Below the pieces are notes generated by a model, which was not told where the DNA came from, made no database searches, and saw only the letters and a program-made list of their open reading frames with translations. From positions 1,552 to 38,380 of IMG/VR virus record IMGVR_UViG_3300008116_000120: a DNA stretch of 36,829 nt; one strand, given 5' to 3'. The position numbers were made by a program, and so were the translations under genes. This DNA comes from a virus. Positions 1 through 36,829 of the stretch are shown in pieces; position 1 is the stretch's first letter; every line of letters starts with the position of its first letter.

Positions 1-127
1 TTTCATTTGGCCTATGCCCAGAATTTATAATTTTATGAGGAATGTTGTAGGTTTTAAAAGAATGCTCTATGCTTAACACATTGTCATATACTTCATCCCA
101 ACAAACAACATAAGTAAAAAATTTCAT
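1..127 (-). CDS. N-terminus of possible glycosyltransferase (partial, cut by window edge)
   Basis: The reading frame starts with ATG at 127-125, in an ATGA overlap with the stop of the cytidylyltransferase gene, and stays open for 42 codons to the edge of the window. It begins MKFFTYVVCWDEVYDN and continues with a segment containing FKTYNIPHKIINSG. A hydrophobic first strand followed by a helix and a second strand is how many GT-A glycosyltransferases begin, and the gene follows a nucleotide-activating enzyme, so a sugar- or alditol-transfer role is a reasonable guess. No catalytic motif is included in the window, so the family cannot be confirmed. That a gene is present is well supported by the translational coupling and open frame; the function is weak inference. 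Confidence 0.55.
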   Translation of the reverse strand, partial: MKFFTYVVCWDEVYDNVLSIEHSFKTYNIPHKIINSGHRPNE

Positions 128-549
128 TGCATTCTGCCCTTTAATTTAGTTGTTGATATCGTTTGAGTATATGGCACGTATACCAGCCCTATGCCTCGCT
201 CATCCAACCAATCTTGACTAAATCCCATCTGAGCATAATAATCTTTTTTTGCCCAATCAGATCCTATGACTATATAATCTGGTTTTACAATTTCGATTGC
301 TATTTTGGAGTCTGCCCCGCCAACATTTAACACTACCTCATCAACATATCTGCAGGCTTCAAGAACTGCTGTCCTTTCCTCCGTACTGCATACTGGTGGC
401 TTTCCTTTATATTGCTGTATAAACTCATCAGTGTTTAATGACACCACTACAATTCCTAATTGTCCAGCTAATTCTTTACATCTTTTTAATAAATTTACGT
501 GTCCAGAATGAAATAAGTCAAAGGTCCCGCCAGTGTAAATAATACTCAT
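124..549 (-). CDS. TagD-like cytidylyltransferase family protein
   Basis: This 141-residue protein belongs to the nucleotidyltransferase superfamily of TagD (glycerol-3-phosphate cytidylyltransferase), PCT and HldE-C. The nucleotide-binding signature GGTFDLFHSGH is at residues 7-17, with the two HxGH-type histidines. The helix RTAVLEACRYVDEVV is near residues 60-74, and the ISTTKLKGR motif near the C-terminus matches the family's ISTT signature. The length is typical of TagD. Such enzymes make CDP- or ADP-activated alditols or sugars from a phosphorylated substrate. The substrate cannot be read from the sequence. The gene has ATGA overlaps with the small HTH gene upstream and with a possible glycosyltransferase downstream, which suggests a short surface-modification or glycan pathway appended to the replication operon. 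Confidence 0.88.
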   Translation of the reverse strand: MSIIYTGGTFDLFHSGHVNLLKRCKELAGQLGIVVVSLNTDEFIQQYKGKPPVCSTEERTAVLEACRYVDEVVLNVGGADSKIAIEIVKPDYIVIGSDWAKKDYYAQMGFSQDWLDERGIGLVYVPYTQTISTTKLKGRMQ

Positions 550-686
550 TTGATTAAACCATTATCTTTCAAGGCTCTGTATATGGTCATTGTTGTAACG
601 CCACACTCTTTAGCTATCTCTTCCATAGTTTTCTTTTGGACTACATATCTACGATATAGCCAATCTTTACTTTTATATAGCTTCAT
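546..686 (-). CDS. 46-residue helix-turn-helix protein
   Basis: This small gene begins with ATG at 686-684, in an ATGA overlap with the stop of the RuvC-like gene, and ends in TGA at 548-546, in an ATGA overlap with the cytidylyltransferase gene. The product starts MKLYKSKDWLYRRYVV. It then has a segment built like a homeodomain or resolvase-type HTH, with the turn around EEIAKECGVTTMTIYRAL. This pattern (EIA..CGV...T.YR.L) is a standard DNA-recognition helix pair. It lacks any further domain, so it could be a small regulator or a stand-alone DNA-binding subunit. Coupling at both ends makes a real gene very likely even though it is short. Confidence 0.8.
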   Translation of the reverse strand: MKLYKSKDWLYRRYVVQKKTMEEIAKECGVTTMTIYRALKDNGLIK

Positions 687-1249
687 CGTTCTGTCAATAC
701 CGTATTTGAATAATGAGCAATGCCAAATGCATCTGCCACATCAAAATCGTCTAGCTGTAGGTTATATTTCTTATTAAAGTAATCTACAGTCCTTTGCTTT
801 CTAATTTCCCGCATCTTTGCTTTGTACCAAGAGTCAGCATGTCCTGGATTTTCAAACCTAAGCGTGTCCTTCTCCATCTTTGTTGGATTTTTATTTCCAA
901 TATAAGCCTGCCAAGATGTAGGAGAAATAGTAATAACACTAGCACCACTAGACATAAGCTCAGAAATGACGACACCGTATACATATGATAATTTTATCAC
1001 GGCATCTGGGGATTTGACAAACACTGCACCTTCTACAACAATATAATCAGACTTTAATTCATCTAGCATGGCATGCATTTTGATTTTGGCATCATAAATC
1101 TTTTCGTAGATATCTGCGCCAGAAAATTCTATCTTACCCCATTTTAATGGCTTATCATTTTCCATAAGGCAGAAGGCGACTGAATTTGTTGAAGCGTCTA
1201 TACCAAGAACTCTGTTAGCTTTAGTTTTAATTAGTTCACCCAATTTCAT
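683..1249 (-). CDS. RuvC-like Holliday junction resolvase
   Basis: This 188-residue protein has an RNase H-fold, RuvC-type architecture. The first strand holds GIDAS (Asp18), the second acidic motif is VVEGA (Glu73), and the C-terminal helix has DDFDVADAFGIAHY (Asp170 and Asp173 probable). These give the four acidic residues needed for two-metal cleavage of branched DNA. The size matches bacterial RuvC (about 170-190 residues). It probably resolves recombination or replication intermediates before packaging. The gene overlaps the Zn-finger gene by 14 nt; its ATG is preceded by AGGATGATCA, a usable SD. Other RuvC-fold nucleases are possible, but the motif set and phage recombination context favour a resolvase. 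Confidence 0.87.
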   Translation of the reverse strand: MKLGELIKTKANRVLGIDASTNSVAFCLMENDKPLKWGKIEFSGADIYEKIYDAKIKMHAMLDELKSDYIVVEGAVFVKSPDAVIKLSYVYGVVISELMSSGASVITISPTSWQAYIGNKNPTKMEKDTLRFENPGHADSWYKAKMREIRKQRTVDYFNKKYNLQLDDFDVADAFGIAHYSNTVLTER

Positions 1250-1514
1250 TGATCATCCTCAAAAGTTTATTCTTTTCATTTATATCTATCTTTTTCTGAC
1301 ATGCTGCACATACATTAGATTCATTATATCTGCTAAGTCTAGAATCACATTTCTTGCATAATCTTTTTGCGCCATTGCGAATAGCTTTCTTTTCATAATA
1401 CTTTTCCATTATCCGCCTATTTGTTGCAATTCGGCAGCACTCGTCAGAACAATATTTCTGGTTGTGTGTTTTTGCATTAAATTCTTTGGCACATTCTTTA
1501 TTGGCGCATATCAT
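1236..1514 (-). CDS. small double zinc-finger protein
   Basis: This 92-residue protein has two Cys clusters. The first, at residues 3-27, is CANKECAKEF followed by YCSDECC, which resembles the FCS/MYM-like treble-clef fingers common in phage DNA-associated proteins. The second is CKKCDSRLSRYNESNVCAAC near residues 53-72. Between them lies a basic helix rich in Arg and Lys. It probably binds zinc and nucleic acid. It has an ATGA overlap with the Cas4-like gene and a 14-nt overlap with the RuvC-like gene, so it is made together with recombination nucleases. I cannot assign a specific activity; there is no clear HNH histidine pair. Confidence 0.75.
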   Translation of the reverse strand: MICANKECAKEFNAKTHNQKYCSDECCRIATNRRIMEKYYEKKAIRNGAKRLCKKCDSRLSRYNESNVCAACQKKIDINEKNKLLRMINEIG

Positions 1515-2314
1515 AATTTTGGTACCTCATATGGCTCTATCTGCACCGTTCCAGTTTCTCCGCTCCAGCATTCTTTTTTAATGGGGCATCCTTTACAGGC
1601 ATAACTGGTTTTTAAAAATGGTCTCATTGGTATACCGCCATTCTTGAAATTATCATAAACCTCGCATAGCCAGATAAACAAATTATCTATGATCTCTTTA
1701 TTTTTATCTGTCATTTGTATCGGTATTAAAAGTATCTCTTGTGTGTTTTTGTTTTCGTACAAGAAGAATGCTTCTTTAGCATTGCGAAGTTTCATATAAG
1801 TTAATAGCTGTAGCATATGATTTGCGGAAGGGGCCATCTCTGCCTGCCTCGTATCCCAAACTTCTTGCTTTGCAGTTTTAATTTCTCCAATAACTTCTTC
1901 TCCATCCCAATCTATAACTAGATCTATAAAGCCACGTATTGGGGGATAATCATTTGTTATTTCTATTTCAGTCTTAACATCTTTCAATGAGTTAGTTTTA
2001 AATAAATCAGAGGACTGTCCTGCAATAAGCTTTTGCAGCCTATCATGAGCCTGTGTTCCATAAGCCATATTTGCCACAGCAGTAGCATCGTTATTATCAA
2101 TAAAATAGGATCCAGAGAATGCCATGTACCAATACCTTGGGCAATTACCGTTACCATAGCCAAAACTACTTGGACTAAATGTTTTCTTAGTCATATCTCC
2201 ATCTGGTCTTTTAGTTGCAAGATATGCGTCATCTAGCATTTTAGCAAACTCCACTACATTAAATTTGCCATCATATTTTTTAAATTTTAAATTTTTAACT
2301 ATATCTCTAGCCAT
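1511..2314 (-). CDS. Cas4-like PD-(D/E)XK exonuclease with predicted Fe-S cluster
   Basis: This 267-residue protein has the RecB/Cas4 nuclease signature. Counting from the chosen start, there is a first Cys in NCPR (about 58), a His in YGTQAH (about 90), Asp in IRGFIDLVI (about 131), the GEIKT motif (Glu and Lys about 144 and 146), a downstream MLQLLTYMKL helix, and the C-terminal triplet CKGCPIKKEC. One early and three late cysteines are the hallmark of Cas4/AddB-type 4Fe-4S nucleases. I start it at ATG 2314, which overlaps the preceding stop by 8 nt, rather than at the upstream in-frame ATG at 2341 buried in the previous gene. It probably resects DNA ends for RecA-dependent recombination. 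No cas genes or repeats are nearby. Confidence 0.85.
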   Translation of the reverse strand: MARDIVKNLKFKKYDGKFNVVEFAKMLDDAYLATKRPDGDMTKKTFSPSSFGYGNGNCPRYWYMAFSGSYFIDNNDATAVANMAYGTQAHDRLQKLIAGQSSDLFKTNSLKDVKTEIEITNDYPPIRGFIDLVIDWDGEEVIGEIKTAKQEVWDTRQAEMAPSANHMLQLLTYMKLRNAKEAFFLYENKNTQEILLIPIQMTDKNKEIIDNLFIWLCEVYDNFKNGGIPMRPFLKTSYACKGCPIKKECWSGETGTVQIEPYEVPKL

Positions 2315-2645
2315 TATAACGAACGATATACTTGAGTGCATCTACAAGCTTATCAGTCGACTCCTTTACAGAATAATAAATATTCTTTTTATTGTTATTT
2401 GGTGTGCCAGCTTTATCTTTAGCTATCGTAGAATAATACGCAGACAACATAGAGAACTTTGCCGACATAGCCTGCAGTTGAATAATTAATGTTGGAGCTT
2501 TTGCTGCTGGAACATCTGGACTCATAAGAAGCTTAACTACAGTCTCCATCATCTTATCCAATTCGGGATCTTTCATGAAATCATGAATATCGTTAAACTC
2601 AGTAATTGTACTAATAAATTCTAGTGGATTCTTGTCTGTGGTCAC
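2307..2645 (-). CDS. small helical protein; possible recombination mediator
   Basis: I place the start at GTG 2645-2643, in a GTGA overlap with the stop of the XapX-like gene; the frame is open further upstream but only within that gene. The 112-residue product is mostly predicted helix, with segments such as DKMMETVVKLLM and KAPTLIIQLQAMSAKFSMLS, then a tract with KDKAGTPNNNKKN, and a final helix containing ESTDKLVDALKYIVR. I do not recognise a family with certainty. Its size, helical content and place between recA and a Cas4-like exonuclease invite comparison with UvsY-type recombinase loaders, but I see no diagnostic motif, so that is only a guess. Confidence 0.72.
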   Translation of the reverse strand: MTTDKNPLEFISTITEFNDIHDFMKDPELDKMMETVVKLLMSPDVPAAKAPTLIIQLQAMSAKFSMLSAYYSTIAKDKAGTPNNNKKNIYYSVKESTDKLVDALKYIVRYNG

Positions 2646-2800
2646 GCTAATACCGCCTGCACCAATGCATAACCTACCCAAAGTCCAACAATGCCCATCA
2701 GTCCAGCAAATACTGGAGGGGCAGGAATAGGAAGTTTAAATAAACTAAATATGCCTCCAGTTGCCGCTCCAACTATAGTTGTCATAAATATATCTTTCAT
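2642..2800 (-). CDS. XapX (DUF1427)-like small membrane protein
   Basis: The start is ATG 2800-2798, in an ATGA overlap with the nuclease-like gene; the stop overlaps the next GTG as GTGA. The 52-residue product has two hydrophobic segments separated by the loop KLPIPAPPVFAG. A first helix (TTIVGAATGGIFSLF), a P-x-PAPP loop and a second helix (LMGIVGLWVGYALVQAVL) form the pattern I know from the XapX/DUF1427 family. Those are short two-helix membrane proteins found in many bacteria, with no established biochemical function. Finding it translationally coupled on both sides to recombination genes is odd. A holin-like or membrane-anchoring role is possible but unsupported. Confidence 0.75.
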   Translation of the reverse strand: MKDIFMTTIVGAATGGIFSLFKLPIPAPPVFAGLMGIVGLWVGYALVQAVLA

Positions 2801-3096
2801 TCGTGCCACTTTTCTACTAATTGCTCCAGTAAAGACCACTCTATTACTGCTAATCTAGTTTTACTATTTCCTTCGCCTATTATTAATTTAAGAACTGGGT
2901 GATAAGATCTGCTTACTTTAAAGGTATCTGTACAAACCTTAGCCCACATCTCCTTTGATACCGCAACAGATTTTCCAGTCTCTTTATAGTCAACAACAAA
3001 CCCGTTCCACAAAGCATCTCCCTTTTGGTAGTCTCCTCTACCACTATTTTTCTGTTGCTTTGCTCCATCACGCTTAGCTTCTGATCTTTCTGACAT
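2797..3096 (-). CDS. putative PD-(D/E)XK-type nuclease/resolvase-like protein
   Basis: I use ATG 3096-3094, in a TGATG overlap with the upstream stop, instead of the TTG one codon earlier. The 99-residue product starts with a basic, Gln/Lys-rich segment and then has GDALWNGFVVDYKETGKS. The order Asp, hydrophobic strand, then (D/E)xK in VDYKET is what small PD-(D/E)XK nucleases and Hjc/VRR-NUC-like resolvases show. A helix (SKEMWAKVCTDTF) and a strand pair (LKLIIGEGNSKTRLAVIEW) follow. This is short for the fold, so catalytic competence is uncertain. The position beside recA, Cas4-like and RuvC-like genes supports a DNA-processing role. A non-nuclease relative is possible. Confidence 0.68.
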   Translation of the reverse strand: MSERSEAKRDGAKQQKNSGRGDYQKGDALWNGFVVDYKETGKSVAVSKEMWAKVCTDTFKVSRSYHPVLKLIIGEGNSKTRLAVIEWSLLEQLVEKWHE

Positions 3097-3281
3097 CAAT
3101 TAATCCTATAAGAGTTTTTATGACCATCTGGACAGTTCCATGTCATTTCAAGAGTAATTGGATTCCAGTAGTACTCTTGTGAATCTTTGTCGCAATGTTT
3201 ACAGGGTTTTGATCCATCAAATTTTTCTAAATTTTCTGGAACCTGTGGCTCTGAGTTAATAAACTCATTAAGATTTGGCAT
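3096..3281 (-). CDS. 61-residue zinc-binding protein
   Basis: This short acidic protein contains CKHCDKDSQEYYWNP and, further on, WNCPDGHKNSYRIN. CxxC followed by a Cys and a nearby His could bind one zinc ion, as in small phage Zn ribbons. It starts at ATG 3281 with GGAAAAGA upstream, overlaps the end of recA by 14 nt and couples (TGATG) to the nuclease-like gene. I do not recognise a family. Location suggests an accessory factor in recombination. Confidence 0.7.
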   Translation of the reverse strand: MPNLNEFINSEPQVPENLEKFDGSKPCKHCDKDSQEYYWNPITLEMTWNCPDGHKNSYRIN

Positions 3282-4272
3282 TTATCTTTTCCGTTAGAGC
3301 ATCCACTACTTCTGGGTTATCTCGAAGGTATTGCACGGCCTTTGCTCTTCCTTGTAGCCGCTCCCCTTCCACGGTGTACCAAGCGCCACCCTTTTCCACG
3401 ATTCCGTACATTTCTGCAACATCAAGTGTTTCTCCAACTCTATCAATTCCTACATTATCTCCTTGATAATAAAAGTCATATTGTCCAGATAAATTAGGTG
3501 GACCCAATTTATTATAATCAATAATCCAGTTAACTGGGCGACCTACTTTTTGTTCAAGTACCTTATCGCCAACTTGTACGCCAGCCTTGATCGCATTCGC
3601 TTCAGCTTCCGAGCTCCATAATTTAATAACAGTAGATGAGAAGAATTTAACCGCCATTCCACCCGTCGGAATATGCGAAGCATGCATAGAGCCAAACTGA
3701 TTACGCTGTTGTGATATGAGTACAAGAAGCGTGTTTTTATTTTTATAATTAAGCATTTTAACTGCATGTGTCATATCCTTTGCTTCTGCACCAATTTGTT
3801 TTGTATCTTCAAGCTTTTTTAATTCTGAACTGTCTTTTTCAAAATAAATAGCTGGGAGCAGGGCAGATATAGAATCAACTACAATAAGGTCAACCTCTGC
3901 TTCCATCAGCTGTGTAGCAACATCAACCATATCATTAATTGTTTTTGCTGAGGAATAAATTAGTTTAGAAGAATCTACTCCAAGTCTCTCCGCCCAGCCC
4001 TGATCGTAGGATGCTTCAGCATCAATCCAAGCACAAGTTTTTCCATTTTTTTGTGCTTCAGCAATCATTTGTAAGCAGAAAGAAGATTTACCAGCAGACT
4101 TATTTCCCCAAACCAGAACCTGTCTTCCAAACCCAAGCCCGCCCTTCAATGCTTTATTTAGGCCTATGCTAGGAGTTGCCTGTCTTTCTACTTGAACATC
4201 TACCGCTGATTGAACTCTGGATCTTGTTTTAGGATCTAACTTTGCTAATATATCATCTAGTACAATTGTCAT
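3268..4272 (-). CDS. recA: RecA-family recombinase
   Basis: This 334-residue protein is a RecA/UvsX-type recombinase. The Walker A motif is GNKSAGKS (about residues 56-63), the catalytic-Glu region is WIDAEASYD, Walker B is DLIVVDSISALLP (about 128-140), and the L1/L2 DNA-binding region includes LISQQRNQFGSMHASHIPTGGMAVKFF. The end includes AEMYGIVEKGGAWYTVEGERLQGR, which resembles the C-terminal part of bacterial RecA core proteins. It would form filaments on ssDNA and drive strand exchange for recombination-dependent replication or repair. It is slightly shorter than bacterial RecA (about 350) and lacks a long acidic tail. A TGATATAAT promoter-like motif lies just upstream at 4296-4304, followed by a purine-rich SD, so recA may start its own transcript. 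Confidence 0.95.
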   Translation of the reverse strand: MTIVLDDILAKLDPKTRSRVQSAVDVQVERQATPSIGLNKALKGGLGFGRQVLVWGNKSAGKSSFCLQMIAEAQKNGKTCAWIDAEASYDQGWAERLGVDSSKLIYSSAKTINDMVDVATQLMEAEVDLIVVDSISALLPAIYFEKDSSELKKLEDTKQIGAEAKDMTHAVKMLNYKNKNTLLVLISQQRNQFGSMHASHIPTGGMAVKFFSSTVIKLWSSEAEANAIKAGVQVGDKVLEQKVGRPVNWIIDYNKLGPPNLSGQYDFYYQGDNVGIDRVGETLDVAEMYGIVEKGGAWYTVEGERLQGRAKAVQYLRDNPEVVDALTEKINAKS

Positions 4273-4295
4273 TATTTATCTTTCTTCTCTCTACT

Positions 4296-4304
4296 ATTAT
4301 ATCA
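4296..4304 (-). promoter_or_regulatory. extended -10 promoter upstream of recA
   Basis: The minus strand reads TGATATAAT here, a perfect -10 hexamer with the TGn extension. It lies 23 nt before the recA ATG, with a purine-rich SD (GAGAGAAGAAAG) between. I see no good -35, which extended -10 promoters can do without. It overlaps the end of the MazG-like gene. The same motif occurs before other gene starts in this window. Confidence 0.6.
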
Positions 4305-4305
4305 T

Positions 4306-4653
4306 TTAGAATAGGTTGCCGTGAAGCTTTGGACGGTACTTATTTCTTTCCATTTTTTGATGTAGCATTTCATCTAGGCTATGAAGAACTGCTTCCTCAT
4401 TTCTCATTGCTGCATATACATCTAAAAGTCTAATTAAGGTATCTGCGATTTCTTCGACAACCTTTTCCGACCCTTGATTTTTTCTAATTGCTTCTAAAAC
4501 CTCTGTTACTTCAGAATGAACTAAAGCTAACTTATTTCCAATTTTGTCATGGTTATATTCCCCATCCCAAAATCCTTTTTCGACTGCAGTTTCATGAAGA
4601 ACTGCAGCCAATGCGTCTAGGCCATATTGGCTAACTATTTCTTGGCTGTTCAT
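4306..4653 (-). CDS. MazG-like nucleotide pyrophosphohydrolase
   Basis: This 115-residue all-helical protein has the MazG/all-alpha NTP-PPase layout. ALVHSEVTEVLEAIRKN supplies an E-x-x-E-type metal-binding helix. EEIADTLIRLLDVYA supplies the second E-x-x-x-D motif. A start containing YGLDALAAVLHETAVEKGFWD is typical of phage MazG-like proteins. Such enzymes hydrolyse NTPs or dNTPs to the monophosphate plus pyrophosphate. In phages they may adjust nucleotide pools or alarmone responses; the substrate here is unknown. The ATG has AAGGAG upstream and overlaps the preceding small gene by 23 nt. The stop is close to the recA promoter. Confidence 0.85.
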   Translation of the reverse strand: MNSQEIVSQYGLDALAAVLHETAVEKGFWDGEYNHDKIGNKLALVHSEVTEVLEAIRKNQGSEKVVEEIADTLIRLLDVYAAMRNEEAVLHSLDEMLHQKMERNKYRPKLHGNLF

Positions 4654-4834
4654 TTTTACTCCTTAAACTAAATTTAAACGTCAAATCTTGATCGTCATAT
4701 TCTACTACTAATTCTTTATCTTCATTTGCCGCATTTACAAATTTAATAGTTGGAACAGCCAGTGTCCCATGCTCTTCAAGTAATGCGACTAATATCTTAT
4801 TTAAACTCATTGACTGAATAATATCTTCTGTCAT
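4631..4834 (-). CDS. 67-residue protein of unknown function
   Basis: The start has an ATGA overlap with the stop of the DnaE-like polymerase gene and the end runs 23 nt into the MazG-like gene. The product has an N-terminal helix (LNKILVALLEEHGTL) followed by strands containing TIKFVNAANEDKELVVEYDD and ending in a basic tail. No family is recognised. The coupling to the polymerase suggests co-production with the replisome, but no role can be stated. Confidence 0.65.
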   Translation of the reverse strand: MTEDIIQSMSLNKILVALLEEHGTLAVPTIKFVNAANEDKELVVEYDDQDLTFKFSLRSKNEQPRNS

Positions 4835-7800
4835 TTTATTTCCTTAACCATGAGTGTTCCATCGTCTAATTTAGACAGGACTACTTTACACCTCAAGCCT
4901 TCACGCATCTTCGCAAGAGCTATCTTATACATCGTAGAAAATACAATACAGCGTGTTAGATTCTTGTCTTTATCAGACATTACAATGTGAGCCATTGTCT
5001 TGCCAGCTTTAGTTTTATATGGAGTAAAGTTTATCACAATATACTCGTCTTCAGCAAGGTCGTATTCTTTTCTGTACAGATAGTCTACAAATAAATCGTC
5101 TGACCCTGGCTTAATATCTTTTACATTTACATACCTTGCAATTCGATTGTCTCCGACTAATATAAAATACATCTGGTTTATTTCTATTTGAGTTTGTTCG
5201 TGATGAAATAGACCTATTGATCCTGTACTATCTACTAACTCAATACGTGCCCACCCAGTTCCTCGCTTGATATTTTTTACCATACCAAACATTGGGAATG
5301 ACCCTAAGTTATCAAACTCTTCAATTGGTCTAGCCTGAGCCCTAATTCTTGGTGGTATTGATTCTAGATTGAACTCTGGGATTCCTAGATATTCGTAGAA
5401 GTTTTCTTTTTCTTGGCCGCTTCTAGGATTATCCTCAAAGGCAGCAGCGCCGATAGCGTTAAGAGCAGTAACAGCCCTACTATTAATGCCGCTCCCTTTT
5501 TCTGAGGCTTTTTGAATAAACTCTGCATAATTTTTAAATGGTCTCCGTTCTATAATTTTATTTGCAATGCCATCTGAAATAAATTTAATCTCAGCCAGCC
5601 CAAATCTAATAGCATCTTTTTGTAAAGAAAAGTATACATCAGATTCGTTAACATGTGGAAGCATGACTTTGATTCCAAGTCTTTTCGCTTCAATTAAATA
5701 CTCAGTTACTTTGTCTTTGTCTCCTTCATTTTTGAGCGCTGCGAAAATAAACTCCAGAGGATAATGATACTTAAGCCAAGCGGTATAATAAGAAAGCATA
5801 GAGTAAGCAATAGCGTGAGACCTATTGAACGAGTATCCAGCATGTGCTTCAAACGTGTGCCAAAGTTGTTCTGCCTGCTTTTTAGAAATGTGCTTTGAAG
5901 CACCTTCAATAAATTTATCCTTGAACTGGTCGAATTCTTTTGCATCCTTTTTCTTTCCAATAATCTTTCGTACCTTGTCAGCCTCTGACCAAGACATTCC
6001 TCCAAGATGTACGCAGGCCTGCATAACCTGCTCTTGGTAAATAATTACACCATAAGTATTTTCTGTAAATGGCTTCATGATAGGATGGATATAGCTAACT
6101 GCCTCTTCTCCATTCTTGCGATTTATATAAGAAGCTCCTACAGTATTCATTGCGCCTGGGCGAACCAAAGCATTTGAAGCAGCGAGATCTTCAAATGTGC
6201 TAACGCCCATCTTAATTAACAAATTAGTATAGGGAACAGCTTCAGCCTGGAATACGCCTTTTGTATACCCTTCATTTAACATTCCATAAATATTTTGATC
6301 ATCTAGCGGTAAGGTAGATAAATTTATGTCACGACCAGTTCTTTTTCTAATAGAATTTAATGTGTCAGAAATAATAGAAAGAGTCTTTAAGCCTAGCGCA
6401 TCTAGCTTAATCAAACCTATGTCTGCAACAGTATCCATATCGTATGCAACTACTGGGATACGACCAGATACTTTATCTTGTGGATCTTCTCTGGATTCAA
6501 TTGGGGCATAGTTTCTAATATCGTCTTTAGCAACTACTACACCTGCAGCATGTACCCCAACACTTCGAATTTTTCCACGAAGTCTTTCTGCGACCCATGT
6601 AACTTCTGGGTACTTTGCTCTAAACTCTTTTGTGTTTGGAGACTCCATATAATCTTCAAATGTATCGACTGATTTTAAGGCCTTGTTAACATCTCCGAGT
6701 GGCACCATGAATACACGAGCAGCATCACGAACTACACCTTTATCCTTAAAATAAGTAAATGTAGAAATAGATGCCACATGTTTAAATTTTTTCTTTAGAT
6801 AATCCTTAACCTCTTTACGGCGGCGGTCCTCAAAATCCGTATCAATATCTGGAAAGTCATTACGCTCTGGGTTAATAAATCGGAAAAACAATAAGTCATA
6901 TTTAATTGGATCTACGTCTGTAATTCCTAGGGCATAGCAAACTAAAGAGCCTGCTGCTGAGCCACGGCCTGGTCCAACCATAATATCTTTTGACTTAGCC
7001 CAATTAATCATATCTCCAATTACTAGGAAGTATGAGGCAAATTTCTTATCTTTAATTACAGATAATTCCTCTTCAAGCCTGTCCAAGTAGACCTGGTTCT
7101 GGTCTAGGTTTAGCCTTTTAAGGCCTTCAGAGGCCATTTGGGCGAGTTTCTCGTCCGCATTGGTCTTAGGTATAGGCAAAAGGTCTAGACCCCTGTAAAA
7201 ATCGTATTCCTCAATTTTATTGGCTATCTCAACTGTATTAGAGAATATATCAGTGCGCCCAATTCCTGCCTTACGAAAGTCCTCTGATATTTCCTGGAAA
7301 GATTGGATATACAGGTTCCAGTCTTTGAATTTAATCTGTCTATCTGGATACAAGTAATCAAATCTATCTATCATATTCTTTATCTGACGAGACATTTCAA
7401 AGTCTGCATCTTTGCTCATCTTGGGGCTAGTAGATAATATGAGCATGGCTTCTTCTAGAGCTTTGTCTTCCGCCCTCGCATAATGTGCATCTGAAGTTGC
7501 AACAGATTTAATATTTAATTCATCGGCAAGTTCTAATAAGACTTTGTTGATTTCTGGCGGATTATGAGATTGAACTTCAACATATAGATCTTCACCAAAG
7601 GTCTTACTAAAATCTTTGAGTATAAGTTTGGCATCAGATAAATCGCCCTTTTCGATACACTTACTAATAAGCCCATTAAGGCATCCAGTAAGAACAATAA
7701 TGCCTTCTGCATATTCTTTTAATATCTCTCTATCAATACGTGGCTTTGAATAAAAGCCCTCAGTCCAAGCAATTTCCTGCAGCCTGTGAATATTTTCTAA

Positions 7801-8103
7801 GCCTTTTTTATTTTTAGCCAGCAGGATAATATGATGGTAATTCTGTATTCCTTTATCTTTCTTGGACGACCTATCAAATCTATCAGTTGGAGATATGTAT
7901 GCCTCTACGCCCAGTATAGGCTTTATGTCTAATTCTTTACATGCTATCTGTAAATCTCTGTGTGATGCAAGTGTGCCGTGGTCTGTTATTGCTATTGCAG
8001 TTTGCCCTGCATCTTTGGCTGCCTTTGCTAGATCAAATGGTGAATTTAAACCATCCATTGTGCTGTAATAACTATGCACATGAAGGTGAACAAAGTCGCT
8101 CAT
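4831..8103 (-). CDS. dnaE: DNA polymerase III alpha subunit (DnaE type) with PHP domain
   Basis: This 1090-residue C-family replicative polymerase begins with a PHP domain: HLHVHS at residues 6-11, AITDHGTL, LGVEAYI, YHHIILLAKN, LTGCLNG and SDAHYA follow in the expected order. The palm has GPGRGSAAGSLVCYALG (around 380-395) and PDIDTDFEDRRR (around 416), containing the catalytic aspartates. Later come the thumb/fingers and a tandem HhH region, then an OB-like segment near 940 (FGMVKNIKRGTGWARIELVD). The likely PHP metal ligands all look present, as in DnaE proteins whose PHP domain proofreads; that activity is inferred. It is a little shorter than E. coli DnaE (1160). No clamp or epsilon gene is in the window. 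The start has an ATGA overlap with the upstream small gene. Confidence 0.96.
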   Translation of the reverse strand: MSDFVHLHVHSYYSTMDGLNSPFDLAKAAKDAGQTAIAITDHGTLASHRDLQIACKELDIKPILGVEAYISPTDRFDRSSKKDKGIQNYHHIILLAKNKKGLENIHRLQEIAWTEGFYSKPRIDREILKEYAEGIIVLTGCLNGLISKCIEKGDLSDAKLILKDFSKTFGEDLYVEVQSHNPPEINKVLLELADELNIKSVATSDAHYARAEDKALEEAMLILSTSPKMSKDADFEMSRQIKNMIDRFDYLYPDRQIKFKDWNLYIQSFQEISEDFRKAGIGRTDIFSNTVEIANKIEEYDFYRGLDLLPIPKTNADEKLAQMASEGLKRLNLDQNQVYLDRLEEELSVIKDKKFASYFLVIGDMINWAKSKDIMVGPGRGSAAGSLVCYALGITDVDPIKYDLLFFRFINPERNDFPDIDTDFEDRRRKEVKDYLKKKFKHVASISTFTYFKDKGVVRDAARVFMVPLGDVNKALKSVDTFEDYMESPNTKEFRAKYPEVTWVAERLRGKIRSVGVHAAGVVVAKDDIRNYAPIESREDPQDKVSGRIPVVAYDMDTVADIGLIKLDALGLKTLSIISDTLNSIRKRTGRDINLSTLPLDDQNIYGMLNEGYTKGVFQAEAVPYTNLLIKMGVSTFEDLAASNALVRPGAMNTVGASYINRKNGEEAVSYIHPIMKPFTENTYGVIIYQEQVMQACVHLGGMSWSEADKVRKIIGKKKDAKEFDQFKDKFIEGASKHISKKQAEQLWHTFEAHAGYSFNRSHAIAYSMLSYYTAWLKYHYPLEFIFAALKNEGDKDKVTEYLIEAKRLGIKVMLPHVNESDVYFSLQKDAIRFGLAEIKFISDGIANKIIERRPFKNYAEFIQKASEKGSGINSRAVTALNAIGAAAFEDNPRSGQEKENFYEYLGIPEFNLESIPPRIRAQARPIEEFDNLGSFPMFGMVKNIKRGTGWARIELVDSTGSIGLFHHEQTQIEINQMYFILVGDNRIARYVNVKDIKPGSDDLFVDYLYRKEYDLAEDEYIVINFTPYKTKAGKTMAHIVMSDKDKNLTRCIVFSTMYKIALAKMREGLRCKVVLSKLDDGTLMVKEIK

Positions 8104-8333
8104 TTAACCACCACATCTATATCTTGATTCTTATAGTAACCTTTACTATCTCTAATTTCTTCTGCTAAATTTAATCCACTGCCTATTGCCTGCTCTTTTG
8201 TGTGAGCATATCCGTAAGCAACAATTTTATTCAAGCCATATATCTCATACATCCAAGGAATTAACGGCATATAAAATGATTTAGAGTTTGGCTTTAATGG
8301 CTTTCTCTTTACTTTGCTTACTATTATTTTCAT
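8100..8333 (-). CDS. 77-residue protein of unknown function
   Basis: This small basic protein lies between the ssDNA-binding protein and DnaE genes. It starts MKIIVSKVKRKPLKPNSK, has a strand-helix segment (NKIVAYGYAHTKEQAIGSGL) and ends NQDIDVVVK. A GGCGG sequence just before the ATG acts as SD, and the stop has an ATGA overlap with dnaE. I recognise no family. It probably begins translation downstream of the hairpin that follows the ssDNA-binding gene, so its level may be set with DnaE rather than with that protein. Confidence 0.68.
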   Translation of the reverse strand: MKIIVSKVKRKPLKPNSKSFYMPLIPWMYEIYGLNKIVAYGYAHTKEQAIGSGLNLAEEIRDSKGYYKNQDIDVVVK

Positions 8334-8348
8334 GTCCGCCTTTGTTTA

Positions 8349-8371
8349 GGGGCGGATTATTAGTCCGCCCC
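8349..8371 (-). terminator. GC-rich hairpin after ssDNA-binding gene, no U-tract
   Basis: On the minus strand GGGGCGGA and TCCGCCCC form a perfect 8-bp stem around a 7-nt loop, directly after the stop of the ssDNA-binding protein gene and before the 77-residue gene. The following bases (TAAACAAAG) are not a U-tract, so it may be a partial terminator, an mRNA 3'-end stabiliser or a U-less terminator of the sort proposed in actinobacteria. Confidence 0.5.
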
Positions 8372-8377
8372 TTATAA

Positions 8378-9046
8378 TTATCCCCAGATAGCGTCTGTAT
8401 CTGTCGATGAAGCGCCTGCTTCACCATTTTCGCCATTGAAAAATGCTTCTTGTTCGGAATATGGCAAATCACGAACTGCAGATTCTTCTAGCTTATATAG
8501 CTCCAAGCCAGAGTAATCAAATGGTGTCTCATCCTTTGCAAGCTGGATGATTGTGTAACTGGTATCTGTCTTTGTGCCAGTACGCTTGATACGCCACATA
8601 AGGTTTGTAATTGAACCCATCTCTCCAGCGTATTCAATTAGTGTAGGTGTAATAGTTTTTCCACTGCTACCCTGAGAGAGGATTGCTACATATGGCTCCT
8701 CTTTGCCATCATCAACAAGTACATTGATGTATAGTCGTGAACGACCCTTCCATCCCGCCTTGTAATCCTTGCGATGTTGTTCGCAACCATAACACTTACC
8801 CTGATCATCCATTGAGCAAAGCGCCTTGCGACGATAATCTTTTGGATTTGTATGTTCGACTGCAATAAAGCCCAGTCCAAGCTCGTTATTATAAGTTGGC
8901 GAATCTGGATCAAGTTCTTGGAGGAATCGAATCTTAATGCTCTCTCCATCTTCAAGTTTAACCCAACGTGCCTTGTTGCCATCTCCTGATGACTGTGGCT
9001 TATCTAAAGCCTTGTTTAGGTCTTTTAGACCTTTTACGATACCCAT
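8378..9046 (-). CDS. gp32-like single-stranded DNA-binding protein
   Basis: This 222-residue protein resembles T4 gp32-type or actinophage ssDNA-binding proteins. The start, MGIVKGLKDLNKAL, is followed by WVKLEDGESIKIRFLQEL. A zinc-like cluster, ALCSMDDQGKCYGCEQH (around residues 76-92), then leads into KAGWKGRSRLYINVLVDDG, the next OB-fold strand. The protein ends in an acidic segment (STDTDAIWG), like the acidic tails through which SSBs contact partners. It sits next to primase, helicase and DnaE genes. The ATG follows AAAGGAGAAATAA, a strong SD. An extended -10 lies upstream at 9092-9100, so it can be made at a higher level than its neighbours. Confidence 0.85.
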   Translation of the reverse strand: MGIVKGLKDLNKALDKPQSSGDGNKARWVKLEDGESIKIRFLQELDPDSPTYNNELGLGFIAVEHTNPKDYRRKALCSMDDQGKCYGCEQHRKDYKAGWKGRSRLYINVLVDDGKEEPYVAILSQGSSGKTITPTLIEYAGEMGSITNLMWRIKRTGTKTDTSYTIIQLAKDETPFDYSGLELYKLEESAVRDLPYSEQEAFFNGENGEAGASSTDTDAIWG

Positions 9047-9065
9047 TTATTTCTCCTTTGTAATT

Positions 9066-9082
9066 GACGGTATAGATCCGTC
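9066..9082 (-). promoter_or_regulatory. inverted repeat in the ssDNA-binding protein leader
   Basis: GACGG and CCGTC flank a 7-nt loop in the minus-strand leader, between the promoter-like motif and the SD of the ssDNA-binding gene. It could form a small mRNA hairpin. gp32 of T4 represses its own message through a structured leader, so autoregulation is a possibility, but a 5-bp stem may equally be chance. Confidence 0.3.
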
Positions 9083-9091
9083 TGTTCTTTC

Positions 9092-9100
9092 ATTATATCA
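9092..9100 (-). promoter_or_regulatory. extended -10 promoter upstream of ssDNA-binding gene
   Basis: The minus strand reads TGATATAAT, a perfect extended -10. The TG is part of the primase stop codon, so the promoter is embedded in the end of that gene. The ssDNA-binding ATG lies 45 nt further on. No clear -35 is visible. The motif is the same as the one before recA. Confidence 0.6.
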
Positions 9101-10096
9101 CGGTATCCAAGATCGATATTCGATATCGGAAACAGCATTTTTAATACAATCGACAATTTCCTCATCAGTCATGTCGCCTGCATCTTTTGCATCATGTGGA
9201 TATATCTTACCATATGAGTAAGAAGCCCACAAGATATCTTTGCCTCTTAGTTTATTGGCAATATTAAATCCCAGGTCTCTTCCAGCCTGGTCTGCATCAG
9301 TCATTATTGTTATTGTTGTAAAATATCTATTTAATAAAGATAAATTTTCTGGAGATATATGGCCACCCAGAGTAGCTACAACGTTTGGAAAGCCAGCCTG
9401 ATGCACACGTATAGCATCAAATGAAGATTCAACCACTACTACCTGAGACCCAATTTTTTTTGCTCTATGGATATTAAACATTGTTTTGCTTCTTGGCAAA
9501 TTATTGCTATTCTTAAATCTTTTATCTTTAATAGATCTACCTACAAGCCCGACAGGAATGCCGTCTGGACTATGTACTGGCACAGTAACCATGTCTAAAT
9601 TTTCAGAATAACCTAATTTAAAATAATTAATTGATTCCTCATTAATTCCTCTAGAAGCAAAGTAATCTCTAGCATCTTTATTCTGTATGATATTAGAGTA
9701 CAAGTTATCTAAAGTTTGTTGCGAAAATTCCTCAAAATCTGGCTTCTCTTCAAATAGGGAATTTAGAGTATCATCAAAATTATTAAGAGATTCAAATTGT
9801 TGGGACGATATAAATCTAATTGCCTCATACTCATTTAAGTTTAAAGATCTTTTTACAAGATCATTCAAAGTTCCTGCTTCTCCGCAAGAAGGATTGAAAC
9901 ATATGAATGCACCTTTTTCTTTACTTATGCTGAAGCTAGGCGTATGTCTATTAGAATGAAATGGGCAATAGCACATGAAGTCATTTGAAGTCTCACTGCC
10001 TATGTTTATGCCAATAGCTTTTATAATTGCCTTGACATGCTCTGGCGTGTACTGCGTGGTATCAGCTTTCCTTGACTCATACCCTCTGATTGCCAT
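9098..10096 (-). CDS. dnaG: DnaG-type DNA primase
   Basis: This 332-residue primase has an N-terminal CHC2 zinc-binding domain: CYCPFHSNRHTPSFSI (Cys44, His47) and FICFNPSCGEAGTLNDL (Cys66, Cys71). The central core includes YFASRGINEESINYFKLGY. A Toprim domain has VVVVESSFDAIRVHQAG and TIMTDADQAGRD, giving the catalytic Glu and the DxD. It lays RNA primers for the lagging strand. I start it at ATG 10096-10094, preceded by GAGGAAG, because the in-frame extension to 10147 lies inside the upstream gene and lacks a good SD. It ends after Toprim, without a helicase-interaction domain of bacterial DnaG. Unlike T7, primase and helicase are separate genes here. Confidence 0.93.
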   Translation of the reverse strand: MAIRGYESRKADTTQYTPEHVKAIIKAIGINIGSETSNDFMCYCPFHSNRHTPSFSISKEKGAFICFNPSCGEAGTLNDLVKRSLNLNEYEAIRFISSQQFESLNNFDDTLNSLFEEKPDFEEFSQQTLDNLYSNIIQNKDARDYFASRGINEESINYFKLGYSENLDMVTVPVHSPDGIPVGLVGRSIKDKRFKNSNNLPRSKTMFNIHRAKKIGSQVVVVESSFDAIRVHQAGFPNVVATLGGHISPENLSLLNRYFTTITIMTDADQAGRDLGFNIANKLRGKDILWASYSYGKIYPHDAKDAGDMTDEEIVDCIKNAVSDIEYRSWIP

Positions 10097-10323
10097 GACT
10101 TCCTCTTTCCTACATATACACCATGAACAGTTAGTAAAAACTTCCATGTCTCGCCTGTGAATTCTACCGAAAAGGCTGGATCTATGTCAAGCACTCTCAC
10201 GAATCCTTTATCTTTCATTTGATTGTCGAGCAGATTAAGGTATTGATTTTTTACCCTAATCATATCTGGATCATCTAAAAACTCTACCTTGATCTGAAAT
10301 CTTTTAATTGTTTTGTGAGTCAT
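10021..10323 (-). CDS. 100-residue protein of unknown function
   Basis: This gene lies between helicase and primase; its start overlaps the helicase end by 20 nt and its last 76 nt overlap the start of primase. The product has an N-terminal strand (KRFQIKVEFLDD), a helix (IRVKNQYLNLLDNQMKDKG) and strands with AFSVEFTGETWKFLLTVHG. The end (SRQL and before) is Ser/Arg/Gln-rich and is read only in the overlap, so it may be poorly constrained. No family is recognised. The unusual overlap may couple primase synthesis to it. Confidence 0.65.
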   Translation of the reverse strand: MTHKTIKRFQIKVEFLDDPDMIRVKNQYLNLLDNQMKDKGFVRVLDIDPAFSVEFTGETWKFLLTVHGVYVGKRKSWQSEGMSQGKLIPRSTRQSMSRQL

Positions 10324-11554
10324 TCTTCATATCTGGTAGATTTTCATAAATCGGAGTAATGACACCACGATTTATATCCCAATCTAAATAGAAGTCAAAT
10401 TCATTACCATGACGGTTCTTTCTAGATACAACCTCAATCATATTTGTATTGTTGTATTTATGAATAGCCATAGCCATATCAGCATCATATTCGATAGCCT
10501 TTGACCAAGCAACCTGACTCATCATAGGTGGATCTTCTTGGTCCGAGATATCATCTGCAGTTGCTGCTGTAATATCTATAATTGGAATATTATTTGTAAC
10601 CGCAAGCAATTTAAATTCACGAGAAACATTTCTATTTCTTTCGACTTCAGAGTTGCTACGACGATTATCATTAAAGAGTTGGTGATAATCAAGAATAACT
10701 AGGTCTGGTTTATGCTGGTCTATTTTAGCCTGAACTGTTGCTGGCGTAACTTCTCCGACACCCTCGTTTGAAACAAGTACAAAACTATTCTTGTCTTTGA
10801 ACTTCTTTTCGCCCCAAGACCTGAAGTCATCTACATTGATATCTCCTCTAGACAAATCGCTAGCACGAAATAATCCAGATCCTAGCATTGTATAGATACG
10901 GTCACGCATTGTTTCTGGTGCCATTTCTAGAGAAATAATCATGGGCTTAAAACCCTGTTCCCATGCTTTACATGCTAGGTATGAAGTAAACCAAGTCTTT
11001 CCTTTTCCTGGCCAACCAATAGCAACAATTAAATGTCCTGGAGCCATACCTGTAGGATATGCTTTATCTATTGCTTCAAATCCTGTAAGAATTCCTGGAC
11101 TTCCGCCCATTGCAGCAGAGCGCTGTTTTACTGCATCAAAATGTTTTACCGCAGCATCATAGTCCGTAATATCTAAATCTCTTACATTATTTGTATATCT
11201 ACCAAGTTCAGCAAGTTTGCTTTGCATTTGCTCAAGGACTTTGGATGCCGCATTTTCCTTTAGCGATGAACCAGACTGTATGATTACTGACTTTAATCTT
11301 GCAGTCAAGTATTCATTCTTTAGTCTATCTAAGTAGTAACCAGTCTCAGCTTTTGTTGTTACTGGCTCAAACCCTTTGAATCGCTCTTGTAAAACTCCTG
11401 CTTCTGGAACAGCCTTGTATTTATAGTAATAAGATTTAAGACCTTCCCAAACATCTCTATGAGATACGAATATGTCGTCTACATTGTCTGCAAGAAGCGT
11501 ACTTATGTCTTTATTTTTACATACCGCCGAGATTACTTCTGCCTCTGTATTCAC
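10304..11554 (-). CDS. dnaB: DnaB-type replicative DNA helicase
   Basis: This 416-residue protein has a short helical N-terminal domain and a RecA-fold motor. Walker A is GWPGKGKT (around 180-187), followed by LACKAWEQGFKPMIISLEM, the usual DnaB motif 1a. Walker B is PDLVILDYHQL. Later motifs include VSREFKLLAVTNNIPII and SQVAWSKAIEYDADMA, then the C-terminal SRKNRHG. It would form a hexamer and unwind the fork with the primase encoded nearby. The start is GTG at 11554-11552, in a GTGA overlap with the preceding gene and with GGAAGGAACA as SD. The N-terminal domain is shorter than in bacterial DnaB (about 470 residues in total). Confidence 0.94.
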   Translation of the reverse strand: MNTEAEVISAVCKNKDISTLLADNVDDIFVSHRDVWEGLKSYYYKYKAVPEAGVLQERFKGFEPVTTKAETGYYLDRLKNEYLTARLKSVIIQSGSSLKENAASKVLEQMQSKLAELGRYTNNVRDLDITDYDAAVKHFDAVKQRSAAMGGSPGILTGFEAIDKAYPTGMAPGHLIVAIGWPGKGKTWFTSYLACKAWEQGFKPMIISLEMAPETMRDRIYTMLGSGLFRASDLSRGDINVDDFRSWGEKKFKDKNSFVLVSNEGVGEVTPATVQAKIDQHKPDLVILDYHQLFNDNRRSNSEVERNRNVSREFKLLAVTNNIPIIDITAATADDISDQEDPPMMSQVAWSKAIEYDADMAMAIHKYNNTNMIEVVSRKNRHGNEFDFYLDWDINRGVITPIYENLPDMKNDSQNN

Positions 11555-11901
11555 TCTGTTCCTTCCACCATTTTCTTAGTAGCCTCTCGCAACTTTTGTC
11601 GATGCTCTCTATCTTTCTGAATTTCAGTCATTGTCTTCTCTATTCTATCAAAATTGTATACAAAGAAGTCAATAGTGTGTTCTGCTCTGTCTACGCTAAA
11701 GAAATACTGCATTGCCTCATATATTCTAGAAGAGCCATAATCTTCTATCATATCTACCATAGCCCATTTGTATTTATAGCGATTGATTCTAGGCTTTCTA
11801 TTATACTTTTCACGATATAGGCGCTCAAATTCACCGACAAGTCTGTATGGCTCTGACTTGACGTTATGCTCAATTACATCTTTAAGATTTTGTTTTGCCA
11901 C
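11551..11901 (-). CDS. small helical protein next to helicase; possible loader
   Basis: This 116-residue charged protein is mostly predicted helix. Notable segments are GEFERLYREKYNRKPRINRY, KWAMVDMIEDYGSSRIYEAM and FFVYNFDRIEKTM, with a basic end (HRQKLREATKKM). It starts inside the end of the preceding small gene and has a GTGA overlap with dnaB. Small helical proteins encoded directly before a phage DnaB helicase are often loaders or replication organisers, so this is a candidate, but I see no defining motif. Confidence 0.68.
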   Translation of the reverse strand: MAKQNLKDVIEHNVKSEPYRLVGEFERLYREKYNRKPRINRYKYKWAMVDMIEDYGSSRIYEAMQYFFSVDRAEHTIDFFVYNFDRIEKTMTEIQKDREHRQKLREATKKMVEGTE

Positions 11902-12097
11902 CCTTTAGTTCCTCTTCAACTTCACGAGTCTTTTCAATTAGTTTTTCTTCAACAAATTTATAGACTCTTTCTGTGGCAGCATTAACAGTTTCACCACTAC
12001 GAACAATATCCTCTATTCCTATACCTATCTTGATACTTTCATAGTTACCTAAATTTCTAGTAAATGATAGATCTATCTTGACTCTTGTATCTGACAT
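11882..12097 (-). CDS. 71-residue protein of unknown function
   Basis: I start it at ATG 12097-12095, a TAATG overlap with the preceding gene, with GGAAGGCGGA as SD; an ATG five codons upstream falls inside that gene. The product has strands (VKIDLSFTRNLGNYESIKIG) and a helix (NAATERVYKFVEEKLIEK), with a charged tail. This NYES...GET...AxERVY pattern is familiar from actinophage small proteins, but I know of no function. Confidence 0.7.
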   Translation of the reverse strand: MSDTRVKIDLSFTRNLGNYESIKIGIGIEDIVRSGETVNAATERVYKFVEEKLIEKTREVEEELKGGKTKS

Positions 12098-12579
12098 TAT
12101 TCCGCCTTCCATACTGGTACAAAGTTTCCGTCTGAGCTCTTAGTATACAATATTAAATTCTGTTTGAGAAGCCCTATTAGTTCTGTACGAGAAGGTAAGT
12201 CTCCAGAATGCCCCTCTTCGGCAATAAATTGATGTAAATCTAATATATCGCTTTCGCTTAACATAAATTTATTCCAACTACTTTCTGGATTACTAATAGG
12301 GTATACCCTTTGTGGCTCCCTAATTTTACCCGCCAAAATATATCTCTCTATACTAACCTTATGCCTATTTAATATTTTACCAGCTTCGACAATAGAATAA
12401 GCTTTTTCCATATTCTTTTTAACCTGTGCAAAAGAATACATCACACGCTTTTTGTCTGGGTAGCACCAAGCGACCAGTTCATCCTTGGCTCTAGATTTTC
12501 TAAGGACTTTATGTATTTTTCCGTTTAAGAAAAAATAGAGAAATCCTTTTGATATTCTTTTTCTCGTCGTTCTAACCAT
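12097..12579 (-). CDS. HTH-containing protein, possible regulator
   Basis: This 160-residue protein has a basic start (MVRTTRKRISKGFLYFF), an aromatic-rich strand pair, and a central segment with KAYSIVEAGKILNRHKVSIE and RYILAGKIREPQRVY. The latter resembles the winged HTH of MerR/excisionase-type phage proteins (EAGKIL...S..RYI..GKI..P). A second helical segment (LLKQNLILY) follows near the end. It could bind DNA as a regulator or replication factor. The start lies 55 nt inside the zinc-ribbon gene and lacks a well-spaced SD. That makes the N-terminus somewhat uncertain, though no later start in this frame looks better. Confidence 0.7.
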   Translation of the reverse strand: MVRTTRKRISKGFLYFFLNGKIHKVLRKSRAKDELVAWCYPDKKRVMYSFAQVKKNMEKAYSIVEAGKILNRHKVSIERYILAGKIREPQRVYPISNPESSWNKFMLSESDILDLHQFIAEEGHSGDLPSRTELIGLLKQNLILYTKSSDGNFVPVWKAE

Positions 12580-12713
12580 CTCCCTAAAGGACTAGTGTCT
12601 TTATTTACCATCCAGCGGCGACCGCACATGATGCAAAACAATTCTACGTGAAGCTTTTGAGAGAATACTCGATCTACAAATACTCTCCCGCCACACCTTT
12701 TACATTTCATCAT
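12525..12713 (-). CDS. 62-residue zinc-ribbon protein
   Basis: CKRCGGRVFVDRVF and CIMCGRRW, 22 residues apart, form a CxxC...CxxC zinc ribbon; the remainder is a charged helix with RWLERREKEYQKDF. It has an ATGA overlap with the phosphoesterase gene. Such ribbons often bind nucleic acid or act as small subunits; a specific role is not visible. Confidence 0.72.
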   Translation of the reverse strand: MMKCKRCGGRVFVDRVFSQKLHVELFCIMCGRRWMVNKDTSPLGRWLERREKEYQKDFSIFS

Positions 12714-13516
12714 ACTTTAAACACCTTACCATCCACAACACATGAATAGTCTGGCGATACTTCAATAATTTGAACATGTGGCCATTTTCCATTTTCAATA
12801 TGAGCGATTGCAAAGCCTTTTTGCCAATCATGATGCTGAGCATATTTCATTCCAGAACTCTTAGGATCACACATATGCCCGATTTCGTATCCACGAATAG
12901 TTTCGCCCTTGCCCTTATTACGTAATTCATATGTTTGGAAATGAGAAGCAATTCTATGTGAATGTCCACGTATTAACGATATTTGTAGGTCATTCATATC
13001 TTTACGAACAGCGCCTGTATCTGCTACTGATAGTCCATGGTGAACGTGAATATCGCCATATCGTTTCTTTGGCAATTCATCATAATAAATATAATCGTAG
13101 CCAAGGCTATCTAAATTCCATAGGGCCTCTGGAGTTACAACCTTTATATGGTCTGGCAATTTAGCATCTACATAATTAAAGATACGAATATCATGGTTTC
13201 CTAACGCCGTAAACAACTCAGCATTTTTCCCAGCAACTTGACGATTCATTGCATAGAAATCTCTTGCGCCTTTAGCTTCATGCTGCATTAGCGGCATAAT
13301 TGAATGACCATTCTGGTCTTTATACATTCTTAAGAATTCTGCAGAGCGACCTTCTGTATATTTACTATAGCATGCCTGGTCATCGGTATCTCCAAGAATA
13401 TCTACCACGTCTGGCTTCCACCATTTCATGACCTCAAACCAAAGCTTGATCATTTTATTATCTTGATATGGAAACTGCTGATCTGATGATAGCATCCACT
13501 TTAAATCGTTTGTCAT
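12710..13516 (-). CDS. calcineurin-like metallophosphoesterase
   Basis: This 268-residue protein follows the metallophosphoesterase pattern. SSDQQFPY stands where the usual D-x-H block is, DVVDILGDTDD is the GD-x-x-D block, ALGNHDIR is the GNH[DE] block, HVHHGLS is the G/H block, and LIRGHSHR is the GHxH block. In the first block the expected D-x-H is D-x-Q, which is seen in some phage family members and could alter the metal site. Substrates range from nucleic acids to cyclic nucleotides; none can be chosen here. It is the first gene after the block boundary, behind a promoter and a hairpin, so it probably opens the replication operon. Confidence 0.88.
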   Translation of the reverse strand: MTNDLKWMLSSDQQFPYQDNKMIKLWFEVMKWWKPDVVDILGDTDDQACYSKYTEGRSAEFLRMYKDQNGHSIMPLMQHEAKGARDFYAMNRQVAGKNAELFTALGNHDIRIFNYVDAKLPDHIKVVTPEALWNLDSLGYDYIYYDELPKKRYGDIHVHHGLSVADTGAVRKDMNDLQISLIRGHSHRIASHFQTYELRNKGKGETIRGYEIGHMCDPKSSGMKYAQHHDWQKGFAIAHIENGKWPHVQIIEVSPDYSCVVDGKVFKV

Positions 13517-13532
13517 CTTATCCCTTATAGTA

Positions 13533-13558
13533 AAAAAGTCACGGGGGCGTGACTTTTT
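13533..13558 (-). terminator. perfect 11-bp terminator hairpin at the block boundary
   Basis: AAAAAGTCACG and CGTGACTTTTT form an 11-bp stem around a four-base loop. On the minus strand it ends in a run of T, so it can end the late transcript 45 nt after the last virion gene. Because the stem starts with A-tract and ends with T-tract, it could act in both directions. It also lies just downstream of a predicted promoter. Confidence 0.85.
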
Positions 13559-13571
13559 GGGTTACAAGCAA

Positions 13572-13599
13572 ATTGTAACATTAAATGTTGTGTTGTCAA
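13572..13599 (-). promoter_or_regulatory. strong predicted promoter between late and replication blocks
   Basis: The minus strand shows TTGACA (13599-13594), a 16-nt spacer and TACAAT (13577-13572), with TG one base before the -10. That is a perfect -35, a 5/6 -10 and an extended element. Predicted RNA start is near 13565, only about 7 nt before the terminator hairpin, so most transcripts could be attenuated before the phosphoesterase gene. Confidence 0.65.
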
Positions 13600-13602
13600 G
13601 TA

Positions 13603-14028
13603 CTACTGTAGAGTCTGCCTCATAACTACGGCAATAAAATGAAAGCTTGCTGTAGTTGTTTTATTTTTTGCAGAGCCTACATATTTTGCATATAGTTCTG
13701 CTTTGCTTGATGTAACATTGCTTATATAAAATCTAATGTCAGTTGTATCTAGATTTCCAGCAGATGCAGATGGGGTTACTGATACAACTGGGGTTTCATT
13801 TGCAGTAAATCCTGCTGCAGAATAGTCTAGGTCTGCCACCTTTTTAGCTACATCATTAATAGAAATATAAGTTACCTTGCTAGCATATATAAATGGAGTT
13901 AATTTAACACCTTGATTTTGAATACTGTTTTTGGCAATTTCACCCTTTATATCTAAAACTAACTGATATAAATTTTGTAGTTTAGCTACATCAATTGGTT
14001 CGCCATCATCAAATGTTAAATTTGTCAT
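13603..14028 (-). CDS. late-operon virion-associated protein, function unknown
   Basis: This 141-residue protein has an N-terminal helix (VAKLQNLYQLVLDIKGEIAK) and then Ser/Thr/Ala-rich strands such as GNLDTTDIRFYISNVTSS and KAELYAKYVGSAKNKTTTAS. That looks like a beta-rich tail-tip or decoration protein with a helical trimer start. It has an ATGA overlap with the preceding gene and is the last gene of the late block. No family is recognised. Confidence 0.7.
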   Translation of the reverse strand: MTNLTFDDGEPIDVAKLQNLYQLVLDIKGEIAKNSIQNQGVKLTPFIYASKVTYISINDVAKKVADLDYSAAGFTANETPVVSVTPSASAGNLDTTDIRFYISNVTSSKAELYAKYVGSAKNKTTTASFHFIAVVMRQTLQ

Positions 14029-14420
14029 AGACTCTCTCCTGTATTATGCATATTTGCTTCCGCCTCAGAAACCTCTATCACTAGACCTCTATCTAGGCCA
14101 TACTGGCTAAATGTATCTGGATCAACTATATGTCGCTTTTTATTTTGCGATATCAAATACATTTTACCATCCGCAATATTCTTTATCAAGGTCCCATCAC
14201 GAAAGCCTAGTTTTCCTGCCAATTTCATTGCAGATACCGCTTGTTCTGTTGCATTTACAGTTGTAAAGCACCAAGACTTGGCGGCACGATCTGAAATCAA
14301 CTTATACCTTTTGCCATCTTTAATCCAATATGTTGCTTTGTCGGTTTTAACTGCAACACCTGAAGGGAAATTAGTTGGCGATGTTATTAAGCTTGTCTTC
14401 GTATTCCTGAACAGCTTCAC
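14025..14420 (-). CDS. protein with two YLI-x-GKR-type repeats
   Basis: I place the start at GTG 14420-14418, behind the purine run AGAAGAAAGAAAAGA. The frame is open to an ATG at 14486, but that part reads a basic shadow of the coiled-coil gene. The product (about 131 residues) has two copies of a motif seen in many bacterial surface proteins: TYWIKDGKRYKLISD and MYLISQNKKRHIVDPDTF, each after a Gly-x-x-hydrophobic turn. The second copy continues to VIEVSEAEANMHNTG. It is likely a virion or cell-surface binding module. Because it overlaps the coiled-coil gene in another frame, a +1 frameshift fusion is also conceivable. Confidence 0.65.
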   Translation of the reverse strand: MKLFRNTKTSLITSPTNFPSGVAVKTDKATYWIKDGKRYKLISDRAAKSWCFTTVNATEQAVSAMKLAGKLGFRDGTLIKNIADGKMYLISQNKKRHIVDPDTFSQYGLDRGLVIEVSEAEANMHNTGESL

Positions 14421-14553
14421 TCTTTTCTTTCTTCTCATTAAGCAGTTGCGTAATTTCTGCCCGTAGTATTGCAATTTGAGTTTCATAATTAGATACTATT
14501 TCTCCAATGCGTTGTTGTAGAGCGGTAATTACTAGTTCTACTTTTTCAGTCAT
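14371..14553 (-). CDS. 60-residue coiled-coil protein
   Basis: The product is one long predicted helix with heptad spacing, including LVITALQQRIGEIVSNYETQ and ILRAEITQLLNEKKEK. It starts at ATG 14553 with GGAGTATAAA upstream. Its last 50 nt overlap the start of the next gene. It may trimerise and act as a stalk or chaperone for a virion protein. The reading frame of the next gene is offset by +1. Confidence 0.68.
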   Translation of the reverse strand: MTEKVELVITALQQRIGEIVSNYETQIAILRAEITQLLNEKKEKSEAVQEYEDKLNNIAN

Positions 14554-14562
14554 TTTATACTC

Positions 14563-14781
14563 CTATGCTGTTAGTTCGGAAAGTTCTGCTAAAAGGGCAG
14601 TCTTTTTAAAATTAATCTGAGATAGTTCATCGTTCAAGGAAGATATTCTATCTGCGTCTTGCGATGGCACAGCAGCTTCTTCAATTAATGATATTTCTAG
14701 ATTATATATATTATATTCTAGATTCTTAATGTGTTGATTGATGATAACTATCTTTTCTTCTTTAGTTAACTCGTAACTCAT
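14563..14781 (-). CDS. 72-residue coiled-coil protein
   Basis: Two helices with heptads (EEKIVIINQHIKNLEYNIYN and RISSLNDELSQINFKKTALL) are separated by a short turn around AAVPSQDAD, so the protein could fold as a helical hairpin. The SD is strong (AAGGAGGAAAA). It resembles no family I know; with the next gene it forms a pair of small coiled-coil proteins in the late operon. Confidence 0.7.
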   Translation of the reverse strand: MSYELTKEEKIVIINQHIKNLEYNIYNLEISLIEEAAVPSQDADRISSLNDELSQINFKKTALLAELSELTA

Positions 14782-14790
14782 TTTTCCTCC

Positions 14791-15684
14791 TTATAGTATA
14801 GCCTTATTCATAAAATCTATTTTAGCATATTGCTCATATTCTAGCAATGACCTTTTAGACCCGAATCCATCTGGCCCGATCCTATTATTTAAAATTATAT
14901 CACTAAGTTCTTTTTTAGAGGCTTTATCTAAACGAGCATATTCTTCAGGGAAATCTTGAATTACCTGCCTTCTTAAATTTTTTGCTCCTTGAGAATGATC
15001 GTAATATAAATGATATATATTTTGAGAGTCTGGGAGCATAAGATCATAGCCATGAGTATATAGTCTTATAGCAGTCAAGATTTCCTCGCCCCAAAAAAAT
15101 ATTTTGCTATTTGGTTGTATGTTGGCGATAGATCCTTCTGAAAAAATTGATGCTGCTGAAACAGATTTTGTGAATACGTTATTATCAAAATTGCCTACTG
15201 CTCTTTGATGAGGAACTAAATCATTTATAAAGCTAAGTTCTTTAACAAATTCTGTATACGCCACATGAGATTTATTATTTAAAATATTTAATAGGCCATC
15301 TTTATACTCATATGCTCCAGGGTAGGCCGAGAGTACTGGGTTGGCCCCATAAGATTTATTTCTTTCATAGTTTTTTATTAGATTTACATCCCAGTTAATT
15401 TCAAATCTGGAATGCGAGTCTATTTGAAAATAATAATCTTCTCCATTATAAAAACTATTTGCTATGTATCTAGAAACTCCAACCCCTAAATTATCTGGAG
15501 CCTTACTTACTTCATATTTTACATTAGAGAGTCCAGATAAATCAATATCCATTTTTTCATAATAACATAAATGAACTCCAAAATTTAAAAAATTTTCTCC
15601 AGAACTTTTATTTATAGCGTCAACAATAGTTCTTTTTAGCTCATAATCATGATAGGATGGAACCTGAATAAATATGCTAGACAT
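14791..15684 (-). CDS. glycosyltransferase, polypeptide GlcNAc-transferase-like
   Basis: This protein of about 297 residues resembles the Glycosyltransferase GlcNAc family (Pfam PF11397), whose studied members such as the Skp1 enzyme add GlcNAc to protein hydroxyl groups. The start holds FIQVPSYHDYELKRTIVDA. NLGVGVSRYIAN precedes the metal site in DYYFQIDSHSRF (D-x-H), followed by INWDVNLI. A later block is FFWGEEILTAIRLYTHGYDL, followed by a tyrosine/histidine stretch (NIYHLYYDHS). I use ATG 15684, a TAATG overlap with the Cys-rich gene; GTG 15690 is the alternative. The gene lies three genes after a Thr-rich fibre, so that fibre is a natural substrate candidate. Host glycans are the main alternative. 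Confidence 0.85.
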   Translation of the reverse strand: MSSIFIQVPSYHDYELKRTIVDAINKSSGENFLNFGVHLCYYEKMDIDLSGLSNVKYEVSKAPDNLGVGVSRYIANSFYNGEDYYFQIDSHSRFEINWDVNLIKNYERNKSYGANPVLSAYPGAYEYKDGLLNILNNKSHVAYTEFVKELSFINDLVPHQRAVGNFDNNVFTKSVSAASIFSEGSIANIQPNSKIFFWGEEILTAIRLYTHGYDLMLPDSQNIYHLYYDHSQGAKNLRRQVIQDFPEEYARLDKASKKELSDIILNNRIGPDGFGSKRSLLEYEQYAKIDFMNKAIL

Positions 15685-15926
15685 TACCACTTACCCAAAG
15701 GACATTGTGCTAATTTTAATTTAGTCTTTAAATTCATAAAACATCCACACTTTTTACATTGTGTAGTTAACTTAAAAAGCTCTGGGCAAGAATTACATAT
15801 ATCCATTCTTTCGGTTGCGACCGATTCTTCTGCATACTCTACATCACTTTTAACAAAATCCCATGGCCTAGTTTGGCCTAAATTCTTTTTATATTTTTGC
15901 CAAGGGCTTAGGTTTTCTTCGCTCAT
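15684..15926 (-). CDS. 80-residue Cys-rich zinc-binding protein
   Basis: The C-terminal half has six cysteines: MDICNSCPELFKLTTQCKKC, GCF and QCPLGKW. This order (C-x-x-C, C-x-x-C-x-C, C) suggests a rubredoxin-like or zinc-ribbon fold. The N-terminal half contains WQKYKKNLGQTRPWDFV and is charged. Similar small proteins ending CP-x-GKW occur near glycosyltransferase genes in other phages as I recall, but I have no function. It has an ATGA overlap with the preceding gene and TAATG with the glycosyltransferase, so the two are probably made in fixed proportion. Confidence 0.72.
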   Translation of the reverse strand: MSEENLSPWQKYKKNLGQTRPWDFVKSDVEYAEESVATERMDICNSCPELFKLTTQCKKCGCFMNLKTKLKLAQCPLGKW

Positions 15927-16144
15927 GACTGATTAATAAATCTTTCTCCATCCCAGGTCCATCCAAATTCTACTGGCAAACCGTCTGGAACTGGTACTAC
16001 TTTTGGATCAGATTGAAGGGCAGCAATTGCTCTTAATGCTATTTCGTTACTTGGTGCGGCTGGCATTTTTATTATAGCGCCAACTTCATCACCTATAACT
16101 AAAGCAAATTTTATTTCTGACACGGGTACATTATTTTCACTCAT
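15923..16144 (-). CDS. 73-residue protein, possible fibre accessory
   Basis: This small acidic protein has a strand (EIKFALVIGDEVGAIIKM), a helix (NEIALRAIAALQSD) and ends with PVEFGWTWDGERFINQS. The final W-x-WDGERF resembles the end of many phage fibre-associated accessory proteins, but no family is assigned. It follows a predicted promoter and has a good SD (AAAGGAGAATAA). It opens a small transcription unit with the Cys-rich protein and the glycosyltransferase. Confidence 0.7.
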   Translation of the reverse strand: MSENNVPVSEIKFALVIGDEVGAIIKMPAAPSNEIALRAIAALQSDPKVVPVPDGLPVEFGWTWDGERFINQS

Positions 16145-16166
16145 ATATTTATTCTCCTTTAAGATA

Positions 16167-16195
16167 ATATTACCATTTAAATATTTTTTTGTAAA
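16167..16195 (-). promoter_or_regulatory. predicted promoter for fibre-accessory/glycosyltransferase unit
   Basis: The minus strand has TTTACA (16195-16190), a 17-nt spacer and TAATAT (16172-16167), with TG just upstream of the -10. It lies in the 57-nt gap after the fibre gene, 22 nt before the ATG of the 73-residue gene. I see no terminator for the fibre here, so this is probably an extra promoter within the late operon. Confidence 0.5.
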
Positions 16196-16201
16196 TAGAT
16201 T

Positions 16202-18886
16202 TTAATAATAGCAGTATCCATCAAACCAATATCCGCTAGAATTATGACACTCTTGACAGAAGCAGTCCCCGCCGCAGAAATTATATTGTGTGCATGGTGA
16301 TGCTGTAGTAGTAGTGGTTGGTGCCTGGGTAGTGGTGGTAGTTTGTGGAGCCTGAGTAGTGGTAGTAGTTTGTGGCGCCTGAGTAGTAGTGGTGGTTGGT
16401 GCCTGGGTGGTAGTAGTGGTTTGTGGCTTATTAACATCAGGACAACAGGGTCCGTTTGGAGCCAATCCCGCTGGAAGACCAGTATACGGAGATCCACTAG
16501 GACAGCATTGTGGTGCATAATAATATGTACCCATATCAGAATATACACATGTACATGCTGTTGTTGTTGTGCTAGTTGTAGTGGTTGTAGTGGTTGTAGT
16601 GGTTGTAGTAGTAGAACAATTTATACAGGAGGGGTTTGCTGCATCTGTTAATGCAGCTTGATATGTAGTTCTATAAACAGTTTTCATTCTAGCATTAGAT
16701 GGCCCCTCTGTTATATCAGTTGGAAATGTTCCGCTTCCCGTAAATGGACCGCTTGCGGTTGGAGATTGAGTATAACATCCAGATAGCACATTACATGTAG
16801 AGGTTCCAACATAGTATGTAAATGTGTTACTCCATCTTGCATAAAATGTAATATTTGATGTTGGAACAAATGTTCCATTATCTTCAACTGAATATGTGTA
16901 GTCACCAGATATAGAATCTCTCCAATTTATAAAAGCATATCCAGTTCTTGTACCTGGGGATGGCGCAGTATGTTGTGTTCCAGCATTAAATGGTCCAGTA
17001 GTTCCTCCACCAGTTCCGCCATTTGCATTCCAATTTATTGTATATTGGGCTAAAAGAGCAGTTCCAGTTATGGTAGCTACTGCAGATGCCGAATATCCAG
17101 GTCTTGTCGCAAAGACGCTGACAGTTGCAGATTGCTGAGGAGCTAATCCTGTGACTGTAACTACGGAATTAACTCTAGAAACATAGCCATCAGAAGATTC
17201 AAGTACGTAGGTGTTGTCTAGGCTGTAATTTGTTATTGTAAAATAAAATCCATTTGATGTTTCTACTTTATCTGCTAAAATTGGAGTAGGTAATGCTGGT
17301 GGAGTAGTAGCTGTTCCAGTCATGTAGGCTGTCTCAGATGCTGAGTATCCAGGCCTTGTCGCAAAGACTCCTACAGTTGCAGATTGACCAGCACTAAGTC
17401 CAGTTACTGTAACTACAGAATTAGTTCTTGAAACAGAAACCCCAGAGTAATCTAATATGTATGTGTTATCTAAGCTATAGTTTAATATTGTAAAATAAAA
17501 TCCAGTTGTAGTTTCAACCTTATCACCTAGAATTGGAGTAGCCAATTGTGGAGGAATAGTTGCTGTTCCTGTTATATAGGCTATCTCAGATGTAGAATAG
17601 TTAGGTCTTGTTGCAAAGACTCCAATCGTAGCAGATTGTCCACTTGACAACCCAGTAACAGTTACGGTTGATCCAGATCTGGATGCAAAAACTCCAGAAT
17701 ATTCTAAGATATATGTATTGTTGGAGTCAAAATTTGATATTGAAAATGAGAATCCGTTTGTTGTCTCAACTAAATTAGAAAGAATTGGCTTAGGGACCCT
17801 TGGTCCAGATACTGAAGCTGTATTTGAAAAAGCATCTGTAGAGCCAGCCTGATTTGTAGCCCTAACTCTACAGCGTATTGGGCTTATGTATGACAATAAG
17901 AAATTTGATGGAGGAGAATATGTGGATGATGTAGCTCCAGAAATATTTAAAAATAAAGATCCTTGATCATTGTATTGCCACTGATATTGATATATACCAT
18001 CAGAGTCACCTGGATTCCAGGTTCCATTACTAGTAACAGAATATGTAGTTTCTCCAGCAATACCCGTGGTTGGAGATATTGTAGGTGGAATACTATTTGA
18101 TGGCAGTCCAACTGTAGATGCAGTAAGAGTATTAGACATATTACCATAATATCCAGGATATGTTGATGAATCGCCAGTTATAGGGATTACTTTAAAGTAA
18201 TAAGTTGAATTTAATGATAGTCCTGATGCTATATATGAAGTATCTGATACAACTGCTAAAGTTGAAAAAAAGATATCGTCAGTACTTTTATAAACTATAT
18301 AATTTGCCGCTCCAGTTGAAGTAGTCCAATTTAATTCAATAGAAGTTCCAGTTACAGCACCTTCTGATAAAACTATATCTGTTGGCCCTTGAATTGAAAC
18401 ACTTGTAGATGTAGAGTCACCAGATATAGATCCGTATGTAGCATCTACCTTAAATCTATACAGATTTAAAACATTTGGAGAAACATATAATCCTGGAGCA
18501 GTATTTTGTAGCAAATATGTTTTTGTATTACTTGATCCAAATGCTGGGTTTGTGATTGATCCAGAATTTATATCTGTCCAAGTAATTCCAGAATTTGTTG
18601 ACCATTGAAATTTATAAGTTAAAACTGGGGGACCAGGGGACCAGTAATAGTTTCTGCCAGTTAAGGTTTGTAGATTAGTAGTTAAATTAGTAGATTTAGA
18701 GATGGTAACAGTTTGCTGTATAGTTAAGCCTGAAGTAAAAAATGTTTTCCATACTCCAGCTACTTTTACTAATCCATCTACAACAGATCTCCATCCATTA
18801 TTAAATGGTCCTCCAGATGATCCTACTTTAACAAATATTTCAGATATATTTTTCCAAAGGGAGCCAGACTTTAAATGACTACTCAT
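16202..18886 (-). CDS. tail fibre with FN3/Ig-like, repeat, InlB-like and Thr/Cys-rich domains
   Basis: This 894-residue protein is a modular fibre or receptor-binding protein. The start (KSGSLWKNISEIFVKVG) is followed by Ig-like strands to about 160, a fibronectin III domain (about 168-255) and another Ig-like domain to about 360. Then come three 84-residue tandem repeats, an InlB B-repeat-like domain (YTINWNANGGTGGG ... ITFYARWS) and a Cys-containing linker. The last 140 residues alternate Thr runs, TTTTTQAP units and Cys clusters (PQCCPSG, GPCCPD, CGGDCFCQECH), ending GYCYY. The Thr runs would be an extended, O-glycosylatable stalk and the cysteines could crosslink or bind metal. It overlaps the previous gene by 8 nt. 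Adhesion to the host surface is the likely role. Confidence 0.85.
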   Translation of the reverse strand: MSSHLKSGSLWKNISEIFVKVGSSGGPFNNGWRSVVDGLVKVAGVWKTFFTSGLTIQQTVTISKSTNLTTNLQTLTGRNYYWSPGPPVLTYKFQWSTNSGITWTDINSGSITNPAFGSSNTKTYLLQNTAPGLYVSPNVLNLYRFKVDATYGSISGDSTSTSVSIQGPTDIVLSEGAVTGTSIELNWTTSTGAANYIVYKSTDDIFFSTLAVVSDTSYIASGLSLNSTYYFKVIPITGDSSTYPGYYGNMSNTLTASTVGLPSNSIPPTISPTTGIAGETTYSVTSNGTWNPGDSDGIYQYQWQYNDQGSLFLNISGATSSTYSPPSNFLLSYISPIRCRVRATNQAGSTDAFSNTASVSGPRVPKPILSNLVETTNGFSFSISNFDSNNTYILEYSGVFASRSGSTVTVTGLSSGQSATIGVFATRPNYSTSEIAYITGTATIPPQLATPILGDKVETTTGFYFTILNYSLDNTYILDYSGVSVSRTNSVVTVTGLSAGQSATVGVFATRPGYSASETAYMTGTATTPPALPTPILADKVETSNGFYFTITNYSLDNTYVLESSDGYVSRVNSVVTVTGLAPQQSATVSVFATRPGYSASAVATITGTALLAQYTINWNANGGTGGGTTGPFNAGTQHTAPSPGTRTGYAFINWRDSISGDYTYSVEDNGTFVPTSNITFYARWSNTFTYYVGTSTCNVLSGCYTQSPTASGPFTGSGTFPTDITEGPSNARMKTVYRTTYQAALTDAANPSCINCSTTTTTTTTTTTTTSTTTTACTCVYSDMGTYYYAPQCCPSGSPYTGLPAGLAPNGPCCPDVNKPQTTTTTQAPTTTTTQAPQTTTTTQAPQTTTTTQAPTTTTTASPCTQYNFCGGDCFCQECHNSSGYWFDGYCYY
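16309..16620 (-). repeat. Thr-codon microsatellite-like repeats in fibre C-terminus
   Basis: Stretches of ACA/ACC/ACT codons encode two Thr-rich blocks. The first (near 16560-16620) gives a run of more than 10 Thr. The second (near 16309-16430) repeats a TTTTTQAP-type unit about four times. Their near-repetitive DNA could change length by slippage or recombination, altering stalk length. Confidence 0.75.
17039..17794 (-). repeat. three tandem 252-bp coding repeats in fibre gene
   Basis: Units start at 17794, 17542 and 17290, each 252 bp (84 residues). Each encodes a copy of the pattern TPIL..KVET..GF.F.I.N, NTY.L, VTVTGL, QSAT..VFATRP.YS. Copies two and three are closest to each other, so the most recent duplication is probably the downstream one. 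Each unit is probably one beta-sandwich domain. Confidence 0.88.
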
Positions 18887-20189
18887 ACTTCAACCAAACG
18901 TCTCCATCATCTCCGCCAGAAGGATCCCCAGTTGAAGCCCAAGTATTTCTTAAAACACCTAATGTGCCGCTAGTATAAGAATTTGAAGAACTTACTCTAG
19001 TACTAGAACTAGTTATTACTGTTGCTAAATCAGTCAAAACTATATTAGAAGATCCACCAACAATTTGCATTCCACCAGAAACAACTGTGATATTTCCTTT
19101 TTGAGTTCCCGCAGAAGTAAATAGTATGGAGCCTCCGTTACCAGATGTAGCAATCGCAATTCCAGTTCCAGTTCCGTAACTAGTAGATGTAAAAGTTGAA
19201 CCTGTAATATTTGAAGCTGTAATATTTCCTTTAATTGTTAAAGCATTTGTATCCCAATCCAGATAATAATTACTGCTACCAACTTTAAACTTACCACCGA
19301 CATACCAGTAGTTATTGTTATTTATAACAATGCCGTCTACAGTTTGACTTGGATTATTTGGGTCTGTAATGTTGGCTCCAAGCTTCATATGCGTTGCTAT
19401 TGTTAAGTTATTTACAAGCTTTCCGCCTTGAGCATAAATTGTTCCATTAAAAAACGCACTACCTGCTGGAATTATACTGCCATCTGTATGAGTCCATTGA
19501 TTAATTCTAATTGCAAAACTTGGGTTATTGTTGCTATTTCCAGAAGGCCATCCAGCAATTCCTTCTGAATTCATAACAATTCTATTTCCAGAAGATTCTG
19601 ATGCTGTGCTTGCGTATACAGTTACTCCATTTGTATTAATAGAAGTTATTTGATTTTGAGCATTAGCAATGACGCTTCCGCTAGCCTCTAATTTACTTTG
19701 CAATTCAGTATAGGCTTCTTCTACTCCATTTGAAAACGTAACTATGGTTGCGGCGGAAGCTGTAGACTCTTTTCCTAATTTAGTAACAGCTTTAAAAGTC
19801 ACACTATACGTTCCAGATGCTAGGGCTACAGAAAGTCTTCCAGTAAATCCTTTTGTAAATATTGATCCATAATATACGCTATTAATATAGACATTGATTC
19901 TGTCTATATCTGTCATTGGGTTCCCGCCAGCGTCATTACCATCCCATGTTATTATAAGCCTTCCATATCCTGCATCTACATTTGGCTTAGACGGAATACC
20001 TACTGTTTCACCGATTGTTGTTATGGTTTTTACTGCTGACCAGTCACCATATGTTTTATCTTCATATTGCCATCTAAATTGAAATGGATATGTTGTGAGC
20101 AGCTCTAGATCAGTTATTACTATTTTAAAATAATTTTTATCTAAATCTGGAGTGCTTACATCTCTAAGATCATCTGGGACAAATGCCAT
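18879..20189 (-). CDS. minor tail/tail-tip protein with FN3-like domains
   Basis: This 436-residue protein has an N-terminal region (KIVITDLELLTTYPFQFRW) and a fibronectin III-like domain (VDAGYGRLIITWDGNDAGGN ... TYSVTFKAVTKLGKES). It then has a short helical segment (AYTELQSKLEASGSVIANAQ) and a beta-rich, Ser/Gly/Asn-rich half with TIKGNITASNITGS and GNITVVSGGMQIVGGSS. This organisation, with a trimerising helix before repetitive strands, is like side-tail or central-tip proteins. It lies between other tail-tip genes and the fibre. The end reads GVLRNTWASTGDPSGGDDGD, similar to sugar-binding tail tips. It probably connects the hub to the fibre. Confidence 0.78.
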   Translation of the reverse strand: MAFVPDDLRDVSTPDLDKNYFKIVITDLELLTTYPFQFRWQYEDKTYGDWSAVKTITTIGETVGIPSKPNVDAGYGRLIITWDGNDAGGNPMTDIDRINVYINSVYYGSIFTKGFTGRLSVALASGTYSVTFKAVTKLGKESTASAATIVTFSNGVEEAYTELQSKLEASGSVIANAQNQITSINTNGVTVYASTASESSGNRIVMNSEGIAGWPSGNSNNNPSFAIRINQWTHTDGSIIPAGSAFFNGTIYAQGGKLVNNLTIATHMKLGANITDPNNPSQTVDGIVINNNNYWYVGGKFKVGSSNYYLDWDTNALTIKGNITASNITGSTFTSTSYGTGTGIAIATSGNGGSILFTSAGTQKGNITVVSGGMQIVGGSSNIVLTDLATVITSSSTRVSSSNSYTSGTLGVLRNTWASTGDPSGGDDGDVWLKYE

Positions 20190-20190
20190 T

Positions 20191-21144
20191 TTAGAATCCT
20201 AGAGTTATTTTATATTCTATATCTATTGGTCTTCCAGCTACTTTAGTAATTGAGGAAGCCAATATTGATCTGCTAATCAAACCAAATGTTGGATCAAATG
20301 TGTCTTGATCATTTATTCTTAAACCATCTAAATATACTGTAGCATTTGAAGCTGTGCTAGAACGTGTTATTTGTACCCCTATTTGTGAAATAGATGAAGA
20401 ATCTGGTGTACCGCTTTGATTACTAAAAACATTAGACATTGATATTGTAGATATTTTATTTCCAGTTCCAGAAGGGGTTATGTCTCCATAAAAGAAGTCT
20501 GACGTGGAGCTATAAAATTTAATTCTTATTTGACTAGAATTTGTATCAAGTCTGTTATAGGCTAATGCCAGATTATCATTTACGCTATATCCAGACATAT
20601 CAAAATTACCTATGTTATATTTAAACTCTTTTGTAGTGCTAGTGGTATCTCCCTCATTAAATTTATGCTCTACCATAGTATTTCCAATTCTTGGAGTAGG
20701 AGATGTAACAGCTACTGGATTATTGTTGGAAGAGTCATACCACTCTCTATTATTTTCAAAATCCGAAAGATACCTAGAATCATAATTATTTACAGAAGTT
20801 TTTGTGCCAGGATATAATCCTATTTCTTTAATTATACCTGAAACATCTTGTGGAACTGTAGCTTTGTAAACTACGGAGTATGTTGTGCTGCCGCCAGAAG
20901 TTGATATGTCGGTGCTGCCAAATGATACTGGCAGCCTGTAGAATTCAAAACCAAGTCTAGCGTTAGTGTCAGCTAAAGCAAAATCGGTGCCGTCAGCAAT
21001 TCCTATCGCTAAGTCTTTATTGGCAAACGATACGTTTCCAGCCAAATACATTGTTATAAATCTTTTACCAAATTTTGTTATTAGGTTTGGGCTCCGATAA
21101 ATCTCTATGCCATCCTGATAAAAAATATATTCTCCCTTTATCAT
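20191..21144 (-). CDS. minor tail protein
   Basis: This 317-residue protein starts MIKGEYIFYQDGIEIYRSPN and continues LITKFGKRFITMYLAGN and KDLAIGIADG. This opening resembles phage minor tail proteins of the type found next to hub proteins. The centre is beta-rich with TTYSVVYKATVPQDVSGIIK and many Ser/Thr. A later jelly-roll-like region includes GNKISTISMSNVFSNQSG and SNATVYLDGLRINDQDTF, typical of concanavalin-like lectin folds. It has an ATGA overlap with the preceding gene. It is probably a structural part of the tail tip. Confidence 0.78.
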   Translation of the reverse strand: MIKGEYIFYQDGIEIYRSPNLITKFGKRFITMYLAGNVSFANKDLAIGIADGTDFALADTNARLGFEFYRLPVSFGSTDISTSGGSTTYSVVYKATVPQDVSGIIKEIGLYPGTKTSVNNYDSRYLSDFENNREWYDSSNNNPVAVTSPTPRIGNTMVEHKFNEGDTTSTTKEFKYNIGNFDMSGYSVNDNLALAYNRLDTNSSQIRIKFYSSTSDFFYGDITPSGTGNKISTISMSNVFSNQSGTPDSSSISQIGVQITRSSTASNATVYLDGLRINDQDTFDPTFGLISRSILASSITKVAGRPIDIEYKITLGF

Positions 21145-21524
21145 GATTGCCCTCCTGCTGATGCAAGCACGGCTTTTCTTGCATCGACCCCTAATAAGTT
21201 TTGACCACTAGAATTTCTTACTCTTAAAACAATTCTTCCTCTTGTGACACCCTTATCATCTTTATAGGTAGTATTTTCAAGAATCTCTATGTCTTCTAAT
21301 TGAGGAACATCATTGCCTTTAAATTCTTCGCCTGGAACATCTGTATTTATATATATGCCTAAAGAATCTAATAGATTGCTTCCCAAAGAGTTGGATATGA
21401 TCTTTCCTTCGATTGCTCTATATTTTCTAGGATCTAGGAACGCAACATCTTTTGAGCTCGTATAAAGAGTTATAGGAGCTTCACTTGTAATGGAGTTTTC
21501 AGATATTCTTTTAGACATTGCCAT
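21141..21524 (-). CDS. tail-tip accessory protein
   Basis: This 127-residue protein holds strands and turns (PITLYTSSKDVAFLDPRKYR, AIEGKIISNSLGSNLLDSLG, GIYINTDVPGEEFKGND) and ends RKAVLASAGGQS. No family is recognised. There is no SD before ATG 21524 (or ATG 21518), whereas a strong -10 sits 8 nt upstream, so the mRNA may begin at the start codon. It is followed by ATGA-coupled tail genes, so this promoter could feed the whole fibre region. Confidence 0.72.
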   Translation of the reverse strand: MAMSKRISENSITSEAPITLYTSSKDVAFLDPRKYRAIEGKIISNSLGSNLLDSLGIYINTDVPGEEFKGNDVPQLEDIEILENTTYKDDKGVTRGRIVLRVRNSSGQNLLGVDARKAVLASAGGQS

Positions 21525-21532
21525 AATTATTT

Positions 21533-21541
21533 ATTATACCA
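21533..21541 (-). promoter_or_regulatory. extended -10 promoter giving a probable leaderless mRNA
   Basis: The minus strand reads TGGTATAAT. Only 8 nt separate the last T of the hexamer (21533) from the A of the ATG at 21524, the usual distance from a -10 to a transcription start. No SD is present in between. Leaderless messages are common in actinobacteria. Confidence 0.6.
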
Positions 21542-21550
21542 TTTGGTCAA

Positions 21551-23332
21551 CTATAAAGTTCTTGCCGTAATGGTAGTTCTTAGCCCCTCCCTAAAATCAT
21601 GATTTATATTAGTTATAACAAATTTATCATTAGTGTCTAGATCATTATAAGGATAATTTACAGTTATAATGTCGCCGACAGAAAGTAGAGGGTTAGCGAA
21701 GACCTCTATGTTAATAACTTTTTGTTTAGTGGACCATATGTCCTTTATCCAATTTGCTAGATTTACTACGTCTGATTGTTTTTGTATCCATTTAGATTCA
21801 AAAACCACTGGCTCCTGAGTAGAATATTCTGATGCAGAATTCTCAACATATTCAAGAACGCCTGATTGGCTTATATATTTTCCAAGTATATAAAATGAAT
21901 AGAATTCAGAGTCATCTAAAGGTATATATGTTCCAGAATTATTTATAACATAAACCTCTGCGCCAAAAGACGTAAGTCTTTGACCCAAAATTCTAGCAAA
22001 GGAATTTACTCCAGTTGAAGCATACAGGGGAAAGGCTGGACGAGACGTATATTTTGTTTTTATAACACGCAATTCTCTTGCTACAGCCCCAAATTCTTCA
22101 ATGAAGCCGTTGCTAAGTGTATTAGATATACTGTTATTTTGTAAAGTTTTATTTCCATATAAAACAGATATTGCAGCTTCGGAATATTGACCTTCATATA
22201 TATTGAATAATTCCTCTTGTGCAAATTGGTTTTCTGTTAAATGCATGCCATAAACATAGTCAAAATACACTGTTCCTTTATTACAAACCATTCCCACCTT
22301 ATTTGTTGGGGATAGTTTTGTTGTAGGATCTGTTGTCTCTATGCTGCCAGTTGGATTAGCATCTATTGCTGTGATTTTAAACCCATTTACATAACAATAT
22401 ATTTCTGTTGTGGAGCTATTTAATTTAAGCCTTACATCTATTTTGTAAGTTTTGCCTCCAAAAATTCCGCCTAAACTTTTTGCTGCGACAGTTTGACTAT
22501 CCTGAATTTGTGTCATTACCCCCTTTGACAACTTAAAAATTTTAAATTCTTTAGAGTTATTTACAGCTGCATTAGCTGAAGTACTTATTTGAATAAAGTA
22601 TCCAGTCTGTCCAGAATTGTCAACAAAAAATGCTAGGCCTCCAGATTGGTTAGGGTTAGTGTTATTTGCCTTAAAGAATAACGAAGTCCCAAAAGCATAA
22701 TATTGTTGATTTGTTAATAAAGAAGAGTAGCTTTTGTATGCCACAGAATAATTGTCTGGATTTATTGAATTATTACTTAGCTTAAAAAGAGATTTTGTTG
22801 TTCTTTCTACATCTTTAGGACTACTTAGTGCTAGTGCTGTCTGGGTTGCACCTATTTTCTTGTTTAATTCATCAGTTTCAGTTACATCTGTAGGAGTAAT
22901 TTGATTTGTATTTGCATCATACTCTGAATCAGAATACTCTTTATTTTTATAAGTTTCTATAGTAGATCCTGCGGTACTTGATTTCGGAATTACAAATTCT
23001 CTAATTTGGGAAATGCCATATGTTCCAGTTAGGCCAGCTCCAGAATATGCTCTTACTTTTAGTAGATATGTTGTTCCTGGAGTTAAAGAAGTTAAATTAA
23101 ATGTAATAGATGAGGTATCTGAAGCTATAATAGTAGGCTGTATATACACTCCTAAAAATGGATATCCTGGAGAAGTTAATTCATACCCATAACTTCCTGC
23201 AGAAGCAGTGTTTGGAAGAAATGCCATAACCTGTGCTGAAGTTTTATTTTCTTCTACGCCTACAAAAACCCAGTAAACATCTAGGTCTGACAAGCCGCTA
23301 CTTCCTCCATCTACCTGCATTACATATGGCAT
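21551..23332 (-). CDS. tail-tip protein with FN3-like and lectin-like modules
   Basis: This 593-residue protein has a fibronectin III-like start (SITFNLTSLTPGTTYLLKVR), a linker with TNQITPTDVTETDELNKKIG, and a central concanavalin/LamG-like region (SLFFKANNTNPNQSGGLAFF; GKTYKIDVRLKLNSSTTEIY; VYFDYVYGMHL). Its last 200 residues resemble a tail-hub region (ELRVIKTKYTSRPAFPLYAS ... LLSVGDIITVNYPYNDLD ... FREGLRTTITARTL). That end pattern is common in phage tail proteins with hub or Tal functions. Its stop is 1 base into the next unit's promoter region. The start has TATTTAA from the preceding stop; the two hub genes overlap by one base. Confidence 0.8.
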   Translation of the reverse strand: MPYVMQVDGGSSGLSDLDVYWVFVGVEENKTSAQVMAFLPNTASAGSYGYELTSPGYPFLGVYIQPTIIASDTSSITFNLTSLTPGTTYLLKVRAYSGAGLTGTYGISQIREFVIPKSSTAGSTIETYKNKEYSDSEYDANTNQITPTDVTETDELNKKIGATQTALALSSPKDVERTTKSLFKLSNNSINPDNYSVAYKSYSSLLTNQQYYAFGTSLFFKANNTNPNQSGGLAFFVDNSGQTGYFIQISTSANAAVNNSKEFKIFKLSKGVMTQIQDSQTVAAKSLGGIFGGKTYKIDVRLKLNSSTTEIYCYVNGFKITAIDANPTGSIETTDPTTKLSPTNKVGMVCNKGTVYFDYVYGMHLTENQFAQEELFNIYEGQYSEAAISVLYGNKTLQNNSISNTLSNGFIEEFGAVARELRVIKTKYTSRPAFPLYASTGVNSFARILGQRLTSFGAEVYVINNSGTYIPLDDSEFYSFYILGKYISQSGVLEYVENSASEYSTQEPVVFESKWIQKQSDVVNLANWIKDIWSTKQKVINIEVFANPLLSVGDIITVNYPYNDLDTNDKFVITNINHDFREGLRTTITARTL

Positions 23333-25284
23333 TATTTAAATATCACCTCATTTACAGTCCAAGACGTAATTTGATCCTCTGATGCAGATCTGTGAGGAAC
23401 AATTGCTGTACCAAATGCTCCTCGATTTTTAATTTTATACCTTCCGCTAGGCTTAAAATTTTGAGAACCTGCATCTGCCAATGCTCTATATTTGAATATG
23501 TCAGCATCTGATTTTATAATTACTGGGGATTGCTTAATACCGTTTGTCCAGTAATCATATTCTATGCCATCATACTCTATAATCTCATCTTCTATTACTA
23601 AATATCCATTAAATGCATAAAGAACTAATTGATCGGCCAATTGGGTTCCTAATGGATCCTCTAGGTTTCCTACAGTTGAAATTGGTCTTAATGATATATA
23701 TGCATCTGGGACCCCATTTATAACATTTGTGCTATCTAGATCTGTAATTAATGCAGATGCTGCTAGATAAGTGGTATCTGATTTCCAAATAGGCTCTGCA
23801 TTTCTTTCATAATTTGATGTAACTGCGCTTTGCCATAAAATTTTAACCTGGTTAGCAGATGGCAGCTCTTCTTTATCCAAGGTTATAATATTCGGAAGTG
23901 TTGATCCACTTGGCACTGAAGTAAAATCCCATGAGCTAGACCTATTGCTATACACATAATCTCTTGAATAAAATTGTAATATATTGTTTTCATCAAACAT
24001 TGCAGTCATTTGTGTATCTCTGCATAGTTCTTGTATGGCTTGCCATACTGTTACACTATCATCCGCCCACCAATAGTTTGGAGAAATAACTGATTTATCA
24101 TCTGACGTTAAATTAAAATTATAATTAGTAAATCCTATATTATCTAATAGCCTTCTAAAAATTGCAGTTATGGCATATCCTTCGCAAAGAACTGGCGGGC
24201 ATAGTGTCTCTTGAAGACTTTTTGCTCCATCCAATGCCATTATTTCTGCATCGCCAAATTCTGCTATTTTAAAGTTATCTATAAAAAATGTTCCTTGATA
24301 AACTCTATCATATTTATTTGGGGAGGTTCCAGATACTCCATTAGAGTGGTATATATCAAAATACGGTCTAACTTCCACATCTTTATACAAATATATTTTA
24401 GAGGTGTCTATTGCAAAAGAGTTACCCTTTTCATATGCAACTATTTGCATAGATGATTGGTTATATTTGTTTAATGAAATATTTGCTGAGTTTGCAGTAA
24501 CATTTCCTACTGGCAAAATATCGTTTCTAGACGATGAGGATTCTTTATTCATAGACATTGAAACAACAGAATCTGATATATCTTTTACCCATCTAGCTGA
24601 AAATTCTATAACCCCTATATATTTATTTGATACTCCGCCAAAAGTTAATTTAATAGAAGTAAGACTAACCTGAGTAGAGGTATTATGAAGGGCTGCATTT
24701 GTGCTCCATGTTGATCCAGTATAATATAGATTAAGGACTCCAGGGCTAGGTTGCGAAATTGTTGGAATGACAGAACTATTTCCTGTTGCTAAAGTCCCCT
24801 CAGATCCTCCTGCTGGTGTCCCATAAACAGTCCATGTTGGTGGCACCGCATGAGATACTTCAAATTTAACCGTAATCTTATTAGCTACAATTGTTTTTGG
24901 ATAAGTAACTGTTATTGTTCCGCCTTGTCCTTCGTTGCTTAGCCAATATTTATAATAGGTGTCTATGCCAGGATAGTAGAGTCTATAATTTTTTGGATAT
25001 GTTGTGGTTCTAGGGTCTCTGTAATCTCCTGATGCCATGTCTCCAAATATTGCATATTTTACTCCAGCATATGCTGGCCGATTAGACTTAATAATTGAAT
25101 CTAATGGAAATATTTTTTTAAAGGCATCCTTTCCCCCAACCACAGCATAGGATGGGCCAGTGATGCTTGATTCAGTTAAATTAGTTAAAGCATTCATATT
25201 ATATTCAATTGTGCACCCTGGAAGCATTTTAATTGATGATGATTGCTTTAAATAATTTTGTAAAGCCGATGGAGCGGTTATCAT
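23332..25284 (-). CDS. tail hub-like protein with F5/8C-like insertion
   Basis: This 650-residue protein shows hub-like segments: DAEIMALDGAKSLQETLCP, AITAIFRRLLDNIGFTNYNF, then WWADDSVTVWQAIQELCRD and QMTAMFDENNILQFYSRDYV. These resemble the part of Tal/gp27-like hubs that follows the first beta domains. Between residues about 95 and 235 is a beta-sandwich with TITVTYPKTIVANKITVKF and VSLTSIKLTFGGVSN, ending IGVIEFSARW, which resembles an F5/8 type C (discoidin) carbohydrate-binding module. The rest is beta-rich and ends RSASEDQITSWTVNEVIFK. It probably forms the tail tip core and may contact surface sugars. It follows the distal-tail-like gene directly. Confidence 0.82.
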   Translation of the reverse strand: MITAPSALQNYLKQSSSIKMLPGCTIEYNMNALTNLTESSITGPSYAVVGGKDAFKKIFPLDSIIKSNRPAYAGVKYAIFGDMASGDYRDPRTTTYPKNYRLYYPGIDTYYKYWLSNEGQGGTITVTYPKTIVANKITVKFEVSHAVPPTWTVYGTPAGGSEGTLATGNSSVIPTISQPSPGVLNLYYTGSTWSTNAALHNTSTQVSLTSIKLTFGGVSNKYIGVIEFSARWVKDISDSVVSMSMNKESSSSRNDILPVGNVTANSANISLNKYNQSSMQIVAYEKGNSFAIDTSKIYLYKDVEVRPYFDIYHSNGVSGTSPNKYDRVYQGTFFIDNFKIAEFGDAEIMALDGAKSLQETLCPPVLCEGYAITAIFRRLLDNIGFTNYNFNLTSDDKSVISPNYWWADDSVTVWQAIQELCRDTQMTAMFDENNILQFYSRDYVYSNRSSSWDFTSVPSGSTLPNIITLDKEELPSANQVKILWQSAVTSNYERNAEPIWKSDTTYLAASALITDLDSTNVINGVPDAYISLRPISTVGNLEDPLGTQLADQLVLYAFNGYLVIEDEIIEYDGIEYDYWTNGIKQSPVIIKSDADIFKYRALADAGSQNFKPSGRYKIKNRGAFGTAIVPHRSASEDQITSWTVNEVIFK

Positions 25285-25754
25285 TATACCTCTTCCATCA
25301 TCATTGAAACATTCCAGTGTGCCTGAATGCCTCTTTTAACTACTACAAATGAGCAGTCTGTAAAAGATACAGTATACTCCTCATATCCCGATGAAGATTG
25401 ATTTGTTCCATCTTTAGCAAAATTTATTCTGATTCTAAAAGTTCCTTTGCCTTCATCGCTGGCATAAAACGTTCTTAAATCTTCAGCTCCCCAATATCCG
25501 TCTACTGTTAATGTACGATATGTAGGCAACATTGACCATGAAAGACCAAATCTTTTTTTATCTGCAATATGAAATTTACGAAGAGTGCCATTTGACATTC
25601 TTTGTGATTGCTCTATACGCATTGAGTCAACGGCAAATTCAGAGCGATTATGCTCTGTAATATTTCTCCAGCCTAAAGTATTAACGGCTGGTGATGCAAG
25701 AGGATCTTTGGCTTCTATTTGAAGAAGCGTACCTCTAGGTAATGATATTGGCAT
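25284..25754 (-). CDS. distal-tail-like minor tail protein
   Basis: This 156-residue beta-rich protein comes directly after the tape measure gene (1-nt overlap) and before the hub. It has RGTLLQIEAKDPLASP, FHIADKKRFGLSWSMLPTYR and YEEYTVSFTDCSFVVVKRG, ending WNVSMMMEEV. Size, position and the tail-tube-like strands suggest a distal tail or tube-end ring protein, but the identification is from synteny rather than a recognised motif. Confidence 0.72.
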   Translation of the reverse strand: MPISLPRGTLLQIEAKDPLASPAVNTLGWRNITEHNRSEFAVDSMRIEQSQRMSNGTLRKFHIADKKRFGLSWSMLPTYRTLTVDGYWGAEDLRTFYASDEGKGTFRIRINFAKDGTNQSSSGYEEYTVSFTDCSFVVVKRGIQAHWNVSMMMEEV

Positions 25755-28700
25755 TATCCTCCTATTGTCCTAACTCTTCCATTCATGGCCTCACGCATTT
25801 GCATTTCACGAGAAATTGCTCTTGCTACATCTTCTGGACTTAGATTAGATCCATTTAGATTTACATTAATATTATACAATGCGTTATTTGATGGTGAAGA
25901 CATTCGTCCGCCATCGTTATACCTTAATTTTCCTCCCATAGAATATTTAGGTATATCATAGTTTAGCATAAGTCCGCCATTTTTCATACCGTTTATGCGA
26001 TCAAAGAAAGGTACTCCTAGACGGCTTACAGTATCTGCGTTAATTATATATTCTCCATCAGAAACTCTAACCATTCCGCCATCAGCAAATCTAGCTAGAA
26101 TTGAATCTGAAGTTCCAGTTCCTGGACCAGATAACAATCCTCCGCCTCCATACTTTTTTGTACCCTTAACCCATTTGTTATAAGGCACCATTTGATCTGT
26201 AATTGCAGCTGAAGCAACGAACTCCCATTGGCCAGTTTGCTTATTAAATACTAAAGCAGCTCCTGGGCCTAATGCACCTGAACCTTTTATTTGAGCTGAA
26301 GAAGGAGCTGGGATTGGCCTACTTCCAATTACCTTGTCTTTTTCTGAAGTAAATATATCTTTAGCATTTAAATAAACTGCCTTAGCCTCTACAGTCATAG
26401 CATTTAAAATTTTACTAACATCTAATTGAGGGGTAGGAGAAATGCCTCGCATACCAGCTTCATGTGGAGCGGTTGGATACAAGGTTGTCGTTCCAGCAGG
26501 ACCTTTAACTCCGTAAAACTCCCCAAGAGTTTCGTTTGCAATTCCAGCAGCTGCGGCTGCATCTCTTACAGCTGCTGAGAAATGGTCTAAGTTTCCAATT
26601 CCTGTTTCTGCTGCAATTGAATATGCTATAACTGCATCATTAAAGTTATTAATCTTTTGCTTTTGAGCCTCAATAGCAGCATTTATTTTATTTAATTGCT
26701 CAGAAGCTAAAGCAGCGCTATCTGCTAACTTTTGCTGTCCTTCTTCTAAAGCAGTTTTCTTAGCTTCAAGGGGAGCTATTCTACGCTCAGCATCTGCGTC
26801 TATTGCTCTTTCTGTAAGAGTAAGTTGTTGTTGATTTACAAGACGTTCTATTTCTAGTTGAAGTTGAGCCGCTCCAGACATGTTTCCAACAGCAAGCATA
26901 TCCTGGTACTCAAGTTGCTTTTGTTGTATTTGCAAGCGAACATCTTCGTCTTGCTGCTCTTCTCTTAAAGCTTTCTTGCGTTCTTCAGCCTTTTTGCGAA
27001 TAGCCTCAATTTCTTTATTAATATTTTTAATTGCTTCTCTAGCATTAATTTGCTGCTGAACTGTTTGGCCCTTAATAGCGGACAGGAGTTCTTTTTGTTT
27101 AGCAGTTAATTTGCTTAAATTTTCATACTGAGACTTGAGCGCTCCATTTTTATTTGCAGCTACCACGGCATTAGATATCTCGTTACTCATTGTATACAAT
27201 GCATTTGTCTGAGCCTGGGTTAGCTGTGTCATATCTCCAGTAAAGCCTTTTGCTGCTATACGCATTTTCTGGAAAAGACTTACTACGTTATCTTGAGTTG
27301 TAGCAAATTTCTTAATTTCTGGATTTTGCTTAGCCATTTCATTAATTAATTCTTTTGTAAGATTCTTTTGATTTTTAACCTTAGAATTAATTTGATCTAG
27401 CATTTGTTTTTCTGCTTGATATCCTGTCAAAACCTTTGTGTTTCCAGTTTTATCTTTTTTAGCTTTTTCTTCGCTAGTTTTAATAAGTTCAGCAATTCCG
27501 CCATCTACTGCAGTAAGCGCTGTATTTAGCGCATTAGCTTGAGTCTTAGCATCTCTAAGACCTGTCGATAAATCAAACTGTTGTACAGCACTAACAGCAG
27601 CTGTTTGAGCATTTGTAATTCCTGTAAACATCTTATTTCCAAGAGTTGATGAATATGCCTGACTTGCCTTATTTGAAAGATTGAATGCCATGTAAATCTT
27701 CTTTGAGGCGTCTTCTGCAGACATTCCAGCAGCAACGAACTGAGTCTTTAACCTTGTTGCTACTGCTCCTAAATCAGCTTGTTTTGTATTATTTATAAGA
27801 TCTATTTGCTGACCCATAGTTTCTTTTACTTCTTTGCGAAGTTTTTTATAATCAGCAATTGTCATCTTAAATGGTCCGCCGCCATATGTCATGCTTTCAT
27901 ACAAAGCTTTATTTCTATCCATTAAAGCTTTTGTTGTTCCTATAATATCCTTAATTTGTGTGTTATAGTCTTTATACCTTAAACCTAATTTTGAAGCTGA
28001 TTCAGCAGTTAGCCCAAACGATAATCTTGTACGCTCTAAGTTTTCTTGATAATTTTGCCAAGCTTTATATCCTGCAAAGGCTGCTGCAGTAACAACGCCT
28101 AAAGCAAGATTTGTTCTAGTAAGACCTAAAGCTACTCTAGATAGTGTAGATGTAAATTTATTTCCTGCCGCCGCATTTGCTGCAAGCATCGATCCAAATT
28201 TACTTTGAACTTTAATTGCTCCGCCCAATCCTCTATCTTGCCCAGATCCCATCATAAGCATTGGGGCCATTGACCCAAGCATTCCGCCAACCATTGATCC
28301 TGTCTCTCCACCAATTTGACCGCCAATTGCAGAACCGCCCATGTAGCCAATAGTTCCCATTGCCATCTGACGAACTACTCCGCCAGCTTGATATCCAGGG
28401 ATTAGGCCTCCCCTATTCATCCTAATTCTTCCTCTGCTTAATGCAGACAATGCTCCAGCTGCTAATCCTCTAGCAAGAGAAGCTCTACCTCTTGCAAATC
28501 CTGCTCCGCTATATGAACCTAGTACTCCAGAAGGTATTCCTCTAGCTAATGGATGACCTCTACCACGGATAGATTGCATTTGACCAGTCTTAGGATCAAT
28601 ATGAACTGTTCCAAGTCCAACCATACCTCTAGATCCTCTTGCACCATATGCAGTTCCATAAGACCTAAACAATTGTTGAAAATCTTTTCCAAATCTAGAA

Positions 28701-31700
28701 ACATACCTTCTATCGAAATGACTTTCGAAAGAATCTCCAGTTCCACCTCTAAATAGTTTTCCTGAATCTTTGCCACGCAAATCATTCATCATATCATCAA
28801 ATACAGAGAGGATTCTTGCTTCCTCTCCTGGCATTCCAGAAGCTCTGGCTGCTGTTATTAGTGGTTCAAATGGGTGTCTACCATTTCTTAAAGCTATATT
28901 AAACTCATCATAAATTTGAGAACCATATAAACCACTATCTCCGCTTCTTAGTCTTTGGTTCATATTTGCAGTCATCCAAATTGGAATTCCTTGTGCTACA
29001 TAGCTAACACTTCTAGATTTTGGAGCAAGTGTTGATACGTCTAATCCAGTTCCTGGAAGTTGTGCGCCTACATGTCCTCTTTGAAATCTTACTTTTCCGC
29101 CATTATTATATCCGTTATTGATTGCTGTAAGCAGAGGCAGATTTGCTGCAGTTGCCTCTCTATTTACAACAAACTCTCCAGGAGTAAGCATTGCTGGTAC
29201 AACATCTGAGTTAACATTTGGCCCAGGAACAATGCTTCCATTGCTCATATATACCATGCCACCACTATTTAAGCCCTGCGGCCTTGTAGTTTCAATGCTG
29301 TAAGATCCACCTAATGTGCGAGTTCTAGTTGCTCTTCCAACCGCAGACATTACTCTTCTGAATATTCCCTTGCGATACATTCCACGCAGATTTGACTTTC
29401 CTCTTGGATCTACTACGGGCTGATCAATAAGCGGAGCCTTAGTTAAATCAATTGTTCTTCCACGAGCAGCTGCATATGCAGTAACCTCTTGACCCAATGA
29501 TGCCTCTAGCTGTGCATTTACTGCAATTATTTGTGCCTTTGCTTGATCTACTGTAAGTTTTCCAGCCTGTAGTTCTGCAACAATAGCTTTGGACTGTGCT
29601 GCAGCATTCATTGTCAATCTTTGAGTTAATGGAAGAATATCATCAAATGTTTGAATAAAATCTGTCGATACTGCACCGCCTGTTGCTATAGTTTTCTTTA
29701 AAGCTTCTACTTCTGCCTTGCTCTGCATTCCAAGAGTTGCCATAAGAGCTTGATATCTTGCTTGCTCTTGTGCAACTACACCTGTTGAAATTCCTCCTAC
29801 AGAAGTTAACCCTTCTATGTCTGGCATTCTTTCTGTCATCAATATTTGTGGAGTTCTACCAATTCTTCTATTTACGGGCTCTGGCTGCAATGTAAATCCA
29901 AATATTGTTGCAGGATCATTTGGATTTCTTGGATTAAGATGTGCGGATGCCCTTCCCATTCCACCCAGATAAGGACTTGATGGATCAACTACCCTGCCTC
30001 CAGGAACTCCAGGATTTATTACAGTTCCTGCTGCTGTAGTGACTGCTGGATTTACTGGAATAGATACTGCAGAAGCGTTAGCTTTCAATACAGCTAAATC
30101 GTCTATAAGGTTATTTAGTGCGGCACTAAGAACACTCGCTGCTCTTGCATCACTATAGAATTGATTTTCCATCATTCCAGCGGCACGTTGTGCTGCTAAA
30201 AGTTCTGGAGTTAAAAGTTTAAATCCTTCTGCACCTTTGAATAAAGCTTTTAGGTGTCCAATGCCTTTAATTATATAACCAAAGAAGTTGGCCAAAAGAC
30301 CAGTCAACATAATAACTGGACCAGCAATTGCAGTAAATCCTGCAAAGGTAGTCAATAAAGTTTTTACTGGCTTTGGTAAATTATTTACAAATTCCATTAC
30401 CTTTGTAAATAGATTTACTACGTTTGTTGTAATATTTAAGAATTGCTCTCCAACTCCAGCTAGCTCTGCTTTAAGTCCTTCTATTGCTCTACGATATCTA
30501 CCTGATGCTGATTCTGTTACTGCTGCTAATTCTCGTGCTGCCACCGCTTCCAACTCGCCTGCGCTGGCCTTCATTAAATCTAAAACTTGTAGAGTCTGAC
30601 TGCCTTGACGGCCTAAGTTTTCAAACAAAGCATTCAAACGTGAGAATTGGAATTTACCAAATAGCTGCTCAATTGCTTGCTGTTTTTGTAATGGGTCAAG
30701 CCTATCTAAAGCTCCTTGCAAAGCAAATAAAGTTTTTGTAACATCCCCAGCATTGTCTCTTACAATGCCTAGAAGATCGATTCCAAATCCTTGGAACTTT
30801 TCTACAGCAACATCTGTTGGGTTAATTAAAGATGCTAGGGCTGATTTTAGAGCATTCGCTCCTTCTGATGCACTAATTCCACCTTCACGCATTGCTGTAA
30901 GATATAACGCAAGATCTTGAACATCTCCGCCCAAACCTTTAATAACTGGACCAGCTTTTGGAATTGCTTCTACTAAGTCATTTAGAGTAGTTGAAGTTTG
31001 GTTTTCAACTGCGTTAAGAAAGTTAATTGATCCAGCAAGCTCTTCGGTATTCTGTTTAAATGCTGATTGAATTGCAAGAGTTGCTTTCATAGCCTCTTGA
31101 CGATCTACTTCACCAAGTACTGCAAGGCGTGTTGTTTCAGAAACTGACGACAACAACTCATTTCCAGTTTTTCCTGTCGCTGCAATATCAGCAGCTAATG
31201 CAATTGTTTCCTGGAAATTAACACCCATTCCAGCAGATAATTCTTTTGCTGTTGCTGCTACATCTCGTCTAATTTGAGTTAATTGTTGTGATGTTGCCCC
31301 ACCTATATCACCATAAACCTTTGAAAGTCTTGTAAGTTCTTGATCTGCAGTTCTAAATGCATCTGCTGCAGCTTTGCCGAATGCTACTAGAGGTAATGTC
31401 AAACCTACTGTTAACTGGCGGCCTGCCCATTGCGTATTCTTACCCCAGTTAATTAATTGTACTCCGCCATCTTGAATTACTTTATTCATTATCTGAAGTT
31501 CTTGTTTCAGTAATGCCGCCTTATTTTTTGTTGCGTCTAATCCTCTTGGAATATGCACATTAAACTGCATGAGCCCCTGGGCATTTCTGCCTAGAGGCTG
31601 CAATACAGCATTTTGTAATTGTACTTGTTGCTTAGCAAGATCTCTGATTAATCCGCCAGAAGTTCTTGCATGATCTTGATATACCCTGAAATAATCTCTT

Positions 31701-31969
31701 AACTTTAATCTTCCTGAATCAAGATTTTTGCCAAATTTCTCTACATCTGATGTAAGGCTGACGAAATGAGTTGAGAATTGGCCAGTGCTTCTAATAGTTT
31801 CCGAAAATGATCGGTTCATCACCGCTATTTGATTAGCAAGCGATTTATTAGTTTGAGCTATTTTTTCTTGAAGTTGAGAAAGGTTGGCTGTAACCTTATG
31901 CACATCTGCAATAAGGTTTGAGAAGTCGGCAGTAGCGACTATTCGTGTTACTATTTGCTCGTCAGCCAT
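25754..31969 (-). CDS. tail tape measure protein
   Basis: This 2071-residue protein is by far the longest and lies between the tail chaperones and the tail tip genes, as tape measures do. The first 130 residues form coiled coil (LSQLQEKIAQTNKSLANQIA). A TP901/PhageMin-type core follows around 190-500 (FGKAAADAFRTADQELTRL; LNAVENQTSTTLNDLVEAIP; YLTAMREGGISASEGANALK). Hydrophobic helices occur near 530-580. The Gly/Ala-rich middle has GGMVYMSNGSIVPGP and GEFVVN near 900-930. A coiled coil rich in Lys/Glu/Gln runs near 1600-1790, and the end has GPGTGTSDSILARFADGG and GEYIIN. By the usual 0.15 nm per residue, tail length would be about 310 nm (inference). Confidence 0.95.
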   Translation of the reverse strand: MADEQIVTRIVATADFSNLIADVHKVTANLSQLQEKIAQTNKSLANQIAVMNRSFSETIRSTGQFSTHFVSLTSDVEKFGKNLDSGRLKLRDYFRVYQDHARTSGGLIRDLAKQQVQLQNAVLQPLGRNAQGLMQFNVHIPRGLDATKNKAALLKQELQIMNKVIQDGGVQLINWGKNTQWAGRQLTVGLTLPLVAFGKAAADAFRTADQELTRLSKVYGDIGGATSQQLTQIRRDVAATAKELSAGMGVNFQETIALAADIAATGKTGNELLSSVSETTRLAVLGEVDRQEAMKATLAIQSAFKQNTEELAGSINFLNAVENQTSTTLNDLVEAIPKAGPVIKGLGGDVQDLALYLTAMREGGISASEGANALKSALASLINPTDVAVEKFQGFGIDLLGIVRDNAGDVTKTLFALQGALDRLDPLQKQQAIEQLFGKFQFSRLNALFENLGRQGSQTLQVLDLMKASAGELEAVAARELAAVTESASGRYRRAIEGLKAELAGVGEQFLNITTNVVNLFTKVMEFVNNLPKPVKTLLTTFAGFTAIAGPVIMLTGLLANFFGYIIKGIGHLKALFKGAEGFKLLTPELLAAQRAAGMMENQFYSDARAASVLSAALNNLIDDLAVLKANASAVSIPVNPAVTTAAGTVINPGVPGGRVVDPSSPYLGGMGRASAHLNPRNPNDPATIFGFTLQPEPVNRRIGRTPQILMTERMPDIEGLTSVGGISTGVVAQEQARYQALMATLGMQSKAEVEALKKTIATGGAVSTDFIQTFDDILPLTQRLTMNAAAQSKAIVAELQAGKLTVDQAKAQIIAVNAQLEASLGQEVTAYAAARGRTIDLTKAPLIDQPVVDPRGKSNLRGMYRKGIFRRVMSAVGRATRTRTLGGSYSIETTRPQGLNSGGMVYMSNGSIVPGPNVNSDVVPAMLTPGEFVVNREATAANLPLLTAINNGYNNGGKVRFQRGHVGAQLPGTGLDVSTLAPKSRSVSYVAQGIPIWMTANMNQRLRSGDSGLYGSQIYDEFNIALRNGRHPFEPLITAARASGMPGEEARILSVFDDMMNDLRGKDSGKLFRGGTGDSFESHFDRRYVSRFGKDFQQLFRSYGTAYGARGSRGMVGLGTVHIDPKTGQMQSIRGRGHPLARGIPSGVLGSYSGAGFARGRASLARGLAAGALSALSRGRIRMNRGGLIPGYQAGGVVRQMAMGTIGYMGGSAIGGQIGGETGSMVGGMLGSMAPMLMMGSGQDRGLGGAIKVQSKFGSMLAANAAAGNKFTSTLSRVALGLTRTNLALGVVTAAAFAGYKAWQNYQENLERTRLSFGLTAESASKLGLRYKDYNTQIKDIIGTTKALMDRNKALYESMTYGGGPFKMTIADYKKLRKEVKETMGQQIDLINNTKQADLGAVATRLKTQFVAAGMSAEDASKKIYMAFNLSNKASQAYSSTLGNKMFTGITNAQTAAVSAVQQFDLSTGLRDAKTQANALNTALTAVDGGIAELIKTSEEKAKKDKTGNTKVLTGYQAEKQMLDQINSKVKNQKNLTKELINEMAKQNPEIKKFATTQDNVVSLFQKMRIAAKGFTGDMTQLTQAQTNALYTMSNEISNAVVAANKNGALKSQYENLSKLTAKQKELLSAIKGQTVQQQINAREAIKNINKEIEAIRKKAEERKKALREEQQDEDVRLQIQQKQLEYQDMLAVGNMSGAAQLQLEIERLVNQQQLTLTERAIDADAERRIAPLEAKKTALEEGQQKLADSAALASEQLNKINAAIEAQKQKINNFNDAVIAYSIAAETGIGNLDHFSAAVRDAAAAAGIANETLGEFYGVKGPAGTTTLYPTAPHEAGMRGISPTPQLDVSKILNAMTVEAKAVYLNAKDIFTSEKDKVIGSRPIPAPSSAQIKGSGALGPGAALVFNKQTGQWEFVASAAITDQMVPYNKWVKGTKKYGGGGLLSGPGTGTSDSILARFADGGMVRVSDGEYIINADTVSRLGVPFFDRINGMKNGGLMLNYDIPKYSMGGKLRYNDGGRMSSPSNNALYNINVNLNGSNLSPEDVARAISREMQMREAMNGRVRTIGG

Positions 31970-31974
31970 TTATT

Positions 31975-32639
31975 CTAAGTATTACTCCTAGAGTATCCCA
32001 ACCCCATTCCGATTCCGAAACCTTGCTGCTGAGCCATCGCTCCTTGTAAGGAGACAACATCATCTTTAGATGCATTGATGCCTAACGCTTTGTTTCTTAC
32101 ATCTTCGAAGGTTGGACCTTCTTTCCCTTGATTCTCTCTTATGTCGACACCTTGGAGAGAAGCCAAGAATATTCTTTTTTCTTCTTCAGTCTTTTGCATT
32201 GCTTTAAAAGTCTCAAGAAGTTCTGGTAGCGAAAGATTTTCTTCTAGTTCGTGGTAATTTTTCCAACTACCTAAAAGAAAAACTTGTCCCTCTAAAGCGG
32301 CTAGATCTAGTTCTGACCAGCCAGCACCGCTGCCGCTATTAGGTTTGGGTCTTCGAGTTTAATTCCTCCACATACTTCCAGAATTTTATTAATTGTTGGT
32401 ATGTCTAGTGCATTCTCTAGATCTTCTTTTGTCTTGACTAAATCGGGAAGTTGCTTTTCTAGGGCAACACCGCATGCCTCGATAAGAATATCTAAAGATT
32501 GATTTTCTGACTCTGCATTTTTTGATTTTTCCATAACCGCCATGAACTTACGAAGTTCTGCGATTGATAGGGGCTTAAGTTTTACTGTCTGCCCAGTTTG
32601 CAATTGTATTTCTTCTACGTCGTATACTGTAGTAGCCAA
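31975..32639 (-). CDS. tail assembly chaperone G-T (−1 frameshift product)
   Basis: Ribosomes would read 99 codons in the G frame, slip -1 at C CCA AAC (32349-32343) and continue from CCT at 32343 to the stop at 31975, giving about 221 residues. The T part reads SGSGAGWSELDLAALEGQ, then continues past SWKNYHELEENLSLPELLET to MQKTEEEKRIFLASLQG. The frame contains no stop from 32358 down to 31975. There is no credible start for T alone before ATG 32199, so independent translation is unlikely. The G/GT pair before the tape measure gene is a hallmark of long-tailed phages. GT probably assists tape measure folding and tail tube assembly. Confidence 0.85.
32307..32639 (-). CDS. tail assembly chaperone G
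   Basis: The unshifted product is 110 residues and starts at a TTG codon (32639-32637) with a strong SD (AAGGAGG) 6 nt away. It contains QTVKLKPLSIAELRKFMAVM, LDILIEACGVALEKQLPDL and IPTINKILEVCGGIKL, then ends IAAAVLAGQN. Helical segments, length and position before the tape measure gene fit G-type tail assembly chaperones. It lies after the second terminator and behind an extended -10 promoter, so its dose may be set separately from the major tail protein. Confidence 0.85.
   Translation of the reverse strand: MATTVYDVEEIQLQTGQTVKLKPLSIAELRKFMAVMEKSKNAESENQSLDILIEACGVALEKQLPDLVKTKEDLENALDIPTINKILEVCGGIKLEDPNLIAAAVLAGQN
32343..32349 (-). other. slippery heptamer CCCAAAC for programmed −1 frameshift
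   Basis: The minus strand reads C CCA AAC in the G frame, which matches the X XXY YYZ rule for -1 slippage. The -1 frame has a stop upstream at 32361-32359, so slippage can happen only between there and the G stop at 32309-32307, and this heptamer is the sole good site I see in that interval. Confidence 0.82.
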
Positions 32640-32665
32640 TTTATCCTCCTTGGATAGTCTTAATC

Positions 32666-32694
32666 ATTATAACAAATAGATTCTACAAATACAA
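32666..32694 (-). promoter_or_regulatory. extended -10 promoter before tail chaperone genes
   Basis: The minus strand shows TTGTAT (32694-32689), a 17-nt spacer, and TATAAT (32671-32666) preceded by TGT. It begins 7 nt downstream of the terminator after the major tail gene, so it restarts transcription for the tail chaperone and tape measure genes at its own level. Confidence 0.6.
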
Positions 32695-32701
32695 GCAGAA
32701 A

Positions 32702-32722
32702 GCCCCCAAATAAATTGGGGGC
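32702..32722 (-). terminator. intrinsic terminator after major tail protein gene
   Basis: GCCCCCAA and TTGGGGGC form an 8-bp stem with a five-base loop, and on the minus strand the hairpin is followed by a T-rich run (TTTCT). It starts about 22 nt after the stop of the major tail protein gene. Its sequence is nearly the same as the terminator after the capsid gene. Confidence 0.85.
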
Positions 32723-32743
32723 CTTCATAATTTCAGTATTAAA

Positions 32744-33496
32744 TTATACTGTCAATACACGGTCAATAATCTTACCGTACTCCTGGCCAGCATAGGCGGT
32801 TTCGCCTGATGGTAGAAGACGGAAGGTTACTGGAAATGTAGTTGGTGTATTACGAGCTAGGGTAAACTGTGATTGCTGTACAGATAGAACACGACGTGCA
32901 TAATATACACGCTCTGCACGTGCTACGTTTTGCGAAGCATTGCTTGTTCCTGAATTCTGTGTGGTTGGTGCTTGACCAACTGCAATAAGCTGACGCTCTG
33001 TTGGTGCAATACCAAGAGCACCTGCTGCAATACCAAGGGTATTCTTGTATGATGTTCCTGTACCGCTCTGAATAATTGTGTTATCCTGAGTGATAGCAGA
33101 GTTATTAGCTGGATCATCTCCTTGACCGAAAACTACTAGAACGTTTTCTAGAGTTCCTTCGGACATTTCAGTCATGATCATAACCTCCATCGCAGACTTG
33201 AACAGCTTAGCTGTATCAAGGAGCTGATCGACGGTTACTGAATCATAAGTTGGGTTATAAGTGATCTGAAGACCATTGTTTGTATAACCAACGTTTCTGT
33301 AATAGAAGGTTCCAGAAGATACTGCATTAAGAGTATCTGTATAGGATGTTCCTGTTACAAATGCTGCTGCGTTTGCTGTACCTGGCTCTGAATTTTCGTA
33401 AGTTGCATAACCCGAAGTTGTTGAATCAATATTTGAAATGAACAACGGAGAAGCACCGACGAGAATGTTTCTTGCATTACCTGTCAATTGTGCCAT
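32744..33496 (-). CDS. major tail (tube) protein
   Basis: I start it at ATG 33496-33494, 9 nt after AGGAGGTG; the GTG at 33508 is inside the SD. The 250-residue product starts MAQLTGNARNILVGASPLF, and has TFYYRNVGYTNNGLQITYNP, then FKSAMEVMIMTEMSEGTLEN, and ends AYAGQEYGKIIDRVLTV. The beta-rich start, the PTYDSVTVDQ segment and the place between the tail terminator and tail chaperones fit a tail tube subunit. Codon use is more GC-rich than in neighbouring genes, as expected for the most abundant tail protein. A promoter lies upstream and a terminator downstream, so it can be made as its own high-level transcript. Confidence 0.85.
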   Translation of the reverse strand: MAQLTGNARNILVGASPLFISNIDSTTSGYATYENSEPGTANAAAFVTGTSYTDTLNAVSSGTFYYRNVGYTNNGLQITYNPTYDSVTVDQLLDTAKLFKSAMEVMIMTEMSEGTLENVLVVFGQGDDPANNSAITQDNTIIQSGTGTSYKNTLGIAAGALGIAPTERQLIAVGQAPTTQNSGTSNASQNVARAERVYYARRVLSVQQSQFTLARNTPTTFPVTFRLLPSGETAYAGQEYGKIIDRVLTV

Positions 33497-33569
33497 ATTT
33501 ATTTCCACCTCCTGTGGTTTTCAAAAATTTTAGTCATCTAGCTGGCTAGGCTCTTTCCTCATTAGTCTA

Positions 33570-33598
33570 ATAATAGAGGAATAAAGGTAAAAAGGCAA
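33570..33598 (-). promoter_or_regulatory. predicted promoter for the major tail protein
   Basis: The minus strand shows TTGCCT (33598-33593), a 17-nt spacer and TATTAT (33575-33570). It lies right after the tail terminator gene in the gap before the major tail gene, followed by a strong SD. Matches are 4/6 and 5/6 with no TG extension, so it is weaker than the others by eye. Confidence 0.5.
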
Positions 33599-33599
33599 A

Positions 33600-34112
33600 C
33601 TATACGAATCTGCCTACGCCGTCCACCATTCTGGCATATTTGACCTCAAGGATCACGTCTGCAGACAAGAATCCTTTTAGTTCCTCAGACGGGGCGGTAG
33701 GAGACATATCGGCAATATATATGCTGAAAAATTTAAATTTATTTGACAGGCCAGCCCATTTATTTATATCTCTGGCTGACTCATCCATGCGTCGGAATTC
33801 ATCTGTCATGAAGTTTCTTATTTCATTAATTTCAGAAACATCTGTTGAGTATACAGTGAACAATATCTGTTCGCAGCAGACCATCCAATTTTCTTCATAC
33901 GATAGGCCTATCTTGTCATATATAATATGCTTCTTGCCGCTCAAAAATTGATTCATTTCAGCCATCTGTTGTACAGGGATAATTGGGACAATCGTTTCCG
34001 CAAGATTATCGCTGTAGTATTGATCAGCATCGAATATTTCTAGATCAGTTAACCTGCTCCATAAAAACCTTCTGAGCTCAAGCATTGCGTCCATCTTATA
34101 ATTAACTGTCAT
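33600..34112 (-). CDS. probable tail terminator protein
   Basis: This 170-residue protein begins with a helix (MDAMLELRRFLWSRLTDLEI), then strands including ETIVPIIPVQQMAEMNQFLS and YDKIGLSYEENWMVCCEQIL, and a helix-strand end (NEIRNFMTDEFRRMDESARD; SADVILEVKYARMVDGVG). The length, alpha/beta layout and place just before the major tail protein match gpU/gp22-like tail terminators, which cap the tail tube. It is ATGA-coupled to the preceding tail completion-like gene. The assignment rests mainly on synteny. Confidence 0.72.
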   Translation of the reverse strand: MTVNYKMDAMLELRRFLWSRLTDLEIFDADQYYSDNLAETIVPIIPVQQMAEMNQFLSGKKHIIYDKIGLSYEENWMVCCEQILFTVYSTDVSEINEIRNFMTDEFRRMDESARDINKWAGLSNKFKFFSIYIADMSPTAPSEELKGFLSADVILEVKYARMVDGVGRFV

Positions 34113-34888
34113 AGGGCACCTCCAAATGCTGCTGTCAATTTAATATCTGCCTGACTACGAACCGTATTTGGGCTAAATGAATAACTAACTCTTTTAATTG
34201 AGGACGGCAATTTAAGAGCATTAGTCATTGCTAAATTAAACATTCTTTGAAATCCAGATTTTTTAATAGAAACATTAACTAGATTAGATGTAAAAAATCT
34301 CATATGAGTCATTTTAAATGAATTTTTTACACTGGCTCCTCCAGGCCTTCTAACGGTCACAGAGGCCCCTTTAGGCATAAATACTGTATAACCATTGGTA
34401 TCGAATACAAGGCGCTCTGCGTGGCGTGGAGCAATTTTAAGAGGCATTCCATCTTCCATCACAGAAGCTTTTTCTACAAATACGTGTCTGCGCCTTCCTT
34501 GACCTTTTGCAAATGTTTTAGATGGTAAAAAATTATAACTAACTTGAAATGATAATCCTGTTGAATCTATTTTATTTAATTTAAATAAGCGTCCAGATTT
34601 AACTCCAGTCTGCTTCCACTCATAAACATGGTGTAGTGATTTTGGCTTTACTCTAGCTTGTGAGTCTACATATTCTCCAAAATCCTTATCTATTTGATTA
34701 AATATAACTTCTTTAAATTTATTTTTAAATGCAGCATTTTCTGTCAACTTAGCTATTACATGTGCATTGTAATATACATAGGCTGATATTTGAGCTACCA
34801 TGCTATCCTTTAATACTTCGCCTTTTGATCCCGCCATCAATTTTTCTAGACCGCTGGCAGCCTGAACTAGCATAACATTAGAGTCCAA
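34109..34888 (-). CDS. tail completion/neck-like protein
   Basis: This 259-residue protein has a helical start (MLVQAASGLEKLMAGSKGEV), SQISAYVYYN-like helices, and a beta-rich centre with KSLHHVYEWKQTGVKSGRLF and TGLSFQVSYNFLPSKTFA. It then has several Arg/Lys-rich strands (SVTVRRPGGASVKNSF) before an end with RVSYSFSPNTVRSQAD. HVYEW plus a Pro/Gly-rich MPKGASVTVRRPGG turn resembles the HK97 gp10-type tail completion proteins, but it is longer than most. It overlaps the head closure gene by 11 nt and couples (ATGA) to the tail terminator gene. Confidence 0.68.
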   Translation of the reverse strand: MDSNVMLVQAASGLEKLMAGSKGEVLKDSMVAQISAYVYYNAHVIAKLTENAAFKNKFKEVIFNQIDKDFGEYVDSQARVKPKSLHHVYEWKQTGVKSGRLFKLNKIDSTGLSFQVSYNFLPSKTFAKGQGRRRHVFVEKASVMEDGMPLKIAPRHAERLVFDTNGYTVFMPKGASVTVRRPGGASVKNSFKMTHMRFFTSNLVNVSIKKSGFQRMFNLAMTNALKLPSSIKRVSYSFSPNTVRSQADIKLTAAFGGAL

Positions 34889-35306
34889 TTTCTTGATTCT
34901 CCGATCTCTTCATAGCCGTGTTATATCCAACCACTCTTCCGAATGGATCTGTTATTGGAGTTGTGCCAACTACTTCAAAAACGGTTGGAGTCTCTGTTGG
35001 GAAATTTATTTCTGTCCAAATGCATATACCTTCTGCATTTCTTATATTTGTTACTTTTTCTCTAGCTGTCAAACGATCAGAAGTTCTTACTTGTATCATC
35101 TGATCATTTTGGTACTTATTGCTAAATACCTGCTTGTCGCTAGATCTAGTAGTAGCAGAGTTGCTTATTACTCCTTTGGCATGACAATCTATAGTTTTAT
35201 AATATGTCCACGATTTACGTAATGCCCCAGTATTGACGTCTTGAACGTCTAGCTGTCTATATATATCCATCTTCATGGATAGTACGGCATTGATAACCGA
35301 AGACAT
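34878..35306 (-). CDS. head closure (stopper)-like protein
   Basis: This 142-residue protein has a mostly beta fold: KMDIYRQLDVQDVNTGALRK, then NDQMIQVRTSDRLTAREKVT, NIRNAEGICIWTEINF and TPTVFEVVGTTPITDPFGRV. A small beta-barrel that reads 'TPTVFEVVG..P..DPFGR' is characteristic of head closure or head-tail joining proteins of the SPP1 gp16/HK97 gp9 type. It shares one base with the preceding adaptor gene (TAATG) and overlaps the next gene by 11 nt. Confidence 0.72.
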   Translation of the reverse strand: MSSVINAVLSMKMDIYRQLDVQDVNTGALRKSWTYYKTIDCHAKGVISNSATTRSSDKQVFSNKYQNDQMIQVRTSDRLTAREKVTNIRNAEGICIWTEINFPTETPTVFEVVGTTPITDPFGRVVGYNTAMKRSENQEIGL

Positions 35307-36289
35307 TAGATTATCGAGGCTTTATTTACAACAAAGTCTGACAATAGACGGTCTGCGTAAGCATTGCCTGTTCCCACAAATACTTCTGAGTTATATTCAA
35401 ACTGCCAGTCAAATGTTTGAATATTTTGTATATATTGATTTTTCCAAGTACTATCTTTTGAGAAAAAGTCTTTCATCAATTCTATCGCCGCAAGCTCTAC
35501 TTCGTCTGGAATCTTTTTCCATCCAAATTTGCCTTGGACTTCATACATTACGCCGTTTCTAAATACTCCATTGCCGTCATGAATAGATGGTGGAATCATT
35601 CCATTTGCAACATATACTGTATTGTCTAGCATGTTGGCACGATTGATTCTAATTCCAAAACCTGTTTCAGATATTTGAACATCGTATCCCCAATTATTTA
35701 CAACTGGATTAACAGTATTATCAATCAATAAAATATCATTTATATATAGTTTATGGAGAGTTTGGATTCTATCTGGCAACGTCAATGTGTCAGAATCTGA
35801 ACCCATTATTCTTAAAACATCATTATATAAATAAAATGCTTGTCCTGTAAATTCTTCTATACGTTTACGTGCATATCTTTCTGCTGAAGCTAATTCTTTA
35901 TATGATTTATATCCTGGATCTGATGGGTCAGTACTGAATCCCATTGAATTACCTGCTTGATACAAATCTGCATATGGTGTTATGATAAATACATCATGTT
36001 CATAAGAAACTGCATTTGACTCAACGTTATATTGCCAAATTAATCTTAAGGTTGCTCTTGATGATGTATATAGCAATGGTATATAAACTGCATATGAGCC
36101 AGTATTTGTTTCATCTTTTTCTGCCGTAAGAGTTGTTAATAGTAAAGTTAATCCAGGATCTTCTTCCTCTGGATTATCTGTAATATCATAAACTTTTACA
36201 GTAGGCAAAGAGTCTGCATCCACCACATTGCCTTTCCAAAAAACTTGGTGGTAAACAGGTGAATATGTATTTTTTAATACCTCTGCCAT
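35306..36289 (-). CDS. head-tail adaptor with gp6-like domain
   Basis: This 327-residue protein has two parts. The first 130 residues are beta-rich (VYHQVFWKGNVVDADSLPTV; AVYIPLLYTSSRATLRLIWQ; VSYEHDVFIITPYADLY). The second contains YKELASAERYARKRIEEFTG and the strand pair NDVLRIMGSDSDTLTLPDRI, followed by a helix near the end (DEVELAAIELMKDFFSKDST). The ARKRIEEFTG helix plus the DxLxLP strand is the core of gp6-like (HK97) head-tail adaptors. The first domain seems an addition compared with shorter adaptors. It follows the small head protein with a 9-nt gap. Confidence 0.8.
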   Translation of the reverse strand: MAEVLKNTYSPVYHQVFWKGNVVDADSLPTVKVYDITDNPEEEDPGLTLLLTTLTAEKDETNTGSYAVYIPLLYTSSRATLRLIWQYNVESNAVSYEHDVFIITPYADLYQAGNSMGFSTDPSDPGYKSYKELASAERYARKRIEEFTGQAFYLYNDVLRIMGSDSDTLTLPDRIQTLHKLYINDILLIDNTVNPVVNNWGYDVQISETGFGIRINRANMLDNTVYVANGMIPPSIHDGNGVFRNGVMYEVQGKFGWKKIPDEVELAAIELMKDFFSKDSTWKNQYIQNIQTFDWQFEYNSEVFVGTGNAYADRLLSDFVVNKASII

Positions 36290-36298
36290 TTTATTGGC

Positions 36299-36694
36299 TT
36301 AGCTGTAGAACTCCTGCACTTCTGCTGGAGTAGCCATAACAAAGCCTTCCTCCTTATCAAAAATTGCTTGGGCTGTATCTTTGTCCATAGCAACGAATGG
36401 GTGTTCTTTTGTAAAGCGATGCCCTCTTGTTTCATAACTAAAATTTGGACGAATCATTTTAACAAGAACCATGTCTTCTTTATTTACTACCTTTGGTGCC
36501 GCCTTTGGTAATGTTTCGTTCATCTGCTTTTCTTCTTCCTCTATACCCTTGGCCTTACTATAAATGGCCCAAGTAACGCCCTCTTCTGCGAGAGCAGCAA
36601 TTATATCCTTTTTACCTTTTTGATCTGTAATATCGACTGCAAAATCTTCAGCTATTTGCTTTAGCTCTGCAATTTTTAATGTATCAAATGACAT
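36299..36694 (-). CDS. head protein with HeH/Rho-N-like N-terminus
   Basis: This 131-residue protein starts with a helix-extended loop-helix segment (LKIAELKQIAEDFAVDITDQ, KGKKDIIAALAEEG) as in HeH/LEM, Rho-N or SAP-like domains that bind nucleic acid. An acidic linker (EEEEKQMNE) follows. The C-terminal part reads VLVKMIRPNFSYETRGHRFT, EHPFVAMDKDTAQAIFDKEE and ends EVQEFYS. That last block is common just downstream of capsid genes in actinophages. Its role may be capsid decoration or DNA-facing head completion. It has a strong SD (AAAAGGAGAAATT) and the promoter at 36721-36729. Confidence 0.78.
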   Translation of the reverse strand: MSFDTLKIAELKQIAEDFAVDITDQKGKKDIIAALAEEGVTWAIYSKAKGIEEEEKQMNETLPKAAPKVVNKEDMVLVKMIRPNFSYETRGHRFTKEHPFVAMDKDTAQAIFDKEEGFVMATPAEVQEFYS

Positions 36695-36720
36695 TAATTT
36701 CTCCTTTTGTAGGTCATTTA

Positions 36721-36729
36721 ATTATAGCA
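36721..36729 (-). promoter_or_regulatory. extended -10 promoter after capsid terminator
   Basis: The minus strand reads TGCTATAAT, a perfect extended -10, starting about 20 nt downstream of the terminator stem. It can drive the head-tail connector genes separately from the capsid gene. Confidence 0.6.
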
Positions 36730-36749
36730 TTAGTCAATTAAAAGGAAAA

Positions 36750-36769
36750 GCCCCCAAATTAATGGGGGC
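36750..36769 (-). terminator. intrinsic terminator after probable capsid gene
   Basis: GCCCCC and GGGGGC pair around an 8-nt A/T loop; on the minus strand the hairpin is followed by CTTTTCCTTTT. It begins about 24 nt after the stop of the partial gene at the window edge. Confidence 0.85.
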
Positions 36770-36793
36770 CTTTCAGCAGATCTAAATCCTAAA

Positions 36794-36829
36794 TTAGGAA
36801 GCGACCTTAACGTTCTTAACAACAACCCA
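36794..36829 (-). CDS. C-terminus of probable major capsid protein (partial)
   Basis: The last 36 bases encode WVVVKNVKVAS followed by TAA on the minus strand, without a stop in this frame. A beta-strand end like this, with a terminator right after it and head-tail connector genes next, fits the major capsid protein. Only 11 residues are in the window, so identity is inferred from gene order. Confidence 0.6.
   Translation of the reverse strand, partial: WVVVKNVKVAS

Follow-up and report, generated by a model that had tools for sequence, protein, structure and literature searches.

The window examined here is the whole stretch of 36,829 nucleotides taken from a virus (positions 1,552 to 38,380 of IMG/VR record IMGVR_UViG_3300008116_000120). 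Within its tail block, with the tape measure, minor tail and phrog_9983 tail genes upstream, a fibre gene is followed by two small genes and a glycosyltransferase gene. The features are as follows.

14791..15684, minus strand: PF11397 (GT60-type) polypeptide glycosyltransferase, 297 aa from ATG, assigned by Pfam, motifs and predicted structure
15684..15926, minus strand: 80-aa DUF6171 protein with six Cys (PF19668, phrog_13558)
15923..16144, minus strand: 73-aa small protein, the spacer between fibre and DUF6171
16202..18886, minus strand: Thr-rich, Cys-rich tail fibre, 894 aa, the proposed acceptor, identified by its ORF and tail-gene context
16205..16294, minus strand: C-terminal Cys cluster of the fibre (CTQYNFCGGDCFCQECHNSSGYWFDGYCYY)
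16304..16420, minus strand: five Thr5 blocks, aa 823-861, four of TTTTTQAP and then one of TTTTTASP
16427..16558, minus strand: Cys domain CTCVYSDMGTYYYAPQCCP...CCPDVNK between Thr linkers, boundaries approximate
16574..16612, minus strand: Thr13 run, aa 759-771, a linker ahead of the small Cys domain

The fibre and the genes that follow it

The fibre is 17.9% Thr and contains 17 Cys. Its N-terminus matches phrog_25859, a Flg_new domain is present and a match to fn3 is sub-threshold. A preliminary description of this DNA had noted a run of more than ten Thr, about four TTTTTQAP units and Cys clusters, and all of these are present, with a TTTTTASP block as a fifth unit. In 2000 shuffles of the fibre residues, the longest Thr run never exceeded 9 (mean 3.7), compared with 13 in the fibre itself. 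No other same-strand ORF of at least 100 aa in the window has a Thr run longer than three, and a run of at least eight occurs in one of the 818 ORFs of 80 loci picked via a linked backbone gene. The Thr codons are a mix of ACT, ACC and ACA; therefore the runs are not one slipped trinucleotide, and strand slippage is ruled out as their sole source.

The Thr-rich part had been described as a fibre stalk. Instead of forming one stalk, the runs resemble linkers that surround small Cys domains towards the C-terminus. Homologues of the Cys domain are found in four loci with Thr runs (L001, L003, L004 and L105) and in the enzyme-less locus L108, where the Thr run is missing.

The two small genes lie between fibre and enzyme in the same direction and nearly gap-free, as first described, with 57 bp between the fibre and the 73-aa ORF and overlaps thereafter. 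The 73-aa and 80-aa ORFs overlap at ATGA, and the sequence 'gtggTAATGtct' at the junction of DUF6171 and the enzyme confirms the TAATG coupling of these two genes. The likely start of the enzyme is therefore the ATG at 15684 (297 aa), not the GTG at 15690 that would give a longer product (299 aa). The 73-aa protein has no match in Pfam or PHROG; many relatives have a positional counterpart of 66-145 aa in its slot, and it is perhaps a fibre-assembly helper. The 80-aa protein belongs to PF19668 (E 9.5e-8, 32.8 bits against a gathering score of 27) and matches phrog_13558 (E 3.6e-18).

Family, active site and predicted fold of the enzyme

HMM and structure searches, which the preliminary description had proposed, agree with its assignment of the enzyme to PF11397, the family of Skp1 GlcNAc-transferase (E 3e-34, 119.5 bits against a cut-off of 21, positions 98-350 of the 352-position profile). 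Both the D-x-H site (QIDSHSRF) and the FFWGEE block on which that assignment had drawn are found in the enzyme. The metal site is DxH (QIDSH) in place of DxD, and across 34 relatives H91 is invariant and D89 nearly invariant. E201 in the acidic motif of the GT-A core (G-E-E) and the C-terminal His (H225) are likewise invariant.

The structure of the enzyme was predicted with a pLDDT of 94, and the top Foldseek matches are without exception polypeptide GalNAc-transferases. These mucin-initiating enzymes align with the model over 261 residues at 3.3 Å (VIA Z 22.4), while the next-best family reaches a Z of 17.3. In the model, the fold is GT-A and nearest to polypeptide O-transferases. A profile search against the sequences of solved structures gave one weak match, again to a polypeptide GalNAc-transferase (E 0.15). 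The animal and Toxoplasma GT27 enzymes that provide these closest solved folds share the DxH motif and Thr/Ser acceptors with the GT60 type, but they are only about 12% identical to the phage enzyme, belong to a different Pfam family and have a lectin domain that it lacks. Indeed, DxH in place of DxD and polypeptide Ser/Thr glycosylation are common to GT27 and GT60 (PMC7185993).

While the family named in the preliminary description is right, its choice of Skp1 GlcNAc-transferase as the match may not identify the closest functional analogues. These are perhaps the GT60 enzymes that start mucin-type glycosylation on Thr in T. cruzi and the Dictyostelium Golgi, because the Skp1 enzyme needs hydroxyproline (PMC8724618, PMC3769586). 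The T. cruzi enzyme transfers αGlcNAc onto Thr of Thr-rich mucins (PMC3769586, PMC8724618, PMC9472816). Both mucin-initiating enzymes are GT60-type with DxH and act on Thr-rich mucin domains; they are, however, eukaryotic Golgi enzymes with cell-surface targets, unlike the soluble phage enzyme, which is known from sequence and encoded beside a tail fibre.

The Skp1 pathway, in which a prolyl hydroxylase acts before Gnt1 (GT60), shares with the phage locus a cytoplasmic PF11397-type enzyme. It differs in that no gene for an oxygenase of the Skp1 type lies on the strand of the window locus within 4.5 kb of it, and in that the fibre offers Thr hydroxyls directly, at multi-site repeats rather than at one Pro. 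A sister viral clade is closer in this respect. There the enzyme is accompanied by TPTP repeats and a 2OG-Fe(II) oxygenase gene, an arrangement reminiscent of hydroxylation followed by glycosylation. Such an oxygenase accompanies the enzyme at nine out of ten loci where Thr/Pro repeats replace Thr runs, compared with one out of sixteen otherwise.

Co-variation of the enzyme with Thr runs

A survey of co-occurrence had been set beforehand as a possible refutation of the link between enzyme and fibre, and the link came through it. Of 33 non-redundant close-clade loci, 28 encode a Thr- or Thr/Pro-rich protein upstream of the enzyme; at L016, L036, L039, L041 and L046 no Thr-rich protein was found within 5.5 kb in the sequence available. 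Among phages with the same backbone, Thr runs of at least eight occur in eight of nine enzyme-positive loci and in none of the 56 enzyme-negative ones (Fisher 1.8e-9, a statistic that ignores relatedness), so that within the phage family such runs are confined to enzyme-bearing members. The backbone tree shows six changes in enzyme presence, each accompanied by the corresponding change in the Thr run; five of these changes fall on well supported branches with none against (sign test 0.0625 for these five). The enzyme thus tracks the proposed acceptor sequence, as expected if the virion is self-glycosylated. When the 317-aa tail protein served as the backbone query, no relatives were found.

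The association has limits on both sides. The distant enzyme of L122, on the same backbone, has no Thr-rich protein with it, nor do enzymes of a distant viral clade (26-30% identity) have Thr-rich neighbours. Among viral loci with long Thr runs, the enzyme is nearby in only 2 of 62, which rules out that every Thr run needs a PF11397 enzyme; Thr runs therefore do not require it.

One reading of these patterns is that the enzyme, a passenger carried in an exchangeable cassette for the fibre tip, has some other target, the Thr runs being plain flexible linkers moving along with it. A hot spot does lie at the fibre 3' end, with varied neighbours and alternative tails (FFPPHFPP, SPAVSPAV, SPPVNPP, TPTP and an intein-like one), and most viral Thr-run proteins have no enzyme nearby. 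One informative pair is L105 and L106, whose downstream 11 kb are 95% identical. L106 lacks the enzyme gene and has its Thr11 run replaced, with spacer and DUF6171 kept, which favours a link between enzyme and Thr run; the fibre C-terminus, spacer, DUF6171 and enzyme nevertheless differ as one block between the two, and linkage alone could therefore carry part of the association. In L108, which has the Cys domain of L105 but no enzyme, TAPAP stands at the position of the Thr11 run, again in favour of the link. We consider the passenger reading unlikely, since no Thr run of at least eight occurs in the 56 enzyme-less family fibres, the pairing holds across enzymes 38-72% identical and dissimilar fibres, the predicted fold is that of a polypeptide transferase, and the pairing recurs with unrelated repeat proteins in bacteria. 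In Thauera and Pseudoduganella, proteins with TTEPP, ATTEP or PTDTPA repeats are encoded immediately upstream of PF11397 enzymes, and Nostoc has a protein with a Thr17 tail together with an oxygenase-like gene and a PF11397 enzyme. Most bacterial PF11397 members have no Thr-rich neighbours.

Many phage glycosyltransferases modify the host surface, blocking superinfection or changing receptors, and the enzyme could in the same way alter a host glycan or surface protein. Some bacterial PF11397 genes do adjoin genes that resemble those of secreted fimbria-type proteins. The position of the gene in the late tail-gene block and the covariation of its presence with fibre sequence make this role very improbable. 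Decoration of a modified base in phage DNA or nucleotides would be a further role, suggested by homologues in the jumbo phages XacN1 and RAS14 that lie away from fibres, in the former phage close to genes for DNA polymerase and a carbamoyl transferase. Those homologues are distant and in a different context, which sets aside the DNA-modification reading drawn from them, whereas the window enzyme is encoded among the tail genes, varies together with fibre sequence and has polypeptide transferases as its best structural matches. We give DNA glycosylation hardly any credence.

A proposed mucin-type modification of the fibre

That enzyme and Thr runs come and go together among relatives suggests that the virus coats its own fibre with sugars, in the way that mucins are made by animals and some parasites. 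We propose, with a probability of roughly three in four, that the locus encodes a self-contained mucin-type O-glycosylation module with which the phage modifies its own tail fibre. One run of genes would yield both the fibre and a soluble, cytoplasmic transferase at a late stage of infection. The transferase, using a metal-dependent GT-A fold with DxH and C-terminal His, would draw a UDP-activated sugar from the host pool, by family a HexNAc and probably GlcNAc. Before or during virion assembly, it would place this sugar on Thr hydroxyls of the linkers on either side of the small Cys domains, close to the tip of a fibre presumably carried in the virion. Dense O-glycans would keep the linkers extended and protease-resistant, and could alter binding by the tip or its recognition. 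O-glycosylation by the virus of its own fibre had been put forward in the preliminary description, with stiffening, shielding or mimicry of host glycans as candidate roles; survey and tree back the link between enzyme and Thr runs, while the stalk and an enzyme-specific Cys protein drop out.

The proposal had also been thought to lack any described phage counterpart. Glycosyltransferases of Che8 and other mycobacteriophages have, however, been linked to glycans on their own virion proteins (Freeman 2023, cited in PMC11256854), so that, as that work is cited, phage virion glycosylation is precedented and the fibre module is a new variant. The targets reported there are capsid proteins, while the one proposed here is a Thr-run tail fibre with the enzyme gene adjacent. 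By phosphoesterase, the nearest isolates to the window phage are actinobacteriophages, as are the mycobacteriophages. In the literature searched, which covered few subscription journals, no description was found of PF11397 in phages or of mucin-like phage fibres.

A broader reading, which we hold tentatively and at slightly less than an even chance, is that phages widely make mucins. Unrelated enzymes (PF11397, phrog_4417, and GT2 and GT-B types) encoded directly behind structural proteins would glycosylate Thr-run linkers, and where TPTP repeats occur, prolyl-hydroxylase-like and radical SAM enzymes would add modifications. The phrog_4417 family has a DxD-like motif and no significant assignment in Pfam or NCBIfam; in Lactobacillus phage iLp84 a member adjoins a decoration-like gene with a Thr run. 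With a profile of 34 sequences, no solved structure emerged as a convincing relative and the PF11397 alignment gave no match, and a structure prediction from five sequences (pLDDT 50) was too poor for use.

Mucin-type O-glycosylation is usually taught as a process of the eukaryotic secretory pathway. If our proposal is true, a compact cytoplasmic form of it is swapped by phages along with matching acceptor domains, as a route of self-decoration that affects adsorption, stability and recognition. Phage tips would then have to be modelled with glycosylated linkers, not bare loops, and a small bacterial toolkit would be at hand with which to place O-glycans densely on repeats of choice. The unassigned bacterial PF11397 enzymes and the phrog_4417 family would thereby gain testable functions.

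The Cys-rich 80-aa protein, by comparison, is not specific to the enzyme system of which it had been thought a part. DUF6171 is kept in enzyme-less loci, L106 and L108 among them, which rules it out as a dedicated partner of the enzyme, and many phages carry it without the enzyme. A suggestive tendency, seen in enzyme-less loci, is for DUF6171 to accompany Cys-rich fibre tips (p about 0.006-0.009, uncorrected).

The fibre-transferase gene run

Downstream of the tail genes, four genes follow one another in this order:

16202-18886, minus strand: 894-residue fibre, Thr-rich and Cys-rich
15923-16144, minus strand: 73-residue spacer protein
15684-15926, minus strand: 80-residue DUF6171 protein with six Cys
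14791-15684, minus strand: PF11397 glycosyltransferase, 297 residues as read directly from the sequence

The genes upstream of the fibre encode minor tail proteins and a 2071-residue tape measure; this position makes "tail fibre" a reasonable name, and the protein is presumably present in the virion. The fibre carries one run of 13 Thr and five blocks of five Thr, written in mixed Thr codons and far beyond what shuffles of its own residues produce. The Thr blocks of the preliminary description are thus borne out, as is the TAATG coupling, in which the DUF6171 stop overlaps the transferase start. By the linked phosphoesterase, the closest isolates are actinobacteriophages (Rhodococcus, 55%; Streptomyces), which would make an actinobacterial host plausible.

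The proposed assignment of the enzyme to PF11397 is confirmed by a strong Pfam match, and H91 of the DxH motif, E201 and H225 are among the invariant columns in an alignment of 34 diverse relatives. With an AlphaFold2 model (pLDDT 94), the leading Foldseek matches are all mucin-type polypeptide GalNAc-transferases; in VIA-align, alignments to them cover about 250-265 residues with Z 18.5-22.4, the next family being chondroitin polymerase (17.3). A common fold, as modelled, is no proof of the acceptor. GT60 has been grouped with GT27 among GT-A families, with DxH for DxD and polypeptide Ser/Thr glycosylation common to both (PMC7185993). Dictyostelium and T. cruzi both use GT60 enzymes to initiate mucin-type glycans, and the acceptors of the T. 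cruzi enzyme are Thr residues in Thr-rich mucins (PMC8724618, PMC3769586, PMC9472816).

Co-occurrence of enzyme and Thr runs

We collected 67 viral loci with transferase relatives. Among non-redundant close-clade loci that extend 1.5 kb or more upstream, 28 of 33 (26 at a stricter cut) have a Thr-rich or Thr/Pro-rich protein within 5.5 kb upstream, in line with the proposed pairing; distant relatives in the same survey, several near terminase genes, are without a Thr-rich upstream protein. The repeats range over Thr runs, TAGPTTTTTAGP, TTQATTQ, TPAPTPAP and TPTPTP, a variety which shows that they are not a single inherited string. In one Thr-run cassette with a Cys-free fibre, the slot preceding the transferase holds a DUF7164 protein (L010:6711-8008; 4.5e-18), beside which lies a DUF6171-like protein from which some Cys residues have been lost. 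In L016, a second, divergent PF11397 gene (L016:1516-2595; 7.7e-28) shares a cassette with the close-clade enzyme.

Controls were picked regardless of the enzyme: 80 loci through the phosphoesterase gene about 1.3 kb beyond the transferase, and further loci from tail-gene relatives, with duplicates removed and enzyme-bearing loci of the same backbone added. Thr runs of at least eight occur in 8/9 enzyme-positive and 0/56 enzyme-negative loci (Fisher 1.8e-9, a statistic that ignores kinship); the comparison is case-control because most enzyme-positive loci came from the enzyme search. The sole exception is L122, whose enzyme is only distantly related (18% identity). The phosphoesterase tree implies at least six changes in enzyme presence, and the Thr run changes in step with it in all independent pairs, of which the five on well supported branches cannot alone reach 0.05 (p 0.0625).

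Close pairs illustrate this pattern. L105 and L106 are 95% identical across 11 kb of downstream sequence. In L106 there is no transferase gene; diverged spacer and DUF6171 genes are kept, and the fibre is without a Thr run. Enzyme-less L108 has the Cys domain of L105 with TAPAP in place of its Thr11. Two enzyme-less relatives of the window (L083, L084) have near-identical phosphoesterase proteins and fibres without Thr runs. The preliminary description had noted that the gene of the 80-residue protein is coupled to that of the enzyme. We would not count this protein as a player in the glycosylation chemistry: DUF6171 occurs in many phages without a PF11397 enzyme and persists in L106. It is commoner next to fibres with Cys-rich ends.

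Other enzyme-less relatives of the fibre have an unusual end: C-terminal FFPPHFPPFFPP repeats, which form a Phe/His/Pro low-complexity tail (L071, L072, L098, L099). In L153 and L157 (2120-6718), the fibre has FPYFPPF and NTINTI repeats and an intein/hedgehog-like end (CHVVGTKIQMSDG...MAHNLSAKT).

Oxygenases and bacterial relatives

In the sister clade, cassettes with TPTP repeats carry in addition a 2OG-Fe(II) oxygenase (PF13640, 4e-20), joined in most cases by a radical SAM/SPASM protein. An oxygenase is found in 9/10 Thr/Pro-repeat loci, largely one clade, versus 1/16 Thr-run loci (Fisher 3e-5). Oxygenase-type genes also accompany enzyme-less TPTP, SPAV and SPPVNPP fibres on the same backbone (L159, L131, L134). 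By analogy, a hydroxylate-then-glycosylate route resembling that of Skp1 would be a natural guess for the TPTP clade. In L019-L033 and L036-L042, the oxygenase and radical SAM/SPASM genes, sometimes with extra JmjC-like oxygenases, lie between the TPTP-repeat Cys-rich protein and the transferase.

Among 80 bacterial loci, the gene immediately upstream of a PF11397 enzyme encodes a Thr/Pro-repeat protein in Thauera (TTEPP) and Pseudoduganella (PTDTPA, ATTEP). In Nostoc, PqqD-like proteins whose tails are Thr-rich occur together with an oxygenase-like gene and a PF11397 enzyme that forms part of a 600-650-residue protein; these loci may be peptide-modification clusters:

L352:4968-8938, Nostoc locus
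L315:5319-8800, Nostoc locus

Most of the other bacterial loci examined have no Thr/Pro-repeat or Thr-rich neighbour; the bacterial enzymes are therefore likely to act on several different acceptors.

Thr runs without PF11397

Many viral Thr-run proteins occur without PF11397, which was present in 2/62 loci with long Thr runs; this speaks against fibre glycosylation. Taking the evidence together, the best explanation (probability about 0.75) is a predicted phage-encoded mucin-type O-glycosylation module whose target would be the phage's own fibre. Mycobacteriophages provide a precedent for phage virion glycosylation, cited in PMC11256854, so the predicted system would be a variant, one in which the type of acceptor differs and an acceptor code can be recognised.

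Among the rest of the 62 loci, phrog_4417 stands behind the Thr-run gene in eight, a GT2-like gene in one and a GT-B-like gene in one. The gene immediately upstream of phrog_4417 is Thr-rich in 46/59 non-redundant loci; the adjoining capsid proteins of bIL285 and Planchet are not Thr-rich. In Lactobacillus phage iLp84, the genes before it encode a decoration-like protein of 125 residues that carries a Thr run, and a capsid protein with a terminal Thr7 run. From its DxD-like motif and position, we would guess at a putative glycosyltransferase. The protein has about 300 residues and an invariant D100-x-D102, and in those 46 of 59 loci the Thr-rich product of the preceding gene is a phage structural protein:

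L363-L442, L183, L194, L205, L215, L241, L444: phrog_4417 loci
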